From Halalkalicoccus jeotgali B3 (GTDB lineage: Archaea > Halobacteriota > Halobacteria > Halobacteriales > Halalkalicoccaceae): a DNA stretch of 64,000 nt. The DNA lies in assembly GCF_000196895.1 (NCBI RefSeq), contig NC_014297.1, forward strand, positions 1,494,119 to 1,558,118, given 5' to 3'. A program made the translations under genes and the position numbers. The notes beneath the pieces were generated by a model, which was not told where the DNA came from, did no database searches, and worked only from the letters and a program-made list of their open reading frames with translations. The number at the start of each line of letters is the position of its first letter. Within the stretch, counting starts at the first letter, position 1. This document shows positions 1 to 64,000 of the stretch, one piece after another.

Positions 1-1
1 G

Positions 2-145
2 GCGATCAACAGCGAGGCGGTCATGGGCGAACACACCAACGGAACCGTCTCGAACGCCGTCAACGCCGTGCTCGTCGTGCTCGCGTTCGTCCTGGCGGCG
101 CTGTCGGCTCCGGACCTGCTCAGTTCGCTCGGCGTGCTTCCGTGA
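2..145 (+). CDS. C-terminal end of a membrane transporter, probably Nramp-like (partial)
   Basis: An open frame enters from the left edge and stops at 143-145. The last 47 residues read a short hydrophilic stretch (SEAVMGEHTNGTVSNAVN) followed by one hydrophobic helix (VLVVLAFVLAAL) and a short tail. The MGE-H-NG pattern just before a final helix resembles the end of Nramp/MntH divalent-metal transporters, but this is recalled family knowledge applied to a short fragment. Any multi-pass transporter ending in this way would also fit. The gene is convergent with the ABC permease that ends 20 bases downstream. Confidence 0.45.
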   Translation, partial: AINSEAVMGEHTNGTVSNAVNAVLVVLAFVLAALSAPDLLSSLGVLP

Positions 146-164
146 GGGCCAACGCCTGCGATCT

Positions 165-962
165 TCACGCGCCGATGTCGGCCCGCGAGAACCGGAACCG
201 GGCGAGCGCCACCAGCGCGACGACCGCGACCAGCAACGCGGCGGCCCCGACGAGGTCGTAACTCCCCTCGACGAGGATCGCAGTCGGGTCGTAGTAGTGC
301 GTGGGGCTGGCGTAGCCGAGCCACTCGAAGCCGTCCGTACTCGCCGAGACCGACTCGACGAGAAAGAGCACGAACACGAGCGCGATGGCGATCCGTTTCG
401 CGACGTCGGCGCGCGAGACCAGCACGGAGAGTACCAGCCCGATCGCCCCGCAGGCGAGCAGATAGGGGATCGACAGGAGGTGGACCATCGCGAGGTCGAC
501 GAGGTCGATCGACTGGCCGATCGCGAGCACGCCGACGTAGACGGCGACGGCGACGACGGCGTTGAGCGCGAGGACGGGTACTGCAAGCGAGAGGAACTTC
601 TCGACGAGGACGCGCGACCGGGAAACCGGCAGCGAGAGGGTGAGGTCCATCCGGTCGCGCTCGACGTCGCTCGCGATCAGCCCGGCGGCGCTGTACGCGA
701 AGTACAGCCCGAGTAAGAGCAGCCAGATGAACTGGTAGATCTCGACGGCGAGAAACCCCTCGACCGTGCTGAGGGTGGCGATCCCGAACGCCTCCTGAAC
801 GGCGGGCGGGTACGCCGCGAGCATGGCGTCGATGTCGACGTCGGCCGAGTCTAGTGACGGGAAGAAGGCGACGAACACCAGCGCGAGGACGGCAATTCCG
901 ACGGCGAGCGCGGTAGTCCCGCGCAGTCGCTTTTTCACCTCGTAGCGGGCGATCTCAAGCAT
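165..962 (-). CDS. ABC-2 type exporter permease subunit
   Basis: This 265-residue integral membrane protein has about six hydrophobic segments. The first (around residues 15-36) is followed by a long outer loop, and the rest are in the C-terminal two thirds, as in ABC-2 exporter permeases. The start chosen reads MLEIARYEVKK; it overlaps the stop of the upstream ATPase gene by 8 bases, so the two are translationally coupled. An upstream in-frame ATG would add eleven basic residues inside the ATPase gene and is unlikely. The protein pairs with the adjacent ATPase to form an exporter whose substrate cannot be read from sequence. The TetR-type gene transcribed divergently is the likely regulator, which suggests a toxic compound or lipid. 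Confidence 0.85.
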   Translation of the reverse strand: MLEIARYEVKKRLRGTTALAVGIAVLALVFVAFFPSLDSADVDIDAMLAAYPPAVQEAFGIATLSTVEGFLAVEIYQFIWLLLLGLYFAYSAAGLIASDVERDRMDLTLSLPVSRSRVLVEKFLSLAVPVLALNAVVAVAVYVGVLAIGQSIDLVDLAMVHLLSIPYLLACGAIGLVLSVLVSRADVAKRIAIALVFVLFLVESVSASTDGFEWLGYASPTHYYDPTAILVEGSYDLVGAAALLVAVVALVALARFRFSRADIGA

Positions 963-1887
963 CGAGCGCCTCCGCGTGCGGTGTCGAGGAGTCACGCTCC
1001 GGGACGGTGTCCTCGCCGTAGTAGTGCATGAACACGTCCTCCAACGGCGGTTCCTTGATCTCGACGTCGAGGACGTCGTAGTTCGCGAGGTGGTTCAGGA
1101 GGGCGTTGTACTCGCCGACGTAGGTGAACGTCACGGTGCTGTCGCTCATCCGTCTGTCGAGCATTCCGTCGGTGAGAAACGCCTCGTCGGGGTCGTCCGC
1201 GAGCCGAACGCGGACGCGTTTGCCGCCGCGGTCCAAGAGCGTCTCGACGTCCTCAAGCGCAACGAGTCGCCCCTCCCGAAGGATCGCGATCCGATCGCAG
1301 ATCCGCCGGACGTCGCTCAGGACGTGCGAGGAGAAGAACACTGTCGTCCCGCGCTCGCGCTCGGTTTCGAGGAAGGCGTGAAACGCCTCCTGTTTCAGTG
1401 GGTCGAGGCCCGAGGTCGGCTCGTCCATGATCACGAGATCCGGGTCGTGCATGAACGCTTGGACGATGCCGAGCATCTGTTCGTTGCCCGTCGAATACTC
1501 GCGAATCTCGCGCTCTACGGGCGGCGTAAACAACTCCAAGAGCTCCTCGCGACGCTCGCCGCCTTTGATCGCGGCGTGGTGGTCGAGCACCTGCTCGCCG
1601 GTCATCCCCTCGTCGAACCCCAGGTCGGCGGGGAGATAGCCGATCCGGCGTTTGGCCTCGATCAGCGCCGCCTCATCACGGATGTCCGCCCCGAGGACCT
1701 GCGCGGTGCCCTCCGTGGGCGAGAGCAGTCCCAACAACGTTCGGATGGTCGTCGTTTTGCCCGCCCCGTTGGGGCCCAGAAACCCGAAGACCTCGCCTTC
1801 CTCGACCGAAAAGGAGAGCGAATCGATAGCGACGACCCCGCCGTCGCCGTATCGTTTCGTGAGATCGGTCACTTCGATGGGTGCCAT
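955..1887 (-). CDS. ABC transporter ATP-binding protein
   Basis: The 310-residue ATPase has Walker A (GPNGAGKTT, about residue 40), Walker B (LVIMDEPTSGLDPL) and the switch histidine (FFSSHVLSD). The signature position reads YSTGNEQ rather than LSGGQ, a departure seen in several exporter ATPases of the CcmA/DrrA type. The last 90 residues form the extra C-terminal domain common in ABC-2 systems. The start MAPIEVTDL is preferred because it begins at the nucleotide-binding fold; an upstream ATG would run through the operator region. It forms an operon with the permease gene that follows. Confidence 0.88.
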   Translation of the reverse strand: MAPIEVTDLTKRYGDGGVVAIDSLSFSVEEGEVFGFLGPNGAGKTTTIRTLLGLLSPTEGTAQVLGADIRDEAALIEAKRRIGYLPADLGFDEGMTGEQVLDHHAAIKGGERREELLELFTPPVEREIREYSTGNEQMLGIVQAFMHDPDLVIMDEPTSGLDPLKQEAFHAFLETERERGTTVFFSSHVLSDVRRICDRIAILREGRLVALEDVETLLDRGGKRVRVRLADDPDEAFLTDGMLDRRMSDSTVTFTYVGEYNALLNHLANYDVLDVEIKEPPLEDVFMHYYGEDTVPERDSSTPHAEALDA

Positions 1888-1903
1888 ACCCCAAGCTACG
1901 CTT

Positions 1904-1968
1904 TGTGACTGCATATCTATTCTGGTCACGAAGTCATGACCGATGAACGAGATAGTTATTCAGTCACA
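1904..1968. promoter_or_regulatory. Divergent promoter with symmetrical operator candidate
   Basis: Between the ABC operon and the TetR-type gene lies a perfect 8-base inverted repeat, TGTGACTG (1904-1911) and CAGTCACA (1961-1968), centred at 1936. Inside it are GGTCA (1924-1928) with TGACC (1937-1941), and the self-complementary GTCATGAC (1933-1940). GTGAC/GTCAC half-sites therefore recur five times in 65 bases. AT-rich stretches that could be TATA boxes lie at 1912-1922 (minus strand) and 1951-1960 (plus strand, about 27 bases before the regulator start). Binding by the neighbouring regulator is inference. Confidence 0.55.
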
Positions 1969-1983
1969 GACCGAAGGGGACGT

Positions 1984-2592
1984 ATGCGAGGGTTCGACGA
2001 CGAGGAACGCGAGCGCATCGAAGAGGAGCTGGTCGAGACGGGGCGCGAACGCCTCGTTCGCTACGGGCCCGCAAAGACGAACGTCGTCGACATCACGGAG
2101 CCCGTCGGCATCGCGAAGAGCACCTTCTACCGGTTTTTCGACACCAAGGCCGAGCTCTACGTCGAGATCTACCGCCGGGAGGTAGCGGAGTTCGCCGAGG
2201 GAACACGGGCCGAAATCGACGAGGCCGACTCGTCACGCGAGGGGCTCGAAGCGCTCTTTCGCTCCTACGCAGGGTGGCTAGAGGACAACCCGTTCGTCCA
2301 GCGGATGGTCGTCCAGAGCGATTACCGGTCGTTCTATCAGGACGTGCCGGACGAGACGATGGAGGCCATCCAGCGGGAGGGGTTGGCCGAGTTCGAGGCG
2401 GTCTTCGAGCCGCTCCGCGAGCGCGAGGGGGGACTGCGTGAGGACGTCGAGACCATAGAGCTGTTGGGGCTGCTCTCGCTGATCGGTCTCCTCGTGATCC
2501 ATCGCGAGGAGTACGATAACTACAACGCCTCGTACTACGAGCGGGTGCGGGACTTGCTGATCGAGACGCTTGCGCGCGGGCTCGTCGGTTAA
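1984..2592 (+). CDS. TetR/AcrR family transcriptional regulator
   Basis: The 202-residue protein has an N-terminal TetR helix-turn-helix (about residues 10-60; GIAKSTFYRFFDTKAELY is the recognition region) and a helical C-terminal ligand-binding domain. The start MRGFDDEER was chosen because the helix-turn-helix begins right after it and a TATA-like element lies about 27 bases upstream; an in-frame ATG 48 bases earlier would extend into the operator. It is divergent from the ABC exporter operon and very probably represses it and itself. It converges on the next gene with a 4-base overlap at the stop codons. Confidence 0.88.
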   Translation: MRGFDDEERERIEEELVETGRERLVRYGPAKTNVVDITEPVGIAKSTFYRFFDTKAELYVEIYRREVAEFAEGTRAEIDEADSSREGLEALFRSYAGWLEDNPFVQRMVVQSDYRSFYQDVPDETMEAIQREGLAEFEAVFEPLREREGGLREDVETIELLGLLSLIGLLVIHREEYDNYNASYYERVRDLLIETLARGLVG

Positions 2593-3017
2593 GGGTTCGC
2601 CGCTCCCAGCACCTTGACCTCGATCTCGTGGGCCCCCTCGTCGGTGTCGATTTCGAGGCGCTCGACGAACGCGTTCGTCGCGCCCTCGCGCCACGTCCGG
2701 ACCCGCTGGACGTGGCGGTCGTGGTGCAGCTCCGTCGAGTAGCTCAGTTCTGGGTCAGCGCGGATCTCGGCTTCGGTGTCGGCCGGTTCGGGATACGCGG
2801 GCAGGCGCTCGGGATCGAAGAGATCGCCCGGGGCGACGTGGATCGCCCCCGAGTCGTCGGGGTCCCCAAGGTGGAGGCGAGCACGCATCCGCCCGGCGAA
2901 CGGCGGCGTGATCCGTAACACGGGGTCGGCGGAACTTCGCTCGCTCGCCTCGTAGGCCGAGACGGCGTCCTCGGCGGTGACGGCGATCGAGCGAATCCGT
3001 CGGGGATCCGCGGACAT
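2589..3017 (-). CDS. Conserved haloarchaeal protein of unknown function
   Basis: This is a 142-residue, acidic, soluble protein with no signal peptide, membrane segment or motif I recognise. The start MSADPRRIRSIAV follows a 76-base divergent spacer shared with aroA. The composition (Asp/Glu rich, many Pro-Glu-Pro turns) is typical of haloarchaeal cytoplasmic proteins, which supports it being real. Its position next to the shikimate genes does not by itself give a function. Confidence 0.7.
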   Translation of the reverse strand: MSADPRRIRSIAVTAEDAVSAYEASERSSADPVLRITPPFAGRMRARLHLGDPDDSGAIHVAPGDLFDPERLPAYPEPADTEAEIRADPELSYSTELHHDRHVQRVRTWREGATNAFVERLEIDTDEGAHEIEVKVLGAANP

Positions 3018-3093
3018 GGTGTGGGATATGCGTCCAGCGCCTTGGCGTTGTCGCCACCGATAGCGTGATAGTACGAGAGGCTCACGCTCGCGC

Positions 3094-4413
3094 ATGGACG
3101 TCACCATTACCCGCGCTTCGCTCCGCGGGACCGCGCAGGCCCCACCCTCGAAGAGCTACACGCACAGAGCCATCCTCGCGGCGGGCTACGCCTCGGGTGC
3201 GACGGTGTACGACCCGCTCGACAGCGCCGACCCCCACGCGACCGCCCGCGCCATCGAGGCCTTCGGCGGCGACGTGAGCGCTGTCGACGGTGGCTTCGCG
3301 GTCGAGGGCTTTGCAGGAGTCCCCGACGTGCCCGCAAACGTCATCGACTGTGGGAACAGCGGCACGACGATGCGACTCGTCACGGGAACCGCGGCCCTCG
3401 CGGACGGGATCACCGTCCTCACCGGCGACGACTCGCTTCGCTCGCGCCCGCAGGGCCCCCTTCTCGACGCCATCGAGGGGTTGGGAGGGCGGGCCGAGAG
3501 CACCCGCGGCAACGGGCAAGCCCCCTTGGTAATCGAAGGGCCAGTCTCGGGAGGACGCGTCTCGATCCCCGGCGACGTTTCGTCCCAATACATCACCGCC
3601 CTGTTGATGGCCGGTGCGGTCACCGAAGAGGGGATCGAGATCGACCTCGAAACCGAACTGAAATCCGCGCCATACGTCGACATCACGCTCGAAGTCCTCT
3701 CGGCGTTCGGTGTCGAGGCCGAACCCGTGGGGGCCGACGGCGGCGAGGTTCGCTCGGCCGGCGCATCGGGCTTCCGGGTCCCAGGCGGACAGACCTACGA
3801 GCCCGAGGGCGGCGAGTACCACGTTCCCGGCGACTTCTCCTCGATCTCCTATCTGCTGGCGGCGGGCGTGCTTGCCGCCGACGAGGGCCTGACGGTCCGC
3901 GGTGCCCAGCCGAGCGCGCAGGGCGACACGGCGATCGTCGGGATCGCAGAGCGCATGGGCGGGGACGTACAGTGGGACCGCGAGGCGGGCGAGATCGAGG
4001 TCTCGAAATCCGAGCTCTCGGGGATCACCGTCGACGTTGGGGACACGCCCGACCTCCTGCCGACGATCGCGACACTGGGAGCAGTGGCCGACGGCGAGAC
4101 ACGGATCACGAACTGCGAACACGTCCGGTATAAGGAGACCGACCGGGTGAGCGCGATGGCGACCGAATTGGGGAAGCTGGGTGCGAGCGTTACCGAGTAC
4201 GAGGACGAGCTCGTGGTGCACGGCGAGGACTCGGAGCTCTCGGGCGCGATCGTCGATGGCTACGACGACCACCGGATCGTCATGGCGCTCTCGCTCGCGG
4301 GACTGGTTGCGGAGGGGGAAACGGTGGTTCGGGGAGCCGAACACGTCGACGTCTCGTTTCCCGACTTCTTCGACGTGCTTTATGACCTCGGAGCCACCAT
4401 CCAGCGACAATGA
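3094..4413 (+). CDS. aroA: 3-phosphoshikimate 1-carboxyvinyltransferase (EPSP synthase)
   Basis: The enzyme joins shikimate 3-phosphate and phosphoenolpyruvate in the sixth step of the shikimate pathway. The 439 residues have the usual two-lobed pattern: [10 protein letters not shown] near the N-terminus (substrate-binding Lys-Ser), [11 protein letters not shown] (PEP-binding loop), VGDTPDLLP (catalytic Asp region) and [11 protein letters not shown] (PEP-binding Arg/Lys) in the second lobe. The usual RPMxxL box appears as [10 protein letters not shown]. The stop overlaps the aroC start by 4 bases (ATGA), so the two form an operon supplying chorismate for aromatic amino acids and for the menaquinone genes at 40-49 kb. 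Confidence 0.97.
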
Positions 4414-5561
4414 ACGGCAACACCTTCGGCAGGCTGTTCCAGGTGACGACCTTTGGCGAGAGCCACGGCGAGGCGATGGGCTGTACGGTGTCGGGCTGTC
4501 CCGCGGGCCTCGAACTCACGGAAAAGGACATCCAGGGCGATCTGGATCGGCGAAAGCCCGGCCAGTCGATGATCACCACCAGCCGGGGCGAACCCGACGC
4601 CGTCTCGATCAAATCCGGTACCCAGGACGGCTATACGACGGGGACGCCCATCGGGATGGTCATCCAGAACAAGGACGCCCGCTCGGGCAAGTACGAACCC
4701 TTCATCACCGCGCCGCGGCCCAGTCACGGCGACTTCACCTACTCGGCGAAGTTCGGCACGCGCAACTGGGGTGGCGGTGGGCGCTCCTCCGCGCGCGAGA
4801 CGGTCAACTGGGTCGCCGCGGGCGCGATCGCGAAGAAAATCCTCTCGGCCCAGGGCGTCGAGATCAAAGCCCACGTCAACCGGATCGGGGACGTCGAGGC
4901 CGAGGGCGTGAGCTTCGAGGAGATGGTCGAGCACAGCGAGGAGAACGCCGTCCGGTGTGGCGATCCCGCGGTCGCCGCGGAGATGCAGGCGCTGATCGAG
5001 GAGTTCCAGGAGGCGGGCGACTCCATCGGCGGCTCGATCGAGTTCGAGATCCGGGGCGCGCCCCGCGGACTCGGCGCACCACGATTCGACTCGCTTCCCG
5101 CACGACTCGGCCAAGCGATGATGAGCGTCCCCGCGACGACCGCCTTCGAGTTCGGTCTCGGGCGGGAGGCAAGCGAGTACTCGGGCTCGGAGCGAAACGA
5201 GGACTGGCAGTTCGACGAGGAAGGCGACCCGGTCCCCGTCGGCAACGATCACGGCGGCATCCAGGGCGGGATCAGTACTGGAGAACCGATCACCGGCGAG
5301 GTGACGCTTCACGCGCCGACCTCGATCCCAAAGGAACAGACCACCGTCGACTGGGAGACGGGCGAGGAAAAGCAGGCACAGGTCATCGGCCGGCACGACC
5401 CCGTTCTGCCGCCCCGCGGCGTCCCCGTCGTCGAGGCGATGTGCGCGCTCACGGTCGTCGACTTCATGCTCCTTGGGGGAAGAATCAACCCCGACCGGAT
5501 GGACGGCCGGCCCGGCGAGTACGACACCGACTACCACCCGAGCGGACCGGACGAGCAGTAG
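4410..5561 (+). CDS. aroC: Chorismate synthase
   Basis: The enzyme makes chorismate from EPSP by 1,4-elimination using reduced FMN. The 383 residues contain the family landmarks: GESHG near residue 15 (catalytic His), [13 protein letters not shown], the [16 protein letters not shown] and [15 protein letters not shown] stretches, [12 protein letters not shown] with the second conserved His, and a C-terminal [16 protein letters not shown] signature. The length is slightly above the bacterial norm of about 360. The start codon overlaps the aroA stop. Confidence 0.97.
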
Positions 5562-5664
5562 CGAGAGCGATAGTCGATGGCAAGGCCGGTAGGACACCCC
5601 GGTGGACTCCGCCAGAATGACAGGTCACCAATAGCTTATGCCGACTCCCGTGGTAGATAGTACC

Positions 5665-6207
5665 ATGGACGACTCGACATCGGGGATGGACGAAGCAACG
5701 AACGGGGAGGAGTTCGAGGCCGTACTCGGCGAGGAGTCGAACGGAATCGAGGAGTTCGATTCGCTGTTCGGCATCGTCGCCGACGGTGTCGTCGGCGCGG
5801 CTGGTGGGCTGGTCGGGACGGCAGCGATGACGGTGGTGTTGCTCATCGCCGAATCGGTCGGGGCGTTCTCGCGCGAGTCGTTCGCCCAGTTGGCGCAGTT
5901 CGGGATCGAGAGCGTGTTGACGCCGGTCGCGCTTGGCTATCTCGTCTTCCTGTTGGGAGGGATGGTTCCGTGGCCCTTGCTGTTCGCCTCGCTGAAGGAG
6001 TACTTACCCGGCGGACGCGATCCCGTGAAGGGCGTCGTCTTCGGGACGATCCTCTGGACGGGGTTCGCGCCGGCCTTTTACGCCGGCTACACCGGGTCCG
6101 CACTCGTCCTGTACGCCGCCGCGACGCTTCTGGCCCACTGGGTCTACGGCTTCGCGCTCGGGTCGGTCTTCGAGTACCTCTCGACACGGCCCGACTCGCT
6201 CGTCTGA
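5665..6207 (+). CDS. Haloarchaeal four-helix membrane protein of unknown function
   Basis: The 180-residue protein has an acidic, Glu/Asn-rich N-terminus of about 40 residues followed by four hydrophobic segments (around residues 45-70, 85-110, 125-150 and 150-172). It looks like the group of small haloarchaeal membrane proteins given only a DUF name (possibly DUF6789); I cannot assign a function. The start MDDSTSGMDE is preferred over an ATG 27 bases earlier because an AT-rich box at 5631-5638 would then sit about 27-34 bases upstream, fitting a leaderless mRNA. Confidence 0.7.
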   Translation: MDDSTSGMDEATNGEEFEAVLGEESNGIEEFDSLFGIVADGVVGAAGGLVGTAAMTVVLLIAESVGAFSRESFAQLAQFGIESVLTPVALGYLVFLLGGMVPWPLLFASLKEYLPGGRDPVKGVVFGTILWTGFAPAFYAGYTGSALVLYAAATLLAHWVYGFALGSVFEYLSTRPDSLV

Positions 6208-6268
6208 TCGGGCCGGATCGTGCAAGCGATGCATAAATGCCCTTACCGGCCGGAGGGGCGATAGAGAG

Positions 6269-7000
6269 ATGTCGCTCACCGAACTCATCTCGGGGGTCGA
6301 GAGCCACGAGCGGACCCTGACCGTCTACAACGCCGCCGACGCCGTCGAGGACCTCCGGGATCGCTTTGCCGATCGAAACCTCGTCGTCGAAGCCGTCGAG
6401 ACCGAAACAGGGCCCGAGCGATTTCTCGTACTCAGCCACGACGGGGAGTTCCTCACGGCTGTCGGGGTCGACGAGTTGCTTTCCGATCCCGAACCGACGA
6501 GCGCGGGCTTCGGGGGCGATCCCTACCAGCCGATCCTCGATCACATCGACGAGACGCTGTTTACCTCCTACGACCGGGGCGAGATGCTCGCGGCCTCCCG
6601 CGAGATCGAGGATCGTGCGTGGCGGGTCGGGGCGGGCGAACTCCACGCGGGCTTCCAGCGTATCTCGACGCTCGAATCACAACTGGACACCTACAGCGCG
6701 CTCGGCTCCCTGGAGGCGCTTTCGGTCCATACGTATGCGAGTGCCGACACCGAAGTGCCCGCCCAGACGGACTTTCTCATCCACGCGGATGACGCCGAGG
6801 AGATCACCGCCTCGTGGTTCGTCGCGTTCGACGGGGCCGGTCTCGATCACGCCAAGTGCGCGTTGCTCGCGGAGGAGCGCTCGCCCGGCGAGTTCTACGG
6901 CTTCTGGAGCTACGACCCCGACACGGTCGAGTACGTCATCGAGCACCTCCGGTCGACCTACGTCCACGCCGACGACGGGGTCTCCGAGCGCCGACAGTAA
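6269..7000 (+). CDS. DICT-domain sensory protein
   Basis: The 243-residue soluble protein starts with the pattern MSLTELI-GVE-HE-TLTVYN seen in haloarchaeal DICT (diguanylate-cyclase and two-component associated) domain proteins. The N-terminal half has the alternating strand/helix pattern of DICT, including a FLVLSHDGEFLTAV strand pair. The C-terminal half (DFLIHADDAEEITASWFVAFDG and a final helix) completes the fold. No output domain is attached, so it probably senses a ligand and acts on a partner. It is monocistronic, with a TATA-like GCATAAATG about 38 bases upstream. Confidence 0.72.
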   Translation: MSLTELISGVESHERTLTVYNAADAVEDLRDRFADRNLVVEAVETETGPERFLVLSHDGEFLTAVGVDELLSDPEPTSAGFGGDPYQPILDHIDETLFTSYDRGEMLAASREIEDRAWRVGAGELHAGFQRISTLESQLDTYSALGSLEALSVHTYASADTEVPAQTDFLIHADDAEEITASWFVAFDGAGLDHAKCALLAEERSPGEFYGFWSYDPDTVEYVIEHLRSTYVHADDGVSERRQ

Positions 7001-7126
7001 CCCCCGAAAAACCGACGGACGAGGCGCCTATCCCTCATTATCGTTCCTTGCTAATTGATGGCAAAGGCTTTACTTAGCCCCCGGCGAACTACTTCTCAAT
7101 GGCCCACGCGGGCCGGGATTTCACAT

Positions 7127-9031
7127 ATGGCAGACAACGAACTCATCTGGCGAATCGCGGGGGGTTCCGGCGACGGGATCGACTCGACGAGCCAGAACTT
7201 CGCAAAAGCCTTGATGCGATCGGGGCTCAACGTATTCACGCACCGACACTACCCCTCACGGATCCGTGGCGGCCACACGTACGTCGAGATCCGAGCGAGC
7301 GACGAGGTCGTCGACTCGCGCGGGGACGGCTATAACTTCCTGCTCGCGCTGGGGGACTCCTTCGCTCGCAATCCGAAGGAGGACGCCTACTACGGCAACG
7401 AGGAGGTCAAGCCGCTCTCGGAGAACCTGGACGACCTCCGCGAGGGTGGGATCATCATCTACGATTCGGGCCTGCTCGACGCGAGCGAGATCCCCGACTT
7501 CGAAGAACGCGCAGAGGAGAACAACTGGCACGTCTTCGACCTCGACCTTCGGAGTATGGCCCGCGAACACGGCCGCGAGGTCATGCGAAACACCGCCGGC
7601 GTCGGTGTGACCGCGGCGCTGCTCGAGATGGATCTCGACGAGATCGAGAACCTGATGGAGAACGCGATGCCCGAGAAGATCCTCGAACCCAACCTCACGA
7701 TCCTGCATGAGGCCTACGACATGATGGTCGAGGACTACGAGTTCGAGCACGACCTTCGCATCCCGACGGGCGAACACGACGAGGAACAGGTGCTCATCTC
7801 CGGGAGCAACGGCGTCGCCTACGGCGCGCTCGACGAGGGCTGTCGGTTCATCGCGGGCTACCCGATGACCCCGTGGACCGACGTGTTCACGATCATGTCC
7901 CAGCACCTCCCGAAGTTCGGGGGGATCTCCGAACAGGTCGAAGACGAGATCGCCGCCGCGGCGCTCGCACTCGGTGCGTCCCACGCGGGTGTCAAGGCCA
8001 TGTCCGGCTCTTCCGGTGGTGGCTTCGCCCTGATGAGCGAGCCGCTGGGCCTCGCGGAGATGAGCGAGACGCCGATCGTGCTGGTCGAGGCGATGCGTGC
8101 AGGCCCATCGACGGGGCTGCCGACCAAGCCCGAACAGGGCGACTTAGAGCACATCCTCTATTCGAGCCAGGGTGACTCCTGTCGGGTCGTCTTCGCGCCC
8201 GGCACGCCACAGGAGGCCTACGAGCAGACTCGAAAGGCCTTCGAGATGGCGTACAACTACCAGATCCCCGCGATCGTCGTCATCGACCAGAAGCTCTCGG
8301 GCGAGAACCAGAACGTTCCCGCGAGCGCGTTCGACCGCGATCCGAACCCCTCGCTTGGACCGACGCTTACCGAGGAGCAACTCGAAGACGCCCCCCACGA
8401 CCCGACGGGCAAGTTCCAGCGCTTCAGCCACGACGACCCCAACGACGACGGCGTGCGACCGCGCTCGCTGCCCGGCCAGAAGGGCGGGCGCTTCCTCGTG
8501 ACCGGTAACGAGCACAACGAGTCGGGCCACATCGAGGAGGACCCCGACAACCGCATCACCCAGATGGACCTGCGGATGAAGAAGCTCGAATCCATCCGGG
8601 AGGACCTCGACAGCGACCCCGAGACGTCGAGCCAGACGTACTTCGGCCCCGACGAGGCCGACTACGGCATCGTCACCTGGGGATCGAGCCAGGGCGCAGT
8701 CCGCGAGGCCGTCGAGCGCCTCAACGACCAGGGCCACTCGGTCAAAGCGATCGGCGTCAGCGACCTGATGCCCTTTGCCGAAACGGAGGTCACGGAGTTC
8801 CTCGAAAGCGTCGACGAGGCGCTGGTCGTTGAGATGAACGCCACCGCCCAGTTCCGCGGGCTCACACAACGCGAACTCGGCCAGTTCGGCGAGAAACTGA
8901 CGAGCCTGCTGAAGTACGACGGCAACCCGTTCGAACCCGCGGAGGTCGTCGAAGGATTCGAGATCCAGATCGCCGGCAACGAGGAGGCACCGACCGCGAA
9001 CACCAGACTCGAACCTGCGGTAAGCGACTAA
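7127..9031 (+). CDS. porA: 2-oxoacid:ferredoxin oxidoreductase alpha subunit, probably pyruvate type
   Basis: The alpha subunit of the enzyme that oxidises a 2-oxoacid (most likely pyruvate) to acyl-CoA and reduces ferredoxin. The 634 residues comprise an N-terminal gamma-type domain (RIAGGSGDGIDSTSQNFAK through about residue 190), the pyrimidine-binding POR domain (ISGSNGVAYGALDEGCRF, then EDEIAAAALALGASHAGVK with the conserved Glu), and a C-terminal domain II. Length and pairing match haloarchaeal PorA rather than the shorter KorA (about 590), as I recall these families. The start MADNELIWRIAGG is immediately before the fold; an upstream ATG adds a basic tail. The porB gene follows after 4 bases. 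Confidence 0.88.
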   Translation: MADNELIWRIAGGSGDGIDSTSQNFAKALMRSGLNVFTHRHYPSRIRGGHTYVEIRASDEVVDSRGDGYNFLLALGDSFARNPKEDAYYGNEEVKPLSENLDDLREGGIIIYDSGLLDASEIPDFEERAEENNWHVFDLDLRSMAREHGREVMRNTAGVGVTAALLEMDLDEIENLMENAMPEKILEPNLTILHEAYDMMVEDYEFEHDLRIPTGEHDEEQVLISGSNGVAYGALDEGCRFIAGYPMTPWTDVFTIMSQHLPKFGGISEQVEDEIAAAALALGASHAGVKAMSGSSGGGFALMSEPLGLAEMSETPIVLVEAMRAGPSTGLPTKPEQGDLEHILYSSQGDSCRVVFAPGTPQEAYEQTRKAFEMAYNYQIPAIVVIDQKLSGENQNVPASAFDRDPNPSLGPTLTEEQLEDAPHDPTGKFQRFSHDDPNDDGVRPRSLPGQKGGRFLVTGNEHNESGHIEEDPDNRITQMDLRMKKLESIREDLDSDPETSSQTYFGPDEADYGIVTWGSSQGAVREAVERLNDQGHSVKAIGVSDLMPFAETEVTEFLESVDEALVVEMNATAQFRGLTQRELGQFGEKLTSLLKYDGNPFEPAEVVEGFEIQIAGNEEAPTANTRLEPAVSD

Positions 9032-9035
9032 GACA

Positions 9036-9971
9036 ATGAGTGCATTCAACGCAATCGGAGAGGAACGAGAGATCGACCGCGAGGAGTTCACACCGGGAAT
9101 CGAGCCCCAGCCGACGTGGTGTCCGGGCTGTGGTGACTTCGGCGTGCTCAAAGCACTGAAACAGGCCCTGCCGGAAGTCGGACGTACCCCCGAGGAGACG
9201 CTTCTGTGTACGGGTATCGGCTGTTCGGGCAAGCTCAACAGCTACCTCGACTCGTATGGTTTCCACACCATCCACGGGCGTTCGCTGCCTGTCGCGCGAG
9301 CCGCGAAGCTCGCGAACCCCGGCCTCGAAGTGATCGCCGCCGGCGGCGACGGTGACGGCTACGGTATCGGCGGGAACCACTTCATGCACACCGCCCGGGA
9401 GAACCACGATATGACGTATATCGTGTTCAACAACGAGATCTTCGGCCTGACGAAGGGCCAGACCTCGCCGACGAGCCCGAAGGGCCACAAATCGAAGACC
9501 CAGCCCTCCGGCTCGGCGAAGGACCCCATCCGACCCCTCTCGCTGTCGCTGACCTCCGGTGCGAGCTACATCGCCCGGACCGCCGCAGTGAACCCGAACC
9601 AGGCAAAGGAGATCCTGAAGGAGGCCATGGAGCACGACGGCTTCGCGCACGTCGACTTCCTGACCCAGTGTCCCACCTGGAACAAGGACGCAAAGCAGTA
9701 CGTGCCCTACATCGACGTCCAGGAGAGCGAGGACTACGACTTCGACATCAACGACCGTGGGGAGGCCCAAGACATGATGTACGAGGCCGAGAACGTCCTC
9801 AAAGACGGCACCGTCCTGACGGGCCGGTTCTACGTCGACGACGAACGCCCCTCCTACCAGGAGGAAAAGCAGTCGCTCGGCGAGATGCCCGAAGAGCCGC
9901 TTGCCGAACGGTACTTCGACGACGACTACGAGTGGGAGCGCAGCTACGACCTGCTCGACCGACACAAGTAA
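9036..9971 (+). CDS. porB: 2-oxoacid:ferredoxin oxidoreductase beta subunit, probably pyruvate type
   Basis: This is the thiamine-diphosphate and [4Fe-4S] binding subunit partnering the preceding gene. The 311 residues include WCPGCGDFG (two cluster cysteines), GIGCSGKLNSY (third), and a later QCPTW (fourth), plus the ThDP/Mg motif GGDGDGYGIGGNHF with NNEIFGLTKGQTSPTSP. There is no separate ferredoxin-like delta subunit, as in other haloarchaeal two-subunit enzymes. The alpha-beta order and the downstream Lrp-type gene match what I remember of the Halobacterium porAB-lrpA1 region, which supports the pyruvate assignment. Confidence 0.9.
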   Translation: MSAFNAIGEEREIDREEFTPGIEPQPTWCPGCGDFGVLKALKQALPEVGRTPEETLLCTGIGCSGKLNSYLDSYGFHTIHGRSLPVARAAKLANPGLEVIAAGGDGDGYGIGGNHFMHTARENHDMTYIVFNNEIFGLTKGQTSPTSPKGHKSKTQPSGSAKDPIRPLSLSLTSGASYIARTAAVNPNQAKEILKEAMEHDGFAHVDFLTQCPTWNKDAKQYVPYIDVQESEDYDFDINDRGEAQDMMYEAENVLKDGTVLTGRFYVDDERPSYQEEKQSLGEMPEEPLAERYFDDDYEWERSYDLLDRHK

Positions 9972-10062
9972 GCGCTCTCGGGTCGCGCTGACGGCATGCG
10001 GTGGTCAGACAAAGCGCTTTCCGATTCGCAAGGTATTTTTTCTCCGACGCAAAAGAAGAGGT

Positions 10063-10491
10063 GTGGCGACTAACTCGACATCGGACCGGATCCTCGCCGT
10101 CCTCGAGGAGGACGCGCAAGCGTCGTACGCGGAGATCGCACGCCGTGCGGGGGTCTCGAAGCCAACGGTACGCAAGTATATCGACCAGTTAGAGGGCGAC
10201 GGCGTAATCGTCGGGTACTCGGCCGATGTCGATCCGAAGAAACTCTCCGGGCGCTCGATCGCGTTAGTGGGGATCGATGTCGAGAGCGAGCGCTACGTCG
10301 AGGCGACGCGCGCGCTCGGCGGAATCGACGATATCGAGGCGCTGTACTCCTCTTCGGGCGATCACATGCTGATGGCGGAGGTCCGTGCGACCGACGGCAA
10401 CGAGGTCGGCGAGATCATCAGCGAGAAGATCCTCTCGGTCGAGGGTGTGACCGCCGCCCATCCCTCTTTCCTGCAGGAGCGACTCAAGTAG
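10063..10491 (+). CDS. Lrp/AsnC family transcriptional regulator
   Basis: The 142-residue protein has an N-terminal AsnC winged helix (SYAEIARRAGVSKPTVRKYI, residues 20-40) and a C-terminal RAM ligand-binding domain (ALVGIDVESERYVEA, then the GDHMLMAEV strand). The GTG start (ATNSTSDRILAVLEE) was chosen because a TATA-like GGTATTTTTT at 10031-10040 lies about 27 bases upstream, which fits a leaderless transcript; the in-frame ATGs upstream lie inside porB. Its location just after porAB suggests control of central carbon or amino-acid metabolism, as known for LrpA1-type proteins. Confidence 0.87.
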   Translation: MATNSTSDRILAVLEEDAQASYAEIARRAGVSKPTVRKYIDQLEGDGVIVGYSADVDPKKLSGRSIALVGIDVESERYVEATRALGGIDDIEALYSSSGDHMLMAEVRATDGNEVGEIISEKILSVEGVTAAHPSFLQERLK

Positions 10492-10528
10492 TTCGAATAG
10501 TTTTACGCGAGCGGTTCGTACGGCGAGT

Positions 10529-11002
10529 ATGGCGACCTACGAGCGCGAGACGTACGTCGACGCGCCGCTCGAAGACGTCTGGGAGTTTCACTCGCGAATT
10601 GCAGGTCTTGAAGCTCTTACACCCCGCTGGATGGGGCTGTCGATCCGGGCCGTCAGGGGACCGAACGGCGAGCCCGATCCCGCGGTCCTCGAAGCGGGGG
10701 CTGAGATCGATATGACGCTCGGACCGCTCGGCCTCCCCGGCGACTCGTGGACATCGGTGATCACCGAGCGAACCAGCAGCGACGAGCGGGGACTGTTCAA
10801 AGACGAGATGCACGGTGGTCCCTTCGCCCGCTGGGTGCACGTCCACCAGTTCTCCCGCGAGGGCGAGGGGACGAAGATCCGGGATACGGTCCACTACGAA
10901 CTACCCGATCCCGTTCGAGCCACTTCCCCGCTCGCGGTCGTTGGCTTCGAACCGATGTTCCGGTATCGCCACCGGAAGACCAAGGAGCTCTTGGAGGGTT
11001 AG
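10529..11002 (+). CDS. SRPBCC (START/Bet v1-like) family protein
   Basis: The 157 residues show the SRPBCC pattern: an initial strand with YERETYVDAPLEDVWEFHSRI, a long helix-containing middle, a strand-rich core ending HVHQFSREGEGTKIRDTVHYELP, and a C-terminal long helix (FRYRHRKTKELLE). Such proteins bind hydrophobic ligands or act as cyclases or isomerases; no specific substrate can be read. A TATA-like ATAGTTTTACG lies 27-31 bases before the start. It converges on the next gene with a 4-base overlap. Confidence 0.82.
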   Translation: MATYERETYVDAPLEDVWEFHSRIAGLEALTPRWMGLSIRAVRGPNGEPDPAVLEAGAEIDMTLGPLGLPGDSWTSVITERTSSDERGLFKDEMHGGPFARWVHVHQFSREGEGTKIRDTVHYELPDPVRATSPLAVVGFEPMFRYRHRKTKELLEG

Positions 11003-11409
11003 CGCAGTTCGACGACGAGGATCTCTTCAGGGACGTCTCCGGTTCTGACGTAGCGTTTCGGGTCGCGTTCGAGGGCGAAGACGGCCAGCCGGATCACGAG
11101 TCGTCCCGTGGGAAGCGACGCGCGAAGTATCGGTCCGGTGCCGGTGATCGTTACGTACGGCGGGGCGGCCACAGGCGGCGCGGAAAGCGACTGACCGAGC
11201 GTGTCGACGGCGCTCGCGAGCACGGCGGGGTAGGTTTCGAGAACACCCGCATGATCGAGGGCCGCCCGTAGGGGCATCGCGACCGCCTCGCGGTCCGTCG
11301 CCGGCTCGGTACCCGAACTGGCGACGGCCTCGGCACAGTCGATCGTCGCTTCGAGCGCCTCTGAGTGGACCGCGAGGAGGCGCGCGCGGACGCGGGCGGG
11401 GTCGTTCAC
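10999..11409 (-). CDS. Conserved haloarchaeal protein of unknown function
   Basis: The 136-residue soluble protein is helical in its first half (Ala/Glu rich, MNDPARVRARLLAVHSEAL) and has a strand-rich second half (PPYVTITGTGPILRASLPTGRLVIRLAVFALE) ending in DVPEEILVVELR. No known motif is recognised. The acidic composition and the promoter-like spacer to the divergent EamA gene support it as a real gene. Confidence 0.65.
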   Translation of the reverse strand: MNDPARVRARLLAVHSEALEATIDCAEAVASSGTEPATDREAVAMPLRAALDHAGVLETYPAVLASAVDTLGQSLSAPPVAAPPYVTITGTGPILRASLPTGRLVIRLAVFALERDPKRYVRTGDVPEEILVVELR

Positions 11410-11485
11410 GCTCGGGGATCGTCCGGCCGTGGCCTAATGGTGCCGGTTCCACAATCAGTAAACGCCGGCCGGCCGAGCCTCTCGT

Positions 11486-12358
11486 GTGGCTCGGGTCCCG
11501 CCGCCGGTCGCGCTCGCCGTCTCGATCCTCGCGCTGAGCACGAGCGCGATCCTCGTGCGCTGGAGCGAAGCGCCGAGCGTCGTCGTCGCCTTCTACCGCG
11601 TGCTGTTTACCCTGCTGTTGCTCGCACCAGTCGCCCTGGTGCGCCATCGCGCCGATTTCCGGGCGCTCTCGGTTCGGGACGCGGGAGTCGCGGCCGTCAC
11701 GGGCGTGGCGCTCGCGATCCACTTCGCCGCGTGGTTCGAGAGTCTGAACTGGACGAGCGTCGCCGCTTCCGTCACGCTGGTCCAGACCCAACCCGTCTTC
11801 GTCGCGATCGGGGCGTACCTGCTGCTCGACGAGCGAGTTACCGTCCGCACGGTCGGGGGAATCACCCTCGCGCTGGCGGGCGCGGCGGTGATGTCGGTGA
11901 GCGACCTGCTTTCTGGGACGACGCTTGCAGGCACCGCTCCCTACGGAAACGCCCTCGCGCTGCTCGGGGGTCTGATGGCCGCCTGTTACGTGCTCGCCGG
12001 CCGGTCGCTGCGCCAGCGGATCGCCCTGCTTCCCTACGTCAGCGTCGTCTACGGGAGCTGTGCGCTCGTCTTGCTCGTACTCGTGTTCGCGGGCGGCACC
12101 CCTCTCACAGGGTATCCGGCCCGCGAGTGGCTGTTGTTCGTCGCGATGGCGGTCGGGCCGGGCGTGTTCGGCCACACGGTGATCAACTGGGCGCTCGCCC
12201 ACGTCGAATCGAGCGTGGTGAGCGTCTCACTGCTGGGCGAACCCGTCGGGGCGACGCTGCTCGCGTTTCTCCTGCTCGCAGAGATCCCCGGGCCGACAAC
12301 GGTCCTCGGAGGGCTCGTCGTGCTGACCGGAATCGGGCTGACCGCACGCACCCGATGA
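11486..12358 (+). CDS. DMT-superfamily transporter with two EamA domains
   Basis: The 290-residue protein has about ten hydrophobic helices arranged as two EamA repeats (residues 5-140 and 150-285); each opens with the typical ALAVSILALSTSAIL / GNALALLGGLMAACYVL helix, and the first continues into RWSEAPSVVVAFYRVLFTLLLLAPVAL. These export metabolites or amino acids; the substrate is unknown. The GTG start is preferred because a TATA-like CAGTAAACG lies 22-30 bases upstream. It ends two bases before the convergent ATPase gene. Confidence 0.88.
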   Translation: MARVPPPVALAVSILALSTSAILVRWSEAPSVVVAFYRVLFTLLLLAPVALVRHRADFRALSVRDAGVAAVTGVALAIHFAAWFESLNWTSVAASVTLVQTQPVFVAIGAYLLLDERVTVRTVGGITLALAGAAVMSVSDLLSGTTLAGTAPYGNALALLGGLMAACYVLAGRSLRQRIALLPYVSVVYGSCALVLLVLVFAGGTPLTGYPAREWLLFVAMAVGPGVFGHTVINWALAHVESSVVSVSLLGEPVGATLLAFLLLAEIPGPTTVLGGLVVLTGIGLTARTR

Positions 12359-12360
12359 CC

Positions 12361-12975
12361 CTAAAACGCCATCCACTCGCTGGCGTTCGGGTCGAGCCCC
12401 GCGACTCGTGCCTCCCGCCGGCCGTCGGTCTCGCGGGTCTCAATGCGGGCGTCGAACGGATCGAGAACCGTATTCGTCGCTTGCTCGTCGTGCATCGTCG
12501 GGTCGAACGTCGCGAAACACGACCACCCCGAACTGCGGACCTGCCCGGTGAAAACCTGTAGAAACCGGTAGACAGAGCGGAGATCCGCGTAGACCAACAG
12601 CGGCGAGATCGAGTGTAGCCCCACCCGTCCCGTAGTCCCGGAACGGCGATCGAGGAGGTCGGTAAAGGCGGTACCGACCCGCGTCAGGTTCCCCGGATCC
12701 GACACGTAGCGAACGTCCTCGGAGTCGGGGGTCTCGACCCCACGGGAACGGCTCGCACAGTCGACGACCGAGAGCGTTCCGGACCCGGCCCACTCCCGGT
12801 AGTCATCCCTGACGGTCGACTCGTCCGTGTCGGTCGTCACGACGATCGCGTCGGTCGCCGAGAGCAACCCGACGAGCAGGTCGTATTTCCCGGTCATCGG
12901 AGGCCCCGAGAGCAAGAACGCGGAACCGGCAGGAGCCGACTCGACGAGATCCCCCAGCCGCGCTGGAACGCACAT
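12361..12975 (-). CDS. RecA/KaiC-like P-loop protein of the taxis locus
   Basis: The 204-residue protein has an N-terminal P-loop reading LLSGPPMTGKYDLL (residues 22-35), followed by TTDTDESTVRDDYR and a Walker-B-like VVDCASR strand. It resembles the haloarchaeal family called DUF7504 or RAD55-like ATPases (family assignment from memory). The strand-helix pattern is that of a reduced RecA core without obvious catalytic Glu. It is divergent from the KaiC-like gene at 13102, which suggests the two act together in signalling. A TATA-like GATATATAC lies about 30 bases upstream of the start. Confidence 0.68.
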   Translation of the reverse strand: MCVPARLGDLVESAPAGSAFLLSGPPMTGKYDLLVGLLSATDAIVVTTDTDESTVRDDYREWAGSGTLSVVDCASRSRGVETPDSEDVRYVSDPGNLTRVGTAFTDLLDRRSGTTGRVGLHSISPLLVYADLRSVYRFLQVFTGQVRSSGWSCFATFDPTMHDEQATNTVLDPFDARIETRETDGRREARVAGLDPNASEWMAF

Positions 12976-13101
12976 ACTTGATTGTGTCGACTACGTGTAT
13001 ATATCTTGTATCTGTATGAGAGTAATAGAAGGTAGTAGTAAATACGATTTGTAGAAAAGCTCAACGAATACGATTAAAGTACTGAAGCAATATGTGACTG
13101 T
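12976..13101. promoter_or_regulatory. Divergent promoter region of the two KaiC/RecA-like genes
   Basis: This 126-base AT-rich spacer is in sharp contrast to the surrounding GC-rich DNA. On the minus strand a TATA-like element spans about 13000-13010 (GTATATATCTTG on the plus strand), about 30 bases from the start at 12975. On the plus strand GATTAAAG (13071-13078) lies 24-31 bases before the start at 13102. Both fit haloarchaeal promoters with very short or no leaders. Confidence 0.55.
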
Positions 13102-13825
13102 ATGGTCGAACTCACCGCGACGGGAATCGAGGGACTCGATTCAATTCTCAACGGCGGGCTAGTGAGCCAGTCGACGGTGCTCGTCAGCGGCAACCCGGGG
13201 ACCGGGAAGACGATTCTTGGGATCCAGTACCTCTATTACGGCGTCCGGGAGTTCGACGAACCGGGGATCTACCTCACGCTGGAGGAAGACGAAGCCGACA
13301 TCAGGGCCGCGGCCGAGTCGATCGGGTTCGATGACTGGGGGGGATCTCGTCGAGTCAGGCGACATCACCGTCTTCGATAAGGAGCAACTGCTTCGCGATC
13401 AGGAGTTCACCGCGACACTCGACGAGTTGCTCGCGGCGATCGAACGGACGCAGTGTGATCGGCTGGTGGTCGACTCGCTGACCATGCTGTCGCTGTTTTT
13501 CGAGACCGAACGCGAAAAGCGGACCTACCTGCTGAAGTTCTCGGACATCCTCAAGAAGAACGGTCTGACGACACTGTTCGTCGCCGAACAGGGGAGCCGG
13601 TTCCCGGATCAGGAGGTCGGTCTCGAACACTTCCTCACCGACGGCAACATCTCCCTGATTCAGACGCCGACCGACTCGGGTGTCAATCGCTATGTCTGGG
13701 TCGCGAAGATGCGAAAACGCCCGATCCGCACCGACATCTTCCCGATCGACATCGGCGAGGGAGGGATCACCGTTCACGATCGGGCAGCCGGGTTCTCGCT
13801 GATGGGCGAGGAGGACCCGTTCTAA
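13102..13825 (+). pseudogene. KaiC/RAD55-like ATPase broken by a +1 frameshift in a G7 run
   Basis: Residues 1-79 read a normal KaiC-type start: GIEGLDSILNGGLVSQSTVL, Walker A GNPGTGKTILGIQYL, and the catalytic-acid region YLTLEEDEADI. At 13337-13343 there are seven Gs after TGACT; reading on gives 13 unrelated residues and a stop at 13378-13380. With six Gs the frame would continue into DLVESGDITVFDKEQLL, a Walker-B strand CDRLVVDSLTMLSLFF, and a complete C-terminus ending at 13825 (about 240 residues in all). The lesion may be a real inactivation, a switchable homopolymer, or a sequencing error. The intact protein would be a signalling ATPase of the taxis locus. Confidence 0.8.
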
Positions 13826-13959
13826 AACGTATCAAATCAGAGTAACTTTTATGTCGTGTAGTTGTGTAGATATATCAACGTGTATCTCGATCACGAGCGT
13901 CGAAACCGGGACCGGAACCAGCGCGACGAGCGGCCGATAGTACGGGCGAGGCTGTGGAT

Positions 13960-14361
13960 ATGACTCGGATCCACATCGTGACGGCAGACCCGGGGCTTGC
14001 GGCCCGGTGTGGCGCCGCGCTGGCCGGATTCGAGTGGCGCCACGCGGCGGAGTGGCCACGAGCGACGGATATCGGGCCGACCGACGTGATCCTGTTCGAT
14101 CCCGACGGTCTCGGTCGACCGGCCCACGCGGTCGACTCTCGCCGGACGATCGCGATCGGGGACCGCCTCGAACCCACCGTCCGCGGGGTCGAGCGTACCG
14201 TCGCGAGCAGTCGGTTCGAGGCAGCGATCGACGCTCGGTTCGACGCGTTGACGACGGGATCGGACGACCCGCCAACGATCGAGGTACCCGAGGCGCTCGA
14301 CGCGAGCGCCTTCGGAGAACTGTACGGAGCGATCGGCTCAGACCGCGACGGACTGCGGTGA
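13960..14361 (+). CDS. Taxis-locus protein of unknown function, receiver-like
   Basis: The 133-residue protein begins MTRIHIVTADPGLAARCGAAL and has a strand VILFDPDGLGRP at about residue 45. This strand-Asp-helix layout resembles a degenerate response-regulator receiver: the position of the phospho-acceptor Asp is FDPDG, but the usual acidic pair and Lys are not evident. It lies between the KaiC-like gene and cheW, converging on cheW with a 24-base overlap at the 3' ends. A start two codons upstream (MDMTR) is equally possible. The function is inferred from context only. Confidence 0.6.
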   Translation: MTRIHIVTADPGLAARCGAALAGFEWRHAAEWPRATDIGPTDVILFDPDGLGRPAHAVDSRRTIAIGDRLEPTVRGVERTVASSRFEAAIDARFDALTTGSDDPPTIEVPEALDASAFGELYGAIGSDRDGLR

Positions 14362-14763
14362 GATCCAGATCACGAACCCGTCCTCGCGTTTGACGATCCC
14401 TTCGATGGCGTCGTCCTCGAGGGGCGAATCGTCGACCGTTCCCGGATCGACGGTGACGACCTGATCGACCTCGTCGACGACCCACCCGATCGCCCCCTGC
14501 GTGTCGGTGGCGGCGGGGTCGAAGACGATGATCCGTTTTTCTGCACCCGTCGAGTCGGCGTCGAAGACGATCTTCGGGTCGATGATCGAGGTCGTCCGTC
14601 CCCGCAAGTCCATCACGCCTCTGACGTGACTCGGAGCGTTCGGGATCCGGGTCAGTTTGTCGGTGTCGACGATCTCGGCGACGTAGCCGATGTCGACGCA
14701 GTACGTTTCCGGCCCGAGATCGAACTCGAGGACCTGCGTTCCCTCCCCGTCGGCGTCGCTCAT
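14338..14763 (-). CDS. cheW: Chemotaxis adaptor protein CheW
   Basis: The 141-residue protein has the CheW two-barrel fold: [22 protein letters not shown], the [24 protein letters not shown] segment with the conserved RG pairs that contact transducers and CheA, and [15 protein letters not shown]. It couples transducers to the histidine kinase CheA. Its start overlaps the stop of the transducer gene by 4 bases, so they are cotranscribed. CheA itself is not in the window. Confidence 0.93.
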
Positions 14764-15686
14764 CGCTCCTCCGCGGTGTCGAGACTCGATATCGCGGCCG
14801 ATACCTCCCGGATTTTCGCGGTCTGCTGTTCGTTGGCCGCCGCGACGTCCTCGATCTCCGTCGAGATCACGTCCGCGCTGTCGGCGACCTGATCCACCAT
14901 GCTCGCGACCTCCTCGGTGCTTGCGGCCTGCTCGTCGGTCGCGTCGGCGACCTCCTCGATCCCGCTCGAGGTCTCCTCGACGGCGGTGACGATCCCCTCT
15001 AGATTGCCCATCGCGCCCTCGACCTGCTCGATCCCGGCGCCGATCCGGGTCTCGGTCTCGTCGATGCTCTCGATGGTGCTCTCGGTGCTCGTCTGGATCC
15101 GGTCGACCTGCGATTCGATGCTGGTCGCGTGCTCCTGAGACTGCTCGGCGAGCGATTTGACCTCGTTTGCGACGACTGCGAAGCCGTCGCCGGCCTCGCC
15201 CGCGCGTGCGGCCTCGATCGAGGCGTTGAGCGCGAGCAGGTTCGTCTGATCCGCGATATCGTTGATCACGCCGACCACCGAGTCGATCTCGGCGACGCTC
15301 GACTGGAGCTGTTCGATGTCCTCCGAAACCGCCTGCGTCGAAGCCTCGATCTCCTCCATCATCTCGATGGCCTCGTCGGCTGTTCGGGACCCGTCGACCG
15401 CGAGATCCTGGGCCTGCGAACTGCGCTCTCTGACCTGCTCGGCCGAGGAGGCGATCTCCTCGACGGTCGCGCTCAGGTTCGAGACCTCGCTTGCGGCCGT
15501 GCGTGCGCCGCTCGACTGTTCGCGGGCGGCGTCGCTGATCTCCTGGGAGCTTTCTGCGACCTCCGAGGAGGCCTCCGAGAGCTCCGCGATCGAGTCGGTG
15601 ATCCCCGCGACCGCCTCCTCGTGGGCGAACTCCTCGTCGTCGATCCGCTCGCCCGCGTCCGTCCGATCCGCCGTCTCTGAGGACAT
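14760..15686 (-). CDS. Soluble methyl-accepting chemotaxis transducer
   Basis: The 308 residues are almost entirely coiled coil, with the signalling hairpin tip [20 protein letters not shown] around residues 143-162 followed by [20 protein letters not shown], which mark an MCP signalling domain. There is no transmembrane segment, HAMP or sensory domain; the first 20 residues are simply acidic. It is therefore a cytoplasmic transducer that must receive its signal from a partner protein or through its coiled coil. Glu/Gln pairs at methylation-helix positions ([23 protein letters not shown]) suggest adaptation sites. It is followed by cheW with a 4-base overlap. Confidence 0.92.
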
Positions 15687-15707
15687 GCTCCCACATTCGT
15701 ATCAGAA

Positions 15708-15719
15708 AAGATATATCTT
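15708..15719 (-). promoter_or_regulatory. Palindromic TATA box of the transducer-cheW operon
   Basis: AAGATATATCTT is a perfect 12-base palindrome centred 27-28 bases before the transducer start codon, the spacing expected for a TATA box of a leaderless haloarchaeal mRNA. Confidence 0.55.
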
Positions 15720-15820
15720 CCCCGCAGAATATCGGTTCCGATACGCTCCCGGTTATCAAACCTGAGGACCGCCCGCGAAGATTTATGGTATTGAAATTAT
15801 ATATTGAGGCCAAGAACTAC

Positions 15821-16489
15821 ATGAGTACACAACCAGCGGACCGGGTCGCGACGCGGGCGGTGGTGGTCGACGACTCGTCGTTCATGCGGACGGTGATCGG
15901 CGACGCCCTCCGGGAGGGCGGCATCGACGTCGTCGCGGAGGCCGAGGACGGAGAGCGCTCGATCGAGGTCGTCCTCGAACACCGGCCCGACATCGTGACG
16001 ATGGACATCGAGATGCCCGGGATCGGCGGCGTAGAGGCCGTCGGACGGATCATGGAGCGGGCCCCGACGCCGATCCTCGTGTTGAGCGCGCACGCGGGCG
16101 AGCGGGCCGAGGTGACTTTCGAGGCCATCGAGCGCGGGGCGGTCGATTTCTTCACCAAGCCCGGCGGCGAGGTCACGACGGGGATGCCCGCCGTCGAAAC
16201 CCAGCTTCTCCGGGCAGTTCGTTCGGTCGCTGGCGCGGATCTCACGGCACGCGCCGGCCAAGCACGGACGAAGACGTCCTCGACGGGTCGATACCTGCCC
16301 GATCCGACGATCGTGATCGGTGCCTCGACCGGCGGGCCGGGCGTCGTCGAGCGGGTCCTCTCGGAACTGCCGATCGAGGCCGACGCGCGTGTGCTCGTCG
16401 TCCAGCATATGCCCGACGCCTTTACCGCGGGGACCAGCGCGTCGGCGACCGTCCGCGCGGACGGTTCGTCGAAGAGGATCGCCAGATAG
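15821..16489 (+). pseudogene. cheB: cheB, truncated in the methylesterase domain
   Basis: The intact part has a receiver domain (VVVDDSSFM, phospho-Asp in VTMDIEMPG, Lys in FFTKPGG), a linker, and the first 45 residues of the methylesterase domain with the catalytic Ser (IGASTGGPG) and His (VQHMPDAFTA). At about 16430 the CheB sequence stops being recognisable; the next 19 codons are the reverse complement of the neighbouring cheC gene, ending at 16489. The catalytic Asp and two thirds of the esterase fold are missing, so it cannot demethylate transducers. The start MSTQPADRV lies about 25 bases after an AATTATATATTG box (15794-15805). The receiver domain could still be made. Confidence 0.88.
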
Positions 16490-17241
16490 CCACTCGGTTG
16501 TCCCCGGTATTCGAGGACAACGCCGACGTAGTCAGTCTCGCCGACGTGGGCCGGTACCTGCTCGATCGTGACGAACCGACACTGGCTGATCTCGACGTCG
16601 GTCTCGATGCCGGTCATCGACGTGATGTACTGGGCCGCCTGCGAGGCGCCCTCGCGGGTCATGTCGTTGAACGCCGCGAACTTCTCCAGCGGGACCGCCC
16701 CGTCGTCGCTCCGGCGGTCGAGGACGGCGGCGAGGGGCTCCCACTCGGGGAGCATGTAGATCTCGAACTCGGCGCCGGTCTCGACGCTCTCGAGCCGGCT
16801 CTCGAAGACGAACTCGGCGTCGACCGGGATCGCCAGCGAACCGTCGAGGGGTGTCGGCGGTCGCGTGTCGATCGCGGTCCCGAGCGAATCGGCCCAGCCG
16901 TCGATCGCCCCGCTGAGCATGATCGAGCCGAACTCCTCGATCCCGCTGTCGATCACCGCGGCGTCCTCCTCGGGGAGACACTCCGCGAGGAGCGCTCGGA
17001 CGCGCGTCCGATCGAACACGAGCGTCGTCCGGCCCGAAAGCGCACCCTCGAAGCCGAGTTCGACGCCCGCCATCTCCCGGGAGAAGCGCTCGCAAGCGCT
17101 CTGGCGGGAAATGAGCGTGACGCTGGTCGATTCGACGCGCGTCTCGACGCCCGTCAGTTCCCGGAACGCGTCGGCGGCGTGTCGTGCGCCGTCGGCGGCG
17201 ATAGCCCGAACGAAATCGAGCGAGTCGGTGTCAACGCGCAT
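16429..17241 (-). pseudogene. cheC-like gene, truncated by fusion to the antisense of cheB
   Basis: The first 271 codons encode a CheC-family protein with tandem domains: SGIEEFGSIMLSGAIDGWAD (residues 99-118) is a CheC active-site helix, although the Asn of the E-x2-N motif reads Ser, and KFAAFNDMTREGASQAAQYI (about 187-206) opens a second domain. After ALVP at 16429 the sequence becomes the complement of cheB and stays open to a stop at 15817-15819, giving a possible 474-residue hybrid. The normal C-terminus is gone. The gene starts immediately after the cheY stop, so cheY-cheC are cotranscribed. CheC proteins dephosphorylate CheY-P or bind CheD. Confidence 0.82.
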
Positions 17242-17604
17242 CTATGCGGGCACGACGTCGTCAATGGCCTGGAGGACGCTCGGTTTCTGGAACGGTTTGG
17301 TGATGTAGCCGCTCGCGCCGGCTTTGACCGCCATCTTCATCTTCTCCTCCTGGCCCACGCTCGTACACATGATCACCCGAGCGTCGGCATCCCCGGCGGT
17401 GATCGCCGTCGTCGCCTCGATCCCATCGCGGATCGGCATGACGATGTCCATCATCACCAGATCGGGATCGTGTTCCTCGTACAGTTCGACGGCCTCGACG
17501 CCGTTTTCGGCTTCACCGACGATCTCGTAGTCCTCGGCGAGGATCTCTCGCAGGAGGCTGCGCATGAACTCCGAGTCGTCGACGATCAGGACGCGTGTCG
17601 ACAT
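17242..17604 (-). CDS. cheY: Chemotaxis response regulator CheY
   Basis: The 120-residue single receiver domain has the acidic pocket (VDDSEF), phospho-acceptor Asp in LVMMDIVMPIRDG (about residue 53), the Thr/Ser switch in VIMCTSVGQEEKM, and Lys in YITKPFQ. Phosphorylated CheY acts on the archaellum switch through CheF in haloarchaea (known of the family). A TATA-like GATTTATACG lies about 30 bases upstream on the minus strand. It is followed without a gap by the truncated cheC. Confidence 0.95.
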   Translation of the reverse strand: MSTRVLIVDDSEFMRSLLREILAEDYEIVGEAENGVEAVELYEEHDPDLVMMDIVMPIRDGIEATTAITAGDADARVIMCTSVGQEEKMKMAVKAGASGYITKPFQKPSVLQAIDDVVPA

Positions 17605-17654
17605 GATATATATCCTATTCTACACGATAACGTATAAATCATCCTAGCAAAATA

Positions 17655-18119
17655 TCAGCGCTGAGTTTCGAGGGCAGCAAGCAGGTCCGCGATCGAGTCC
17701 GTGGGCGTGAGGTCGTGGCGATCGAGGGCTGTTTCGACGGTCGGGCGCGGCCCGATTGCGAGGTCCGACTCCGCGACGAGGATCCCGAGGACGCGTTCGG
17801 GATCGAGCTCGTCGTCGACCTCCCGGGCGTACCACCGCAGAAGATCCGAGAACGTCGCGACCACGTCATCCGATCCTGTCCGGTGATTCGACGTCTCACC
17901 ATCGAAGCGCCCCTCGATGACGACCTCATACCGAGCGCCCGAATCGAAACGGTGGGAGTCGTCGGACGTCTCGGCCCCGCTCGGCTCGGGTACGGTTCGG
18001 TCGGTCGAAACGACGTACCGACCGTCGTCGATCTCGGCGACGTACTCGCTGTCGGCGAGATCGAGATCCGACGGCGAGAGGACGCCGTCGTCCGAACTGT
18101 TCTGTCGCTCGTCCGTCAT
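17655..18119 (-). CDS. Haloarchaeal taxis/archaellum-locus protein of unknown function
   Basis: The 154-residue acidic protein opens with about 20 polar residues and a short LSPSDLDLADSEYVAEIDDGRYVVS strand pair, then a strand-rich RYEVVIEGRFDGE segment and a helical C-terminal half (FSDLLRWYAREV, RVLGILVAESD). No membrane segment or catalytic motif is seen. It resembles proteins that accompany cheY/arl genes in other haloarchaea and carry only DUF names. Position between arlG and cheY suggests a role in motility signalling. Confidence 0.65.
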   Translation of the reverse strand: MTDERQNSSDDGVLSPSDLDLADSEYVAEIDDGRYVVSTDRTVPEPSGAETSDDSHRFDSGARYEVVIEGRFDGETSNHRTGSDDVVATFSDLLRWYAREVDDELDPERVLGILVAESDLAIGPRPTVETALDRHDLTPTDSIADLLAALETQR

Positions 18120-18157
18120 GCGCGACTAGATGTCAACATATGGTAAATAGCTGCCGG

Positions 18158-18613
18158 TCAGAACCGGAAGTCGAACGTCGCCCGACTGCCGTTGACGATG
18201 ACCGTCGCGCGGTGATCGCCGGCATCGAGGCCGCCCTCGACGGGGACCGTCACCGTCGCGACCGCCCCCGGCGACCATCGACTCTCCCCGGAGACGACCG
18301 TGACGGTCGGTCCCGACCGGTACTGGCCGTCGATCAGTGTGTCGAGGGACGACCCGTTCGCCTCGATGGGCGTCCGGCCGGTGTTTTTCACCAGCAGGGA
18401 GACCGTTTCCGCTTGCTCGTCGTAGACCGCGTCGCTCGACGGGTCGCTGATGATCGCGACGTCGGTGTCGATCTGCCGGGTGATGTCCTCGCTCTGGCGA
18501 TCGACGGAGCTACTGACCTGCTCGACACCCGTCACCAGCGTGCCGGCGACGCTGGCCGCGACCAGCAGGCTCGCGATGAAGATGATCAGGTGCGAGATCG
18601 AGACCGAACCCAT
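18158..18613 (-). CDS. arlG: Archaellum stator/anchor protein ArlG (FlaG)
   Basis: The 151-residue protein has one N-terminal hydrophobic helix (ISHLIIFIASLLVAASVAGTLV), as in archaellins but without a class III signal peptide, followed by a beta-rich outer domain (ETVSLLVKNTGRTPIEANGSSLDTLIDG). This matches ArlG, which with ArlF links the archaellum motor to the S-layer. It begins at the base next to the arlF stop codon. Confidence 0.87.
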   Translation of the reverse strand: MGSVSISHLIIFIASLLVAASVAGTLVTGVEQVSSSVDRQSEDITRQIDTDVAIISDPSSDAVYDEQAETVSLLVKNTGRTPIEANGSSLDTLIDGQYRSGPTVTVVSGESRWSPGAVATVTVPVEGGLDAGDHRATVIVNGSRATFDFRF

Positions 18614-19060
18614 CTACGCTCCCCCCGAGTCGTCGACGGTCGCCGTCGCGGCGACGCCGCCTTCGGTGACCACCTTCACGCTGGTCGCGTTCGATTCGAG
18701 TTCGTATGCGAGCGTCTCTCCGGGCACCCACAGGTTCGTCTCGGCGGTGACGTTGCCGCTCGCGTCGATCACCGCGGGATCCGTGGTCACGTACTCGCCG
18801 TCGACGAGCAGGTCCGTGCGATCGATCGAGAGCGCGGTCGAACCGGTGTTCGTGACCGAAACCGAGAGGGCCGTCCCGTTCCGGGTCGCGTCACCGATCT
18901 CGATGGCCGTATTCTGTCGATCGAGGAGGCGATCAGCGTGCTCGTCCTGTGCGGTCGTCACCCGGTCGAAGCTGTCGGTCGCGACCGTGAAGATCACACT
19001 GAACGCTATCAGACAGCCGATGAGGATGACCACCGTGGATCCGCTGACGCTGAAGCCCAT
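18614..19060 (-). CDS. arlF: Archaellum stator protein ArlF (FlaF)
   Basis: The 148 residues comprise an N-terminal helix (GFSVSGSTVVILIGCLIAFSVIF) and a beta-sandwich (NGTALSVSVTNTGSTALSIDRTDLLVDGEYV, later LWVPGETLAYELE), the pattern of ArlF, which binds the S-layer as part of the stator. The start MGFSVSGS was chosen because it begins the conserved N-terminal helix; an upstream ATG adds a basic stretch. The gene follows the archaellin gene by 84 bases and abuts arlG. Confidence 0.87.
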   Translation of the reverse strand: MGFSVSGSTVVILIGCLIAFSVIFTVATDSFDRVTTAQDEHADRLLDRQNTAIEIGDATRNGTALSVSVTNTGSTALSIDRTDLLVDGEYVTTDPAVIDASGNVTAETNLWVPGETLAYELESNATSVKVVTEGGVAATATVDDSGGA

Positions 19061-19144
19061 TTTGTATCGTGTTCCGTGTACTGAAAGCCGACACCGCATC
19101 GCAACGCCGACCGGTCGATAGGTTGGTTAGTGAGCGATACTCGA

Positions 19145-19999
19145 TTACAGCGCGACGACACTCCCGGCACTCGCGAGCGAGTCGGGGACCTGGACGGTCA
19201 CGGTCCGCTGTGCGCCCGAAGCCGTCGTGAGCGTCAGTTCGGCCTCGTCGCCGGCTCCGAGTGCAGCGATGTTGAACCCGCTACCACCCAACGCAGTGTG
19301 GTTGAGCGTGATCCGGTAGCGGTCGCCGTTGTCGGTCATGACGTTGTCGCCGCCGCTCTCGGAGGAGATGGCGCTGACCGTGTAGCCGGTATTACCATCC
19401 GGTCCGGCGGGGTCGCTAGTCTCGGTATTATCCGACCCGAGAGTGATCGTCTGGGATGCATCGTCACTCACAGTAAGGGTCTCGCTACCGGTAGCAGAGC
19501 CATCCGTAGCTTCGATATCATACGTACCCGCGGGGAGTTCGATGGTAGCCGTCCCGGAGTCGTCCGCCGTCACCGACGTCCCAATTGGAGCAACGGAGAC
19601 GTCTGCGTTTGCACCTGTACCGGTTCCATCTTCAACGTCTACCGTCACCGTGTACGTCTCGGCGGCACCGATGTTCTCAGCACCGCTGGGACCGAGATAC
19701 TGGATGTCCATCTCGGAGAGATCGATATCGCCCGCGCCGGGCGCTCGCTGGAGGGTCAGCGAAGTCTTCTCAACCCCACTTCCGTCGTCAGCGACCGAGC
19801 CAACTTCGGTGAGCACTCGCACGTTGTCCGAAACCTGCTGGGTGCTTTCGATACCCGTGTCTTCTGCTTGCGTCTGGAGGAAGCCGGCGGTATTGATCAG
19901 CACGCCCGCTGCGATCGCTGCAACGAGGACCATCGCGATGAACACGATGAGGGTGCCGATACCGACCTGACCCCTGTCTTCTGTCTGTGTTTCGAACAT
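19145..19999 (-). CDS. arlA: Archaellin with an inserted Ig-like domain
   Basis: The filament subunit starts [20 protein letters not shown]: a short class III signal peptide to be cut after RG (residue 10) and the conserved archaellin helix with [19 protein letters not shown]. The C-terminal head contains the usual strands ([25 protein letters not shown]). Residues 114-188 (bases 19436-19660) form an extra beta-rich module ([11 protein letters not shown] ... [24 protein letters not shown] ... SQTITL) resembling carboxypeptidase-regulatory or CNA-B-like Ig folds. The length of 284 is well above the usual 190-220. The insert also uses more A/T-ending codons than its flanks. It is the only archaellin here and lies upstream of arlF-arlG. 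Confidence 0.9.
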
Positions 20000-20035
20000 T
20001 GTTTCTGTTGGCTCCGCCACTTGGACGAACCCTAT

Positions 20036-20070
20036 AACATATTGATTTGTTTATGTTTATAAGTATAACC
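20036..20070 (-). promoter_or_regulatory. Probable archaellin promoter
   Basis: Read on the minus strand, this AT-rich stretch contains CTTATAAAC (about 20056-20064), a good haloarchaeal TATA box about 60 bases before the archaellin ATG, which would give a leader of roughly 30 bases. The remaining spacer to 20283 holds the promoter of the divergent winged-helix gene and no other feature I can identify. Confidence 0.45.
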
Positions 20071-20283
20071 TTCCCAATATCAGACGTGATTGACAGGTCA
20101 CAGGACTCCGCTTCGGGAGAAGGAAATCCGGGCGTTCGAGAAACCCGACGGGTCCGGGAGCGAACCCGGGATCGGCGTCCCCGCGGGAAGTCTCCGCGAC
20201 CTGCCAGCGTTTCGGAACGTGTCGGTCGATATCACGGTAGTCGCCATCTTTATTATTATCGTAAATATCATACTATTCAGAAA

Positions 20284-20620
20284 ATGTATTCTGTAGACGT
20301 CCTCCTCGCACTCGGCAACGAGTACAACGCCGAGATCCTCGGGGCGACCGACGAACCCCGCTCTGCCCAAGCGCTCAGCGACGAGCTCGATATCCCGATC
20401 GCGACCTGCTATCGGCGCCTCGAACAGCTAGGAGGCCGACCTCCTCGAACATCACGGGCGCGTCCTCTCGGAGGACCGTCGCCGGGTCAGCGTCTACCGG
20501 CGCACCGTCGACCGCGTCGTCGTGGAGTTCGAAACGGAGGGGTACGACGTGTCCGTCGAGGACCGGGCGAACGTGACGAACAAGCTGGATGAGGTCTGGC
20601 GGTCGGTTTCGAGTTCCTGA
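20284..20620 (+). pseudogene. Winged-helix regulator of the archaellum locus, frameshifted
   Basis: The first 49 codons encode a small HTH protein (VDVLLALGNEYNAEILGATDE, SAQALSDELDIPIATCYRRLEQL). At about 20428-20433 the frame is lost: the zero frame continues into Arg/Pro-rich residues, whereas the +1 frame gives EADLLEHHGRVLSEDRRRVS, then VYRRTVDRVVVEFETEGYDV, ending at the TGA at 20618. The total of 337 bases is 112 codons plus one. Restored, it would be about 111 residues of the ArsR-like type found beside archaellin genes in haloarchaea. An AT-rich box (GTAAATATC, about 20258) precedes the start. Confidence 0.8.
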
Positions 20621-20629
20621 ACCCGTCGA

Positions 20630-21865
20630 TCAGGAGCTCCGGTCCATCGCCTCCTCGACTGCACCGAACACCTCGCTTCCCTCAACGACCGTTCCCCGCC
20701 CGATCACCGCCTCGTAGAGCGCCCGTGCGTCCGCCCCGGCGTAGTTTCGTTCCTCGAACGGCCGATCCTCGACGACGACCAGCGCGTCGCTTGCGAGTGC
20801 GCATTCGAGGTTCGCGAGGTTCCCCGATCCCACCTCGATATCCCCGAGGACGGTCACGTCGGCCCGGGCGATCCGCTCGGAAACCCGCGTTCGCGTCTCG
20901 GCGTCGATGGGTGCGAACGGTTCGACGATGACGGTATCGAGACCGAGCAATCGTGCGGTTTCGAGGTCCGAATCGCCCGTCCCGAGCGCGCCGACCGACA
21001 CCTCGTAGCCCGCCGCCGAGAGCACGTAGAGCAGTCGCGAGACGGTCCCGCCCCCGCCGATCACGTGGACTCGGCCCTCACGGTCGCCGGTCCGTTCGGG
21101 GAGCGCGGTGACGTAGACCGCTCCCGTAACGGGGTGGCGGCTCACGACCGCACGGGCGTCGAACGCCCGCGTGAGGTTTGACTCGGTGAGCACGTCCTCG
21201 GGCGACCCGCTGTCGACGATGGCTCCCTTTGAGAGCAACAACAACTCATCGCAGTAGTGCGCGGCGAGGTTCAGGTCGTGGATCGCCGCGATCACGGTCT
21301 TGCCGTCGTCGGCCAGATCGCGGACGAGTTCGAGGGTGCGGATCTGGTGATTGATGTCGAGGCTCGCAGTCGGTTCGTCGAGCAGCAGTATCGGCGTCTC
21401 CTGTGCGAGCGCGCGTGCGAGGACCACTCGCTGGCGCTCGCCGCCGCTGACCGCGCCGATCGATCGCTCCGCGAACGCCTCGGTTTCGGTCCGCGAAAGC
21501 GCGCGCTCGACCGTCTCCTCGCCCGCCGGATCCGCGCTCGACCGAAAGCGCGAGCGGTAGGGGGTTCGTCCCATCGCCACCACCTCACGGACGTCGAAAT
21601 CGAAGGAGAGGCTCGTGTCCTGGGGCACGGTCGCGACCCGGCGACTGGCCGCCCGCGAGGGGAGGTCGTGGACGTCCTCGTCCCCGAGCAAGACGGTCCC
21701 CGCGTCGGGTTTCAACACGGCCCCGATCGCGCGCAACAGGGTGGACTTGCCCGCGCCGTTCGGGCCGACGAGGCCGACGAACCGCCCCTCGCCGATAGAG
21801 GTACTGACCGAATCGAGGACCGCCATCCCGCCGAGTCGGACGTCCAGATCGCGGACGTCGATCAC
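20630..21865 (-). CDS. btuD: Cobalamin/metal-chelate ABC importer, ATP-binding protein BtuD
   Basis: The 411-residue protein has a full ATPase domain (Walker A GPNGAGKSTLL, signature VSGGERQRV, Walker B ILLLDEPTASLD, switch His AIHDLNL) and, after about residue 265, a 145-residue C-terminal extension starting HVIGGGGTVSRLLYVL that resembles a nucleotide-binding Rossmann-like fold and contains VVVEDRPFEERNYAG. Haloarchaeal BtuD proteins of about 400 residues carry a similar extension. The GTG start overlaps the btuC stop (GTGA). A long open frame continues upstream, but it is only the out-of-frame complement of btuC. The substrate could be cobalamin, haem or siderophore-iron. Confidence 0.85.
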   Translation of the reverse strand: MIDVRDLDVRLGGMAVLDSVSTSIGEGRFVGLVGPNGAGKSTLLRAIGAVLKPDAGTVLLGDEDVHDLPSRAASRRVATVPQDTSLSFDFDVREVVAMGRTPYRSRFRSSADPAGEETVERALSRTETEAFAERSIGAVSGGERQRVVLARALAQETPILLLDEPTASLDINHQIRTLELVRDLADDGKTVIAAIHDLNLAAHYCDELLLLSKGAIVDSGSPEDVLTESNLTRAFDARAVVSRHPVTGAVYVTALPERTGDREGRVHVIGGGGTVSRLLYVLSAAGYEVSVGALGTGDSDLETARLLGLDTVIVEPFAPIDAETRTRVSERIARADVTVLGDIEVGSGNLANLECALASDALVVVEDRPFEERNYAGADARALYEAVIGRGTVVEGSEVFGAVEEAMDRSS

Positions 21866-22947
21866 AGCGCGTGCACCTCCCGAGTACGAAGCAGATAGAG
21901 GAAGAAGGGCGCACCCAGCGCGGCGGTGACGATCCCGACGGGCACCTCGGCGGGGCCGGCCCGTGCCACGGTGTCGGTTGCGACGAGGAAGACGCTGCCC
22001 GCGAGCGCGCTCGTCGGGAGCAGGATCCGGTGGTCGGGCCCGACCAGCAGGCGCATCACGTGGGGGACGATCAGCCCCACGAAGCCGATCACCCCCGAGA
22101 CGGCGACCCCTGCAGCGGTGATGACGCTCGCCGCGGCGAGCAGTAGTCGCTTGGTCCGCTCGACCTCGATCCCGAGGCTCTGGGCGTCCTCCTCGCCCAG
22201 AAGCAGGACGTTGAGATCGCCCGCGTACACTACGAGCAGGACGAACAGCGGGATCACGACCGGCAACGAGAGGCGCACGTCGGTCCACGTGCTCGCGTGC
22301 AGGTGGCCCATCAGCCAGTAGACGACCTGTTCGAGGCTCTCGCCGGCGCTCAACTGGAGATACGAGATCATCGCGCCCAGAAACGTCTGGATGGCGACGC
22401 CCGCAAGCAGCAGGGTCGCAACCGGCGTACGCCCGCCCTCGCTGGCGATCAAGTAGACCGCGAAAGCGGTGAGGATCGCACAGAGAAACGCCATCGGGCG
22501 CAACCCAAGCGGGAGCGGGAGGACGATAGAAGCGACCGCACCGAGCGCAGCGCCCGAGGAGACGCCGACGATCGAGGGATCGGCCATCGGATTGCGAAAG
22601 AACCCCTGCATCACCGTCCCCGCGGCCGCAAGCGCGAAGCCGACCGTCGCCGCGAGCACCACCCTCGGAAGCCGGATCCGCATGACGATCGTCTCGTGGG
22701 TTGCGGGCACCGCAAAGTCGAAGACCGACGCCCATTCGAGTCGGGGGAGCGGAATCGAGAGCGGGCCGACCCCGGTCGCACCCGCCGGTTCGATCCCGAC
22801 CGGGAGCGCCACCGCGTTGAGAAGCACCTCGGCCACGACGAGCGGAGCCACCCGGACCGGTCCGAACGCCGCGCTGAACAACACGACACAGACCAGCAGA
22901 CAGGAAAGACCCGCCGACCACGCCCCCATCGCGGTACGTCGCGTCAC
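21862..22947 (-). CDS. btuC: Cobalamin/metal-chelate ABC importer, permease BtuC
   Basis: The 361-residue FecCD-family permease has ten hydrophobic helices, the loop motif GTVMQGFFRNPMADPSIVGV (residues about 109-128), and the coupling region GVSGVIGFVGLIVPHVMRLLVG near the C-terminus. I prefer the GTG start at 22947 (TRRTAMGAWSAG) because the AT-rich box GTATTTACC lies about 25 bases upstream, matching a leaderless mRNA; the ATG six codons later is an alternative. It is divergent from btuF and overlaps btuD. Confidence 0.9.
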   Translation of the reverse strand: MTRRTAMGAWSAGLSCLLVCVVLFSAAFGPVRVAPLVVAEVLLNAVALPVGIEPAGATGVGPLSIPLPRLEWASVFDFAVPATHETIVMRIRLPRVVLAATVGFALAAAGTVMQGFFRNPMADPSIVGVSSGAALGAVASIVLPLPLGLRPMAFLCAILTAFAVYLIASEGGRTPVATLLLAGVAIQTFLGAMISYLQLSAGESLEQVVYWLMGHLHASTWTDVRLSLPVVIPLFVLLVVYAGDLNVLLLGEEDAQSLGIEVERTKRLLLAAASVITAAGVAVSGVIGFVGLIVPHVMRLLVGPDHRILLPTSALAGSVFLVATDTVARAGPAEVPVGIVTAALGAPFFLYLLRTREVHAL

Positions 22948-23005
22948 GATAGTAAATGAATTTGCTTTAGGTAAATACTTATTGAACAAGTCCGCACTCG
23001 GTCGC
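22948..23005. promoter_or_regulatory. Divergent btuC/btuF promoter
   Basis: This short AT-rich spacer contains the direct repeat GTAAAT at 22952-22957 and again 19 bases later, and overlapping TATA-like elements for both strands (AAGTATTTAC on the minus strand, GGTAAATACTTATTG on the plus strand). Coordinated control of permease and binding protein is expected. No recognised metal-regulator box was identified. Confidence 0.45.
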
Positions 23006-24070
23006 ATGCGTACACTGCTTACCGTCCTCGCGGCGCTGTTGGTGTTGACGTCGACGTTCGGAGCGGGAGCCGTCGGCGGGCACGCGGGCGTCGCGGCCGC
23101 ACAGCCCGCGTGTGAGTTCCCCGTCGACGTCACCGATGCGACGGGCGAGGAGATCACCCTCGAAGAAGAGCCAGAGCGGATCGTCGCCATGCAGCCGAGC
23201 GACGCCCAGACGCTCTGGGAGATCGGCGCCCGCGAGAAGGTCGTCGGGATGCCCGTTAGCCAGTACACCGAGTACTTGGAGGGCTACGACGAACCGACCG
23301 ACATCACCGCCGACGACGGTGTGACCGTCAACACCGAGGAGGTGATCGAACTCGACCCCGATCTCGCACTCGCCTCGGCGGTCGCCGACGAGGAGCAAGT
23401 CGAGCAGCTCCGTGATGCGGGCATCACCGTCTATCAGGTGCAGGATGCGACCTCGGTCGATGACGTGCGCGGGAACGTCGAGACGTACGGTCAGCTCACC
23501 GGCGAGTGTGCGGGTGCGGCCGAGACGATCGACTGGATGGACGAGGAACTCGGTGCGATCGAAAACGCTGTCGAGGGCGAGGACCGGCCCACAGTGTTGT
23601 TCGCGATGGGTGACGGCTACACCGCCGGTCAGGGCACGTTCATCGAGGACGTCATCGAGACTGCGGGCGGGGAGAACCTCGCCAGCGCGGCGGGGATCGA
23701 GTTCTACGGGCAGATCAGCGAGGAGGTCGTGGTCAGCGAGGACCCCGACTGGATCGTCTACCCCGACACCTTCGAGGAGCCACCCGTGAGCGAGCAGGTC
23801 ATAGAGAGCACGACCGCCGGCCAGGAGGACCAAATCGTCCAGGTCGATTCCGACCGAATGAACCAGCCCGGACCGCAGGTCGTCCTCGCGGTCCAGACCC
23901 TTGCCGAGACCTTCCACCCCGACGTCTACGCCGCCCAGGGCGACGCGAGCGGCCAAGAAGACGGGGACGGCGGAGCGAGCGCGGACGGCGAGGACCAGCC
24001 CGGCTTCGGCATCGTCGCCGCCGTCGCCGCGCTCGTCGCCGCGGGCTTCCTGTTCGTCCGGCGGCGATAG
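23006..24070 (+). CDS. btuF: Cobalamin/metal-chelate-binding protein with PGF-CTERM anchor
   Basis: The 354-residue protein begins with a signal peptide (MRTLLTVLAALLVLTSTFGAGAVG) and has a class III periplasmic-binding fold (ITLEEEPERIVAMQPSDAQTLWEIGA, then VVGMPVSQYTEYL and YPDTFEEPPVSEQVIESTTA). The end has an acidic Gly/Ser linker, then QPGFGIVAAVAALVAAGFLF and RRR, a PGF-CTERM signal recognised by archaeosortase, so the protein is probably lipid-anchored outside the cell. It delivers ligand to BtuC/BtuD. A longer open frame upstream is an artefact of btuC read backwards. Confidence 0.88.
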   Translation: MRTLLTVLAALLVLTSTFGAGAVGGHAGVAAAQPACEFPVDVTDATGEEITLEEEPERIVAMQPSDAQTLWEIGAREKVVGMPVSQYTEYLEGYDEPTDITADDGVTVNTEEVIELDPDLALASAVADEEQVEQLRDAGITVYQVQDATSVDDVRGNVETYGQLTGECAGAAETIDWMDEELGAIENAVEGEDRPTVLFAMGDGYTAGQGTFIEDVIETAGGENLASAAGIEFYGQISEEVVVSEDPDWIVYPDTFEEPPVSEQVIESTTAGQEDQIVQVDSDRMNQPGPQVVLAVQTLAETFHPDVYAAQGDASGQEDGDGGASADGEDQPGFGIVAAVAALVAAGFLFVRRR

Positions 24071-24109
24071 GTCGCAAGGCGTTTTACCGCCCGGGGAGCG
24101 AGAGGTGGT

Positions 24110-24388
24110 ATGGTCGAGAACGTGATCTGGCCCGCCTACCTCGACGCGGAGGTTTCGCGCTCCGCGGGGCGGCGTGTCCCGCTGGACCTCGCGGTCCCGG
24201 AGCCGACGGTCGACGAGATCGCCGCCGCCGCCCAGCAAGTGGGCTACGACGCCGTCATCGAGCGCGAGCGGACCTATCCTCGCGAGTACGAGCCCCGAGG
24301 GCGTGTGCTGGTCAAGGACGCCGACGACGCCTCGAAGAACGACCTCGTGCAGGCGATCGCCGCCTACGTGACGGCCCTGCGGGAATGA
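24110..24388 (+). CDS. srp19: Signal recognition particle 19 kDa protein
   Basis: The 92-residue protein begins [21 protein letters not shown], the SRP19 signature (Trp-Pro and Ser-Arg contacts with SRP RNA helices 6 and 8), followed by [26 protein letters not shown]. It helps assemble SRP54 on 7S RNA. It is 4 bases before gar1, so the two are an operon joining two RNA-protein assembly factors. Confidence 0.95.
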
Positions 24389-24392
24389 GCCG

Positions 24393-24620
24393 ATGAAACG
24401 CGTCGGCGAGGTCGTCCGCACCGCACAGGGGCTCGCGATCGCCCGCTGTCCCGAGGGAACCACGCCGGAGATCGGCACCGTCGTGATCGACGAGGACCTC
24501 ACGGAGGTCGGCCGGGTCGTCGACGTCTTCGGGCCCGTTTCCCGGCCGTACGTCGCGGTCACGCCCGAGGATCGGACGGGTCTCCCGGCCCTGCTCGGGG
24601 GGAAGCTCTACGCGCGCTAA
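24393..24620 (+). CDS. gar1: H/ACA ribonucleoprotein subunit Gar1
   Basis: The 75 residues form a small six-strand barrel: KRVGEVVRTAQGLAIAR, IGTVVIDEDLTEVGRVVDVFGP and SRPYVAVTP, the typical Gar1 order. Archaeal Gar1 binds Cbf5 and allows RNA-guided pseudouridylation of rRNA. It lacks the Gly-Arg tails of eukaryotic Gar1, as usual in archaea. A small gap to the srp19 stop supports cotranscription. Confidence 0.93.
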   Translation: MKRVGEVVRTAQGLAIARCPEGTTPEIGTVVIDEDLTEVGRVVDVFGPVSRPYVAVTPEDRTGLPALLGGKLYAR

Positions 24621-24674
24621 ATTGCACGCGGAGGCGAACGAAACCCCCAAGGTCCGCCGGGGATAGCCCGAGAC

Positions 24675-25628
24675 ATGGAGCAGCGTCGTCTGCTGGTCGC
24701 GGTCGCCGGAACGGTCGGGCTCTTTCTCGCGATCCAACTGGGTGCTCTCGCGCTCGTCGAGCCGTTCCAGTCGGCGGGCCTGCAGGCCGTCGAGGACCCC
24801 GAGGACCCGACCAACTCGTTCCTGTACATCGGTGCGATCCTCGTGGCCACGGGGCTGATGCTCGCGGCGTTCAAACTGGATCTCCATTGGCTCATCAGGG
24901 GGCTGGTCGTCCTCGCGAGCGTCCTGCTGTCGTGGTACGTCCTCTCGGTCGTCGTCCCGCCGGCGGTGACGGTCGACGGGCTCAACGTCCCCGCCGCGAT
25001 CGGCGCGATCGCCATCGGCGCGGGACTTGTCGTTTATCCCGAGTGGTACGTCATCGACGCCGCGGGCGTGGTGATGGGCGCGGGCGCGGCGGGGCTGTTC
25101 GGGATTACCTTCGGGATCGGGCCCGCGCTCGTCCTCCTGACGGTGCTTGCGGTCTACGACGCCGTCAGCGTCTACGGCACCGAGCATATGCTCTCGCTGG
25201 CGGACGGCGTCATGGAGATCAAGGTGCCCGTGTTGTTGATCGTCCCCGTCTCGCCCGGATATTCCTTTCTCGACGACGGTAGCGACGACCGCGATGGGGA
25301 CAACGAGCGCGACGACGAACCGGACGAAAACGGGGGTCGGGATGCCTTCTTCATCGGACTCGGCGACGCGGTGATCCCGACGATCCTGATCGCCAGCGCC
25401 GCGTTCTTCGTCGCGACGCCCTCGCTCGGCGTTCCGGGGCTCGCGTTGACCGTCCCCGCCCTCGGCGGGATGGTCGGGACGCTCGCCGGCCTGCTCGTAT
25501 TGTTGTGGTTGGTCCTGCAGGGACGTGCCCACGCCGGCCTTCCCTTACTCAACGGCGGGGCCGTCGCGGGCTATCTGGCGGGCGCGCTCGCAAGCGGGCT
25601 GACGCTCGCACAGGCGCTGGGGCTGTGA
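24675..25628 (+). CDS. Presenilin-like intramembrane aspartyl protease (PSH family)
   Basis: The 317-residue protein has about nine hydrophobic helices. The two catalytic aspartates are in VLAVYDAVSVYGTEHM (YD motif, about residue 163) and FFIGLGDAVIPTIL (GLGD motif), and the PAL-type loop appears as TVPALGGMVG. This is the presenilin/signal-peptide-peptidase fold known from archaeal PSH enzymes. A hydrophilic acidic loop of about 35 residues (SDDRDGDNERDDEPDENGGR) lies between the two catalytic helices. The protein probably cleaves transmembrane peptides. It follows srp19-gar1 and may be cotranscribed. Confidence 0.88.
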   Translation: MEQRRLLVAVAGTVGLFLAIQLGALALVEPFQSAGLQAVEDPEDPTNSFLYIGAILVATGLMLAAFKLDLHWLIRGLVVLASVLLSWYVLSVVVPPAVTVDGLNVPAAIGAIAIGAGLVVYPEWYVIDAAGVVMGAGAAGLFGITFGIGPALVLLTVLAVYDAVSVYGTEHMLSLADGVMEIKVPVLLIVPVSPGYSFLDDGSDDRDGDNERDDEPDENGGRDAFFIGLGDAVIPTILIASAAFFVATPSLGVPGLALTVPALGGMVGTLAGLLVLLWLVLQGRAHAGLPLLNGGAVAGYLAGALASGLTLAQALGL

Positions 25629-25632
25629 GTGG

Positions 25633-26856
25633 CTACGTGCTGAACCGGCCTGCAGCGACGATCGCGCCGGCGCCGACCAGCGCGAGCACGCCCGCGGCGA
25701 CGAACGCCGGCGAGTAGGTCCCGATGGCGTCGTGACCAGCGCCGGCGAGATACGGCGAGACGAGCCCCGAGAGGCCGAGCGAGACCGACACCAGCCCGAA
25801 AACGGCGTTGATGTTCTCCCGGCCGAACAGGTCGGCGGTCAGCGGCGCGAGCAGCGCGCCGTTGCCGCCGTAGGCCAGCCCGTAGACGCCCGCGAAAGCG
25901 AACAGCGCCGCCGCGGTATCGAGCGCGGGAAGTGCGATCGCCGCGCCCCCCATCACCGCCGAACAGGCGGCAAACGTCGATACGCGGCCGATCCGGTCCG
26001 CGGCGTGGCCGATCGCGACCCGCCCGACGACGCTCGCCCCGCCGATCAGCGCCACGGCACTGGCACCGACGGTCCGCGAGAGGCCCAGATCCACGGCGTG
26101 GACGACGAGATGCGAGAGGACTACGTACAGGGTCGTGTAGATCAGTAGCCACCCGACGAACTGCGCCAGAAAGGCGGGCGAGCCGGCGATAGCGCGCACG
26201 GCCGCGAGCTGATCACGAAGTGGCGGTCGCTCGCTGGCGCGAACCCCACGGTCGAACTCGCGGGCGGGGACCTGCGCGGGGGCCGGTTCGTCGCGGACGG
26301 CGACGATGGCGACCGCAAGCAGCGCCACCGCCCCGGCGGCGAGTATCGACAGTGCCGACCGCCAGCCCACTCGGACGATGAGCGCGTCGGCGGCGGGCGC
26401 GACGACGACCATCCCCATCCCGAGACCGGCCGAAGCGAGTCCGCCAGCCAGTCCCTGTCGTCGGTCGAACCACCGGGGAACGGTCGCATACGAGACGACG
26501 AAGAGGACGCTCATCCCGAGTCCGGTGACGATCCCGTAGGTGAACACGAGAACCAAAAGCGACTGGGCCCGGCTGGTGGCGAGCAGTCCGAAAACGAGGA
26601 CGACGGCTCCGGCCGCGAGCATCCGGCGGGTCCCGTAGCGGTCGACGAGCACGCCGATTCCGACCGCACCGAGATAGAGCATCAGCGACTGGACGCCGAA
26701 GGCGACCGAGGTCACGCCCCGCGAGCGGCCGAATTCCGCGAGGATCGGCTCGAAGAACACGCCGAAGGAATAGGAGAGCCCGAAGACGACGAACGAACCC
26801 AGAAAGCAAGCGGCCACGACGACCCAGCCGTAGTAGACCCGTCCCGCCAGTGACAT
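25633..26856 (-). CDS. Major facilitator superfamily transporter, monocarboxylate/OFA-like
   Basis: The 407 residues make twelve hydrophobic helices with the MFS loop motif after helix 2 (GIGVLVDRYGTRRML) and its partner in the second half (AIGHAADRIGRVST). The start VYYGWVVVAACFLGSFVVFGL (residues 7-27) is typical of oxalate/formate or monocarboxylate-like MFS transporters. The substrate is not determinable. It converges on the protease gene with a gap of 4 bases and follows a divergent-free spacer of 71 bases to the next gene on the same strand. Confidence 0.87.
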   Translation of the reverse strand: MSLAGRVYYGWVVVAACFLGSFVVFGLSYSFGVFFEPILAEFGRSRGVTSVAFGVQSLMLYLGAVGIGVLVDRYGTRRMLAAGAVVLVFGLLATSRAQSLLVLVFTYGIVTGLGMSVLFVVSYATVPRWFDRRQGLAGGLASAGLGMGMVVVAPAADALIVRVGWRSALSILAAGAVALLAVAIVAVRDEPAPAQVPAREFDRGVRASERPPLRDQLAAVRAIAGSPAFLAQFVGWLLIYTTLYVVLSHLVVHAVDLGLSRTVGASAVALIGGASVVGRVAIGHAADRIGRVSTFAACSAVMGGAAIALPALDTAAALFAFAGVYGLAYGGNGALLAPLTADLFGRENINAVFGLVSVSLGLSGLVSPYLAGAGHDAIGTYSPAFVAAGVLALVGAGAIVAAGRFST

Positions 26857-26927
26857 GGGCCAACGACGGGTCCGAGCCGGGTTAAACCGTCGCGTTGAAG
26901 CAAACCGCCCCCGGTCGGCTCGGACCG

Positions 26928-27926
26928 CTATCGGCCCGCCATCGCCTCGCTGGCGGGGGCGAATTCGATCCCGGTGCCCCGGCCCGCCTCGCGGGCGCGC
27001 TCGTAGAGCATGTGGGCGGCGGCGACCGTCTCGATGCCGGTTCCGCCGCTGTCGAAGACGGTGATCTCCTCGTCGTCCGTGCGCCCCTCGACTGCCCCGA
27101 CGAGCACGTCCCCGAGTTCGCCGTGGAGGTGATCCGAACCGACCGCTCCGGCCTCGGTCGCCGCGATGAGCGACCCGGCGTCGCGGTCGGCCCGGGCCCG
27201 CAGGTCGAGGACGTACGTCGCGCGCGAGACCGTAGCGGCGTCGAGTTCGTGTTTCTCCGGATCGTACCGGCCCATCGCGGTGACGTGGGTACCCGGCTCT
27301 AGGAGCTCGCCGTCGAAGACCGGTTCGTCGGCGTTCGTCGCCGTGACCACGACGTCGGCGCCTTCGAGGGCGGTGGCGCTCGAATCGACCGCGCGAACGT
27401 CGGCCTCCAGCTCCGCGTCGAAGTCGGTGGCGAACCCCTCGCGGTTCTCGCGGGTCGGCGAGTAGACCCGGACGGAATCGAACTCGCGGACGGTCGCCGC
27501 CGCACGGAGCTGGCCGCGGGCCTGCGCCCCGCTGCCGATCAGCCCCAGCGTCGAGGCGTCCTCGCGGGCGAGCGCGTCGATGCCGACCGCGCCCGCAGCG
27601 CCGGTCTTAAAGGGGTTGAGGGACGCGCCGTCGAGCACCGCCAGCGGTTCGCCCGACTCGGCGTCGAACACCGGCGTGACAAACCACGCGTCACGTTCGC
27701 CAAAGCCCGCCCCGTAGGTGTATCCGCCCATCGCGCCCGTCTCGGGGAGGATCGCCATGTAACCCGTCAGCATCCCCGGCGGACGCTCGTTGAGGAGCTT
27801 CTCGCGCGGTTCGGCGGGCGCGCCCGCGCCGCGCTGGCGATAGCCCTCGCGGACCGCATCGACGTAGTCCTCGGCGTCGGCCAGATCGATCAGTTCGTCG
27901 CTCGAGAGAAACAGCGCCTCGGTCAT
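26928..27926 (-). CDS. Ornithine cyclodeaminase / alanine dehydrogenase family protein
   Basis: The 332 residues match the mu-crystallin/OCD family: LFLSSDELIDLADAEDYVDAV at the start, a Lys in PREKLLNERPP, the active-site region SLNPFKTGAAGAVGIDALA, the NAD-binding LGLIGSGAQARGQLRAA, and TATNADEPVFDGELL with GTHVTAMG. Archaeal members reduce pyruvate with ammonia or deaminate ornithine; the exact reaction is open. The start was chosen at MTEALFLSS since the upstream in-frame extension is Arg-rich shadow sequence. Confidence 0.87.
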   Translation of the reverse strand: MTEALFLSSDELIDLADAEDYVDAVREGYRQRGAGAPAEPREKLLNERPPGMLTGYMAILPETGAMGGYTYGAGFGERDAWFVTPVFDAESGEPLAVLDGASLNPFKTGAAGAVGIDALAREDASTLGLIGSGAQARGQLRAAATVREFDSVRVYSPTRENREGFATDFDAELEADVRAVDSSATALEGADVVVTATNADEPVFDGELLEPGTHVTAMGRYDPEKHELDAATVSRATYVLDLRARADRDAGSLIAATEAGAVGSDHLHGELGDVLVGAVEGRTDDEEITVFDSGGTGIETVAAAHMLYERAREAGRGTGIEFAPASEAMAGR

Positions 27927-27966
27927 ACGCCGGCGTTCGAGCGCCAGCGAGAAAACGGTTCGTGGT

Positions 27967-28200
27967 CTATTCCGACGGCTGCTGGGACGGGGTCGGCGAC
28001 GCGGTGCTCGCCGAATTCGGGACCGGGGTCGGCTGGGACGGGTCATTGACGAACAGCGCGTGACCGATCAGGCCGATCGCAACGGAAGCCGCCGCCGGCA
28101 CCGCAATCGGCAGGGGCAGACCCACACCCACTAGCGTGCCACCGATCCCCAACAGCGCGATCGGAATGAGAACGAGTATCAAATCGTAATAGTTAGTCAT
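27967..28200 (-). CDS. Small two-helix membrane protein of unknown function
   Basis: The 77-residue protein has two hydrophobic segments (LILVLIPIALLGIGGTLVGVG and PIAVPAAASVAIGLIGHALFV) and a Pro/Ser/Thr-rich tail (PTPVPNSASTASPTPSQQPSE). Many haloarchaea have such proteins beside metabolic genes. It is transcribed from an AT-rich promoter region (28201-28320). Confidence 0.65.
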   Translation of the reverse strand: MTNYYDLILVLIPIALLGIGGTLVGVGLPLPIAVPAAASVAIGLIGHALFVNDPSQPTPVPNSASTASPTPSQQPSE

Positions 28201-28431
28201 GATGTGTTTCAACCTATGAACCATACCCCTATAACTGTTTTGTCTATCAGTTGTATTCTCTTCCGATATAGTCTCGATGGAGTTGCAGTACCTAATTTGA
28301 TACCCACTCATAAGTTACTCATGTATAAGGGCGCCAAAGGCGCTCGATCGCTCGAATCGGTCCGTCTCGAGAGGGGCTAAAAATCGGGTCAGATGGGCGG
28401 ATCGGTCGGCTCGTGAAAGGTGATAGGACGG
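28201..28431. other. Intergenic spacer
   Basis: The 231 bases hold no convincing gene. The part next to 28200 is AT rich and contains minus-strand TATA-like sequences (for example around 28230-28240) for the small membrane protein. Near 28331-28343 is a short inverted repeat, GCGCC-AAA-GGCGC, too weak to call a terminator. The open frames here are high-GC shadows. Confidence 0.4.
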
Positions 28432-28845
28432 TCAGGATCGCAGGCGGGCGAGCGCGACGACGAGTACTCGCCACGGGAGCAACGTCGCGAGGCCGGTGGC
28501 GACGGTAACGAGGACGAAGGCCGGCGGTGCCCCGCCGACGAGCCACGGGGTCGCGCGCAGTCCAACCCCGATCAGCGCGGCGACGATCCACGCGAGGCCC
28601 ACCGAGAGGAGCGTCTCGACGAGTGAGCTACGCACGCGGGCGGTGTAGACGCCGAGCATCGGGGCGGCGAGGAGCCACCCGAGCAGGAAGGGAGCGACGG
28701 TCTCGACCGTGTAGAAGGGGTCGGCGAGCGGGTCGGTACCGTGAGTGATCAGTCCGTACGAGAGCTGTGCGGCGACGATAGCCAGATCGACGACGAGGAC
28801 GAGAACCGTCGTCGCCGACCGGTCGAACCGTGCGAGGTCGGCCAT
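28432..28845 (-). CDS. DUF3054 family membrane protein
   Basis: The 137-residue protein has four hydrophobic helices (VLVLVVDLAIVAAQL, FLLGWLLAAPMLGVY, LLSVGLAWIVAALIGVGLR, AFVLVTVATGLATLLPW) and the DUF3054 pattern of an early Asp-Leu helix and a GWLLAAPMLGVY loop. Function is unknown. The start MADLARFDRS fits; an upstream in-frame ATG is in the divergent spacer. It is divergent from the GNAT gene at 28923. Confidence 0.8.
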   Translation of the reverse strand: MADLARFDRSATTVLVLVVDLAIVAAQLSYGLITHGTDPLADPFYTVETVAPFLLGWLLAAPMLGVYTARVRSSLVETLLSVGLAWIVAALIGVGLRATPWLVGGAPPAFVLVTVATGLATLLPWRVLVVALARLRS

Positions 28846-28922
28846 GGCGGGCGTTCTCCCGGCAGGGCCATGTGTCCCCCGGTTCCCACATCGCTCAACA
28901 CGCCCGGGGGCCAACGGGCCGT

Positions 28923-29453
28923 ATGGACCTCGAACTGGTCGGCTGGCCCCCCGACGGGCCGAAACTCGACCTTGACTACCGTTCCTTTAGCTATGCCGGG
29001 AAGTTCGTCATGACGAACACGGGAAAGGCGCTCGTCCGCGAGGACGGCTCCGTCCGCGCCGCGGCCGCGTTCAACGAGGACCGGACCGAGCCCGGGACGC
29101 TCTGGATCCGGTATATCACCACCCACGTCGACTACCGGGGCGACGGTTTCGGGCCCCGACTGCTCGAGTTCGTTCGGGACCGAGCGCGCGAGCGGGACTA
29201 CGACACCGTGCGGATCGCGGTCAACAACCCCTTCGCCTACGAGGCGTGCTACCGGGCGGGGTTCGGCTACACCGGTCGGGAGACCGGCATCGCGGAGCTC
29301 GTTCTGGAGACGCCCGCGGATCGCTCCCGCGAACGCTATCAGGAGGGATTGGACGCCTTCCGGGCCCGGGATCTCGAAGAGCCCGAACGGGCGTTTCTCG
29401 AGCGGAAACACGGTGTCGACCCGCCCGCCGGGTCGGACGGGCGAGGCGAATAG
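28923..29453 (+). CDS. GNAT family N-acetyltransferase
   Basis: The 176-residue protein has the GNAT acetyl-CoA loop around TTHVDYRGDGFGPRLLEFVRD (residues about 62-82) and the strand VRIAVNNPFAYEACYRAGFGY typical of motif B. The N-terminal strand reads FVMTNTGKALV. The acceptor substrate is not readable. A 34-base gap separates it from the NUDIX gene on the same strand, so they may share a transcript. Confidence 0.85.
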   Translation: MDLELVGWPPDGPKLDLDYRSFSYAGKFVMTNTGKALVREDGSVRAAAAFNEDRTEPGTLWIRYITTHVDYRGDGFGPRLLEFVRDRARERDYDTVRIAVNNPFAYEACYRAGFGYTGRETGIAELVLETPADRSRERYQEGLDAFRARDLEEPERAFLERKHGVDPPAGSDGRGE

Positions 29454-29487
29454 AAACCGCCAAACGCCTGTCGGAGTTCGAGGAGGT

Positions 29488-29949
29488 ATGGAAACGACAC
29501 GCCACTTCGTCGCGACCGTCTACGTCGTCTACGGCGGCGCGACCCTGCTGCACGAACACCGGACGCTTGGGCTGTGGCTCCCGCCGGGCGGGCACCTCGA
29601 CCGGGACGAACTGCCCCACGAGGCGGCCCTGCGCGAGGTGCGCGAGGAGACGGGCCTCGACGTAGAGCTTCTGACCGAACACGACGGCGTCCGTTCCCCG
29701 ACCGTCGAGTCGCTGCCCGAACCCGCCCACCTGCTGCTCGAGGACATCGACACCTACGACGGGGCGGTCGGCCACCAGCACATCGATTTCGTCTACTACG
29801 GCCGGGCGGACTCGCGCACGCTCGATCCCGGCGACGGCGAGCAGTCCGCAGACGCGTGGGAGTGGGTCACGAGCGAAGAACTGGACGAGGAGCGCTTCGA
29901 CGCCGACGTGACCCGGCTGGGCCGGGAGGCGATCGGCTCAGTCGAGTAG
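29488..29949 (+). CDS. NUDIX hydrolase
   Basis: The 153 residues contain a complete Nudix box beginning GGHLDRDELPHEAALREV and running on into REETGLDV, where the Glu residues bind the metal. The protein starts FVATVYVVYGGATLLHEHRTLGLWLPPG. It hydrolyses a nucleoside diphosphate linked to an unknown moiety. AGGAGGT sits directly against the ATG, too close for normal ribosome binding, so it is probably not used. The 3' end overlaps the convergent synthetase gene by 12 bases. Confidence 0.9.
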   Translation: METTRHFVATVYVVYGGATLLHEHRTLGLWLPPGGHLDRDELPHEAALREVREETGLDVELLTEHDGVRSPTVESLPEPAHLLLEDIDTYDGAVGHQHIDFVYYGRADSRTLDPGDGEQSADAWEWVTSEELDEERFDADVTRLGREAIGSVE

Positions 29950-30993
29950 CGACTCGACGTACTTCGTGACGTGGTCGTCCATTCGGCGTTTGAACCCCGC
30001 CTGCCGGGCGAGGCGATCGAGTTCGCGCGCGATCAGGCTGCCGTACTGCATCGCCTTCTTCTCCCGGTTTGCCACCTCGCGGGGGACGAACTCGCGGGCC
30101 GCCTCCCGGAAGACGCGTTTTCGCTCCTCGTCGGTCGCGAGCATCGGGCCGTCGAGACGCAAAGCCGCCCGCACCACCCGGTCGTCGAGCAGGGGTGCGA
30201 CCGGTTCGGCGCCGGCGGCACGGATCGCGAGAACGTCACGTTCCAGTTGGTCTGGGAGCGAGGCGATCACCTCGCGGGTCGCGCCGCGCACGGAGTCGGA
30301 TTCGACTCGGTGGTCGGTCCGGACGACCTTCTCGTAGCCGCCGAACAGCTCGTCGGCGCCTTGGCCGATCGCGAGGCGGTCGAAGCCGTCCGCGACGGCT
30401 CGCTCGGCGACGAGAAACAGCGACAGCGCGATCCCCACGTCCATCGCGTTGGTCCGGTCCGTCGCGCGAGCCACGCGGGGGACCGCCCGCTCGATGTCGG
30501 CGTGGGTACACTCGACGACCCGGAGATCCCGCCCCATCGCGCTCGCGCCCTCGCGGGCCGCGGCGATGTCGTGGCTCCCCTCGAAGCCGACGACGTACAG
30601 GGGTGCTTCGAGGCGACTCGCGACGACCGCCGAGTCGACGCCGCCCGAGAAGGCGACCGCGAGTCCGTCCGAATCGAGCGCGAGGCTCGCCCCGATCGCA
30701 CCTTCGGTCGCTGCGACCGCCTCGCGCTCCCCGGCGAACGGGGACGGGGCGGGAAGCGTCCAGACGCGCTCGTCGTCGACGTGACCCGCCGGGAACGGGA
30801 CCGGATCCGCGAGGGCGGTCGGTGAGAATCCCCACCCCTCACCCGTGCGCTCGACGAACAGCGGAACGCGCCCGAGAACGTCCCGGACGAGCCTGCCGTC
30901 GGGGAGGTCGCCGGCGAACCCTCGCGTCCCGGGGAACGGATCGCGGTCCTCGAGTGCGCGTTCGACGAGCGCGGAATCGCTCCCGTGGATCAT
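29938..30993 (-). CDS. Asparagine-synthase-like PP-loop protein without glutaminase domain
   Basis: The 351-residue protein has a PP-loop ATP-binding motif AVAFSGGVDSAVVAS (about residue 117) and the downstream GQGADELFGGYEKVV stretch of asparagine synthase. The N-terminal glutaminase domain (with Cys2) is absent; about 95 residues of other sequence take its place, including PFPGTRGFAGDLPDGRLVRDVLG, which may be a remnant of the Ntn fold. It might make asparagine using free ammonia or act on another carboxylate. The start MIHGSDSALV overlaps the PHP-domain gene stop by 4 bases, so the pair is cotranscribed. Confidence 0.8.
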   Translation of the reverse strand: MIHGSDSALVERALEDRDPFPGTRGFAGDLPDGRLVRDVLGRVPLFVERTGEGWGFSPTALADPVPFPAGHVDDERVWTLPAPSPFAGEREAVAATEGAIGASLALDSDGLAVAFSGGVDSAVVASRLEAPLYVVGFEGSHDIAAAREGASAMGRDLRVVECTHADIERAVPRVARATDRTNAMDVGIALSLFLVAERAVADGFDRLAIGQGADELFGGYEKVVRTDHRVESDSVRGATREVIASLPDQLERDVLAIRAAGAEPVAPLLDDRVVRAALRLDGPMLATDEERKRVFREAAREFVPREVANREKKAMQYGSLIARELDRLARQAGFKRRMDDHVTKYVESLLD

Positions 30994-31679
30994 CCGAAAA
31001 AGGAGGAGGCCCGGCGTTTCACCCGCCGTTTCGCCCCGCCGCCGGCCTGGCGAAAGCTGATCCGCCACGGGGTGCGCTTGCCCTCGACTGCCGTCTGTCC
31101 CTCGCGGATCCCGTCGAGGATCGCCTCGACGTTTCGCTCGCCGCCGGTTTCGACCCGGGTGATCGCCTGCCCGACCATCTCGTTGATGTGAGCGTCGCTG
31201 CCGGCGGTCATTGCCAGTCCCCGTGACCGGGCGAACCGTTCTGCCTTCCGGTTCGCCCTGCCGGTCAGCAGCCGCGAGTTGTAGACCTCGATGGCGTCGG
31301 CCCTCGCCAACTCCTCGCGGGAGACGTTCGCGCCGACGCCGTGTCGGGAGGACTGGAAGGGGTGGGGAACGACGGCGATCCCGCCGGCCCCGCGGATCCG
31401 TTCGATGGTCTCCCCGTAGGGAAGACCCGCCTCTACGGGTACGTCGACCCCGATTCCGAGGACGTGGCCGGCCGAACTCGTGACCTCGATGCCGGGGATC
31501 CCGACCAGCCCGTACTCGGGGGCGAGTCGGGCGGCCTCGCGGCTCGCCTCGAAGGCGTCGTGATCGGTGATCGCGATGGCGTCGAGGCCGACGGCACTGG
31601 CCTGTTCGAGGAGGAAGTCCACGGGATCCCGGCCGTCGTGCGAGAGCGCGGAGTGTGCGTGGAGTTCGACCGAGAGCAC
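30990..31679 (-). CDS. PHP-domain metal-dependent phosphoesterase
   Basis: The 229 residues show the PHP motifs in order: ELHAHSALSHDGR (metal ligands H-x-H), AIAITDHDAFEA, GIPGIEVTSSAGHVLGIG, VVPHPFQSSRHGV, and AGSDAHINEMVG. The protein would bind three metals and hydrolyse a phosphoester. It overlaps the asparagine-synthase-like gene, which suggests the two work in one pathway. Confidence 0.88.
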   Translation of the reverse strand: MLSVELHAHSALSHDGRDPVDFLLEQASAVGLDAIAITDHDAFEASREAARLAPEYGLVGIPGIEVTSSAGHVLGIGVDVPVEAGLPYGETIERIRGAGGIAVVPHPFQSSRHGVGANVSREELARADAIEVYNSRLLTGRANRKAERFARSRGLAMTAGSDAHINEMVGQAITRVETGGERNVEAILDGIREGQTAVEGKRTPWRISFRQAGGGAKRRVKRRASSFFG

Positions 31680-31741
31680 ACCCCCCGTTCGGCCGGTGCG
31701 TTCAAAAGACGATCGGTCGCCGAGCCCGTCCCAAAGCGAGA

Positions 31742-31990
31742 CTAGCGGGGTTCGTACTCGTCGGGCGTGTAGGTCTTCAGTTCGAGGGCGTGGATGTCGG
31801 TGGTCATGTGATCGCCAAGCGCGTCGTAGACCAGTTGGTGCTGGGCGACCAGCGACTTGCCCTCGAAGGCCGGCGAGACGACGACCGCCGCCAGATGGTC
31901 CTCGTCGTGAGTCCCCCGTGGATGGGTGACCGTCGCCTCACAGTCCTCGATTCCCGCCTCGATCAGCGCTTCGACGTCCTCGGCGTCCAT
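31742..31990 (-). CDS. BolA family protein
   Basis: The 82 residues give the BolA class II fold: helix DAEDVEALIEAGIED, strand EATVTHPRGTHDEDHLAAVVVSPAFEGKSLVAQHQLVYDAL with the invariant His in AQHQLVY, and a final helix/strand. BolA proteins work with monothiol glutaredoxins or iron-sulfur carriers. It stands alone, downstream of fen1 on the same strand. Confidence 0.9.
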   Translation of the reverse strand: MDAEDVEALIEAGIEDCEATVTHPRGTHDEDHLAAVVVSPAFEGKSLVAQHQLVYDALGDHMTTDIHALELKTYTPDEYEPR

Positions 31991-32030
31991 GGTCGGACTG
32001 TGCGCCCGAGGCCCAAAACGGTTTCAGATC

Positions 32031-33008
32031 TCAGGTCCACTGATCCAGCCCGGTCTGGGTGACCGATTCCTCGATGCGCTCGAATCCCCTCGATACCTCA
32101 TCGGCGGGGATCTCCCAGTCGGCGACGTACTCGCGGGCACCCGCGACGTCCGGCGAGAGGGCGGTGTCGAACCCGTAGTCGTCGGTCACGTCCGGCTGTA
32201 AGAACAGCTCGCGGACCGCCTCCATCTCCCCGACCACGGCGTCTCGGGCGTCGAGGACGCCCGCCAGGTCGCCGTGTTCGTGGATCGCCTTCACCGCCGT
32301 CTTGGGCCCCATCCCGTGGACGCCCTCGTTGAAGTCGGTCCCACAGAGGATCCCCACGTCGACCAGCTGCTCGTGGGTCAACTCGTGGGCCGCGAGGGTC
32401 GCCGCCAGATCCATGCACTCGGGGTCACCCTTGCTCGTGAGTTGCCGTAGCGTCAGGGGCGCCCCGAAGAGCAAGGCGTCGTAGTCCTCGGTGCCGGCGT
32501 AGTCGACGTCGGCCGATTTCGCCATGTGGGCGGCTTGGGCCTCGCCCTCGGTGGGGGCCTCGACGATGGGGACGTCGAGCAGTTCGAGCAGCTCGCGGGT
32601 GGTCCGTTGGATCGTGTCGGTCAGGCGCTGGGTGCGCGCCTCGAGCCGGGCGGCCTCGACACGATCGCCCCGCTCGCGGGCGTTTCGGGCCTCCGCCGCG
32701 GCGCGTTCCTTGGCGGCGCGCCGGTCGTCGATCTCGCCGTCTTTGAGGTCGGTGACGACGCCGTCGAAGACGAACACGGGGACGAGGTCGTTCTCGAAGA
32801 ACTTCGGTAGCCCCTGAACGATCCCCACGAGGTTGGCGACTTCGGTCCCCTCGGCGGTGGTGTAGACGTCGTCTGCGGTCCACTTGACGGTCGTCGTGAG
32901 ATACCGATAGAGCCAGTTGTGCGCGTCGACCGCGACGACCGCCCCCGACAGGTCCTCAAACGGGACCGTCTCGATCGCCGCGAGGTCCCGAAGCGCTGCG
33001 TTTCCCAT
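32031..33008 (-). CDS. fen1: Flap endonuclease 1
   Basis: The 325-residue nuclease has the N domain ([14 protein letters not shown]) and the I domain ([37 protein letters not shown]) with the metal-binding acidic residues, a helix-hairpin-helix around [17 protein letters not shown], and a C-terminal PIP box QTGLDQW for binding PCNA. It removes 5' flaps during lagging-strand synthesis and repair. The start MGNAALRDL matches the conserved Gly-2 position needed for the active site. Confidence 0.96.
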
Positions 33009-33103
33009 TGTAGGGGGTACGAACGGGGACGGTTTCAAGCTACGGATGGGTTGTCTGTAGCGAAACGACAACACTTAATCGCGCGATCCCGTCGAACCGG
33101 TAT

Positions 33104-34378
33104 ATGCTCGGATGGGGAAGGTTGTGGCCGGGTCGCCGGGGGGCGACCGCGATCGGATTCGTACTGCTCGTCGTCCTTGCAAGCGGCGTCGTCGCCGGGG
33201 TGCAGGGCCAGCCCAACGTGAGCGTCTTCGCACCCGAGAACACGGTCTCGCCGGGCGAGACGACGCAGATCGACCTCCAGTTGATGAACAACGGGACCAT
33301 CGAGGAGGGCAGCGAGGGCATCGAGGTCATCACCCAGCAGGGTGATCGCCAGCGCGTCCAGACCGCGCGCAACGTGACCGTCGAGGCCGAGGCCGACGGC
33401 CCGCCCTTCGAGGTCGAGACCGCGACGGTCCCCGTCGGAAGCCTCCCGGAGGGGACGAGCCAACCGATCCCGATCACCGTCTCGGTCAACGAGGACGCGC
33501 CGGCGAGCACCTACCAGCTGACGGTCACCGTCGAGTACGTCTATACGAGTCAGGTCGAGAACGGCGAGGAGACGGTCGTCTCCGAGACGATCACCGAGGA
33601 GGTGCCGATCGTGATCGAGGAGAGCGCTCGCTTCGACGTCGAGAGCGTCGAGAGCGACCTCGAGGTCGGCAGCGACGGCGAGGTGACGGGTACGGTCGAG
33701 AACGTCGGCAGCGGGGACGCCGAGGACGCCGTCCTCCGGCTGACGAACGAGTCGGGTACCCTCGGCTTTGCCGAACGGGAGTACGCGCTTGGCGACGTCG
33801 AGGCCGGCGAGAGCGCCGAGTTTACCTTCGACGCCGACGTGAGCGCCGAGGCGAGCGCGGGCGACCGGCAACTGGACTTCGTCGTCGCCTACCAAGACGA
33901 GCGGGGCAACGACCGCGAGGCGACGACGAGCACACAAGTGGGCGTCGACCCCGAAAGCGAGAAGTTCAGCGTCGAACCGCTCAACGCGAGCGTCGAGAGC
34001 GGGGCGAGCGACACGGTCGAACTCGAAGTCACAAACGAGGGCGAGGAGGACGTGAGCAACCTCAACGCACAGCTCTTCGCCGACAGCCCGCTCTCGGTCG
34101 GGAGCGATCAGGCCTACGCCGCCGAACTCCCCGCCGGCGAGTCGGTGGTCCTCTCCTTCGACGTGAGCGCCGAGAGCGACACCGCGGGGACCTACCCGGT
34201 CGATATCGACTTCAGCTACGACGACGGCGAGGGCGACACCCAGCTCTCCGAGCAGTACCAGGTCCCCGTCGATGTGACCGAACCGGCCGACGACGGCTTC
34301 GGCGGCTGGACGCTCGGCGCGGCCGGCCTCGCGCTGGCGATCGTCGGGCTGGCGGTCGGAATCCGCCGGTTCGCGTAG
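33104..34378 (+). CDS. COG1361-type S-layer-like protein, secreted and membrane anchored
   Basis: The 424-residue protein has an N-terminal signal/anchor helix (AIGFVLLVVLASGVVAGVQG), three to four repeated Ig-like beta domains (for example FAPENTVSPGETTQIDLQLMNNG and FDVESVESDLEVGSDGEV) and a C-terminal transmembrane helix followed by basic residues (LGAAGLALAIVGLAVGIRRFA). Such COG1361 proteins often accompany RND pumps in archaea; here the next gene, an RND protein, begins at the base after its stop codon (TAG-ATG), so translation is coupled. A structural adaptor role on the outside face is inferred. Confidence 0.82.
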   Translation: MLGWGRLWPGRRGATAIGFVLLVVLASGVVAGVQGQPNVSVFAPENTVSPGETTQIDLQLMNNGTIEEGSEGIEVITQQGDRQRVQTARNVTVEAEADGPPFEVETATVPVGSLPEGTSQPIPITVSVNEDAPASTYQLTVTVEYVYTSQVENGEETVVSETITEEVPIVIEESARFDVESVESDLEVGSDGEVTGTVENVGSGDAEDAVLRLTNESGTLGFAEREYALGDVEAGESAEFTFDADVSAEASAGDRQLDFVVAYQDERGNDREATTSTQVGVDPESEKFSVEPLNASVESGASDTVELEVTNEGEEDVSNLNAQLFADSPLSVGSDQAYAAELPAGESVVLSFDVSAESDTAGTYPVDIDFSYDDGEGDTQLSEQYQVPVDVTEPADDGFGGWTLGAAGLALAIVGLAVGIRRFA

Positions 34379-36823
34379 ATGTCGCGCCACGAGCGCGCCG
34401 TCGAGCGACTCGGCGGGCTGATCACCGAGCGGCCGGGGACCATCGTCCTCGCTTTCCTCGCGGTCACGCTCCTGTTTGCGGGCGGGCTCGGGGGGACCGG
34501 CACCGAGGCGGGGACCGGCCAGTTCACCGAGGACGTCCCCGCACAGCAGGCTTTGGAGGACGTCCAGGACCGCTTTGGCCCGCGCGGCGAATCCGCCGAC
34601 ACCGCCTCGACACAGCTCATCCAACGGGGCGAGAACGTCCTGACCCGCGAGGGACTCCTGCGGATGCTCGCGCTCCAGGAGTCGGTCCTCGACCGCGAGG
34701 AGTTGCGCGCGACCGAGGCTACCAGCGCCGCGACGACGGTCGCGCGGACGATCGACCCCGAGGCGGAGACGCTCGCCCAACAGCGTGCGACCCTCCGAGA
34801 GGCCAGCGACCGCGAGGTCCGCGAGGCGGTGCGGGAAAACGCCGATAGCCCGGCGTTCACGGGCCAGCTGAGCGAGGACTTCAACGCCGAATCGGCGACC
34901 GCCTCGGCGACGATCGGGACCGTCACCCACGAGCTTCCCGGCGGCGTCTCGGGGACGACCGGCAACGACGCGAACAGCCCGATGACGCCGATCCAGCAGG
35001 AGATCGAGACGATGGCCGAGCGAAGCGACGGCCAGTTCCAAGTGTTCGGCAGCGGCATCGTCTCCGGGGAGTTCCAGACGATCATCGAGGACTCGCTGCT
35101 GATCGTCGTGCCCGCGGCCGTCGTGTTGCTGCTGTTCTTCCTGATCGTCGCCTACCGCGACCCGATCGACCTGGCGGTGGGGCTGCTCGCGCTCTCGATG
35201 ACGGTCGTCTGGACGTTCGGGTTCATGGGGCTCGCCGGGATCCCCTTCTCACAGATGCTGATCTCGGTGCCGGTGTTGTTGCTCGCGGTCGGGATCGACT
35301 TCGGGATCCACATCATCAACCGCTATCGCGAGGAACGCTCCGCGGCGGCCTCCGTCGGGGCGGCCATGGAGCGGACCACCGACCAGTTGCTCGTGGCGTT
35401 CGTGCTCGTGATCGGTACCACGGTGGTGGGGTTCGGCGCGAACTACACGAGCTCGCTCCAGCCGATCCGCGATTTCGGGCTGGTATCGGCGCTGGGGATC
35501 GCCTTTACCTTCCTCATCTTCGGGATCTTCATGCCCGCGCTGAAGGTGCTCACCGACCGCTGGCGCGAGGACAGCCCGATCCCCGAGTTCAGCTCCGAGC
35601 CGCTGGGCGAGGAGGATTCGGCGCTCGGGCGCGTACTGCCGGTCGGGGTCGCCATCGCCCGACGGGCCCCGATCGCGTTCTTGCTCGTGACGCTCGTTGC
35701 CGCCGGCGCGATGGGGGCCTACGGGAGCGAGGTCGACACCTCCTTCAGCGACGAGGACTTCCTCCCGCCCGAGGAGCAACCGGGCTACATCGAGTACCTC
35801 CCCGCCGAACTCCAGCCCGCCGAACCGCAGGTCACGGGGACGATGAACTACCTCGAGGAGACGTTCCCGCAGGGCCAGGAGGGGACGGTGATCGTCTCCA
35901 TCGACGGGCAACTCCGGGAGGACTACGCGCTCGAATCGATCCATCGGGCCGGCGAGGACCCCCCCGAGACGGTGATCCGCGATGGTCGATATGCAGACTC
36001 GCAGAGCATCATCACCGTCATCGAGCAGTACGCCGCCCAGAACCCGGAGTTCGCCGCATTGGTCGAGCGAAACGACCGCAACGGCAACGGCGTACCCGAC
36101 CAGAACCTCGAGACCATCTACGACGAACTGTACGCCTCGCCCTACGAGGACCAAGCCCGCCAGTACATCACCGAGGACTACCGCGCGGCCCAGGTCCAGT
36201 ACGCCGTCGAGGGCGACGCCGCACAGGAAGCGGTCGGCGAGGACGCCCGCGAACTCGCGGATCGTCACCGGCTGGACGCGACCGCGACCGGCGAGACGCT
36301 CGTCTTCGAGGCGGTCTCGGACGTGATCTTCGATTCGGCCGTCCGCAGCCTCGCTCTCGCGCTCGTGGCGACGGGGCTGTTCCTGATCGCGGGCTACTGG
36401 GTCGTCGCCCGCCGGCCGTCGCTCGGCGTCGTCAACCTGTTTCCCATCGCCGTCTCGATCGCCGCGCTGGCGGGGACGATGCGCTATGCGGGGATCCCCT
36501 TCAACGCGCTGACTGCGACGATCCTCTCGGTGTCGATCGGGCTCGGCGTCGACTACACCGTCCACGTCGTCCACCGGTTCGTCGACGAACTCGACGACGG
36601 CGTCGATACCCTCACGGCGCTCGATCGCACCGTCCGGGGAACCGGCGGCGCGCTCACGGGCAGCATGCTCACGACGGTCACGGGAATGGGCGTACTCGTG
36701 CTCGCGATCACGCCGATCCTCGGGCAGTTCGGACTGTTGCTCTCGATCTCGATCCTGTATGCCTATCTGGCGTCGATCATCGTGTTGCCCTCGGCGCTGG
36801 TGGTCTGGGCGCGCGTCGCCTGA
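34379..36823 (+). CDS. RND superfamily (MMPL-type) membrane transporter
   Basis: The 814 residues have twelve transmembrane segments in two sets of six, each preceded by a large outer domain (residues about 40-210 and 460-640). The helices carry the sterol-sensing-like pattern LLAVGIDFGIHIINRYREE in the first half and VSIGLGVDYTVHVVHRFVDE in the second, with the proton-relay Asp residues. The substrate could be lipid or isoprenoid. The gene follows the COG1361 protein gene directly, which probably forms its outer partner. Confidence 0.88.
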   Translation: MSRHERAVERLGGLITERPGTIVLAFLAVTLLFAGGLGGTGTEAGTGQFTEDVPAQQALEDVQDRFGPRGESADTASTQLIQRGENVLTREGLLRMLALQESVLDREELRATEATSAATTVARTIDPEAETLAQQRATLREASDREVREAVRENADSPAFTGQLSEDFNAESATASATIGTVTHELPGGVSGTTGNDANSPMTPIQQEIETMAERSDGQFQVFGSGIVSGEFQTIIEDSLLIVVPAAVVLLLFFLIVAYRDPIDLAVGLLALSMTVVWTFGFMGLAGIPFSQMLISVPVLLLAVGIDFGIHIINRYREERSAAASVGAAMERTTDQLLVAFVLVIGTTVVGFGANYTSSLQPIRDFGLVSALGIAFTFLIFGIFMPALKVLTDRWREDSPIPEFSSEPLGEEDSALGRVLPVGVAIARRAPIAFLLVTLVAAGAMGAYGSEVDTSFSDEDFLPPEEQPGYIEYLPAELQPAEPQVTGTMNYLEETFPQGQEGTVIVSIDGQLREDYALESIHRAGEDPPETVIRDGRYADSQSIITVIEQYAAQNPEFAALVERNDRNGNGVPDQNLETIYDELYASPYEDQARQYITEDYRAAQVQYAVEGDAAQEAVGEDARELADRHRLDATATGETLVFEAVSDVIFDSAVRSLALALVATGLFLIAGYWVVARRPSLGVVNLFPIAVSIAALAGTMRYAGIPFNALTATILSVSIGLGVDYTVHVVHRFVDELDDGVDTLTALDRTVRGTGGALTGSMLTTVTGMGVLVLAITPILGQFGLLLSISILYAYLASIIVLPSALVVWARVA

Positions 36824-36861
36824 TCCGAAACCCTTACTCCCCGTCCGGGGGTGCTTCCGGT

Positions 36862-37140
36862 ATGAGCGATCAGTCCGTCGACGGCGAGGAGGTTCGCCAC
36901 GTCGCCGCCCTCGCGCGGGTCGACCTCGACGAGGCGGAGGTCGAGGCCTTCGCCGAGCAGTTCGGCGAGATCCTCGACGCCTTCGAGACACTGGACGAGG
37001 TACCCGAGGTCGAGCGTGAGGACGACCTCGAGAACGTGATGCGCGAAGACGAGGTGCGCGAAAGCCTCGACCGGGAGGAGGCACTGCGCAACGCCCCCGA
37101 AAGCGAGGACGGCTACTTCAAGGGGCCGAGCGTCTCATGA
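36862..37140 (+). CDS. gatC: Asp-tRNA(Asn)/Glu-tRNA(Gln) amidotransferase subunit C
   Basis: The 92-residue protein has the GatC pattern VRHVAALARVDLDEAEVEAF, the FGEILDAFETLDEVPEVE helix, and an acidic C-terminal arm ending NAPESEDGYFKGPSV, in which the Phe-Lys-Gly-Pro stretch wraps GatA. Its stop overlaps the gatA start (ATGA), so they are cotranscribed. The gatB gene is not in the window. Confidence 0.95.
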   Translation: MSDQSVDGEEVRHVAALARVDLDEAEVEAFAEQFGEILDAFETLDEVPEVEREDDLENVMREDEVRESLDREEALRNAPESEDGYFKGPSVS

Positions 37141-38402
37141 GCGGGATCTTCATCACCGAAGAGCACATCGAGGGCGACTCCGAGGGACCCCTTTCGGGCG
37201 CTACCGTCGCCGTCAAGGACAACATCAGCACCGAGGGCGTGCGCACGACCTGTGGGTCGGCGATGCTCACGGAGTACGTCCCACCATACGACGCGACGGT
37301 AATCGAGCGCCTGAAGGCGGCGGGCGCGGAGATCGTCGGCAAGGCGAACATGGACGAGTTCGGGATGGGGAGTACGACCGAGACCTCGGCGTTCGGTCCC
37401 GCGCCCAATCCCGCCGCCGAGGGGCGAGTTCCGGGCGGTTCGTCGGGCGGGTCGGCGGCGGCGGTCGCCGCCGGCGAGGCCGACGTCGCGCTGGGGACCG
37501 ACACGGGCGGGTCGGTCAGGAACCCGGCGGCGTTCTGTGGGGTCGTCGGGATCAAGCCCACTTACGGGCTGGTCTCGCGATACGGGCTGATCGCCTACGC
37601 CAACTCGCTCGAACAGATCGGGCCGCTCGCGCCTACCGTCGAGGACGCCGCCCGCCTGCTCGACGTCATTTCGGGCCCGGACGAGCGGGATGCGACGACG
37701 CGAGCGGAGGGGAAAAACAGTGACTACGCGAGTAGCGCCGACGGCGACGTCGAGGGGCTCTCGATCGGGGTTCCGACGGAACTCGTCGAAGGGGCCGACG
37801 AGGGCGTCAGGGAGACCTTCTGGGACGCGATCGCGACCCTCGAATCCCGGGGTGCGAGCTACCACGAGGTGAGCCTGCCCTCGATCGAGCACGCCGTCGC
37901 GGCCTACTACGTGATCGCGATGTCCGAGGCCTCCTCGAACCTCGCGCGCTTCGACGGGGTGCGCTACGGCCCCGCGACCGACCGCGAGGGCGACTGGAAC
38001 GAGGTCTTTTCGGCCGTGCGCGAGCGGGGCTTCGGCGAGGAGGTCAAACGCCGGATCCTGCTGGGGACCTACGCCCTCTCGGCGGGCTATCACGAGAAAT
38101 ACTACAAGAAGGCCCAGGACGCCCGCGCGTGGGTGAAACAGGACTTCGACGACGCGCTCGCGGAGGCGGACGTGCTCGCGAGCCCGACGATGCCGGTTCC
38201 CCCCTTCGAGGCCGGCGAGAGCCTGGAGGACCCCCTCCAGATGTACCTCTCGGATGCGAACACCGTCCCGGTGAACCTCGCGAACCTGCCGGCGATCTCG
38301 GTGCCCGCCGGCGAGACCGACGGTCTGCCGGTGGGGCTGCAGCTGATCGGGCCCGAATTCGGCGAGCGACGGATCATCCGGGCGGCGAGCGCGCTCGAAT
38401 AG
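37137..38402 (+). CDS. gatA: Asp-tRNA(Asn)/Glu-tRNA(Gln) amidotransferase subunit A
   Basis: The 421-residue amidase-signature enzyme has the catalytic Lys in VAVKDNISTEG, the Ser-cisSer-Lys triad (GRVPGGSSGGSAAAVAAG and TDTGGSVRNPAAFCG), and the C-terminal NLPAISVPAGETDGLPVGLQ. It releases ammonia from glutamine for transamidation of Asp-tRNA(Asn). It is shorter than many bacterial GatA (about 480) because the N-terminal helices are reduced. The stop touches the stop of the convergent NTF2-like gene with no spacer. Confidence 0.95.
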   Translation: MSGIFITEEHIEGDSEGPLSGATVAVKDNISTEGVRTTCGSAMLTEYVPPYDATVIERLKAAGAEIVGKANMDEFGMGSTTETSAFGPAPNPAAEGRVPGGSSGGSAAAVAAGEADVALGTDTGGSVRNPAAFCGVVGIKPTYGLVSRYGLIAYANSLEQIGPLAPTVEDAARLLDVISGPDERDATTRAEGKNSDYASSADGDVEGLSIGVPTELVEGADEGVRETFWDAIATLESRGASYHEVSLPSIEHAVAAYYVIAMSEASSNLARFDGVRYGPATDREGDWNEVFSAVRERGFGEEVKRRILLGTYALSAGYHEKYYKKAQDARAWVKQDFDDALAEADVLASPTMPVPPFEAGESLEDPLQMYLSDANTVPVNLANLPAISVPAGETDGLPVGLQLIGPEFGERRIIRAASALE

Positions 38403-38753
38403 TCAGTCCTTCGGGGAGACCTTCCCCGCGAAGGTCTGGAACTCGATGATCTCGTCGGGAATGTAGAACGTGTCGGTCGCAAACTCGTAGACGTTTTCGG
38501 GCGTTTCGGCGTGCCAGATGATATAACCGAACTCTCCCTCGGTCAGCTGTTCGTCCATCGTGATCGTCGCCTCGGGGTCGGCGAACTCCGCGAACAGGTC
38601 CTCAAACAGCCCTTCGATCTCCTCGCGGCCGCGAAACGTCCCCATGTTGGTGACGACGACCGACCCGTCGGTGTAGTCCTCCATGACTCCCGTGAGGTCC
38701 TGTTCGGCGAACGTCTCTAAGTGGTGGTCGAGAACGGATTCAGTCGTGTTCAT
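38403..38753 (-). CDS. NTF2-like / SnoaL-like family protein
   Basis: The 116 residues have the cone-shaped NTF2-like pattern: HLETFAEQDLTGVMEDYTDGSVVVTNMGTFRGREEIEGLFEDLFAE (helix-strand-helix) followed by strands EFGYIIWHAETPENVYEFATDTFYI. These proteins bind or transform small hydrophobic ligands; nothing specific is readable. The start MNTTESVLDH is preferred because the preceding ATG adds four residues with no support. Confidence 0.8.
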   Translation of the reverse strand: MNTTESVLDHHLETFAEQDLTGVMEDYTDGSVVVTNMGTFRGREEIEGLFEDLFAEFADPEATITMDEQLTEGEFGYIIWHAETPENVYEFATDTFYIPDEIIEFQTFAGKVSPKD

Positions 38754-38825
38754 GATGTATCTCACGTCCCGTCGGCTATGCGACAGGGACGGACGGAGTT
38801 CGACACGACAAATGATAAAGGTTCG

Positions 38826-39176
38826 TCAGCGCTCGTAGGCGAGGTTCATGATCCACTGCGAGAAGGCGTCGCTATTGGCGTCGATTTCCTCCTCGCCGAT
38901 AAAGGGCGAGAGCATGTCCCCGGCCATCAGCAACGAGAAGTCCAGATCACGCGCCGCCGGCGTGAGCAGGTAGGTGTTGTGACCGTTGTAGACGGTGTCG
39001 TGGCGCTCGATCAGCTCGGCTTGGGCGAGCTTGTCGACGATGCGGCTACCCTTGCGCGAGGAGACGTCCAGTTCCTTCCAGAAGTCGCTCTGGTGGATCC
39101 CCCCGCTCTGGCGGACGAGTTCGAGGCCGGCACGTTCGTCCTCCGACAGCTCGGCTTCGAGTTCGGCGGCGCTCAT
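38826..39176 (-). CDS. Winged-helix (MarR-like) DNA-binding protein
   Basis: The 116-residue protein contains a helix-turn-helix in GIHQSDFWKELDVSSRKGSRIVDKL (residues 26-50) and a wing-like IERHDTVYNGHNTYLLTP, then a helical C-terminus with SLLMAGDMLSPFIGEEE. I recognise it as a common haloarchaeal DNA-binding type that lacks a named family in my memory (possibly DUF7343-like). The chosen start MSAAELEAELSEDE is acidic and helical, and upstream sequence is in a spacer. The function is presumably transcriptional regulation. Confidence 0.78.
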   Translation of the reverse strand: MSAAELEAELSEDERAGLELVRQSGGIHQSDFWKELDVSSRKGSRIVDKLAQAELIERHDTVYNGHNTYLLTPAARDLDFSLLMAGDMLSPFIGEEEIDANSDAFSQWIMNLAYER

Positions 39177-39260
39177 ACCCGTACAACGCCGCCCGACGCC
39201 TTTAACGTTGACCGTCCGCGACCGGGAGGATTCATGGAGTAGTCCTCCGTAGGCCCCGTC

Positions 39261-40367
39261 ATGACTCCTGAGGAGCTTCGCGCCGAGACGCCCGGCTTCG
39301 AGAACTGCACCTACCTCAACACGGGCGCAAGCGGCCCCAGCCCCCGCCGAGTCGTCGAGGCCGCGACCGGCTTTCTCGAACGCCATGAGTACGAAACGCC
39401 CGCCGGTGAGGGGATGTACGTCGCCGCCGACGCGGTCTACGAGGAGGCCCGCGAGGCGGTGGCAGGTCTGTTGAACACCGACGAGCGACGGGTCGCGCTG
39501 ACCCAGAGCACGACCGACGGGATCAACCGGATCGCGAGCGCGATGGATTTCGAGCCCGGCGACGTCGTGGTTCGGACTGACCTCGAACACTCCGCCGGAA
39601 TCCTGCCGTGGCAGCGACTCGCGGACGTTCACGACCTCGAAATCCGGATCCTCGAAACCCGCGAGGGACGGATCGATCCCGAAGAGTACGCCGAGGCGGT
39701 CGCGGACGCCCGGTTGGCCTGTTTCAGCGCGCTCACGTGGACGCACGGGACGCGACTACCAGTCCGAAAGCTGGTCGAGATCGCCCACGACGCCGGCGCG
39801 CGCACCCTGGTCGATGCCGTCCAGATGCCCGGACAGACGGGACTGGACGTCGAGGCGTGGGGCGCGGACGCGGTCGCCGCGGCGGGGCATAAGTGGCTGC
39901 TCGGGACGTGGGGTGCGGGGTTTCTCGCCGTCTCGCCCGACTTCCTCGCGGAGCTCGAACCCCGATCGGTGGGCTATCGCAGCGTGGCCGAACCGGACGC
40001 CGAGGCCTACGCCTTCCACGAGGGGGCCCGTCGTCTCGAGATCGGCACGACGAACCCCGCGCCCTACGCCGCGCTCACCGAGGCCATCGAAACGATGGAT
40101 CGTGTGGGGTACGGCCGGATCGAATCCCGGATCGCCGGGCTGACCGACCGGCTCAAGGACGGGCTGGACGAAGAGCGCCTGTACAGTCCCCGGGAGTACG
40201 AGAGCGGGCTGGTCACGTTCGCCGACGAGGACCCCGAGGCCACGGTCGAGCGGCTGGGCGAGGCGGGGATCCGGGTCCGGACGCTCCCGGGCCCGGAGGC
40301 GATCCGCGCGTCGGTCCACGCGATAAACACCGAGGCCGACGTCGACGCGCTACTCGAGGCGCTCTGA
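39261..40367 (+). CDS. Class V aminotransferase / cysteine-desulfurase-like PLP enzyme
   Basis: The 368 residues show YLNTGASGPSPRRVVEA, the PLP phosphate-binding stretch TQSTTDGINRIASAMDF, the PLP-ring His in TDLEHSAGILPW, the Asp in TLVDAVQMPGQ, and the Schiff-base Lys in AAGHKWLLGTWG. There is no cysteine-desulfurase active-site Cys loop evident, so an isopenicillin-N epimerase-like or aminotransferase role is more likely. It converges on menE and overlaps it by 18 bases. Confidence 0.85.
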   Translation: MTPEELRAETPGFENCTYLNTGASGPSPRRVVEAATGFLERHEYETPAGEGMYVAADAVYEEAREAVAGLLNTDERRVALTQSTTDGINRIASAMDFEPGDVVVRTDLEHSAGILPWQRLADVHDLEIRILETREGRIDPEEYAEAVADARLACFSALTWTHGTRLPVRKLVEIAHDAGARTLVDAVQMPGQTGLDVEAWGADAVAAAGHKWLLGTWGAGFLAVSPDFLAELEPRSVGYRSVAEPDAEAYAFHEGARRLEIGTTNPAPYAALTEAIETMDRVGYGRIESRIAGLTDRLKDGLDEERLYSPREYESGLVTFADEDPEATVERLGEAGIRVRTLPGPEAIRASVHAINTEADVDALLEAL

Positions 40368-41801
40368 GCGCTCGGCGAGGCGGTCGCGGACGGTCTCGCG
40401 GTCGACCGTCCCCGAGACGGTCCGGGGCAGCGAGTCGGCAAACGCGATCGTCTTCGGGCGCTTGTAATCCGCGAGTCTGCCCTCACAGAACGCCCGGAGC
40501 GCCGCCTCGCTCGCCTCGCCGACCACTAGCGCACAGACGCGTTCGCCCCACTCGGGGTCGGGCAGGCCAACGACCGCACACGCCTCGACATCGGGATGCT
40601 CGCGCAGGATACGGGCGACGTCTGCGGGATGGACGTTCTCGCCGCCGGTGATGATCGCGTCGTCGACCCGGCCGAGCACCCGGATCGAACCGTCGGGCTC
40701 GACGACCCCGAGGTCGCCGGTCCGAAAGCCGTAGGGGCCAAAGACCCGGTCGGTCGTTTCCGGGTCGCCGTAGTAGCCCGTCGTGACCGTCGGTCCCGAG
40801 ACGACGAGTTCGCCGGGTTCGCCGGGCGCGAGGGGCTCCTCCCCGTCGAGTGCCCGAACGCGGGTGAACGCGAGCGGTCGGCCGGCCCGGTCGGGGTTCG
40901 CGTACGCCTCGGCGGGCCGGGCGGTCGCGACCTGCGAGGCCGTCTCGGTCATGCCGTAGGTGGGGTGGATCGGGACTCCCCGCTCCTCACAGCGCGCGAT
41001 CAGTTCCGGCGGGGTCGGCGCACCGCCCGTGAGGGCGAACCGGAGCGACTCGGGGAACTCACCTGCGTCGAGCAGGCGGTCGAGCATCGTCGGAACCACG
41101 GAGACGCCCGTGACTTCGTGGTCGTGGAGGTGCGAGAGCGCCCGCCCGGCGTCGAACCTGTCCGGGAGGACGACGCAGGTGCCGTAGAGCGCCGAGCGGA
41201 CGATCGGCGCGAGCCCGCCCATGTGATACCCCGCCAGCGGGTCGTACCAGCGGTCCTCTGGCAGGACCCCCAGCCGGAACGCGGAGGCGACGGCGCTCGA
41301 AACGAGGTTCCGGCCGGTGAGGACGACCGCCTTTGGCTGACCCGTGGTCCCCGAGGTAAAGAGCATGACGCGGGGGGCGTCGGGCGGCGGGTCCTCGGCG
41401 ACGAATTCGGCGGGCTCCGTGGCGCTCGCCTGGAGCGATTCGACTGGGACCTCGGCGATCGACCGGGCCCGTTCTGCGTGTGGTCGACCGGCCAGAAGCG
41501 CCACGAGGTCGACGCACGCGAGTCGCTCGCGTAGCTCTCGCTCGGCGAGGTGCGTATCGAGCGGGACGAGGACCGCACCGATCCGCCACGTTGCGTGGAC
41601 CACCCGGGCAAAGTCGGGGCCGGTGTCCGCGAGCACACCGAGTTGATCGCCCGGGCGAACCCCGAGCGCCCACAACCGACCGGCGGTTCGTTCTACCGCC
41701 CGGTCCAGTTCGGCGTAGGTCCACCGCTCGTCGGCCCCGGCGTCGAGAAGCGCTGTCGAGTCAGGACCCGAGTGTCGCTGGGAGGCGACCGGATCACGCA
41801 T
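40350..41801 (-). CDS. menE: o-Succinylbenzoate-CoA ligase
   Basis: The 483-residue acyl-adenylating enzyme has the P-loop LFTSGTTGQPKAVVL, IHPTYGMTETASQV, FRTGDLGVVEPDGSIRVLGR, and the C-terminal DYKRPKTIAF. The A10-like position reads PRTVSGTVDRE: the usual catalytic Lys of PKTxSGK is Thr here. The MenE call rests on the overlap (8 bases) with menC upstream in the menaquinone cluster. It activates o-succinylbenzoate with CoA before ring closure by MenB. It is downstream-most in the menA-menC-menE run. Confidence 0.9.
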   Translation of the reverse strand: MRDPVASQRHSGPDSTALLDAGADERWTYAELDRAVERTAGRLWALGVRPGDQLGVLADTGPDFARVVHATWRIGAVLVPLDTHLAERELRERLACVDLVALLAGRPHAERARSIAEVPVESLQASATEPAEFVAEDPPPDAPRVMLFTSGTTGQPKAVVLTGRNLVSSAVASAFRLGVLPEDRWYDPLAGYHMGGLAPIVRSALYGTCVVLPDRFDAGRALSHLHDHEVTGVSVVPTMLDRLLDAGEFPESLRFALTGGAPTPPELIARCEERGVPIHPTYGMTETASQVATARPAEAYANPDRAGRPLAFTRVRALDGEEPLAPGEPGELVVSGPTVTTGYYGDPETTDRVFGPYGFRTGDLGVVEPDGSIRVLGRVDDAIITGGENVHPADVARILREHPDVEACAVVGLPDPEWGERVCALVVGEASEAALRAFCEGRLADYKRPKTIAFADSLPRTVSGTVDRETVRDRLAERSERLE

Positions 41802-42813
41802 CTGCCCCACCCCCAGTCCACGGGCCGTCGGTCCCCAGTCCCGGACCCCGCGGGACCGCGACCGTCCCCGCGCGAACGGGCGCAGGGTCGGGCGCGAGAT
41901 CAGCCGCCAGCAGGTCCGCGGTCGCGAGCCCGCAGGCGCGCTCGATCCCGAGCGCCGCGGCGGCATGGATCGCGCCGGTCCGGGCGATCACGGCGTCGAT
42001 GGTCGTCGTGACCACGACCCCAACACCCTCGGCGCGGAGTCGGGAGCCTACCTCGACGACCCGATCGACCCCGCCAAGCGCCATCGGCTTCAGGACGAAG
42101 ACGTCCGCGACGTCCGCGACCCCCTCGATCTCGTCGGGCGTGTGCCCGGCCAGCGACTCGTCGAGCGCGAGCGGTATCCGACGGGGGAGTTCGCGGTGGC
42201 CCGCGATGTCGTCGGCCGAAAGCGGCTGTTCGACGAGAGCGATGTCGAACTCGGCGAGCCCGTCCAGTGCGTGCTCGGCCTCCTCGCGACTCCAGCCGCC
42301 GTTGGCATCGACCCGTATCGCGGGCCCCGGCCCGACCGCCTCGCGGACCGCGCGGATCCGCTTGAGATCCGACTCGACCGACCGCGCGCCGACTTTGCAC
42401 TTGACCGTTCGGAACCCGCTCTCGACGGCCTCACGGGCGGCCGCGGCGCTCCCTTCGGGCGAGCCGTCGCCGACCGTCGCGTTGACCGCCACCGTCCCGG
42501 TCAGGTCCTCGTCCCCGCCGAGGTGTCGAGAGAGGGGGACCGCACGCTCGCGGGCCGCCCCATCGGCGAGCGCGAGCGAGACCGCGTGGCGTGCGGCCGG
42601 ACGATCGTCGAGGGTCGCAAGCGCGGCGTCGGGGTCCTCGATCCCCGAGAGGGCCTCCCGACACTCTTCGACGGACTCGGTCCAGCCGGGAAGCGGCGTC
42701 GCCTCGCCAACGCCGCCGCCGATCCGGACCGCGAACCCCCTGCGCTCGCGGATATCGCCGCCGGCGGTCGAGAGCGGCGTTTTCAGGGGCAGGGAGAACT
42801 CCTCACAGTTCAT
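41794..42813 (-). CDS. menC: o-Succinylbenzoate synthase
   Basis: The 339-residue enolase-superfamily enzyme has VKCKVG with the KxK base, VDANGGW, VEQPLSADD, the Asp in LALDESLAG, and LKPMALGGVDRV with the second catalytic Lys. It dehydrates SHCHC to o-succinylbenzoate. It overlaps the start of menE by 8 bases and the stop of menA by 4, so menA-menC-menE are translated from one message. Confidence 0.94.
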   Translation of the reverse strand: MNCEEFSLPLKTPLSTAGGDIRERRGFAVRIGGGVGEATPLPGWTESVEECREALSGIEDPDAALATLDDRPAARHAVSLALADGAARERAVPLSRHLGGDEDLTGTVAVNATVGDGSPEGSAAAAREAVESGFRTVKCKVGARSVESDLKRIRAVREAVGPGPAIRVDANGGWSREEAEHALDGLAEFDIALVEQPLSADDIAGHRELPRRIPLALDESLAGHTPDEIEGVADVADVFVLKPMALGGVDRVVEVGSRLRAEGVGVVVTTTIDAVIARTGAIHAAAALGIERACGLATADLLAADLAPDPAPVRAGTVAVPRGPGLGTDGPWTGGGADA

Positions 42814-43745
42814 CCGATCACCAGCCCGACGGCGAACAGCGCGGCAAAGGCCGCGAGTAGCTTGCCGGTGCGTTCGAGCGCCGGATTGAGCGCCTCACCG
42901 GAGGTCTCCGAGAGCAGCGTCCGGAGGACTGAGGCGGCATACGGGACGGTAAGATACGGCAGGAGGACCGGGAGGCCAAAACCCGTCGCGAGGAACCACA
43001 GCGGGGTGAGATACGCCAGCGCGAACAGCGCGGCGTACTCGAAGCGACTGAAGCGATACCCCAGCAACACCGCCAGCGTCCGCTTGCCGGTCTCACGATC
43101 GGTCTCGCGGTCCCGGACGTTGTTGACCACGAGGACCGCCGTCGCGAGCGCGGCGACCGGCAGGCTGGCGACGACCGCCTCGGTGCTGACCGTGCCGGGA
43201 GGGACCCACAGCGGGAACGGGTCGGCGAGCAGTGCTGCGGCCTGTACGTAGTAGGTTCCGGTGACGGCGACCAGCCCGAAGAAGACGAACACGAAGAGGT
43301 CGCCGAGGCCACGATAGCCGTAGGGGTATGGGCCACCGGTGTAGGCGATTCCCGAGGCGATGCTCGCGAGACCGATGACGAGGATCGGAACGCCGCCGAC
43401 GGAGACGAGGTAGGTCCCCACGAGGACGGCGAGCGCGAAGGTAAGAGCCATCGCGCGCTTGACCTCCTCGGGTTCGATCAGCCCCGACTGGGTCACCCGA
43501 GTAAAGCCCTCCCGCTCGTCGGTGTCGGCACCCTTGATGGCGTCGTAGTAGTCGTTCGCGAAGTTCGTCCCGACTTGGATCAGCGTCGCGCCCACGAACG
43601 CCGCCAGCGCCGGCAGCGGGGCGAAGACGCCCGCATCGAGCGCGAGTCCGACCCCGACGAGGATCGGCGCCGCGGCCACCGGAAGCGTCTGGGGGCGGGC
43701 GGCCATCAGCCACGCTTTCCGCCGGGAGACGTCGACCGTACTCAT
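42810..43745 (-). CDS. menA: 1,4-Dihydroxy-2-naphthoate polyprenyltransferase
   Basis: The 311-residue UbiA-family enzyme has about nine hydrophobic helices and the two Asp-rich prenyl-diphosphate motifs NFANDYYDAIKGAD and NNVRDRETDRETGKRTLAV. It attaches the isoprenoid chain to dihydroxynaphthoate. The start MSTVDVSRRKAWLMAARPQT was selected for its conserved RP-T entry. menC follows with a 4-base overlap. Confidence 0.95.
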   Translation of the reverse strand: MSTVDVSRRKAWLMAARPQTLPVAAAPILVGVGLALDAGVFAPLPALAAFVGATLIQVGTNFANDYYDAIKGADTDEREGFTRVTQSGLIEPEEVKRAMALTFALAVLVGTYLVSVGGVPILVIGLASIASGIAYTGGPYPYGYRGLGDLFVFVFFGLVAVTGTYYVQAAALLADPFPLWVPPGTVSTEAVVASLPVAALATAVLVVNNVRDRETDRETGKRTLAVLLGYRFSRFEYAALFALAYLTPLWFLATGFGLPVLLPYLTVPYAASVLRTLLSETSGEALNPALERTGKLLAAFAALFAVGLVIG

Positions 43746-43835
43746 TCGGTCCCCCTTACCGGCGGCGGCGCATAGCGCCTGTGGTTCGGCCCGGTGTCGG
43801 GAAAAATATTTGATATGAGAGAACAAGTACCACAT

Positions 43836-44039
43836 ATGAGATACACGCTCTCGGAGGCGCGCTCGTCGCCGGTGGCGTTGGCCGTGTTTCTGTTGGGTCT
43901 TGCAGTGTTCGTGTTCGCACTCGCGTTCGCGGACGGCTCGTGGGGCGCGCCGGTGGGCTCCCCCGAGTGGCTCCTCGGGGCGGGGTTCGCGGCGCTGGCC
44001 GTGATCCTGGGCGTTCGGTCGTGGTTAGGTGGCGGGTAG
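43836..44039 (+). CDS. Small two-helix membrane protein of unknown function
   Basis: The 67-residue protein has two hydrophobic segments (PVALAVFLLGLAVFVFALAF and WLLGAGFAALAVILGVRSWL). A TATA-like AAAAATATTTG at 43802-43812 lies 24-34 bases before the chosen ATG, supporting this start rather than the ATG 42 bases upstream. It is divergent from menA and sits within the men region, but its function is unknown. Confidence 0.6.
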   Translation: MRYTLSEARSSPVALAVFLLGLAVFVFALAFADGSWGAPVGSPEWLLGAGFAALAVILGVRSWLGGG

Positions 44040-44053
44040 CTTCCGGGTGGGTC

Positions 44054-44503
44054 TCAGACCTCGGTTCGTGACTCCTTTCGGCTGGTCAGTCGCTCGGGGA
44101 CGAGCCGGAAGTACTCGAACGACACCGTTCGTGGCGGCTCACCGAAGACGTCGACGATCGGGATGTGGACCCGTTCGAGCCCCTGTAGGGTCTCGGTGGC
44201 GATCGGTTCGGCCGTCGTCTTCTCAAGGCGACCGACCGCGATGACGCTCTCCCAAGCGTCGTCTTCGTGCCCGTAGGTCACGAACGTGACCGTCCGGCCC
44301 GCCACGTCGCCTTTCTCCCGGTCCGAGCCCACCGCGAGACGGAAGTAGAAGGTGGTCTCGGTCGCGTCGTAGCCGTAGGAAACCGGGATCGCGTGTGGCG
44401 GGTCGTCGGCCGGCGTCGGAACGGATATGACGCCGGTCCCGCCGGTTCCGAGGAAGGCGTCGCGCTCGTCGTCATCCATCTCGACGGGAGTCCGCTCGTC
44501 CAT
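44054..44503 (-). CDS. Pyridoxamine 5'-phosphate oxidase-family flavin-binding protein
   Basis: The 149-residue protein has the split-barrel pattern: a first helix MDDDERDAFLGTGGTGVISV, then PHAIPVSYGYDATETTFYFRL and TVTFVTYGHEDDAWESVIAVGRLE. Proteins of this kind bind FMN or F420 or haem. It lies between the menA and menB transcripts on the same strand, so a link with menaquinone redox chemistry is possible but not shown. Confidence 0.85.
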   Translation of the reverse strand: MDERTPVEMDDDERDAFLGTGGTGVISVPTPADDPPHAIPVSYGYDATETTFYFRLAVGSDREKGDVAGRTVTFVTYGHEDDAWESVIAVGRLEKTTAEPIATETLQGLERVHIPIVDVFGEPPRTVSFEYFRLVPERLTSRKESRTEV

Positions 44504-44596
44504 GCCGGCATTAGGGCCGGCGGGAACAAAAGCGTGGTCGGCAGTCCCATACCGTGATACTGTGTAGTAACTCCTCGCGCTCGCCGACGACGGGTC

Positions 44597-45508
44597 TCAG
44601 TAGTGCCAGGGGTACTCCGAGAAGTCGGGGTCACGTTTCTCCATGAAAGCGTCCCGACCCTCGCGGGCCTCGTCGGTCATGTAGCCCAGTCGGGTGGCCT
44701 CGCCGGCGAAGACTTGCTGGCCGACCATCCCGTCGTCGACCGCGTTGAACCCGAACTTCAACATTCGGATCGCGGTGGGGCTCTTCGAGGTGATCGCCTC
44801 GGCCCACTCTAGGGCGACGTCCTCTAAGTTCTCGTGAGCGACCACCTCGTTTGCCATGCCCATCTCCACTGCCTCCTCGGCGGAGTAGGTCTTTCCGAGG
44901 AAGAAGACCTCCCTGGCTTTCTTCTGGCCGATCTGGCGTGCGAGGTACGCGGAACCGAACCCGGCGTCGAAACTCGCCACGTCGGGGTCGGTCTGGAGGA
45001 ACTTCGCGTGTTCTTCCGAAGCGAGGGTCAGATCACAGATCACGTGCAGCGAGTGACCCCCGCCGACCGCCCACCCGGGCACCACGGCGATCACGGGTTT
45101 GGGCATAAAGCGGATGAGTCGCTGGACCTCGAGGATGTGGAGTCGTCCGGCTTTCGCCTCCCGAACCGTCTCGCTGTCGTCCTCGCCGGCCTCGTCCTCG
45201 CCGCGGTACTCGTAGCCCGATCCCCCGCGCACGGACTGATCGCCCCCCGAGCAGAAGGCCCAGCCGCCGTCGATCGCGGAGGGGCCGTTGCCGGTCAATA
45301 GGACACAGCCCACGTCGGTCTGTTTTCGCGCGTGGTCCAGCGCGCGATAGAGTTCATCGACCGTGCCGGGCCGGAAGGCGTTTCGCACCGCCGGTCGGTC
45401 GAAGGCGATCCGCACCGCGCCCGTTTCGGGCGCGCGGTGGTACGTAATGTCGTCGAAGTCGTTGTCGACGGGCTCCCAGCGGTCGGGATCGAAGAGTTCC
45501 GAAACCAT
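44597..45508 (-). CDS. menB: 1,4-Dihydroxy-2-naphthoyl-CoA synthase
   Basis: The 303-residue crotonase-fold enzyme has the oxyanion-hole sequences INGGW-like DGGWAFCSGGDQSVRGG and PGWAVGGGHSLHVICDL, the FDAGFGSAYLARQIGQKKAREVFFLG stretch typical of MenB, and the C-terminal Tyr-rich tail EYPWHY. It closes the second aromatic ring from o-succinylbenzoyl-CoA. The start MVSELFDPD was taken; an ATG nine codons upstream is less likely. It is 36 bases after menD. Confidence 0.95.
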   Translation of the reverse strand: MVSELFDPDRWEPVDNDFDDITYHRAPETGAVRIAFDRPAVRNAFRPGTVDELYRALDHARKQTDVGCVLLTGNGPSAIDGGWAFCSGGDQSVRGGSGYEYRGEDEAGEDDSETVREAKAGRLHILEVQRLIRFMPKPVIAVVPGWAVGGGHSLHVICDLTLASEEHAKFLQTDPDVASFDAGFGSAYLARQIGQKKAREVFFLGKTYSAEEAVEMGMANEVVAHENLEDVALEWAEAITSKSPTAIRMLKFGFNAVDDGMVGQQVFAGEATRLGYMTDEAREGRDAFMEKRDPDFSEYPWHY

Positions 45509-45544
45509 GCTCGCCGGTACGCAACCGGCCGACAAAAGCGCCCG

Positions 45545-47287
45545 TTATCCGAGGCGCTCGCCGACCCGCTCGTGGATCGCCTCGCGCCGTCGATGGCTCG
45601 CTTCCCCGTCGGTGCGTACCTCGATGACCTGCGTCCCGGAACTCGAAAGCGAGGCATCGTACGCGGCCTCAAAGCCCGAAAGCGAGTCCGTGCGGACGAA
45701 CTCGAACCCGTACAACTCGCCCGTCGGCGCGAAGTCGAGGCCGTGGGGGGTCTCGAACTGGTCGGTGAAGGGCGGGTCGAAGGCCTCGATGGGGAGCATA
45801 TGGAAGATGCCCCCGCCGTCGTTGTTGATGAGGACGATCGTGGCGTCGACCCCGCATCTGGAGAGCGCGAGCAGGCCGTTCGTGTCGTGGTAGTACGCCA
45901 GGTCACCCGTGACGAGCACGAGCGGGTCGTCGGTGGCGCTTCCGGCGCCCAGGGCGCTGGAGGTGATCCCGTCGATCCCGCTGGCACCGCGATTCCCGAG
46001 GACGGTTAGCTCGGCGTCTCGTGGTCGAGCGAAGCGGTCTGTGTCCCGGATCGGCATCGAGTTCGAGACGAAGACGGTCGCGGGGTCGGGCGCACCCGAG
46101 AAAACGCGTTCGAGGACCGCCCCCTCGAACAACTCGCCGGTTTCCTCGGCGATCGCCTTCCAGTATCGTGTTTCCGCCTCCGCGAAGCGTTCTCGCCACG
46201 TTCCGGGTTCGGGGGAGTCGAGATCAGCGGCGAGCGCGGAGGCGAGATCAGTCCCGTCGGCGACGACCAGATCCGTGGCCGTGAACGTCGCCTCGCGCCA
46301 CTCGCCGGCGGGGTCGACGACGATTTGGCGGGCCTCTCCGTCCCGGAGGTAGTTCCTGAGCGTCTTCGAGGTGGGCGAGGCACCGAAGCGAACGACGAGA
46401 TCCGGATCGGGCCACTCGACGCTCGCGAGCCACGAGTCGTAGCCGCCGATCACGGTCGCCCCGTCGGTCCCCGCAGTGCCAAAGCGCGCCCCCGAGAGCG
46501 GGTCGGCGAGGAGCGGAAACCCGGCCGCACGGGCGAGCCTACGGATCGCCCCGCCGTCGAGGGAATCGGAGGGCCCGGCGACGATCAGCCCGCGGTCCGC
46601 ACCGTCGATCGCCTCGACCAACGTCCGGCGATCGCGGGGAGCGATCGCCGGACGACCCGGCGTGACCGAGACGAACGGCCCCTCGCGACCCTCGACCGCG
46701 GTGGGGCGGCGCCTTGGGAAGTCGGCGGGAACGTCGTCGGTTTCGGTCGGTTCGAGCGGTTTGGCAAACGGGGCGTTGATGTGGACCGGTCCCGCTGGCG
46801 TGCCAGTACTCTCGGCGAGGGCTCGACAGACAGTCGTCCGAAGCGAGCGGAGCCGGCGCCCCTCGGGTGCGGGTTCGGGCAGTTCGCGGTAGCTCCGAAC
46901 GGCCTCGCCGTAGAGTTTCGTCTGGTCGATGGTCTGGTTCGCGCCCGAGTCGCGTAACTCGGCGGGACGATCCGCGGTCAACAGGAGCATCGGCACCCGC
47001 GACTGGGACGCCTCGATCACCGCGGGATGGAAGTTCGCGGCGGCGGTCCCGGAGGTACAGACCAGCGGCGTCGGCTCGCCGGTGCGTTTTGCCCGTCCGA
47101 GCGCGTAGAAGGCCGCCGAGCGCTCGTCGAGATGCGAGTGGACGGTGATCGAGTCGTGGGTCGAAAACGCCACCGTCAGCGGCGTCGATCGGCTGCCCGG
47201 CGCGAGACAGACGTCCTCGATACCCGAGGCGACGAGTTCGTCGACGACCGTCCGCCCCCAGAGGGTCGCACGATTCGGCGCGCTCAT
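45545..47287 (-). CDS. menD: SEPHCHC synthase (2-succinyl-5-enolpyruvyl-6-hydroxy-3-cyclohexene-1-carboxylate synthase)
   Basis: The 580-residue ThDP enzyme has CLAPGSRSTPLTVAF with the conserved Arg, the catalytic Glu region HSHLDERSAAFYALG, PLVCTSGTAAANFHPAVIEA, GNRGASGIDG, and the ThDP-binding GDLAYYHDTNG with INNDGGGIFHMLP. It adds 2-oxoglutarate to isochorismate. The start MSAPNRATLWG overlaps the menF stop by 4 bases; the longer open frame upstream is only menF in another frame. Confidence 0.96.
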   Translation of the reverse strand: MSAPNRATLWGRTVVDELVASGIEDVCLAPGSRSTPLTVAFSTHDSITVHSHLDERSAAFYALGRAKRTGEPTPLVCTSGTAAANFHPAVIEASQSRVPMLLLTADRPAELRDSGANQTIDQTKLYGEAVRSYRELPEPAPEGRRLRSLRTTVCRALAESTGTPAGPVHINAPFAKPLEPTETDDVPADFPRRRPTAVEGREGPFVSVTPGRPAIAPRDRRTLVEAIDGADRGLIVAGPSDSLDGGAIRRLARAAGFPLLADPLSGARFGTAGTDGATVIGGYDSWLASVEWPDPDLVVRFGASPTSKTLRNYLRDGEARQIVVDPAGEWREATFTATDLVVADGTDLASALAADLDSPEPGTWRERFAEAETRYWKAIAEETGELFEGAVLERVFSGAPDPATVFVSNSMPIRDTDRFARPRDAELTVLGNRGASGIDGITSSALGAGSATDDPLVLVTGDLAYYHDTNGLLALSRCGVDATIVLINNDGGGIFHMLPIEAFDPPFTDQFETPHGLDFAPTGELYGFEFVRTDSLSGFEAAYDASLSSSGTQVIEVRTDGEASHRRREAIHERVGERLG

Positions 47288-48651
47288 TCGCCCAGCGCGT
47301 CGAGGATCGGCCGGTATTTCAGCTGGACCTCGGCCCACTCCTCGTCGGGGTCGCTGTCGGCGACGATCCCGTTGCCCGCAAACAGCGTGAGGCGGGCGTC
47401 GCTGGCGACGCCCGACCGGATCGCCACGGCGAACTCGCCGTCGCCGTCGGCGTCGAACCAGCCCACGGGCGAGGCGTACCAGCCCCGATCGAAGGTCTCG
47501 GTCCCGCGGATCGTCTCCCACGCCCTCTCGGGGGGCAGACCGCCGACCGCGGGCGTGGGGTGGAGCGCCTCGACGATCGAGAGGACGTGTTCCTCGTCCG
47601 CGAGGTCGGCCCTGATGGGCGTCCGGAGGTGCTGGATCGTCGCGAGCTTCCTTACGGTGCGCTCGTCGACGCGAATCTCGCCGAGCGGTTCGAGTTGCTC
47701 GCGGATGGTGTCGACGACCACGCCCTGTTCGTGTCGGATCTTCTCGCTCTCGAAGAGCGAGCTCATCAGTTCGTGGTCCTCCTCGGGCGTCTCACCGCGC
47801 GCGACCGACCCCGCAAGCGCCTCCGTCTCGACGCGCCGTCCCGAAAGCGAGACCAGCCGTTCGGGCGGTGCGCCGAAGAAACTCGCCGCGTCGGTGGGTT
47901 CGATCAGGAAGCGGTAACACTCGGGGTAGGTCCGTCTGAGCCGTTCGAGCACGTCGGGAATCTCGATCCCGGAGGCGAGGTCGACTTCGAGCGACTGGGC
48001 GAGGACGACCTTTCGGAGCTCGCCCGCGGCGATGCGGTCGGTTGCGCGTTGGACCTGCCGGGTCCACTCCTCGCGGGAGGTCCGCAATCGGGTCCCGGCG
48101 ATGCCCGGCGAGCCGCCGCTTGGCTGCATCGCGGGGTGGGCGGCGAGCGCCGCGCGGACGTCTTCGAGTTCCCGCTTGACGTCCCCGACCGCGACGTCGG
48201 TCCCGGAGGCCGAAACCGTGAGCCACGTCGTCTCGTCGGTCCGGGTGAGCTGGATCCGGGGAACGACGAACTCGGCGGCCGGAAACCCCTCCCAGGGGGT
48301 GACGGGGTCGTGGCCGGCGTGAAAGGCTACGCCCCCGAAGGCCCGCGGGCGGGCGGGCGCGGGCAGGTCGTCGCCGCCGGCCAGCGCCGCGTTGGGCGAG
48401 GAAAACAGGCGCTCGGCGTCCGCACGGAGGGTCTCGAAGCGTTCGTCCCCCGTCGCGCGGAGCCGAGCGGCCGCGCCGCCGCCGGCGATCTCGAGACCGT
48501 GGGGGGCGGTCCAGTACACCCGCGGGGGCGCGCGATCGGCGAGAAACGAGCGATAGGAGAGGTCCACGACCTCGCAGGCCCGACTCACGACCGGCCCGCT
48601 CTCGTCCCCGGCGGACGCGATCGTCGGACCATCCCGGTCTGAGACGGTCAT
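47284..48651 (-). CDS. menF: Isochorismate synthase
   Basis: The 455-residue chorismate-binding enzyme has the usual core: LRKVVLAQSLEVDLASGIEI, CYRFLIEPTDAASFFGAPPERLVSL, ALAGSVARGETPEEDHELM, EKIRHEQGVVVDTIRE, LHPTPAVGGLPPERAWETI and RGWYASPVGWFDADGDGEF. It turns chorismate into isochorismate and starts the menaquinone pathway. The start MTVSDRDGPT was selected; an upstream ATG would extend across ORB repeats. menD follows with an overlap. Confidence 0.94.
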   Translation of the reverse strand: MTVSDRDGPTIASAGDESGPVVSRACEVVDLSYRSFLADRAPPRVYWTAPHGLEIAGGGAAARLRATGDERFETLRADAERLFSSPNAALAGGDDLPAPARPRAFGGVAFHAGHDPVTPWEGFPAAEFVVPRIQLTRTDETTWLTVSASGTDVAVGDVKRELEDVRAALAAHPAMQPSGGSPGIAGTRLRTSREEWTRQVQRATDRIAAGELRKVVLAQSLEVDLASGIEIPDVLERLRRTYPECYRFLIEPTDAASFFGAPPERLVSLSGRRVETEALAGSVARGETPEEDHELMSSLFESEKIRHEQGVVVDTIREQLEPLGEIRVDERTVRKLATIQHLRTPIRADLADEEHVLSIVEALHPTPAVGGLPPERAWETIRGTETFDRGWYASPVGWFDADGDGEFAVAIRSGVASDARLTLFAGNGIVADSDPDEEWAEVQLKYRPILDALGE

Positions 48652-48700
48652 TACCCGTTCTCGGGGTCCCGTCCCCTTCAGCGTACCTATCCGACAGTTG

Positions 48701-48742
48701 GACACCGTGTTTCCGGTGAAATACACCGGGTTTCCGGTGAAT
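48701..48742 (+). repeat. Two tandem ORB-like elements in the menF/orc1 spacer
   Basis: Two copies of the same 21-base element stand head to tail: ACACCGTGTTTCCGGTGAAA from 48702 and ACACCGGGTTTCCGGTGAAT from 48723. Both share the core GTTTCCGGTGAA with the elements at the origin. They lie between the menF start (48651) and the orc1 stop (48755), about 1.2 kb from the origin. They may bind Orc1 and titrate it or affect menF transcription (inference). Confidence 0.75.
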
Positions 48743-48754
48743 TCGGACCGAGAG

Positions 48755-49951
48755 TCAGCCCTGATCGACGAGGACGTCCCGAACGACCGTCGGGTCCTCG
48801 AGCAGCCGGTGTTTGGTGTAGCTCCCTTCGGCGCTGCCGCCGCTGTGGCGGGACTGTTCGATGATGTCGAGAAACGCGTGTTCCTTCAGGAGGTCACGAA
48901 CCCGACGCAGCGAGAGCGTATCGGTGCCCTCCTGCCTGCAGATCTCCTCGTAGACGTCGTATATCGCGGTCGTTCGGAACCCGTCGGTACCGGCATCGTT
49001 CAGCGAGAGGATCGTCAGCGCGTTGAGGACGTACCGCGAGTGGGGCGTCGACCCACGGATGAGTTCGCGAAACCGGTCGGTTTCGGCGCGCTTTCTGGCG
49101 TCGGTGACGAACCCCTCCTGCACCCGCTCGGCGCCCGTCGACTGGGCGATCTCGCCGGCATAGCGGAGGATGTCGATCGCCTTGCGGGCGTCGCCGTGTT
49201 CGCGGGCGGCCAGCGCCGCCGCCCGCGGGATCACGCCGCCGTCGAGGACACCCTCCCGGAAGGCGTCGCGTCGGGCCTCCATGATCTCGCCCAGCTGGGA
49301 GGCGTCGTAGGGTGGGAAGACGAACTCGCGTTCACAGAGGCTCGATTTCACCCGTTCGTCCATCCTGTCCTTGTACCGGATTTTGTTACTGATCCCGACG
49401 ACGCCGATCTTACAGTCGGTGAGCTTGCCCGCTTCGCCCGCCCGCGAGAGCTGCATGAGGATCGCGTCATCAGCGAGTTTATCGATCTCGTCGAGGAGGA
49501 TCAACACGACGTCGTAGCTCTCGTCGAGGATGCGCCAGAGGCGCTTGTAGTAGGTAGCGGTGCTGATCCCCTTGTCGGGGATGTTGATGCCGGTCGCCTG
49601 GGGGCGGTTGAGGCTGCTGGCGATCGTCTGGACGGCCTGGGTCTCGGTGGTGTCTTGGGCACAATCGACGTAGGCGAAGGCGGCGGTCACGCCCTCGCTC
49701 TCGGCTGCGTCGACCAGCCGCCCGGAGACGTGTTTCGCACACAGCGATTTGCCGGTCCCGGTCTTCCCGTAGATGAGGATGTTGCTCGGACTCTGCCCGA
49801 AGATCGCGGGGTTGACGGCGTTTGCGAGCAGCTTGATCTCCTCGTCGCGTCCGACGATCCGGCCCTCGTCGGGGAGGTGGTTGATCTCCAAGAGCTCCTT
49901 GTTGACGAAGATGGGGTCATCGCGAATGAACAACTCGTCCGTCTCGACCAT
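48755..49951 (-). CDS. orc1: Orc1/Cdc6-type replication initiator
   Basis: The 398-residue initiator has an AAA+ domain with Walker A IYGKTGTGKSLCAKHV, Walker B VLILLDEIDKLADDA, sensor 1 GVVGISNKIRYKDRM and an Arg in SSLCEREFVFPPY, then a C-terminal winged-helix domain (from about residue 300: HSRYVLNALTILSL ... LRRVRDLLKEHAFLDII) that binds ORB DNA. The start MVETDELFIRDDPIF is used; an ATG upstream would include ORB sequence. The gene's promoter contains an ORB (49957-49977), so autoregulation is likely. Confidence 0.96.
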   Translation of the reverse strand: MVETDELFIRDDPIFVNKELLEINHLPDEGRIVGRDEEIKLLANAVNPAIFGQSPSNILIYGKTGTGKSLCAKHVSGRLVDAAESEGVTAAFAYVDCAQDTTETQAVQTIASSLNRPQATGINIPDKGISTATYYKRLWRILDESYDVVLILLDEIDKLADDAILMQLSRAGEAGKLTDCKIGVVGISNKIRYKDRMDERVKSSLCEREFVFPPYDASQLGEIMEARRDAFREGVLDGGVIPRAAALAAREHGDARKAIDILRYAGEIAQSTGAERVQEGFVTDARKRAETDRFRELIRGSTPHSRYVLNALTILSLNDAGTDGFRTTAIYDVYEEICRQEGTDTLSLRRVRDLLKEHAFLDIIEQSRHSGGSAEGSYTKHRLLEDPTVVRDVLVDQG

Positions 49952-49956
49952 ACCCC

Positions 49957-50399
49957 ACACCACGTTTCCGGTGAAATAGCGCTTGTGTTTCGCCTCGGCG
50001 GACGGCCAAGCGACGCGAGCGCACACACACCGGGTTTCCGGTGAAACGGGAATTGAGGGCGAGTTACCCTCCAATCGAAGCCGGGGTGTGGGACGAACGT
50101 CGAACGGGGAACGGGGAACGGGGAACGGGGAACGGGGAACGATCCGGGCGCAGGTTCGGTCGGTAGTAGGCGAACGTTGAAGACGGCTCGAAGCGGCCCT
50201 GAGTGGCCATTCAGATGGAGAGTCGAGCCACGACGCGATCGAAGATCGCCTCCTTTCCTATTTTTGCGATCTACTTAATGAACTATACACTGGCTATAAT
50301 ACATATACTATTCGATACCGTCGAGCGTATCGCTCGGAAAGGCCGAATTCCGATGGGGTCCCTAACTGCCCTCGTTTCACCGGAAACCCGGTGTGTGTG
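49957..50399. other. Chromosomal replication origin with ORB elements and AT-rich unwinding region
   Basis: Three ORB-like elements occur: 49957-49977 and 50027-50047 on the plus strand and 50374-50394 on the minus strand. The last two lie in an exact 27-base inverted repeat (50022-50048 / 50373-50399) ending in CACACACA / GTGTGTGT. Between them is an AT-rich tract (about 50252-50327, for example ACTTAATGAACTATACACTG and TATAATACATATACTATTC). This arrangement beside an orc1 gene is the haloarchaeal origin architecture. There is no gene in the 529 bases between 49952 and 50480. A hairpin-like ATTGAGGG/CCCTCCAAT (50052-50075), and the near palindrome CTGAGTGGCCATTCAG (50199-50214), are also inside. 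Confidence 0.88.
50106..50140 (+). repeat. Five tandem 7-base repeats inside the origin
   Basis: Five perfect copies of GGGGAAC (50106-50112, 50113-50119, 50120-50126, 50127-50133, 50134-50140), preceded by the remnant CGAAC. They sit between the left ORB and the AT-rich tract. Short direct repeats of this kind can bind proteins or form G-rich structures; a role in initiation is only inferred. Copy number may vary between strains by slippage. Confidence 0.85.
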
Positions 50400-50480
50400 T
50401 CGAGCCAGCAACCGATCGGACGGTGTCGGGACGCCGTTCTCTCGGGCGGGTTCGTAGTCCGGCGGATCGTTTCGCCCGAC

Positions 50481-51077
50481 TCAGCCGTACCGTTCCTCGT
50501 TCCACGGGTCGGCGGTGTTCGAGTAGCCGCGGTTCTCCCAGAACCCGCGTTCGGGCTCGGTGAGGAACTCGATACCGTCGACCCATTTCGCGCCCTTGTA
50601 GGCGTACTTGTGAGGTGTCACCACGCGAAGCGGTCCACCGTGTTCCGGCGGCAAGGGCTCGCCGTCGAACTCCCACGTCAACAGGACCTCCTCGCGCAGA
50701 CAGTCGTCGAGCGGGAGGTTCGTTGTGTACCCGTCGAGCGCGGAGAACATGACGTGAACCGCATCGTCATGGATTCCAGCGCGGTCGGCGAGTTCGGGGA
50801 ACGGGATACCGGTGAACTCGCAGTCGAACTTGCTCCAACCGGTGACACAGTGAAAGTCCTGGCGCTGGGTCGTCGTGGGGAGGTCAGTAAACTCCTCCCA
50901 CGAGAACGAACGGTCCTCCGCTACGGCACCCGTGACGGTAAATTCCCACGATGTGGGATCGAACTCCGGAACGGGCCCCTTCGAGAGGACTGGAAACGCC
51001 GAGGTCTCGCGTTGACCCGGCGGTAGCCGGTCCTCCCCGAACTCCCGATAGAGCTCCGTGACATCGGTCGCGTTCAT
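50481..51077 (-). CDS. Sulfite-oxidase-like molybdopterin oxidoreductase
   Basis: The 198-residue protein carries the oxidoreductase molybdopterin-binding fold: WEFTVTGAVAEDRSFSWEEF, the Mo-ligand Cys in DFHCVTGW (about residue 77), then FSALDGYTTNLPLDD, PLPPEHGGPLRVVTPHKYAYKGAKWVDGIEF. It is shorter than bacterial MsrP and has no signal peptide in the chosen frame (start MNATDVTELYR). Other molybdenum genes (fdhF, yqeC, mobA) lie within 13 kb. The substrate is unknown. Confidence 0.87.
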   Translation of the reverse strand: MNATDVTELYREFGEDRLPPGQRETSAFPVLSKGPVPEFDPTSWEFTVTGAVAEDRSFSWEEFTDLPTTTQRQDFHCVTGWSKFDCEFTGIPFPELADRAGIHDDAVHVMFSALDGYTTNLPLDDCLREEVLLTWEFDGEPLPPEHGGPLRVVTPHKYAYKGAKWVDGIEFLTEPERGFWENRGYSNTADPWNEERYG

Positions 51078-51227
51078 GGGTACTACGAGTCGACCGACGA
51101 CCGTATGCTTACCGAACCGGCCGGGGCGCGAAGCGGTGTTTATCGATTCGTTGATTTCCTTTCGTATTTCGAGATGATTTCTCCCGTCAGAGTTAAATAC
51201 GCCTCTATCGAAGCCCCGGTTGTTCCG

Positions 51228-51440
51228 ATGCCGAAAGTAGAAATCACCGTCCCGGAGCACCTCGAGATGCAGATCGCACAGATGGTCGATCAGGGCGAGT
51301 TCGCGACCCGCGAGGAAGCGATCGAGGACCTGCTCTCTGCCGGATTGAAAGCGTATAAGACGAGCGGTCCACAGATGGACGAAGAGCCCACGCTCGAGGA
51401 TGACGGAATGATGGGCCACGACGACGAGTACGTCTTCTGA
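51228..51440 (+). CDS. Ribbon-helix-helix (CopG-like) DNA-binding protein
   Basis: The 70-residue protein starts PKVEITVPEHLEMQIAQMVDQGEFATREEAIEDLLSAGL, a strand followed by two helices as in ribbon-helix-helix repressors, and ends in an acidic tail (DEEPTLEDDGMMGHDDEYV) common in haloarchaea. The short start MPKVEI is favoured because it opens the first strand; a longer frame upstream crosses AT-rich promoter DNA (GAGTTAAATACG, about 30 bases before). It is probably a transcription regulator. Confidence 0.82.
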   Translation: MPKVEITVPEHLEMQIAQMVDQGEFATREEAIEDLLSAGLKAYKTSGPQMDEEPTLEDDGMMGHDDEYVF

Positions 51441-51517
51441 ATCGGCCGAGGCCGGTGACGGAGGGACGGGCCAGGCGGGAAATTCTTAACACGCCGTCCG
51501 TCATAGCGGTAGATACG

Positions 51518-51796
51518 ATGCACAAGGACGAACTTCTGGAGCTTCACGATCAGATGGTCTCCATCATGGAGTACTTCAAACGACAGGAGGATGTCGACGA
51601 GGAACTCTTCGCCCCCTACGAACAGCTCGACGTCGACCCCTCGCACGTTCACAAGTCCAAAAGCGAGCACAAACACGCCGTGTTCGTCCTGGGCAACGCG
51701 CTCGCGAACGCCATGAGCAACGACGAGTTCTCCAGTGCCGGCCGGATCGGCAAGCGCATGGCCGAACTCGCCGACGACGCCGAGCGAAAGATTTAA
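51518..51796 (+). CDS. UPF0058 family protein
   Basis: The 92-residue helical protein starts HKDELLELHDQMVSIMEYF and contains HVHKSKSEHKHAVFVLGNALANAM, the UPF0058 signature with conserved His. It has no catalytic motif. UPF0058 proteins are found in nearly all haloarchaea, usually next to other small genes, with unknown function. Confidence 0.88.
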   Translation: MHKDELLELHDQMVSIMEYFKRQEDVDEELFAPYEQLDVDPSHVHKSKSEHKHAVFVLGNALANAMSNDEFSSAGRIGKRMAELADDAERKI

Positions 51797-51850
51797 TCTA
51801 AATTCTTGTATGTAGGAAGAATAATGTATTAGTGACGTCTCTCGACCGGC

Positions 51851-53701
51851 ATGCAACCGCGTACGGAGACCTGCGTCGCGGGCTGGGAGCCCCGGTCGGC
51901 GGCGACCGGCTACGCCGGCCTTGGGGCGCTCGCCGAGTCGGAGTTCTCGGGTGCGATCGCTGCGTCGGGAGCCACCCTGTTCATGCTCAACGGCCGCGCG
52001 ATCGGGCTCTTCGGGGGATCCATCGAGGAGTTCCGGGCGGCCCCGCTGACCGCCCACAGCGCGCCGCACCCGGCTCTGCCGTTGCTCCTTTCGATGCGAG
52101 AGCGTGGCGGCGAGACGCGTGCGACCTACTACACCGACGAGACGCCGATCGAATCGACACAAGAGACCCTCGAATCGAGCGGGTTCACCGGCTACGTCGA
52201 ACTCTCCGAGAACGTCCTCAGCGGCGATTACTTCGTCGTCTACCACCGAGGTCGATCGATGAGCGTCGGCTTCGTCGGATCGACCGACCGACTGCTCACC
52301 GACGAGGACGCCGCTTCGCGCCTCGCCGACGAGGTGGGGATCTACACGGTCGAGGCGGTCGACGTCGACGAGATCCCGATCCCCGATGCGACGGCCGACA
52401 CGGGGACGGCGACGGATCTGGATGAATCGAGCGGGACGGACGCGACCGACGGCGACCCTGCGCCCGACGAACCCAACGACGCCCGCACCGAGGCGCGGGC
52501 GGTCGAGGAGGAGACCGATTCGGAGCGCGACCCCCCGGAGGCTAACCGTACCGACTCCGCCGAACCCACTGCCCCTACCGAGTCCGAACTGAACGCCGAT
52601 AGCGACCACCCGGTAGCCGACGTCGGAGCACCCTCCGAACCGACCGACGCGAGCGAGCGCTGGGGGTCGGTGATCGAGGAGCCCGTCGAGGATCGGATCG
52701 CCGCCGAACGCCAGTGGCGCGAGACCACCCGGATCCCGTCTCTCGACCCCGCCCGGAGTGCGCTCGCGACAACGGAGGCCGAGGCCACACCGCCGGCCGA
52801 AACCGCGCCCGAACCTGGCGAGGAGCTCCTCTCACAGGCGCTCGACGCACTCGAATCGGAGCGCAAGGCCCGCGAGGACGCCGAACGGACGATCACGCGA
52901 CTCCGTGAGGAAGTCGAGGACCTCGAACGACGACTGGCCGCCCAGGAGAACGCCCCGTCGACCGACTCGGGGTCGGAATCGGAGACACCGTCGGGCCGGG
53001 AACTGGATCCGAGGACGGCCCTCTCGGGGACGAACCTCTTCGTTCGCTACGCCTCGAAGGGGGCCGCGACCCTCGAGGACGCCCATGCGGGCGAGATCGA
53101 CCGAGAGACGCTCGCGGAGAATCTCCGGCTCGAACGGCGCACCGAGTTCGAGGCGGCCGATGTGACGGTCGATGGCGACCCTTTCGAGGGGTTTCTTACC
53201 AACCGCCTCGAACACCGGTTCGCCGAGTGGCTCGTCGGCGAGTTGCCGTTCGAACTCGCGGCAACGGGCCACGCGAACTCGCTCGGCGCGCTCTACGATG
53301 CGCTGCCCGCGATCGACCGGATCGAGTTCGACGGGGTGATCGAAACCGAAGCGGGATCGTGGCGCTTCGACGTGATCTGCCGGGATCGGATGGGCGAGGC
53401 GCTGGTCGTTCTGGATTGTGACGCGACGCGCGCGGCGACGACCGCAGACCGGGTCGCGGCGCTCGTCGAGGAGGCGACCGACGCGAAAACGGCGGCGACC
53501 GACCTCGCGGGCGCGATGGTACTAACGACGAGCTACTTCGATCCCGAGGCGCTCTCGACGGCCGAGGAGGCGACGCGCTCGGGCCTGCTCGGCGGTGACT
53601 CTCGGGAGAGTTACGTGACGATCTCGCGGCGCACGGGCTATCACCTCTGTCTGATCGAGACACACGACGGGACGTTTCACCTCACCGTTCCAGAACTCTA
53701 G
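51851..53701 (+). CDS. Large haloarchaeal protein with N-terminal domain, coiled coil and C-terminal conserved domain
   Basis: The 616-residue soluble protein has three parts. Residues 1-170 form a domain rich in alternating strands (TCVAGWEPRSAATGYAGLGA, FMLNGRAIGLFGGSIEEF, FVVYHRGRSMSVGFVG). Residues 180-330 are a low-complexity acidic linker. Residues 325-370 contain a coiled coil (ERKAREDAERTITRLREEVE), and residues 400-616 a folded domain with DRIEFDGVIETEAGSWRFDV and EALVVLDCD, which faintly recalls a PD-(D/E)XK nuclease-like core. Haloarchaeal relatives are known only by DUF names (I recall DUF7527). I do not assign a function. It converges on the next gene with a 4-base overlap. Confidence 0.72.
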   Translation: MQPRTETCVAGWEPRSAATGYAGLGALAESEFSGAIAASGATLFMLNGRAIGLFGGSIEEFRAAPLTAHSAPHPALPLLLSMRERGGETRATYYTDETPIESTQETLESSGFTGYVELSENVLSGDYFVVYHRGRSMSVGFVGSTDRLLTDEDAASRLADEVGIYTVEAVDVDEIPIPDATADTGTATDLDESSGTDATDGDPAPDEPNDARTEARAVEEETDSERDPPEANRTDSAEPTAPTESELNADSDHPVADVGAPSEPTDASERWGSVIEEPVEDRIAAERQWRETTRIPSLDPARSALATTEAEATPPAETAPEPGEELLSQALDALESERKAREDAERTITRLREEVEDLERRLAAQENAPSTDSGSESETPSGRELDPRTALSGTNLFVRYASKGAATLEDAHAGEIDRETLAENLRLERRTEFEAADVTVDGDPFEGFLTNRLEHRFAEWLVGELPFELAATGHANSLGALYDALPAIDRIEFDGVIETEAGSWRFDVICRDRMGEALVVLDCDATRAATTADRVAALVEEATDAKTAATDLAGAMVLTTSYFDPEALSTAEEATRSGLLGGDSRESYVTISRRTGYHLCLIETHDGTFHLTVPEL

Positions 53702-54003
53702 CTTTCGACTTCGGCGACGCCCTCGATTTTCATCCCTTCGAGGGTGCCGATCGTCTCCGCGAGTTTGTCGTCGAGATCGGCGACGAACTCCTCGGTGCGC
53801 TCGGTAGTGATCGCTCCCTGACTGGAGGGTTCGATGAGGTTCTCCTCCTCGAGGACGCGAAGCGAGTAGCGGACTTTGTGGTGGGGGTAGCCGGTTTCGT
53901 TCGACATCTTCACGATCCCGATGGGTTCGTTCTCGATGACCATCTTCAGGACCTGGAGGTGCCGTTCCAGCATATCGACTTCTTTCTCAAGCCGGTCTAT
54001 CAT
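53698..54003 (-). CDS. Small winged-helix transcriptional regulator
   Basis: The 101-residue protein has a leading coiled-coil helix (MIDRLEKEVDMLERHLQVL), a helix-turn-helix in IGIVKMSNETGYPHHKVRYSLRVLEEEN (residues 27-54), and an acidic helical tail. It matches a haloarchaeal predicted regulator type (COG3432-like). The ATG is the first in frame after a TATA-like TTTAAAAGG about 30 bases upstream (minus strand), so this start is preferred to longer ones. Confidence 0.82.
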   Translation of the reverse strand: MIDRLEKEVDMLERHLQVLKMVIENEPIGIVKMSNETGYPHHKVRYSLRVLEEENLIEPSSQGAITTERTEEFVADLDDKLAETIGTLEGMKIEGVAEVES

Positions 54004-54223
54004 GGCATTTGTTAACTTGTCGTTGCACCTTTTAAACGTTGCCCTCGGGCGGCGCCATCCGCGATTCCAACTCGGGTCTACGTCGTGGCAGTAGGTAACG
54101 TTTCCGGTCCACTCGGAACTCCCGCCGAGCGGGGCCGGTTCGATCGAAGGCGGCGAGAGTCGGTTCCGGGCGGCCACCCATACCGTAATCGGTTTAGCGG
54201 CCGGGGAAGAACCGGCGGCTGTT

Positions 54224-55579
54224 ATGACCGTCACCATCGTCGGGTCTCAACTCGGCGACGAAGGCAAGGGCGGGGTCGTCGATCTCTACGGCGAGTCCGT
54301 CGACGTCGTCGCCCGCTATCAGGGCGGCGACAACGCCGGCCACACCGTCGTTCACGGCGACGAGGAGTACAAACTCTCGCTCGTCCCCAGCGGCGCGGTT
54401 CGCGGGAAGGTCGGCGTGCTCGGCAACGGCTGTGTCGTCAACCCCGAGACGCTGTTCTCGGAACTCGACGCCCTGCGAGAGCGCGGGCTCGACCCCGACG
54501 TGCGGGTCGCAGAGCGCGCCCACGTCATCATGCCCTATCACACCGTCCTGGACGGGATCGAGGAGCGCGCCAAATCGGACTCGGACCTCGATGCGGGCAC
54601 CACCGGCAAAGGGATCGGTCCGACCTACGAGGACAAGGTCGGCCGCCGGGGGATCCGGATCGGCGACCTGCTCGATCCCGACTCGCTCAGAACTAAACTC
54701 GAGTACGCCGTCCCCCAGAAGCGCGCGCTCGCCGAGGACGTCTTCGGCGCGACGACCGACGAGGCCTTCGACATCGGGAGCCTCTACGAACAGTACCGCC
54801 GGTACGGCGAGCGCCTCGCCGAGGAGGGGATGACCGTCAACGCCGGCGACTATCTCACCGAGCACATCGAGGCCGGCGAGAACGTCATGTTCGAGGGCGC
54901 ACAGGGCACCTCCATCGACATCGACCACGGCGACTACCCGTTCGTGACGTCCTCGAACCCCACGGCGGGCTACGCCGCGACCGGCACCGGCGTCGGCCCG
55001 ACGGTCGTCGGGCGCGGCGAGGTCATCGGCGTCGTCAAGGCGTACCTCACGCGCGTCGGCACGGGCGAGCTTCCGACGGAACTCGGTTCGGTCGAGGGTC
55101 AGACCCCCGAGGACGGTGGCCGTCCCGGGATGGCCGACCTCGCCACCGAAATCCGCGACGAGGGCGGCGAGTACGGCACGGTCACCGGTCGCCCGCGCCG
55201 GGTCGGCTGGCTCGACGTGCCGATGTTGCGCCACGCCGCGCGCGTCAGCGGTTTCACCGGGCTCGCGATCAACCACATCGACGTGCTCGCCGGCCTCGAC
55301 GAGGTCGAGGTCGGCCACTCCTACACGCTCGACGGCGAGGAAATCACGACGCTACCCTCGACGAGCGAGCGGTGGGCCCGCTGTGATGTCAATTATCGGT
55401 CGTTCGATGGCTGGCCGGCGGTCGACTGGGAGACGGTCGCCAGCGAGGGCTACGACGCCATTCCCGAGAACGCCCGTACCTATCTCGAATACATCAGCAC
55501 GGAACTCGATACCCCGATCTACGCCGTCGGCGTCGGTCCCGGTCGCGAGCAGACGGTCGTTCTCGAAACGCCGTTCTGA
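54224..55579 (+). CDS. purA: Adenylosuccinate synthetase
   Basis: The 451-residue enzyme starts with the GTP-binding loop SQLGDEGKGGVVDLYGE (residues 7-23), and has GGDNAGHTVVHGDEEYK, TGKGIGPTYEDKVGRRGIR, FEGAQGTSIDIDHGDYPFVTSS, GRPRRVGWLDVPML and the C-terminal VGVGPGREQTVV. It forms adenylosuccinate from IMP and aspartate for AMP synthesis. The 220-base spacer before it contains the promoter of the divergent regulator and a GTAATCGGTTTAGC box upstream of purA. Confidence 0.97.
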   Translation: MTVTIVGSQLGDEGKGGVVDLYGESVDVVARYQGGDNAGHTVVHGDEEYKLSLVPSGAVRGKVGVLGNGCVVNPETLFSELDALRERGLDPDVRVAERAHVIMPYHTVLDGIEERAKSDSDLDAGTTGKGIGPTYEDKVGRRGIRIGDLLDPDSLRTKLEYAVPQKRALAEDVFGATTDEAFDIGSLYEQYRRYGERLAEEGMTVNAGDYLTEHIEAGENVMFEGAQGTSIDIDHGDYPFVTSSNPTAGYAATGTGVGPTVVGRGEVIGVVKAYLTRVGTGELPTELGSVEGQTPEDGGRPGMADLATEIRDEGGEYGTVTGRPRRVGWLDVPMLRHAARVSGFTGLAINHIDVLAGLDEVEVGHSYTLDGEEITTLPSTSERWARCDVNYRSFDGWPAVDWETVASEGYDAIPENARTYLEYISTELDTPIYAVGVGPGREQTVVLETPF

Positions 55580-55590
55580 GCCGTTTCCGT

Positions 55591-56149
55591 TCAGTTCTCG
55601 CGTCCAAGCCGCCAGAGCGCGCGATAGAGTGTCCAACAGTCGATACTGGCGTCCTCGGCGACCGCCCGACACGTATCGAGAAACCTGCGGTACTCCTCAA
55701 TAGAGAGCGACTCGGGATACGGGTCGTCGAGTTCGCCGGCTTCCGAGAGCGCGCCCCATGTCCGCCCGTCGACGGCTACGTAGCGTTCGGGGTCGATGAA
55801 CTGGAGGAAAGCGCTCGCGACGGCGACATCGACACCCTCTAGCCCCGACAGGTGGCCGATCGCGTCCTCGATCCCGGCGGCGTTCGCCGCGGCGATGACC
55901 GCCTCGCGGACCGCACCGCGCCCGTTCTCGCCGAAGTGCGCCTCGCCCGCTCGGGCCTCCCCGGTTGCCGGCGCCCAGATAGCGCCGGTAGTACCACTGG
56001 ACGACCCATTCGGCGTCCCGGAAGCCGAATTCGCCGGCGGCGAACGCCGCCGGATACGTCTCGATTCCCTCCTGTTCGACGGGATAGAACGGCTCTTCGC
56101 GCTCGTACTCCGCCACCTTCTCCTCGATCGTCGAGCGAGTGAGTGTCAT
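55591..56149 (-). pseudogene. Haloarchaeal protein with HhH-like region, broken by a frameshift
   Basis: The 5' part reads MTLTRSTIEEKVAEYEREEP, with PFYPVEQEGIETYPAAFAAG and FRDAEWVVQWYYRR. Between about 55961 and 55985 (minus strand) the frame shifts by one; the other frame then gives GEARAGEAHFGENGRGAVRE, followed by AIGHLSGLEGVDVAVASAFL, DPERYVAVDGRTWGAL and LYRALWRLGREN with a stop at 55591. The whole spans 559 bases, i.e. 186 codons plus one. The middle resembles the helix-hairpin-helix of HhH-GPD-type DNA glycosylases (GLEGVDVAVASAFLQFIDPE), but no catalytic Asp-Lys pair is established. This could be a real break or a base-calling error. Confidence 0.78.
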
Positions 56150-56292
56150 ACTCACTATTCGACAGGGAGTGTCCTCAACGTTCGCCCCGTAATCGCGTCC
56201 CGTTACGTATCACCTAGTGGGACACACGCAGGCGTTAAGTGAGTGGTACACCTTTACATGATCGATGATCAAACACCGAGGGAGGAAGAACA

Positions 56293-58422
56293 ATGGCATC
56301 TGAAGAACAGGAGCCGGTCAAGACGATCTGTCCGTACTGTGGCGTTGGGTGTGGCATCCAGGTGAAACCGGGCGAGGAGCCCGGCGACATGCGTTTCATG
56401 CCGTGGGGCGAGGCGCCGGTCAACGAGGGAAAAATCTGCATCAAAGGCGGTGCGGCCACGCAGGTCATCGACCACGAGGATCGACTGACAGACCCGCTGA
56501 TCAAGGAGGACGGCGAGTTCCGCGAGGCGACGTGGGAGGAGGCCTACGGCCGTATCGTCGAGGAACTCGAACGGATCCGTGAGGAGTACGGCCCCGACGC
56601 GATGGGGTTCTACGGCTCCTCGAAGACGATGAACGAGGAGAACTACCTCCTCCAGAAGCTCGCGCGCCGGTACGGGACGAACAACGTCGACAACTGCACG
56701 CGGATGTGCCACGCCTCGACGGTGTGGGCCCTTCGAACGAGCCTCGGCGCGGGCGCGATGACCAATAGCATGAAAGACCTCCGCGAGGAGGCCGACGTCT
56801 TCTGGATCCAGGGCGCGAACCCCGGCGAACAACACCCGATCGCCAACAGCGTCTACTTCCGCCAGGCGGTCTTGGAGGGCGCGACGGTCATCCAGGTCGA
56901 CCCCCACGCGAACAAGACGACCCGCTCGTTCAAGATCGACGACACCGACCGGCACATGCACCTCCAGCTCGAACCGGGCACTGACATCCCGCTTTTGAAC
57001 GTCGTCATCAAGACGATCCTCGAAAAGCACGAGGAGAACCCCGCCGAGGGCTGGATCGACGAGGCGTTCATCGAGGAGCGCACCGAGGGCTTCGAGCACC
57101 TCAAAGAGACCCTCGAGGACTTCGATAAGGAGGCCGCCGCCGAGGAGTGTGGTGTTCCACTCGAAGACCTCGAACTCGCCGCCGAGAAGTACGCCAGCGC
57201 CGACAACGCCGCCATCTTCACCGGAATGGGGATGAGCCAGCACGCCTGTGGCGTCGACAACGTCCAAAACGAGATCAACCTCGCGCTGATCACGGGCAAC
57301 CTCGGGCGACCGGGGACAGGAGTGAACCCGCTGCGGGGCCAGAACAACGTCCAGGGGACCTGTGACGTCGGCGCGATGCCGAACGTCCTCCCCGGCTACC
57401 AGCTGGTCGACGACGACGAAGCCAGAAAGAGCGTCGAGGAGGTCTGGGGCTTCGACGTACCCCCGGAACCGGGGCTGACGAACGTCGAGATCTCCCACGA
57501 GTTCGGCGAGTCGGTCAACGGGCTGTACGTCATGGGCGAGAACCCCGTGATGAGCGAGCCCGACGCGAACGACGTCGCGGAACGCATCCAGGAGCTGGAG
57601 TTCATCGTCGCCCAGGACATCTTCATGACCGAGACGGCGAAGTACGCCGACGTGGTGCTGCCGGCGACGACCTGGGCCGAGCGCGGCGGCACCGTCACGA
57701 ACACCGACAGGAGGGTCCAGCGGATGCGCCCGGTTCAGAAGGTCCACGAGAACACCAAACACGACCTCGAGATCGTCTCGGAGATCGGCACCCGACTGTT
57801 CGGCGAGGGGTTCGACTTCGAGGACCCCGAGGAAGTGTTCGAGGAACTTCGACAGGTCTGTCCGAGCTACCACGGGATGACCTACGACGCGCTCGGCGAG
57901 GAGGGGATCCAGTGGCCCTGCTACGAGGAGGGCGACGCGGGCGACCAGTACCTCTACGAGGAGGATTTCGACACCGAGAGCGGACTGGGCCACATCGAGG
58001 GCGTCAATCACACCCCGCCGGCCGAAACCCCCGACGACGAGTACCCGCTGATCCTCACCACCGCGCGCCTTGAGGAACACTACAACACGGGGACTATGAG
58101 CCGACGGTCGCCGACGCTGAACCGCCAGCACCCCGAGAACTTCGTCGACATCCACCCGAACGACGCCGAGCGCTACGGGATCGAGGACGGTCAAGAGGTG
58201 ACGATCCGCTCGCGGCGCGGCGAGATCACCGTCGAGGCGCAGATCACCGAGGACATCAAGGAGGGGGCGATCTGGACGACGCCGCACTTCGCCGCGGCCT
58301 CCGCGAACCGGCTCACGAACGACGTGCTCGACGAACGCGCGAAGATCCCCGAATACAAGGCGGCAGCAGCCGAGATCGAGGTCGGCATCGAACCCACCGA
58401 CGAGGCACCGGCCGACGACTGA
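56293..58422 (+). CDS. fdhF: Formate dehydrogenase-like molybdo/tungsto-enzyme, catalytic subunit
   Basis: The 709-residue molybdopterin oxidoreductase has a [4Fe-4S] motif (CPYCGVGCGI, then EGKICIKGG), the metal-ligand Cys and catalytic His in NCTRMCHASTVWAL (about residues 135-148), GMSQHACGVDNVQ, GQNNVQGTCDVGAMPNVLPG, and the C-terminal molydopterin dinucleotide-binding fold (YNTGTMSRRSPTLNRQHPE). Selenocysteine is replaced by Cys. No beta or gamma subunit, nor a formate transporter or FdhD, is adjacent, so its electron partner is elsewhere (possibly ferredoxin). A good GGAGG ribosome site lies 10 bases before the ATG. Confidence 0.9.
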   Translation: MASEEQEPVKTICPYCGVGCGIQVKPGEEPGDMRFMPWGEAPVNEGKICIKGGAATQVIDHEDRLTDPLIKEDGEFREATWEEAYGRIVEELERIREEYGPDAMGFYGSSKTMNEENYLLQKLARRYGTNNVDNCTRMCHASTVWALRTSLGAGAMTNSMKDLREEADVFWIQGANPGEQHPIANSVYFRQAVLEGATVIQVDPHANKTTRSFKIDDTDRHMHLQLEPGTDIPLLNVVIKTILEKHEENPAEGWIDEAFIEERTEGFEHLKETLEDFDKEAAAEECGVPLEDLELAAEKYASADNAAIFTGMGMSQHACGVDNVQNEINLALITGNLGRPGTGVNPLRGQNNVQGTCDVGAMPNVLPGYQLVDDDEARKSVEEVWGFDVPPEPGLTNVEISHEFGESVNGLYVMGENPVMSEPDANDVAERIQELEFIVAQDIFMTETAKYADVVLPATTWAERGGTVTNTDRRVQRMRPVQKVHENTKHDLEIVSEIGTRLFGEGFDFEDPEEVFEELRQVCPSYHGMTYDALGEEGIQWPCYEEGDAGDQYLYEEDFDTESGLGHIEGVNHTPPAETPDDEYPLILTTARLEEHYNTGTMSRRSPTLNRQHPENFVDIHPNDAERYGIEDGQEVTIRSRRGEITVEAQITEDIKEGAIWTTPHFAAASANRLTNDVLDERAKIPEYKAAAAEIEVGIEPTDEAPADD

Positions 58423-58510
58423 TCGCGACCCGAACTTCGATCGCCAACACGCCCTCGGGACGGAACCACGGTGGCTATGTCCCCCGCGGTTCCGTTGGCC
58501 TAGGACGACC

Positions 58511-59722
58511 ATGGAGACGAACGTCTATCGCACACGCGAGGGACTCCGCCACGCCTTCCGTGACGTCTTGAACTTCTACTACCCAGACTGTCTCGACACG
58601 CGAGTCGGTGGCTACGTCGCCCAGCTCGACGAACGGGCGGGATACGTCTATGACTCGCGCAGCAAGCACCTCGTCGCAACCGCCCGCGCGATCAACAACT
58701 TCTCCTTGGGAACCCTCGCCGACGGCCCCGAGTGGTGCCGCCATGCCGCCGAACACGGGCTCCGCTTCCTCTCAACCGCTCACTGGGACCCCGAGCACGA
58801 GGGGTACGACTGGCTGCTCGACGAGCGTGCGCCCGTCGATCGGACGCGCTTTTGTTACGGCCACGCGTTCGCGCTACTTGCGGGTGCGCGGGTACATCAG
58901 GCCGGTATTCCGGGTGGACGAGCGGAGCTCGACCGGGCGTTCTCGGTCCTTGAGAAGCGCTTCTTCGAGCCCGAACGGGGACTCTACGCCGACCGAGCCT
59001 CGCCCGATTGGGCGGAGCTCTCGCCGTATCGGGGTGCGAACGCGAACATGCACACCCTTGAAGCGCTGCTCGCTGCGGGCGAGGCCACGGGAGAGGAACG
59101 GTTTTTCGAGCGAGCCATCGAAGTCGCCGAGCGCTTCACCCGCGAGCTCGCCACGGAGACCGACGGCCTGCTCTGGGAGCACTACACGGAGTCTTGGAAG
59201 CACGACCTCTCGTACAACGAAGACGAGCCCGACCACCAGTTCCGCCCGCCGGGCTACCAGCCGGGCCATCACGCCGAGTGGGCGAAGCTTCTGATCCTCC
59301 TTGCCGAACACCGCGAGGAGGACTGGCTCACCGAGCGTGCGATGGAACTGTTCGACAGCGCGATGGAGCTGGGCTGGGACGGAAATCATGGGGGGCTCTA
59401 CTACACGGTCGAAGCCTCCGGAGAACCGATCGTCGACGAGAAGTACGGCTGGGCCCACACCGAGGCGATCGGCGCGAGCGCGCTGTTGGCCCGGTACGAC
59501 TCCTCGTATCTCGAGTGGTACGACCGCCTCTGGGAGTATTCCGCCGAGCACCTGATCAACCCCCGATACGGCAACTGGTACGAACGACTCACCCGCGAGG
59601 GCGAACTTCCCGAGCCCGATCACGGACCCGCAGTCGAACCGGGGTATCACCCGATCACGAACTGCTGGCTCGCGATGGGGGTCCTCGAGGACGATCCGAC
59701 GGCACTGGACGCCGACGGGTAG
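58511..59722 (+). CDS. AGE family epimerase/isomerase
   Basis: The 403-residue alpha/alpha barrel protein resembles N-acylglucosamine 2-epimerase and mannose isomerase: an initial LNFYYPDCLDTRVGGYVAQLD, RSKHLVATARAINNFSLG, RFCYGHAFALLAGARV, the NANMHTLEALLAAGEATGEE stretch with a conserved His, and GYQPGHHAEWAKLLIL with another His. Those His residues act in proton transfer on the sugar. The substrate could be mannose or an N-acyl amino sugar. It lies 88 bases after fdhF. Confidence 0.88.
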   Translation: METNVYRTREGLRHAFRDVLNFYYPDCLDTRVGGYVAQLDERAGYVYDSRSKHLVATARAINNFSLGTLADGPEWCRHAAEHGLRFLSTAHWDPEHEGYDWLLDERAPVDRTRFCYGHAFALLAGARVHQAGIPGGRAELDRAFSVLEKRFFEPERGLYADRASPDWAELSPYRGANANMHTLEALLAAGEATGEERFFERAIEVAERFTRELATETDGLLWEHYTESWKHDLSYNEDEPDHQFRPPGYQPGHHAEWAKLLILLAEHREEDWLTERAMELFDSAMELGWDGNHGGLYYTVEASGEPIVDEKYGWAHTEAIGASALLARYDSSYLEWYDRLWEYSAEHLINPRYGNWYERLTREGELPEPDHGPAVEPGYHPITNCWLAMGVLEDDPTALDADG

Positions 59723-59766
59723 GCCGGCCGCGACACGCTTTTGCCCGGGCCGACAGTTGTTCACAT

Positions 59767-60852
59767 ATGACGGAGCCGATACCGGTGACGGTCGTTAGCG
59801 GTTCGCTCGGAGCGGGCAAGACCACGCTGGTCAACCACGTCCTCACGAATCGCGAGGGCTACGAGGTCGCGGTGATCGTCAACGACATGGGCGAGGTCAA
59901 CGTCGACGCGAACCTGATCGCCCGGGAGGGGGATAACGAAGGGATCGTCGACCTCTCGAACGGCTGTATCTGCTGTGAACTGCGCGAGGACCTGCTGACC
60001 GAGGCACGGCGCCTCGCCGAGAGTCGCGAGTTCGACTATCTCCTCGTCGAATCCTCGGGCATCAGCGAGCCGATCCCCGTCGCCCGGACCTTCACCCAGG
60101 GCGAGGGGAGCGATGCGAACGACGAGGGCGCTCCCGAGAACTTCCGCCTCGACACCACGGTATCGGTGATCGACGCCGCGGCGTTCGAGCGGGCGTTCGA
60201 CGCGGGCGAAATCCCCGAGGCGGGGAACGGAGGGGCCGACCGCCCGCTGACCGAGCTCCTGATCGACCAGATTGAGTTCTGCGATCTCCTGCTTCTCAAC
60301 AAGACGGACCTGGTCGAGGAGACGAAACTCGACGAGATCGAGGCGATCGTAGAGCGCCTGCAGCCACGCGCGGAGATCGTTCGTACGACCTACTCGGAGA
60401 TCGACCCGGGACGGGTGCTCGGAACCGGCCGGTTCGACCTGCAGGAGGCCCAGCGCCACGTCGGCTGGAAGCGCGAGCTCGCCGGCGGGCACGGCCACAC
60501 GCATCCCGAAGAAGCGCTCGGCGTCGAGTCGTTCGTCTACCGCGAGAACCGCTCCTTCCATCCCGAGCGCCTCGACGAGGCCTTCGAGTCGCTCTCGGGG
60601 ATCGTCCGGGCGAAGGGGATCTTCCGGCTCGCCGGGCGCGACGACGTGATGGGCTTCAACCTCGCCGGCGGGTCGATCAAGGCCGGGCCGATCGGGCAGT
60701 GGCATCCCGAGGACGACCGGCGAACCGAGCTCGTCTTCATCGGGACGGAGCTCGATGAACCGGGGATCAGGGCGACGCTCGACGAGGCGTTGGTGACCGA
60801 CGCGGAGCGTGACTCGGGACTCTCGGGCGTTGCCGATCCGTTTCCGCCCTAG
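59767..60852 (+). CDS. CobW/COG0523-type GTPase (metallochaperone)
   Basis: The 361-residue GTPase has the P-loop VVSGSLGAGKTTLVNHV, the CxCC metal site NGCICCELRED (about residues 61-71), SSGISEP, LLLNKTDLVEE, and a C-terminal domain with GWKRELAGGHGHTHPEE containing a short His cluster. COG0523 proteins insert zinc or cobalt or help nitrile hydratase and related enzymes. It was started at MTEPIPVTVV; a longer open frame upstream is shadow. It converges on the small CxxC gene with a 4-base overlap. Confidence 0.9.
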   Translation: MTEPIPVTVVSGSLGAGKTTLVNHVLTNREGYEVAVIVNDMGEVNVDANLIAREGDNEGIVDLSNGCICCELREDLLTEARRLAESREFDYLLVESSGISEPIPVARTFTQGEGSDANDEGAPENFRLDTTVSVIDAAAFERAFDAGEIPEAGNGGADRPLTELLIDQIEFCDLLLLNKTDLVEETKLDEIEAIVERLQPRAEIVRTTYSEIDPGRVLGTGRFDLQEAQRHVGWKRELAGGHGHTHPEEALGVESFVYRENRSFHPERLDEAFESLSGIVRAKGIFRLAGRDDVMGFNLAGGSIKAGPIGQWHPEDDRRTELVFIGTELDEPGIRATLDEALVTDAERDSGLSGVADPFPP

Positions 60853-61028
60853 TCGTCAGCGCTGAACTGCTCGCGGAGGTCGTCCCAGGACTCGTGAAAG
60901 CCGTAGTTTTCCGCCTTCTTTCGGCTGTCCTGATAGGTAGCGTCGTACTGGAGGAGCTGATCCCAGCCCTCGTGGGTGTTGTAGCCACAGTACTTGCACA
61001 TGAACTCCTGTTGAGTGCCCGGGAGCAT
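60849..61028 (-). CDS. Small CxxC-containing protein
   Basis: The 59-residue protein has one CKYCGYN pair near the start, then EGWDQLLQYDATYQDSRKKAENYGFHESWDDL, which is helical. A single CxxC with nearby His could bind zinc as a dimer. An alternative start is nine codons later (MCKYCGYN). It converges on the CobW gene, which might supply or sense the same metal (inference). Confidence 0.68.
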   Translation of the reverse strand: MLPGTQQEFMCKYCGYNTHEGWDQLLQYDATYQDSRKKAENYGFHESWDDLREQFSADD

Positions 61029-61095
61029 AACGGTTGTCGCGCGACCGGGGCCCGGGGAGCGACAGGGGGAGTACTGTGGGGCGCTATCGAGTAGC

Positions 61096-61257
61096 ATGGA
61101 CGAACCGAACCCCTTGGACGGTGTCGGCGAAAGGCCCCTGCTCGGTCGGTGCGATCGGTGTTCGTGGTCAGTCACTGCCGGCTCACACTCGGCGGTCGTC
61201 AAGGCCTACCAGAACCACCTGCGAGAGCGCCATCCCGAGGCGTGGCTGCGCGGGTAG
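61096..61257 (+). CDS. Tiny zinc-finger-like protein
   Basis: The 53-residue protein has CDRCSW followed, 18 residues later, by NHLRERHPEAW. C-x2-C plus H-x4-H spaced in this way can form a C2H2-type zinc finger. The start MDEPNPLDG lies about 70 bases downstream of the divergent CxxC gene. Haloarchaea have many such micro-proteins acting as small regulators. Function not assigned. Confidence 0.65.
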   Translation: MDEPNPLDGVGERPLLGRCDRCSWSVTAGSHSAVVKAYQNHLRERHPEAWLRG

Positions 61258-61294
61258 CGTCAAAAAACGGGAATCGCTGCGCTAACCGGCAGTT

Positions 61295-62461
61295 TCAGGG
61301 TTCAAGCAGGACCTTCGTAACGCCCTCCTCGCGGTTGTCGAAGGCCTCGTACATCTCGGGGGCCTCGTCGAGACCCACACGATGGGAGACGATCCAGCTC
61401 GGGTCCGCCCGTCCCTCGATGATCAGGTCACGGAGGGCGCGGTTGTACTGCTTGACGTTACACTGGCCGGTGCCACACTTCAGGCCCTTCTCGAAGAACT
61501 TCCCGAAGTCGATTCCCAACCGCCCCTGTGCGGCCATCTCGTCGGGCGCGCCGGGATCCGAGGGGACGTAGAGTCCGGGGATCCCGAGCTCGCCGGTCGG
61601 GCGAACGACTTGGATCAGCTGGTTGAGGACCACGGCGGGGTTCTCCCTCGCCGGGTTGTAGGCGTCGTCCGAGGGGTCGGTTTCGGGGTCGATCGCCTGA
61701 TAGCCCACGGCGTCGACGCCCTTGTCGACCATGCCGCCGTGTTCGTTCTTGATCTGCTCGACCGGATCCGAGTCCTCGAAGTTGATCGGGATCGCCCCGC
61801 AGTTCTCCTCGACCGCGTCGAGTCGGCTCGGCACCCGGTCGACAGTGTAGATCTCGGCGGCACCCTTGATGTGGGCGCTGTAGGCGGCCATCGCGCCGAC
61901 GGGGCCGGCCCCGAAGATCGCGACCGATTCCCCTGGTTGGAGGTTCGCGAGTTCGGTCCCGTGCCAGCCTGTCGGGAAGATATCGGCCAGAAGCGAAAAC
62001 GAGTCCTCGTGCTCGTCGCCCTCGGGGAGCTTCAGCGCGTTGAAGTCCGCGTACGGAACCCGCAGCCGTTCGGCCTGTCCGCCCTTATAGGGCCCCATCG
62101 CGACGTAACCGTAGGCCCCGCCCGCGAAACCGGGGTTGACGTTCGTACAGAAGCCCGTGTAGCCCGCCTCGCAGTTCTGACAGAATCCACAGGCGACGTT
62201 GAACGGGAGGACGATCCGGTCGCCCTCTTCGAGGGTGCTTACGCCCTCCCCCACTTCGTCGACGATCCCCATGTTCTCGTGGCCGAAGACGATCCCCGGC
62301 TCGGCGTCGGTGCGCCCCTCGTACATGTGGAGGTCGGAGCCACAGATACAGGTCGTCGTGATGTCGATCACCACGTCATTGGGGTGCTCGATCTCCGGTT
62401 CGTCCACTTCCTCCACCGCCACGTCGTGCGGTCCCTGATAGACCACGGCATTCATTGACAT
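61295..62461 (-). CDS. Zinc-dependent alcohol dehydrogenase, glutathione-independent formaldehyde dehydrogenase-like
   Basis: The 388-residue enzyme has the catalytic-zinc site ICGSDLHMYEGR and GHENMGIVDEVG, structural-zinc cysteines CGFCQNCEAGYTGFC, and the NAD-binding SVAIFGAGPVGAMAAYSA. The TGWHGTELANLQPGESV stretch is typical of the glutathione-independent formaldehyde dehydrogenase group. The enzyme may oxidise formaldehyde or another aldehyde. Proximity to the formate-dehydrogenase-like gene would make a formaldehyde-to-CO2 route possible, but the two are 3 kb apart and opposed in direction. Confidence 0.88.
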   Translation of the reverse strand: MSMNAVVYQGPHDVAVEEVDEPEIEHPNDVVIDITTTCICGSDLHMYEGRTDAEPGIVFGHENMGIVDEVGEGVSTLEEGDRIVLPFNVACGFCQNCEAGYTGFCTNVNPGFAGGAYGYVAMGPYKGGQAERLRVPYADFNALKLPEGDEHEDSFSLLADIFPTGWHGTELANLQPGESVAIFGAGPVGAMAAYSAHIKGAAEIYTVDRVPSRLDAVEENCGAIPINFEDSDPVEQIKNEHGGMVDKGVDAVGYQAIDPETDPSDDAYNPARENPAVVLNQLIQVVRPTGELGIPGLYVPSDPGAPDEMAAQGRLGIDFGKFFEKGLKCGTGQCNVKQYNRALRDLIIEGRADPSWIVSHRVGLDEAPEMYEAFDNREEGVTKVLLEP

Positions 62462-62585
62462 CGTTTGATCCCGACTAGCGGATGGGCCGCGAGGGGTATA
62501 ATCATGATTGTTAATTAACTAGTAGGAGATAACAACCTCCACGGACGACCACAACCTGTTTGCTCGACAGGGAAGTAGAGCGGGC

Positions 62586-63311
62586 ATGAAGCTCACGGAG
62601 GCACTCCCGACCGAGGGGCTGACCTGCGTCGTCGGGGCCGGCGGGAAGAAGACGACGCTGTACGCGCTGGCCAACGCGCTCGAGCGGGCGGTCGTCACCG
62701 CCACGGTCCGGATCCCGATCTTCGATCCCCACGTCGCGCGGGTCGTCGTCACCGACGATCCGGTGAGTGCAATCGAGGAAAACGACGAGTGGCCCCTCGG
62801 TGTCGTCCCCGAGCGAGAGTTCGAGGACCGCTATCGGGGCTACGATCGGACGGTCGTCGAGGAACTCGCCCGCGAGACCGACACACCCGTCCTCGTCAAG
62901 GCCGACGGCGCGCGGATGCGCGAATTCAAGGCCCCCAACGGGGACGAACCGCAGCTCCCGGCAAACGCCGACGCCGTGCTCCCGGTCGCGAGCGTCCACG
63001 CGGTCGGTGAACCCCTCTCGGACGCCGTCGTCCACCGGCCCGAACGTGTCGGCGCCATCGCCGGTATCGAGGCCGGCGAGGAGATCACGCCCGCGGCGGT
63101 CGCTCGCGTGCTCGCGAGCCCCGAGGGCGGGCTGAAGGGCGTCACCGAGGGAGCCGCGGCGATCCCGATTCTCAACAAGGTCGACGATAGCGAGGACGAG
63201 ACGGTCGCCCGCGAGATCGCCCACGAGATTCACGAACGCGCGGCGGTCGAGCGCGTGGTGCTCGCGCGGATGGCAGAGCCCGAGATCGTGGACGTCATTC
63301 GAGGCGCTTGA
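62586..63311 (+). CDS. yqeC: YqeC-like selenium/molybdenum hydroxylase accessory protein
   Basis: The 241-residue protein has a P-loop-like VVGAGGKKTTLYALANAL (residues 15-32) and the YqeC pattern TPVLVKADGARMREFKAPN, PQLPANADAVLPVASVHAVG, then VTEGAAAIPILNKVDD. YqeC is associated with maturation of selenium-dependent molybdenum hydroxylases in bacteria; in archaea its role is unknown. It converges on mobA with a 17-base overlap of the 3' ends. Confidence 0.83.
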   Translation: MKLTEALPTEGLTCVVGAGGKKTTLYALANALERAVVTATVRIPIFDPHVARVVVTDDPVSAIEENDEWPLGVVPEREFEDRYRGYDRTVVEELARETDTPVLVKADGARMREFKAPNGDEPQLPANADAVLPVASVHAVGEPLSDAVVHRPERVGAIAGIEAGEEITPAAVARVLASPEGGLKGVTEGAAAIPILNKVDDSEDETVAREIAHEIHERAAVERVVLARMAEPEIVDVIRGA

Positions 63312-63906
63312 GCGCCTCCTCGAACTCCTCGCGGGTGTTGAGGTTCTCGAAGGTCTTCAATAGGGCGTACTCGAGGACCTCGGACTCGCCGATCACGACG
63401 TACTCCAGATACTCGAGGGGTGCGATCACCTTCCGCTCGCCCGCCGCGAGCGCGCGTTCGCAGGCCTCGACCATCGATTCGGTCCGGTAGACGGCGTGGG
63501 TGGGTTGAAACCAGCCGTCGCCCACCCGAGGGACGGCGGCGTCGTACCCGTGGGCGCGCTCGAAGAGGTGTGCGACGAGCGCGGGCTCGACGAAGGGCAT
63601 ATCGCAAGCCGCGACGAAGGCGTACTCGCTTTCGGTATCTCGAAGTCCCGTCCGGATCCCCGCCATCGGCCCTTCGTCAGGATCGGGATCCTCTGCGACG
63701 ACGAGCGGGTTCGAGTAGCCCTCGAAGGCCGCCTTGATGGCCGCCGTCTGGTCGGCCCGGCAGTTCACGACCAACCGGTCGGTCGCGCCTTCGAGGCGGT
63801 CGCCGACCCGACGGATCATCGGCGTGCCTCCGAGGTCGGCAGTGGCCTTGTCCGTCTCGCCGAAGCGGGTCGAGCGACCGCCGGCGAGGACGACGCCGTC
63901 TGGCAT
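63295..63906 (-). CDS. mobA: Molybdenum cofactor guanylyltransferase
   Basis: The 203-residue nucleotidyltransferase starts GVVLAGGRSTRFGETDKATADLGG (the GTP-binding signature) and has LVVNCRADQ, DPDEGPMAGIRTGL, FVAACDMPFVEPALV with metal-binding Asp, and QPTHAVYRTESM. It attaches GMP to molybdopterin, producing the bis-MGD form used by the fdhF-like enzyme at 56 kb. The start MPDGVVLAGG is preferred; an upstream longer frame is basic shadow. Confidence 0.93.
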   Translation of the reverse strand: MPDGVVLAGGRSTRFGETDKATADLGGTPMIRRVGDRLEGATDRLVVNCRADQTAAIKAAFEGYSNPLVVAEDPDPDEGPMAGIRTGLRDTESEYAFVAACDMPFVEPALVAHLFERAHGYDAAVPRVGDGWFQPTHAVYRTESMVEACERALAAGERKVIAPLEYLEYVVIGESEVLEYALLKTFENLNTREEFEEALKRLE

Positions 63907-63988
63907 ACGCGAGGGTTCTCGTGCAGGAACATAGTTCGCTCGGCGCGAACCCGTCATACTTTTCCCACCCGCAACCCTCGGTCGAGCC

Positions 63989-64000
63989 ATGTATGCCGCA
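63989..64000 (+). CDS. Possible start of a gene running off the right edge
   Basis: An ATG at 63989 gives M-Y-A-A before the window ends. The CATACTTTTCCC box at 63955-63966 lies about 25-34 bases upstream and would suit a leaderless promoter. Nothing further can be said. Confidence 0.3.

Follow-up and report, generated by a model that had tools for sequence, protein, structure and literature searches.

The window analysed here, a stretch of 64,000 nucleotides from the haloarchaeon Halalkalicoccus jeotgali B3, lies within a contig of 2,809,118 bases in an assembly that comprises 3,698,650 bases in 7 contigs and is 98.6% complete. The genome of this strain is represented by seven records (accessions CP002062-68), 3.69 Mb altogether (PMC3528665, PMC4149028). 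The window contains the 5' fragments of two chemotaxis genes, cheB and cheC, which lie on opposite strands and meet tail to tail among other chemotaxis (che) and archaellum (arl) genes (Table 1). The region was compared with six genomes of the same genus (G001 to G006), including the fragmented genome G005, in which the che and arl genes are split over two contigs, with one genome from another genus (G007), and with further haloarchaea of the order, among them G018 and G020.

Table 1. Features of the che-arl region in the window, and the additional receptor genes of the same genome (positions are those of the window unless another locus, L065 or L066, is given).
Feature	Position	Strand	Characteristics
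KaiC-like ATPase gene	13102-13822	+	Frameshift at a seven-G run (near 13338-13344)
135-aa open frame	13954-14361	+	No Pfam match
cheW	14338-14763	-	Intact
Cytoplasmic receptor gene	14760-15686	-	MCP signalling domain; intact; shared with G005
cheB 5' fragment	15821-16429	+	203 aa; profile search and alignment with relatives
Probable deletion junction	16428-16431		cheB (+) tail to tail with cheC (-); homology ends and overlap check
cheC 5' fragment	16430-17241	-	270 aa of about 384; alignment with G005
cheY	17242-17604	-	Intact; pairwise dN/dS 0.11-0.15
DUF7500 protein gene	17655-18119	-	Same position conserved in the genus
arlG	18158-18613	-	Intact frame
arlF	18614-19063	-	Intact frame
Archaellin gene	19145-20020	-	Single copy; several copies in G001 and G006
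Further receptor gene	L065 2527-4008	+	Intact
Further receptor gene	L066 3903-5411	-	Intact

From its start at 15821, the cheB fragment aligns with the full-length CheB of two genomes of the same genus for 203 codons, through the sequence VQHMPDAFTA at 16429; it covers 203 of 352 residues and is 75% identical to the CheB of G005. The receiver domain is complete by the Pfam profile, and the methylesterase domain (CheB_methylest) is represented only by profile positions 1-39 to 1-41 of 174. A functional methylesterase requires the Ser-His-Asp triad within a full catalytic domain, and the fragment, which ends after the His, keeps the Ser (in GASTGGP) and the His (in VQHMP) and lacks the Asp. Alignment and Pfam thus bear out the initial annotation, made from the sequence alone, in which the plus-strand CheB was described as canonical up to VQHMPDAFTA, with the His kept and the Asp and most of the esterase domain gone. 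Past the break, the frame stays open over about 19 foreign codons and stops at 16487-16489. On its own branch, the fragment has a dN of 0.094 and a dS of 0.267, a ratio of about 0.35, compared with about 0.26 for G001 and 0.13 for G005; these rates would fit a break that came about recently compared with the species split, in a comparison of one gene in three sequences that is no proof of relaxed selection.

About 268-270 codons of the cheC fragment, from its start at 17241 to the residues DALVP, align with the CheC of G005, which is 384 aa long; the tblastn comparison places the end of the homology at 16429. The earlier description of the minus-strand CheC as canonical up to ALVP at 16429-16431 therefore agrees with the alignment to the G005 protein. 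Past the break, the open frame extends to 15817, crossing cheB in antisense over about 204 codons. The stretch that Pfam CheC matches best, residues 276-312 in the G005 protein, lies in the lost part, and the fragment in the window scores 19.5 bits, below the cut-off of 22, compared with 71.1 bits for the whole G005 protein; judged by the presence of the canonical motif at the family cut-off, it is not a functional CheC phosphatase.

The two homologies end on the neighbouring bases 16428 and 16429, with no base between them and a possible overlap of at most 1-2 bp; that the two coding sequences meet within a few bases, as had been noticed at the outset, is correct to the base. A repeat search of the region found no mobile element or repeat at the junction. 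The longest inverted repeats, of 40-41 bp at 78%, are formed by the receiver stretches of cheB and cheY, and their ends are not at the junction. Base composition across the region is unremarkable, and the flanks are collinear with those of the relatives, from 167 to 29383 of the window in G001 and from 167 to 22656 in G006, apart from local gaps.

Among the genes around the junction, cheW has a pairwise dN/dS of 0.15-0.21 in the comparisons that involve the H. jeotgali genome. The genes on the far side of cheY we take to be arlG, arlF and an archaellin gene, from their order and from the known features of these families. Together with two further intact genes, of which one is on the main contig and the other on contig 2, the genome encodes three receptors; G002, G003, G004 and G006 encode none. 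For the 135-aa open frame beside cheW, G002, G005 and G006 each have a counterpart in the corresponding position. The KaiC-like gene is intact in G001, G002 and G006, and the run of seven G is one of four G in G006; the copy in the window is either a real pseudogene or the product of a sequencing error.

The remainder of the chemotaxis and motor machinery is missing from the genome as a whole. Family searches, which recovered all four of CheB, CheR, CheD and CheA in Haloferax volcanii, one of the control genomes, detected no CheR, CheD or CheA dimerisation domain anywhere in the H. jeotgali genome, and the CheA of a relative, used as a query, had no match in it. The missing 3' half of cheB and 3' third of cheC are not found elsewhere either: the one CheB_methylest match in the whole genome is partial, and the sole CheC match consists of residues 1-268. 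With these searches, the check proposed in the initial annotation, a genome-wide search for the two 3' halves and for cheA, cheR and cheD, has been run, and none was found. ArlI and ArlJ, which are 79-92% identical in G002, G004 and G006, have no orthologues in the genome, only distant pilus-type matches (40% and 25% identity) at 2.03 Mb of contig C1. Judging from synteny, the gene for the HEAT protein, cheF, arlCE and arlH would have been removed as well. Summed from the genes of relatives, the missing stretch amounts to about 11.3 kb (the rest of cheB, 0.45 kb; cheA, 1.9; cheR, 0.8; HEAT and cheF, 2.1; arlJ to arlCE, 5.2; cheD, 0.5; the rest of cheC, 0.35), an estimate drawn from different genomes, with spacers left out. 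Plasmid records yielded only distant receiver-domain or cheB similarity. In the literature, with the genome paper of the species outside the search, no paper on this junction or on che loss in the genus was found.

The arrangement of these genes in relatives allows the ancestral locus to be reconstructed. On one contig of G001, cheW, cheB and cheA, the latter two intact, and a cheR cut off after its first 90 codons face an intact cheY and a cheC cut off after 52-53 codons; the two truncated genes are joined tail to tail (L022 14686-15083). On one contig of G006, cheY, a damaged cheC, a partial cheD, arlCE, arlH, arlI and arlJ face cheF, the gene for a HEAT-repeat protein, intact cheA and a reduced cheB, with the 3' ends of cheF and arlJ about 15 bp apart. 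In G005, one contig carries cheW, a receptor gene and cheB followed by cheA on the same strand, and another carries arlG, the DUF7500 gene, cheY, full-length cheC, cheD, arlCE, arlH and arlI. Outside the genus, G013 has cheB-cheA-cheR-HEAT-cheF as one run, separate from a cheY-cheC-cheD-arl run. A HEAT protein that adjoins CheF is the arrangement known from haloarchaea, and in Halobacterium both are required for motor switching (Schlesner et al. 2009, PMC2666748). As a composite of G001, G005 and G006, no single genome having the whole locus on one contig, the ancestor of the genus in all likelihood possessed two convergent operons, cheB>cheA>cheR>HEAT>cheF> facing <arlJ<arlI<arlH<arlCE<cheD<cheC<cheY, of which the right-hand one, read on the other strand, would run archaellin-arlF-arlG-DUF7500-cheY-cheC-cheD-arlCE-arlH-arlI-arlJ. 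The expectation that che genes are codirectional in haloarchaea, from which the initial annotation had started, holds for G018 and G020, where the che and arl genes run one way, and fails for G012, G013 and G019, where cheB-cheA and cheY-cheC occupy separate loci, as well as for this genus, where they converge.

Against this background, we are highly confident that the join in the window is the scar of one deletion of about 11 kb across the meeting point of the convergent operons. The breakpoint in cheB would fall in codon 203 and that in cheC after codon 270; everything between them would have been lost and the ends joined with hardly any overlap, presumably by end joining or some other form of illegitimate recombination. 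Because the operons converged, a deletion alone leaves two 5' stumps tail to tail, with no inversion involved. The observations are those expected of a simple deletion: both stumps are homologous to the relatives' genes in the same orientation, the intervening sequence is absent and the flanks are collinear. A deletion of cheA, cheR and cheD had been named initially as the second choice; the genome searches support it, on a larger scale than was proposed. What had been overlooked is that the deletion extends over the archaellum motor genes, that the facing orientation is ancestral to the genus, and that the best-matching Pfam part of CheC was cut off. As part of this reading, cheW, cheY, the receptors, archaellin and arlFG are very probably remnants at an early stage of decay.

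Other members of the genus have lost parts of the same locus separately. Neither the scar in the window nor that in G001 derives from the other because G001 keeps cheA and cheB, which are gone in the window, and is without cheC codons 53-270, which the window keeps. In G006, the first ~46 codons of cheB are joined to the last few directly before the intact cheA (L025 16977-17120, minus strand), a separate internal deletion. The cheC gene of G006 (L025 6616-7426, plus strand) is frameshifted near codon 82 and has lost about 690 bp internally, and cheD matches only partly; the ends of the cheC deletion share a short CTCGA-GA motif, and comparison of the two species' sequences suggests illegitimate recombination. 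G002 (L050 12915-18695) and G004 (L052 2774-8490) have complete arlCE-H-I-J, lack cheY, cheC, cheD, cheA and cheB, and have no receptors in the genome. In G003 (L059), flank is joined to flank, such that window positions 12335 and 20646 correspond to points 342 bp apart, and the stretch between them yielded none of the genes of the locus. The site is also empty in G007 (L061), and across G003 and G007 the flanks of the che-arl locus are 0.3-0.8 kb apart. In a tree of conserved flanking DNA, the H. jeotgali genome falls with G006, G002 and G004, outside G001 and G003, with a support of 85 without G005 and 51 with it, that is, moderate support for its exact position. Because H. jeotgali groups with the motor-keeping G002, G004 and G006 rather than with G001 and G003, three separate events are the simplest reading of the motor-gene losses seen in the window, G001 and G003.

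The functional consequences follow from what is known of these systems. Loss of CheA deprives CheY and the receiver domain of CheB of the donor that normally phosphorylates them, receptors cannot be cycled through methylation when CheR and a whole CheB are missing, and ArlI and ArlJ are needed both to build and to turn the archaellum. The genome encodes neither the CheA kinase that defines working chemotaxis nor the ArlI and ArlJ that define a working archaellum. With no kinase and no motor, the loss therefore extends beyond adaptation to swimming chemotaxis itself, and we infer from gene content that this lineage, which we take to consist of non-motile cocci, would be unable to swim chemotactically. 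The initial annotation envisaged that adaptation would be abolished or altered; the adaptation genes are indeed gone, and the effect was understated, given that the kinase and the motor are gone too. A survey that covered 352 archaeal genomes states that strains with receptors have CheA (PMC9680633); the H. jeotgali genome, with three receptors and no CheA, is an exception.

The retained parts could, in principle, serve as something other than relics, with CheY, CheW, the three receptors, a receiver-only CheB and a C-terminally cut CheC forming a rewired module that has no kinase or borrows one. The open frames of the fragments, the intact receptor frames, the low pairwise dN/dS of cheY and cheW (0.11-0.21) and a ratio below 1 (about 0.35) on the cheB branch are compatible with such a module. 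However, the low pairwise values stem mostly from the period that preceded the deletion, constraint on cheB is weakest on this genome's branch among the three, and the same parts have been lost altogether in related species, which makes this scenario very improbable. If it were true, a set driven by another kinase would turn the scar into a case of pathway reshaping, more than decay.

A misassembly in which the middle of the locus was collapsed or dropped is equally improbable. The frameshift in the KaiC-like gene, about 2.5 kb away, may be a sequencing error, but the junction is far from the ends of its 2.8 Mb contig, and 11 kb of dropped single-copy DNA would be expected to turn up somewhere, whereas CheA, CheR, CheD, ArlI and ArlJ are absent throughout. 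Furthermore, no repeat at the breakpoints could cause a false join, and the same kind of loss is seen in independent assemblies from the genus.

The inversion put forward initially, with breakpoints in cheB and cheC, by which once-codirectional genes came to lie tail to tail, perhaps reversibly, is extremely improbable despite the one-way order in G018 and G020 and the inverted cheB and cheY receiver stretches, which are expected of homologous genes on opposite strands: it would keep both missing halves at the other breakpoint, where neither is present, so that it is refuted for this assembly; the opposite orientation predates the junction, being found in G001 and G006; and no repeat spans the junction. 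An invertible switch was rejected as well, the complementary halves not being joined at a second site in the genome and the breakpoints having no inverted repeats; with the 3' halves, CheA, CheR, CheD, ArlI and ArlJ nowhere else in the genome, no switch could restore them. More generally, the tail-to-tail stumps that remain of convergent operons can pass for the product of an inversion.

Under the deletion reading, the genus presents an unusually clear natural deletion series at one locus, from the near-complete G005, through the window and G001, where the motor is lost and part of the che set kept, and G006, G002 and G004, where the motor is kept with the che genes partly lost (G006) or fully excised (G002 and G004), to the empty site of G003. 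Motor-first and sensing-first losses thus both occur among close relatives.

In its gene content, the locus of the relatives resembles the che-arl locus of Halobacterium salinarum and Haloferax volcanii, with cheB, cheA, cheR, cheC, cheD, cheY, HEAT beside cheF, arlCE, F, G, H, I and J, and archaellin; it differs in that this genus has convergent halves and in that the middle is gone from the window. The junction is also reminiscent of phase-variable DNA inversion, where two genes are cut and joined on opposite strands; here, however, the other halves are absent, the junction has no recombination repeats, and the genes faced each other before it formed. A further parallel is the reductive loss of motility in non-motile lineages, with its deletions, truncations and empty sites and its leftover adaptor, receptor and filament genes. 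Taken singly, the scar is ordinary reductive motility loss of an already known kind; what sets it apart from other such losses is that a single genus shows several stages and breakpoints, among them two tail-to-tail scars that arose separately where the same two operons meet.
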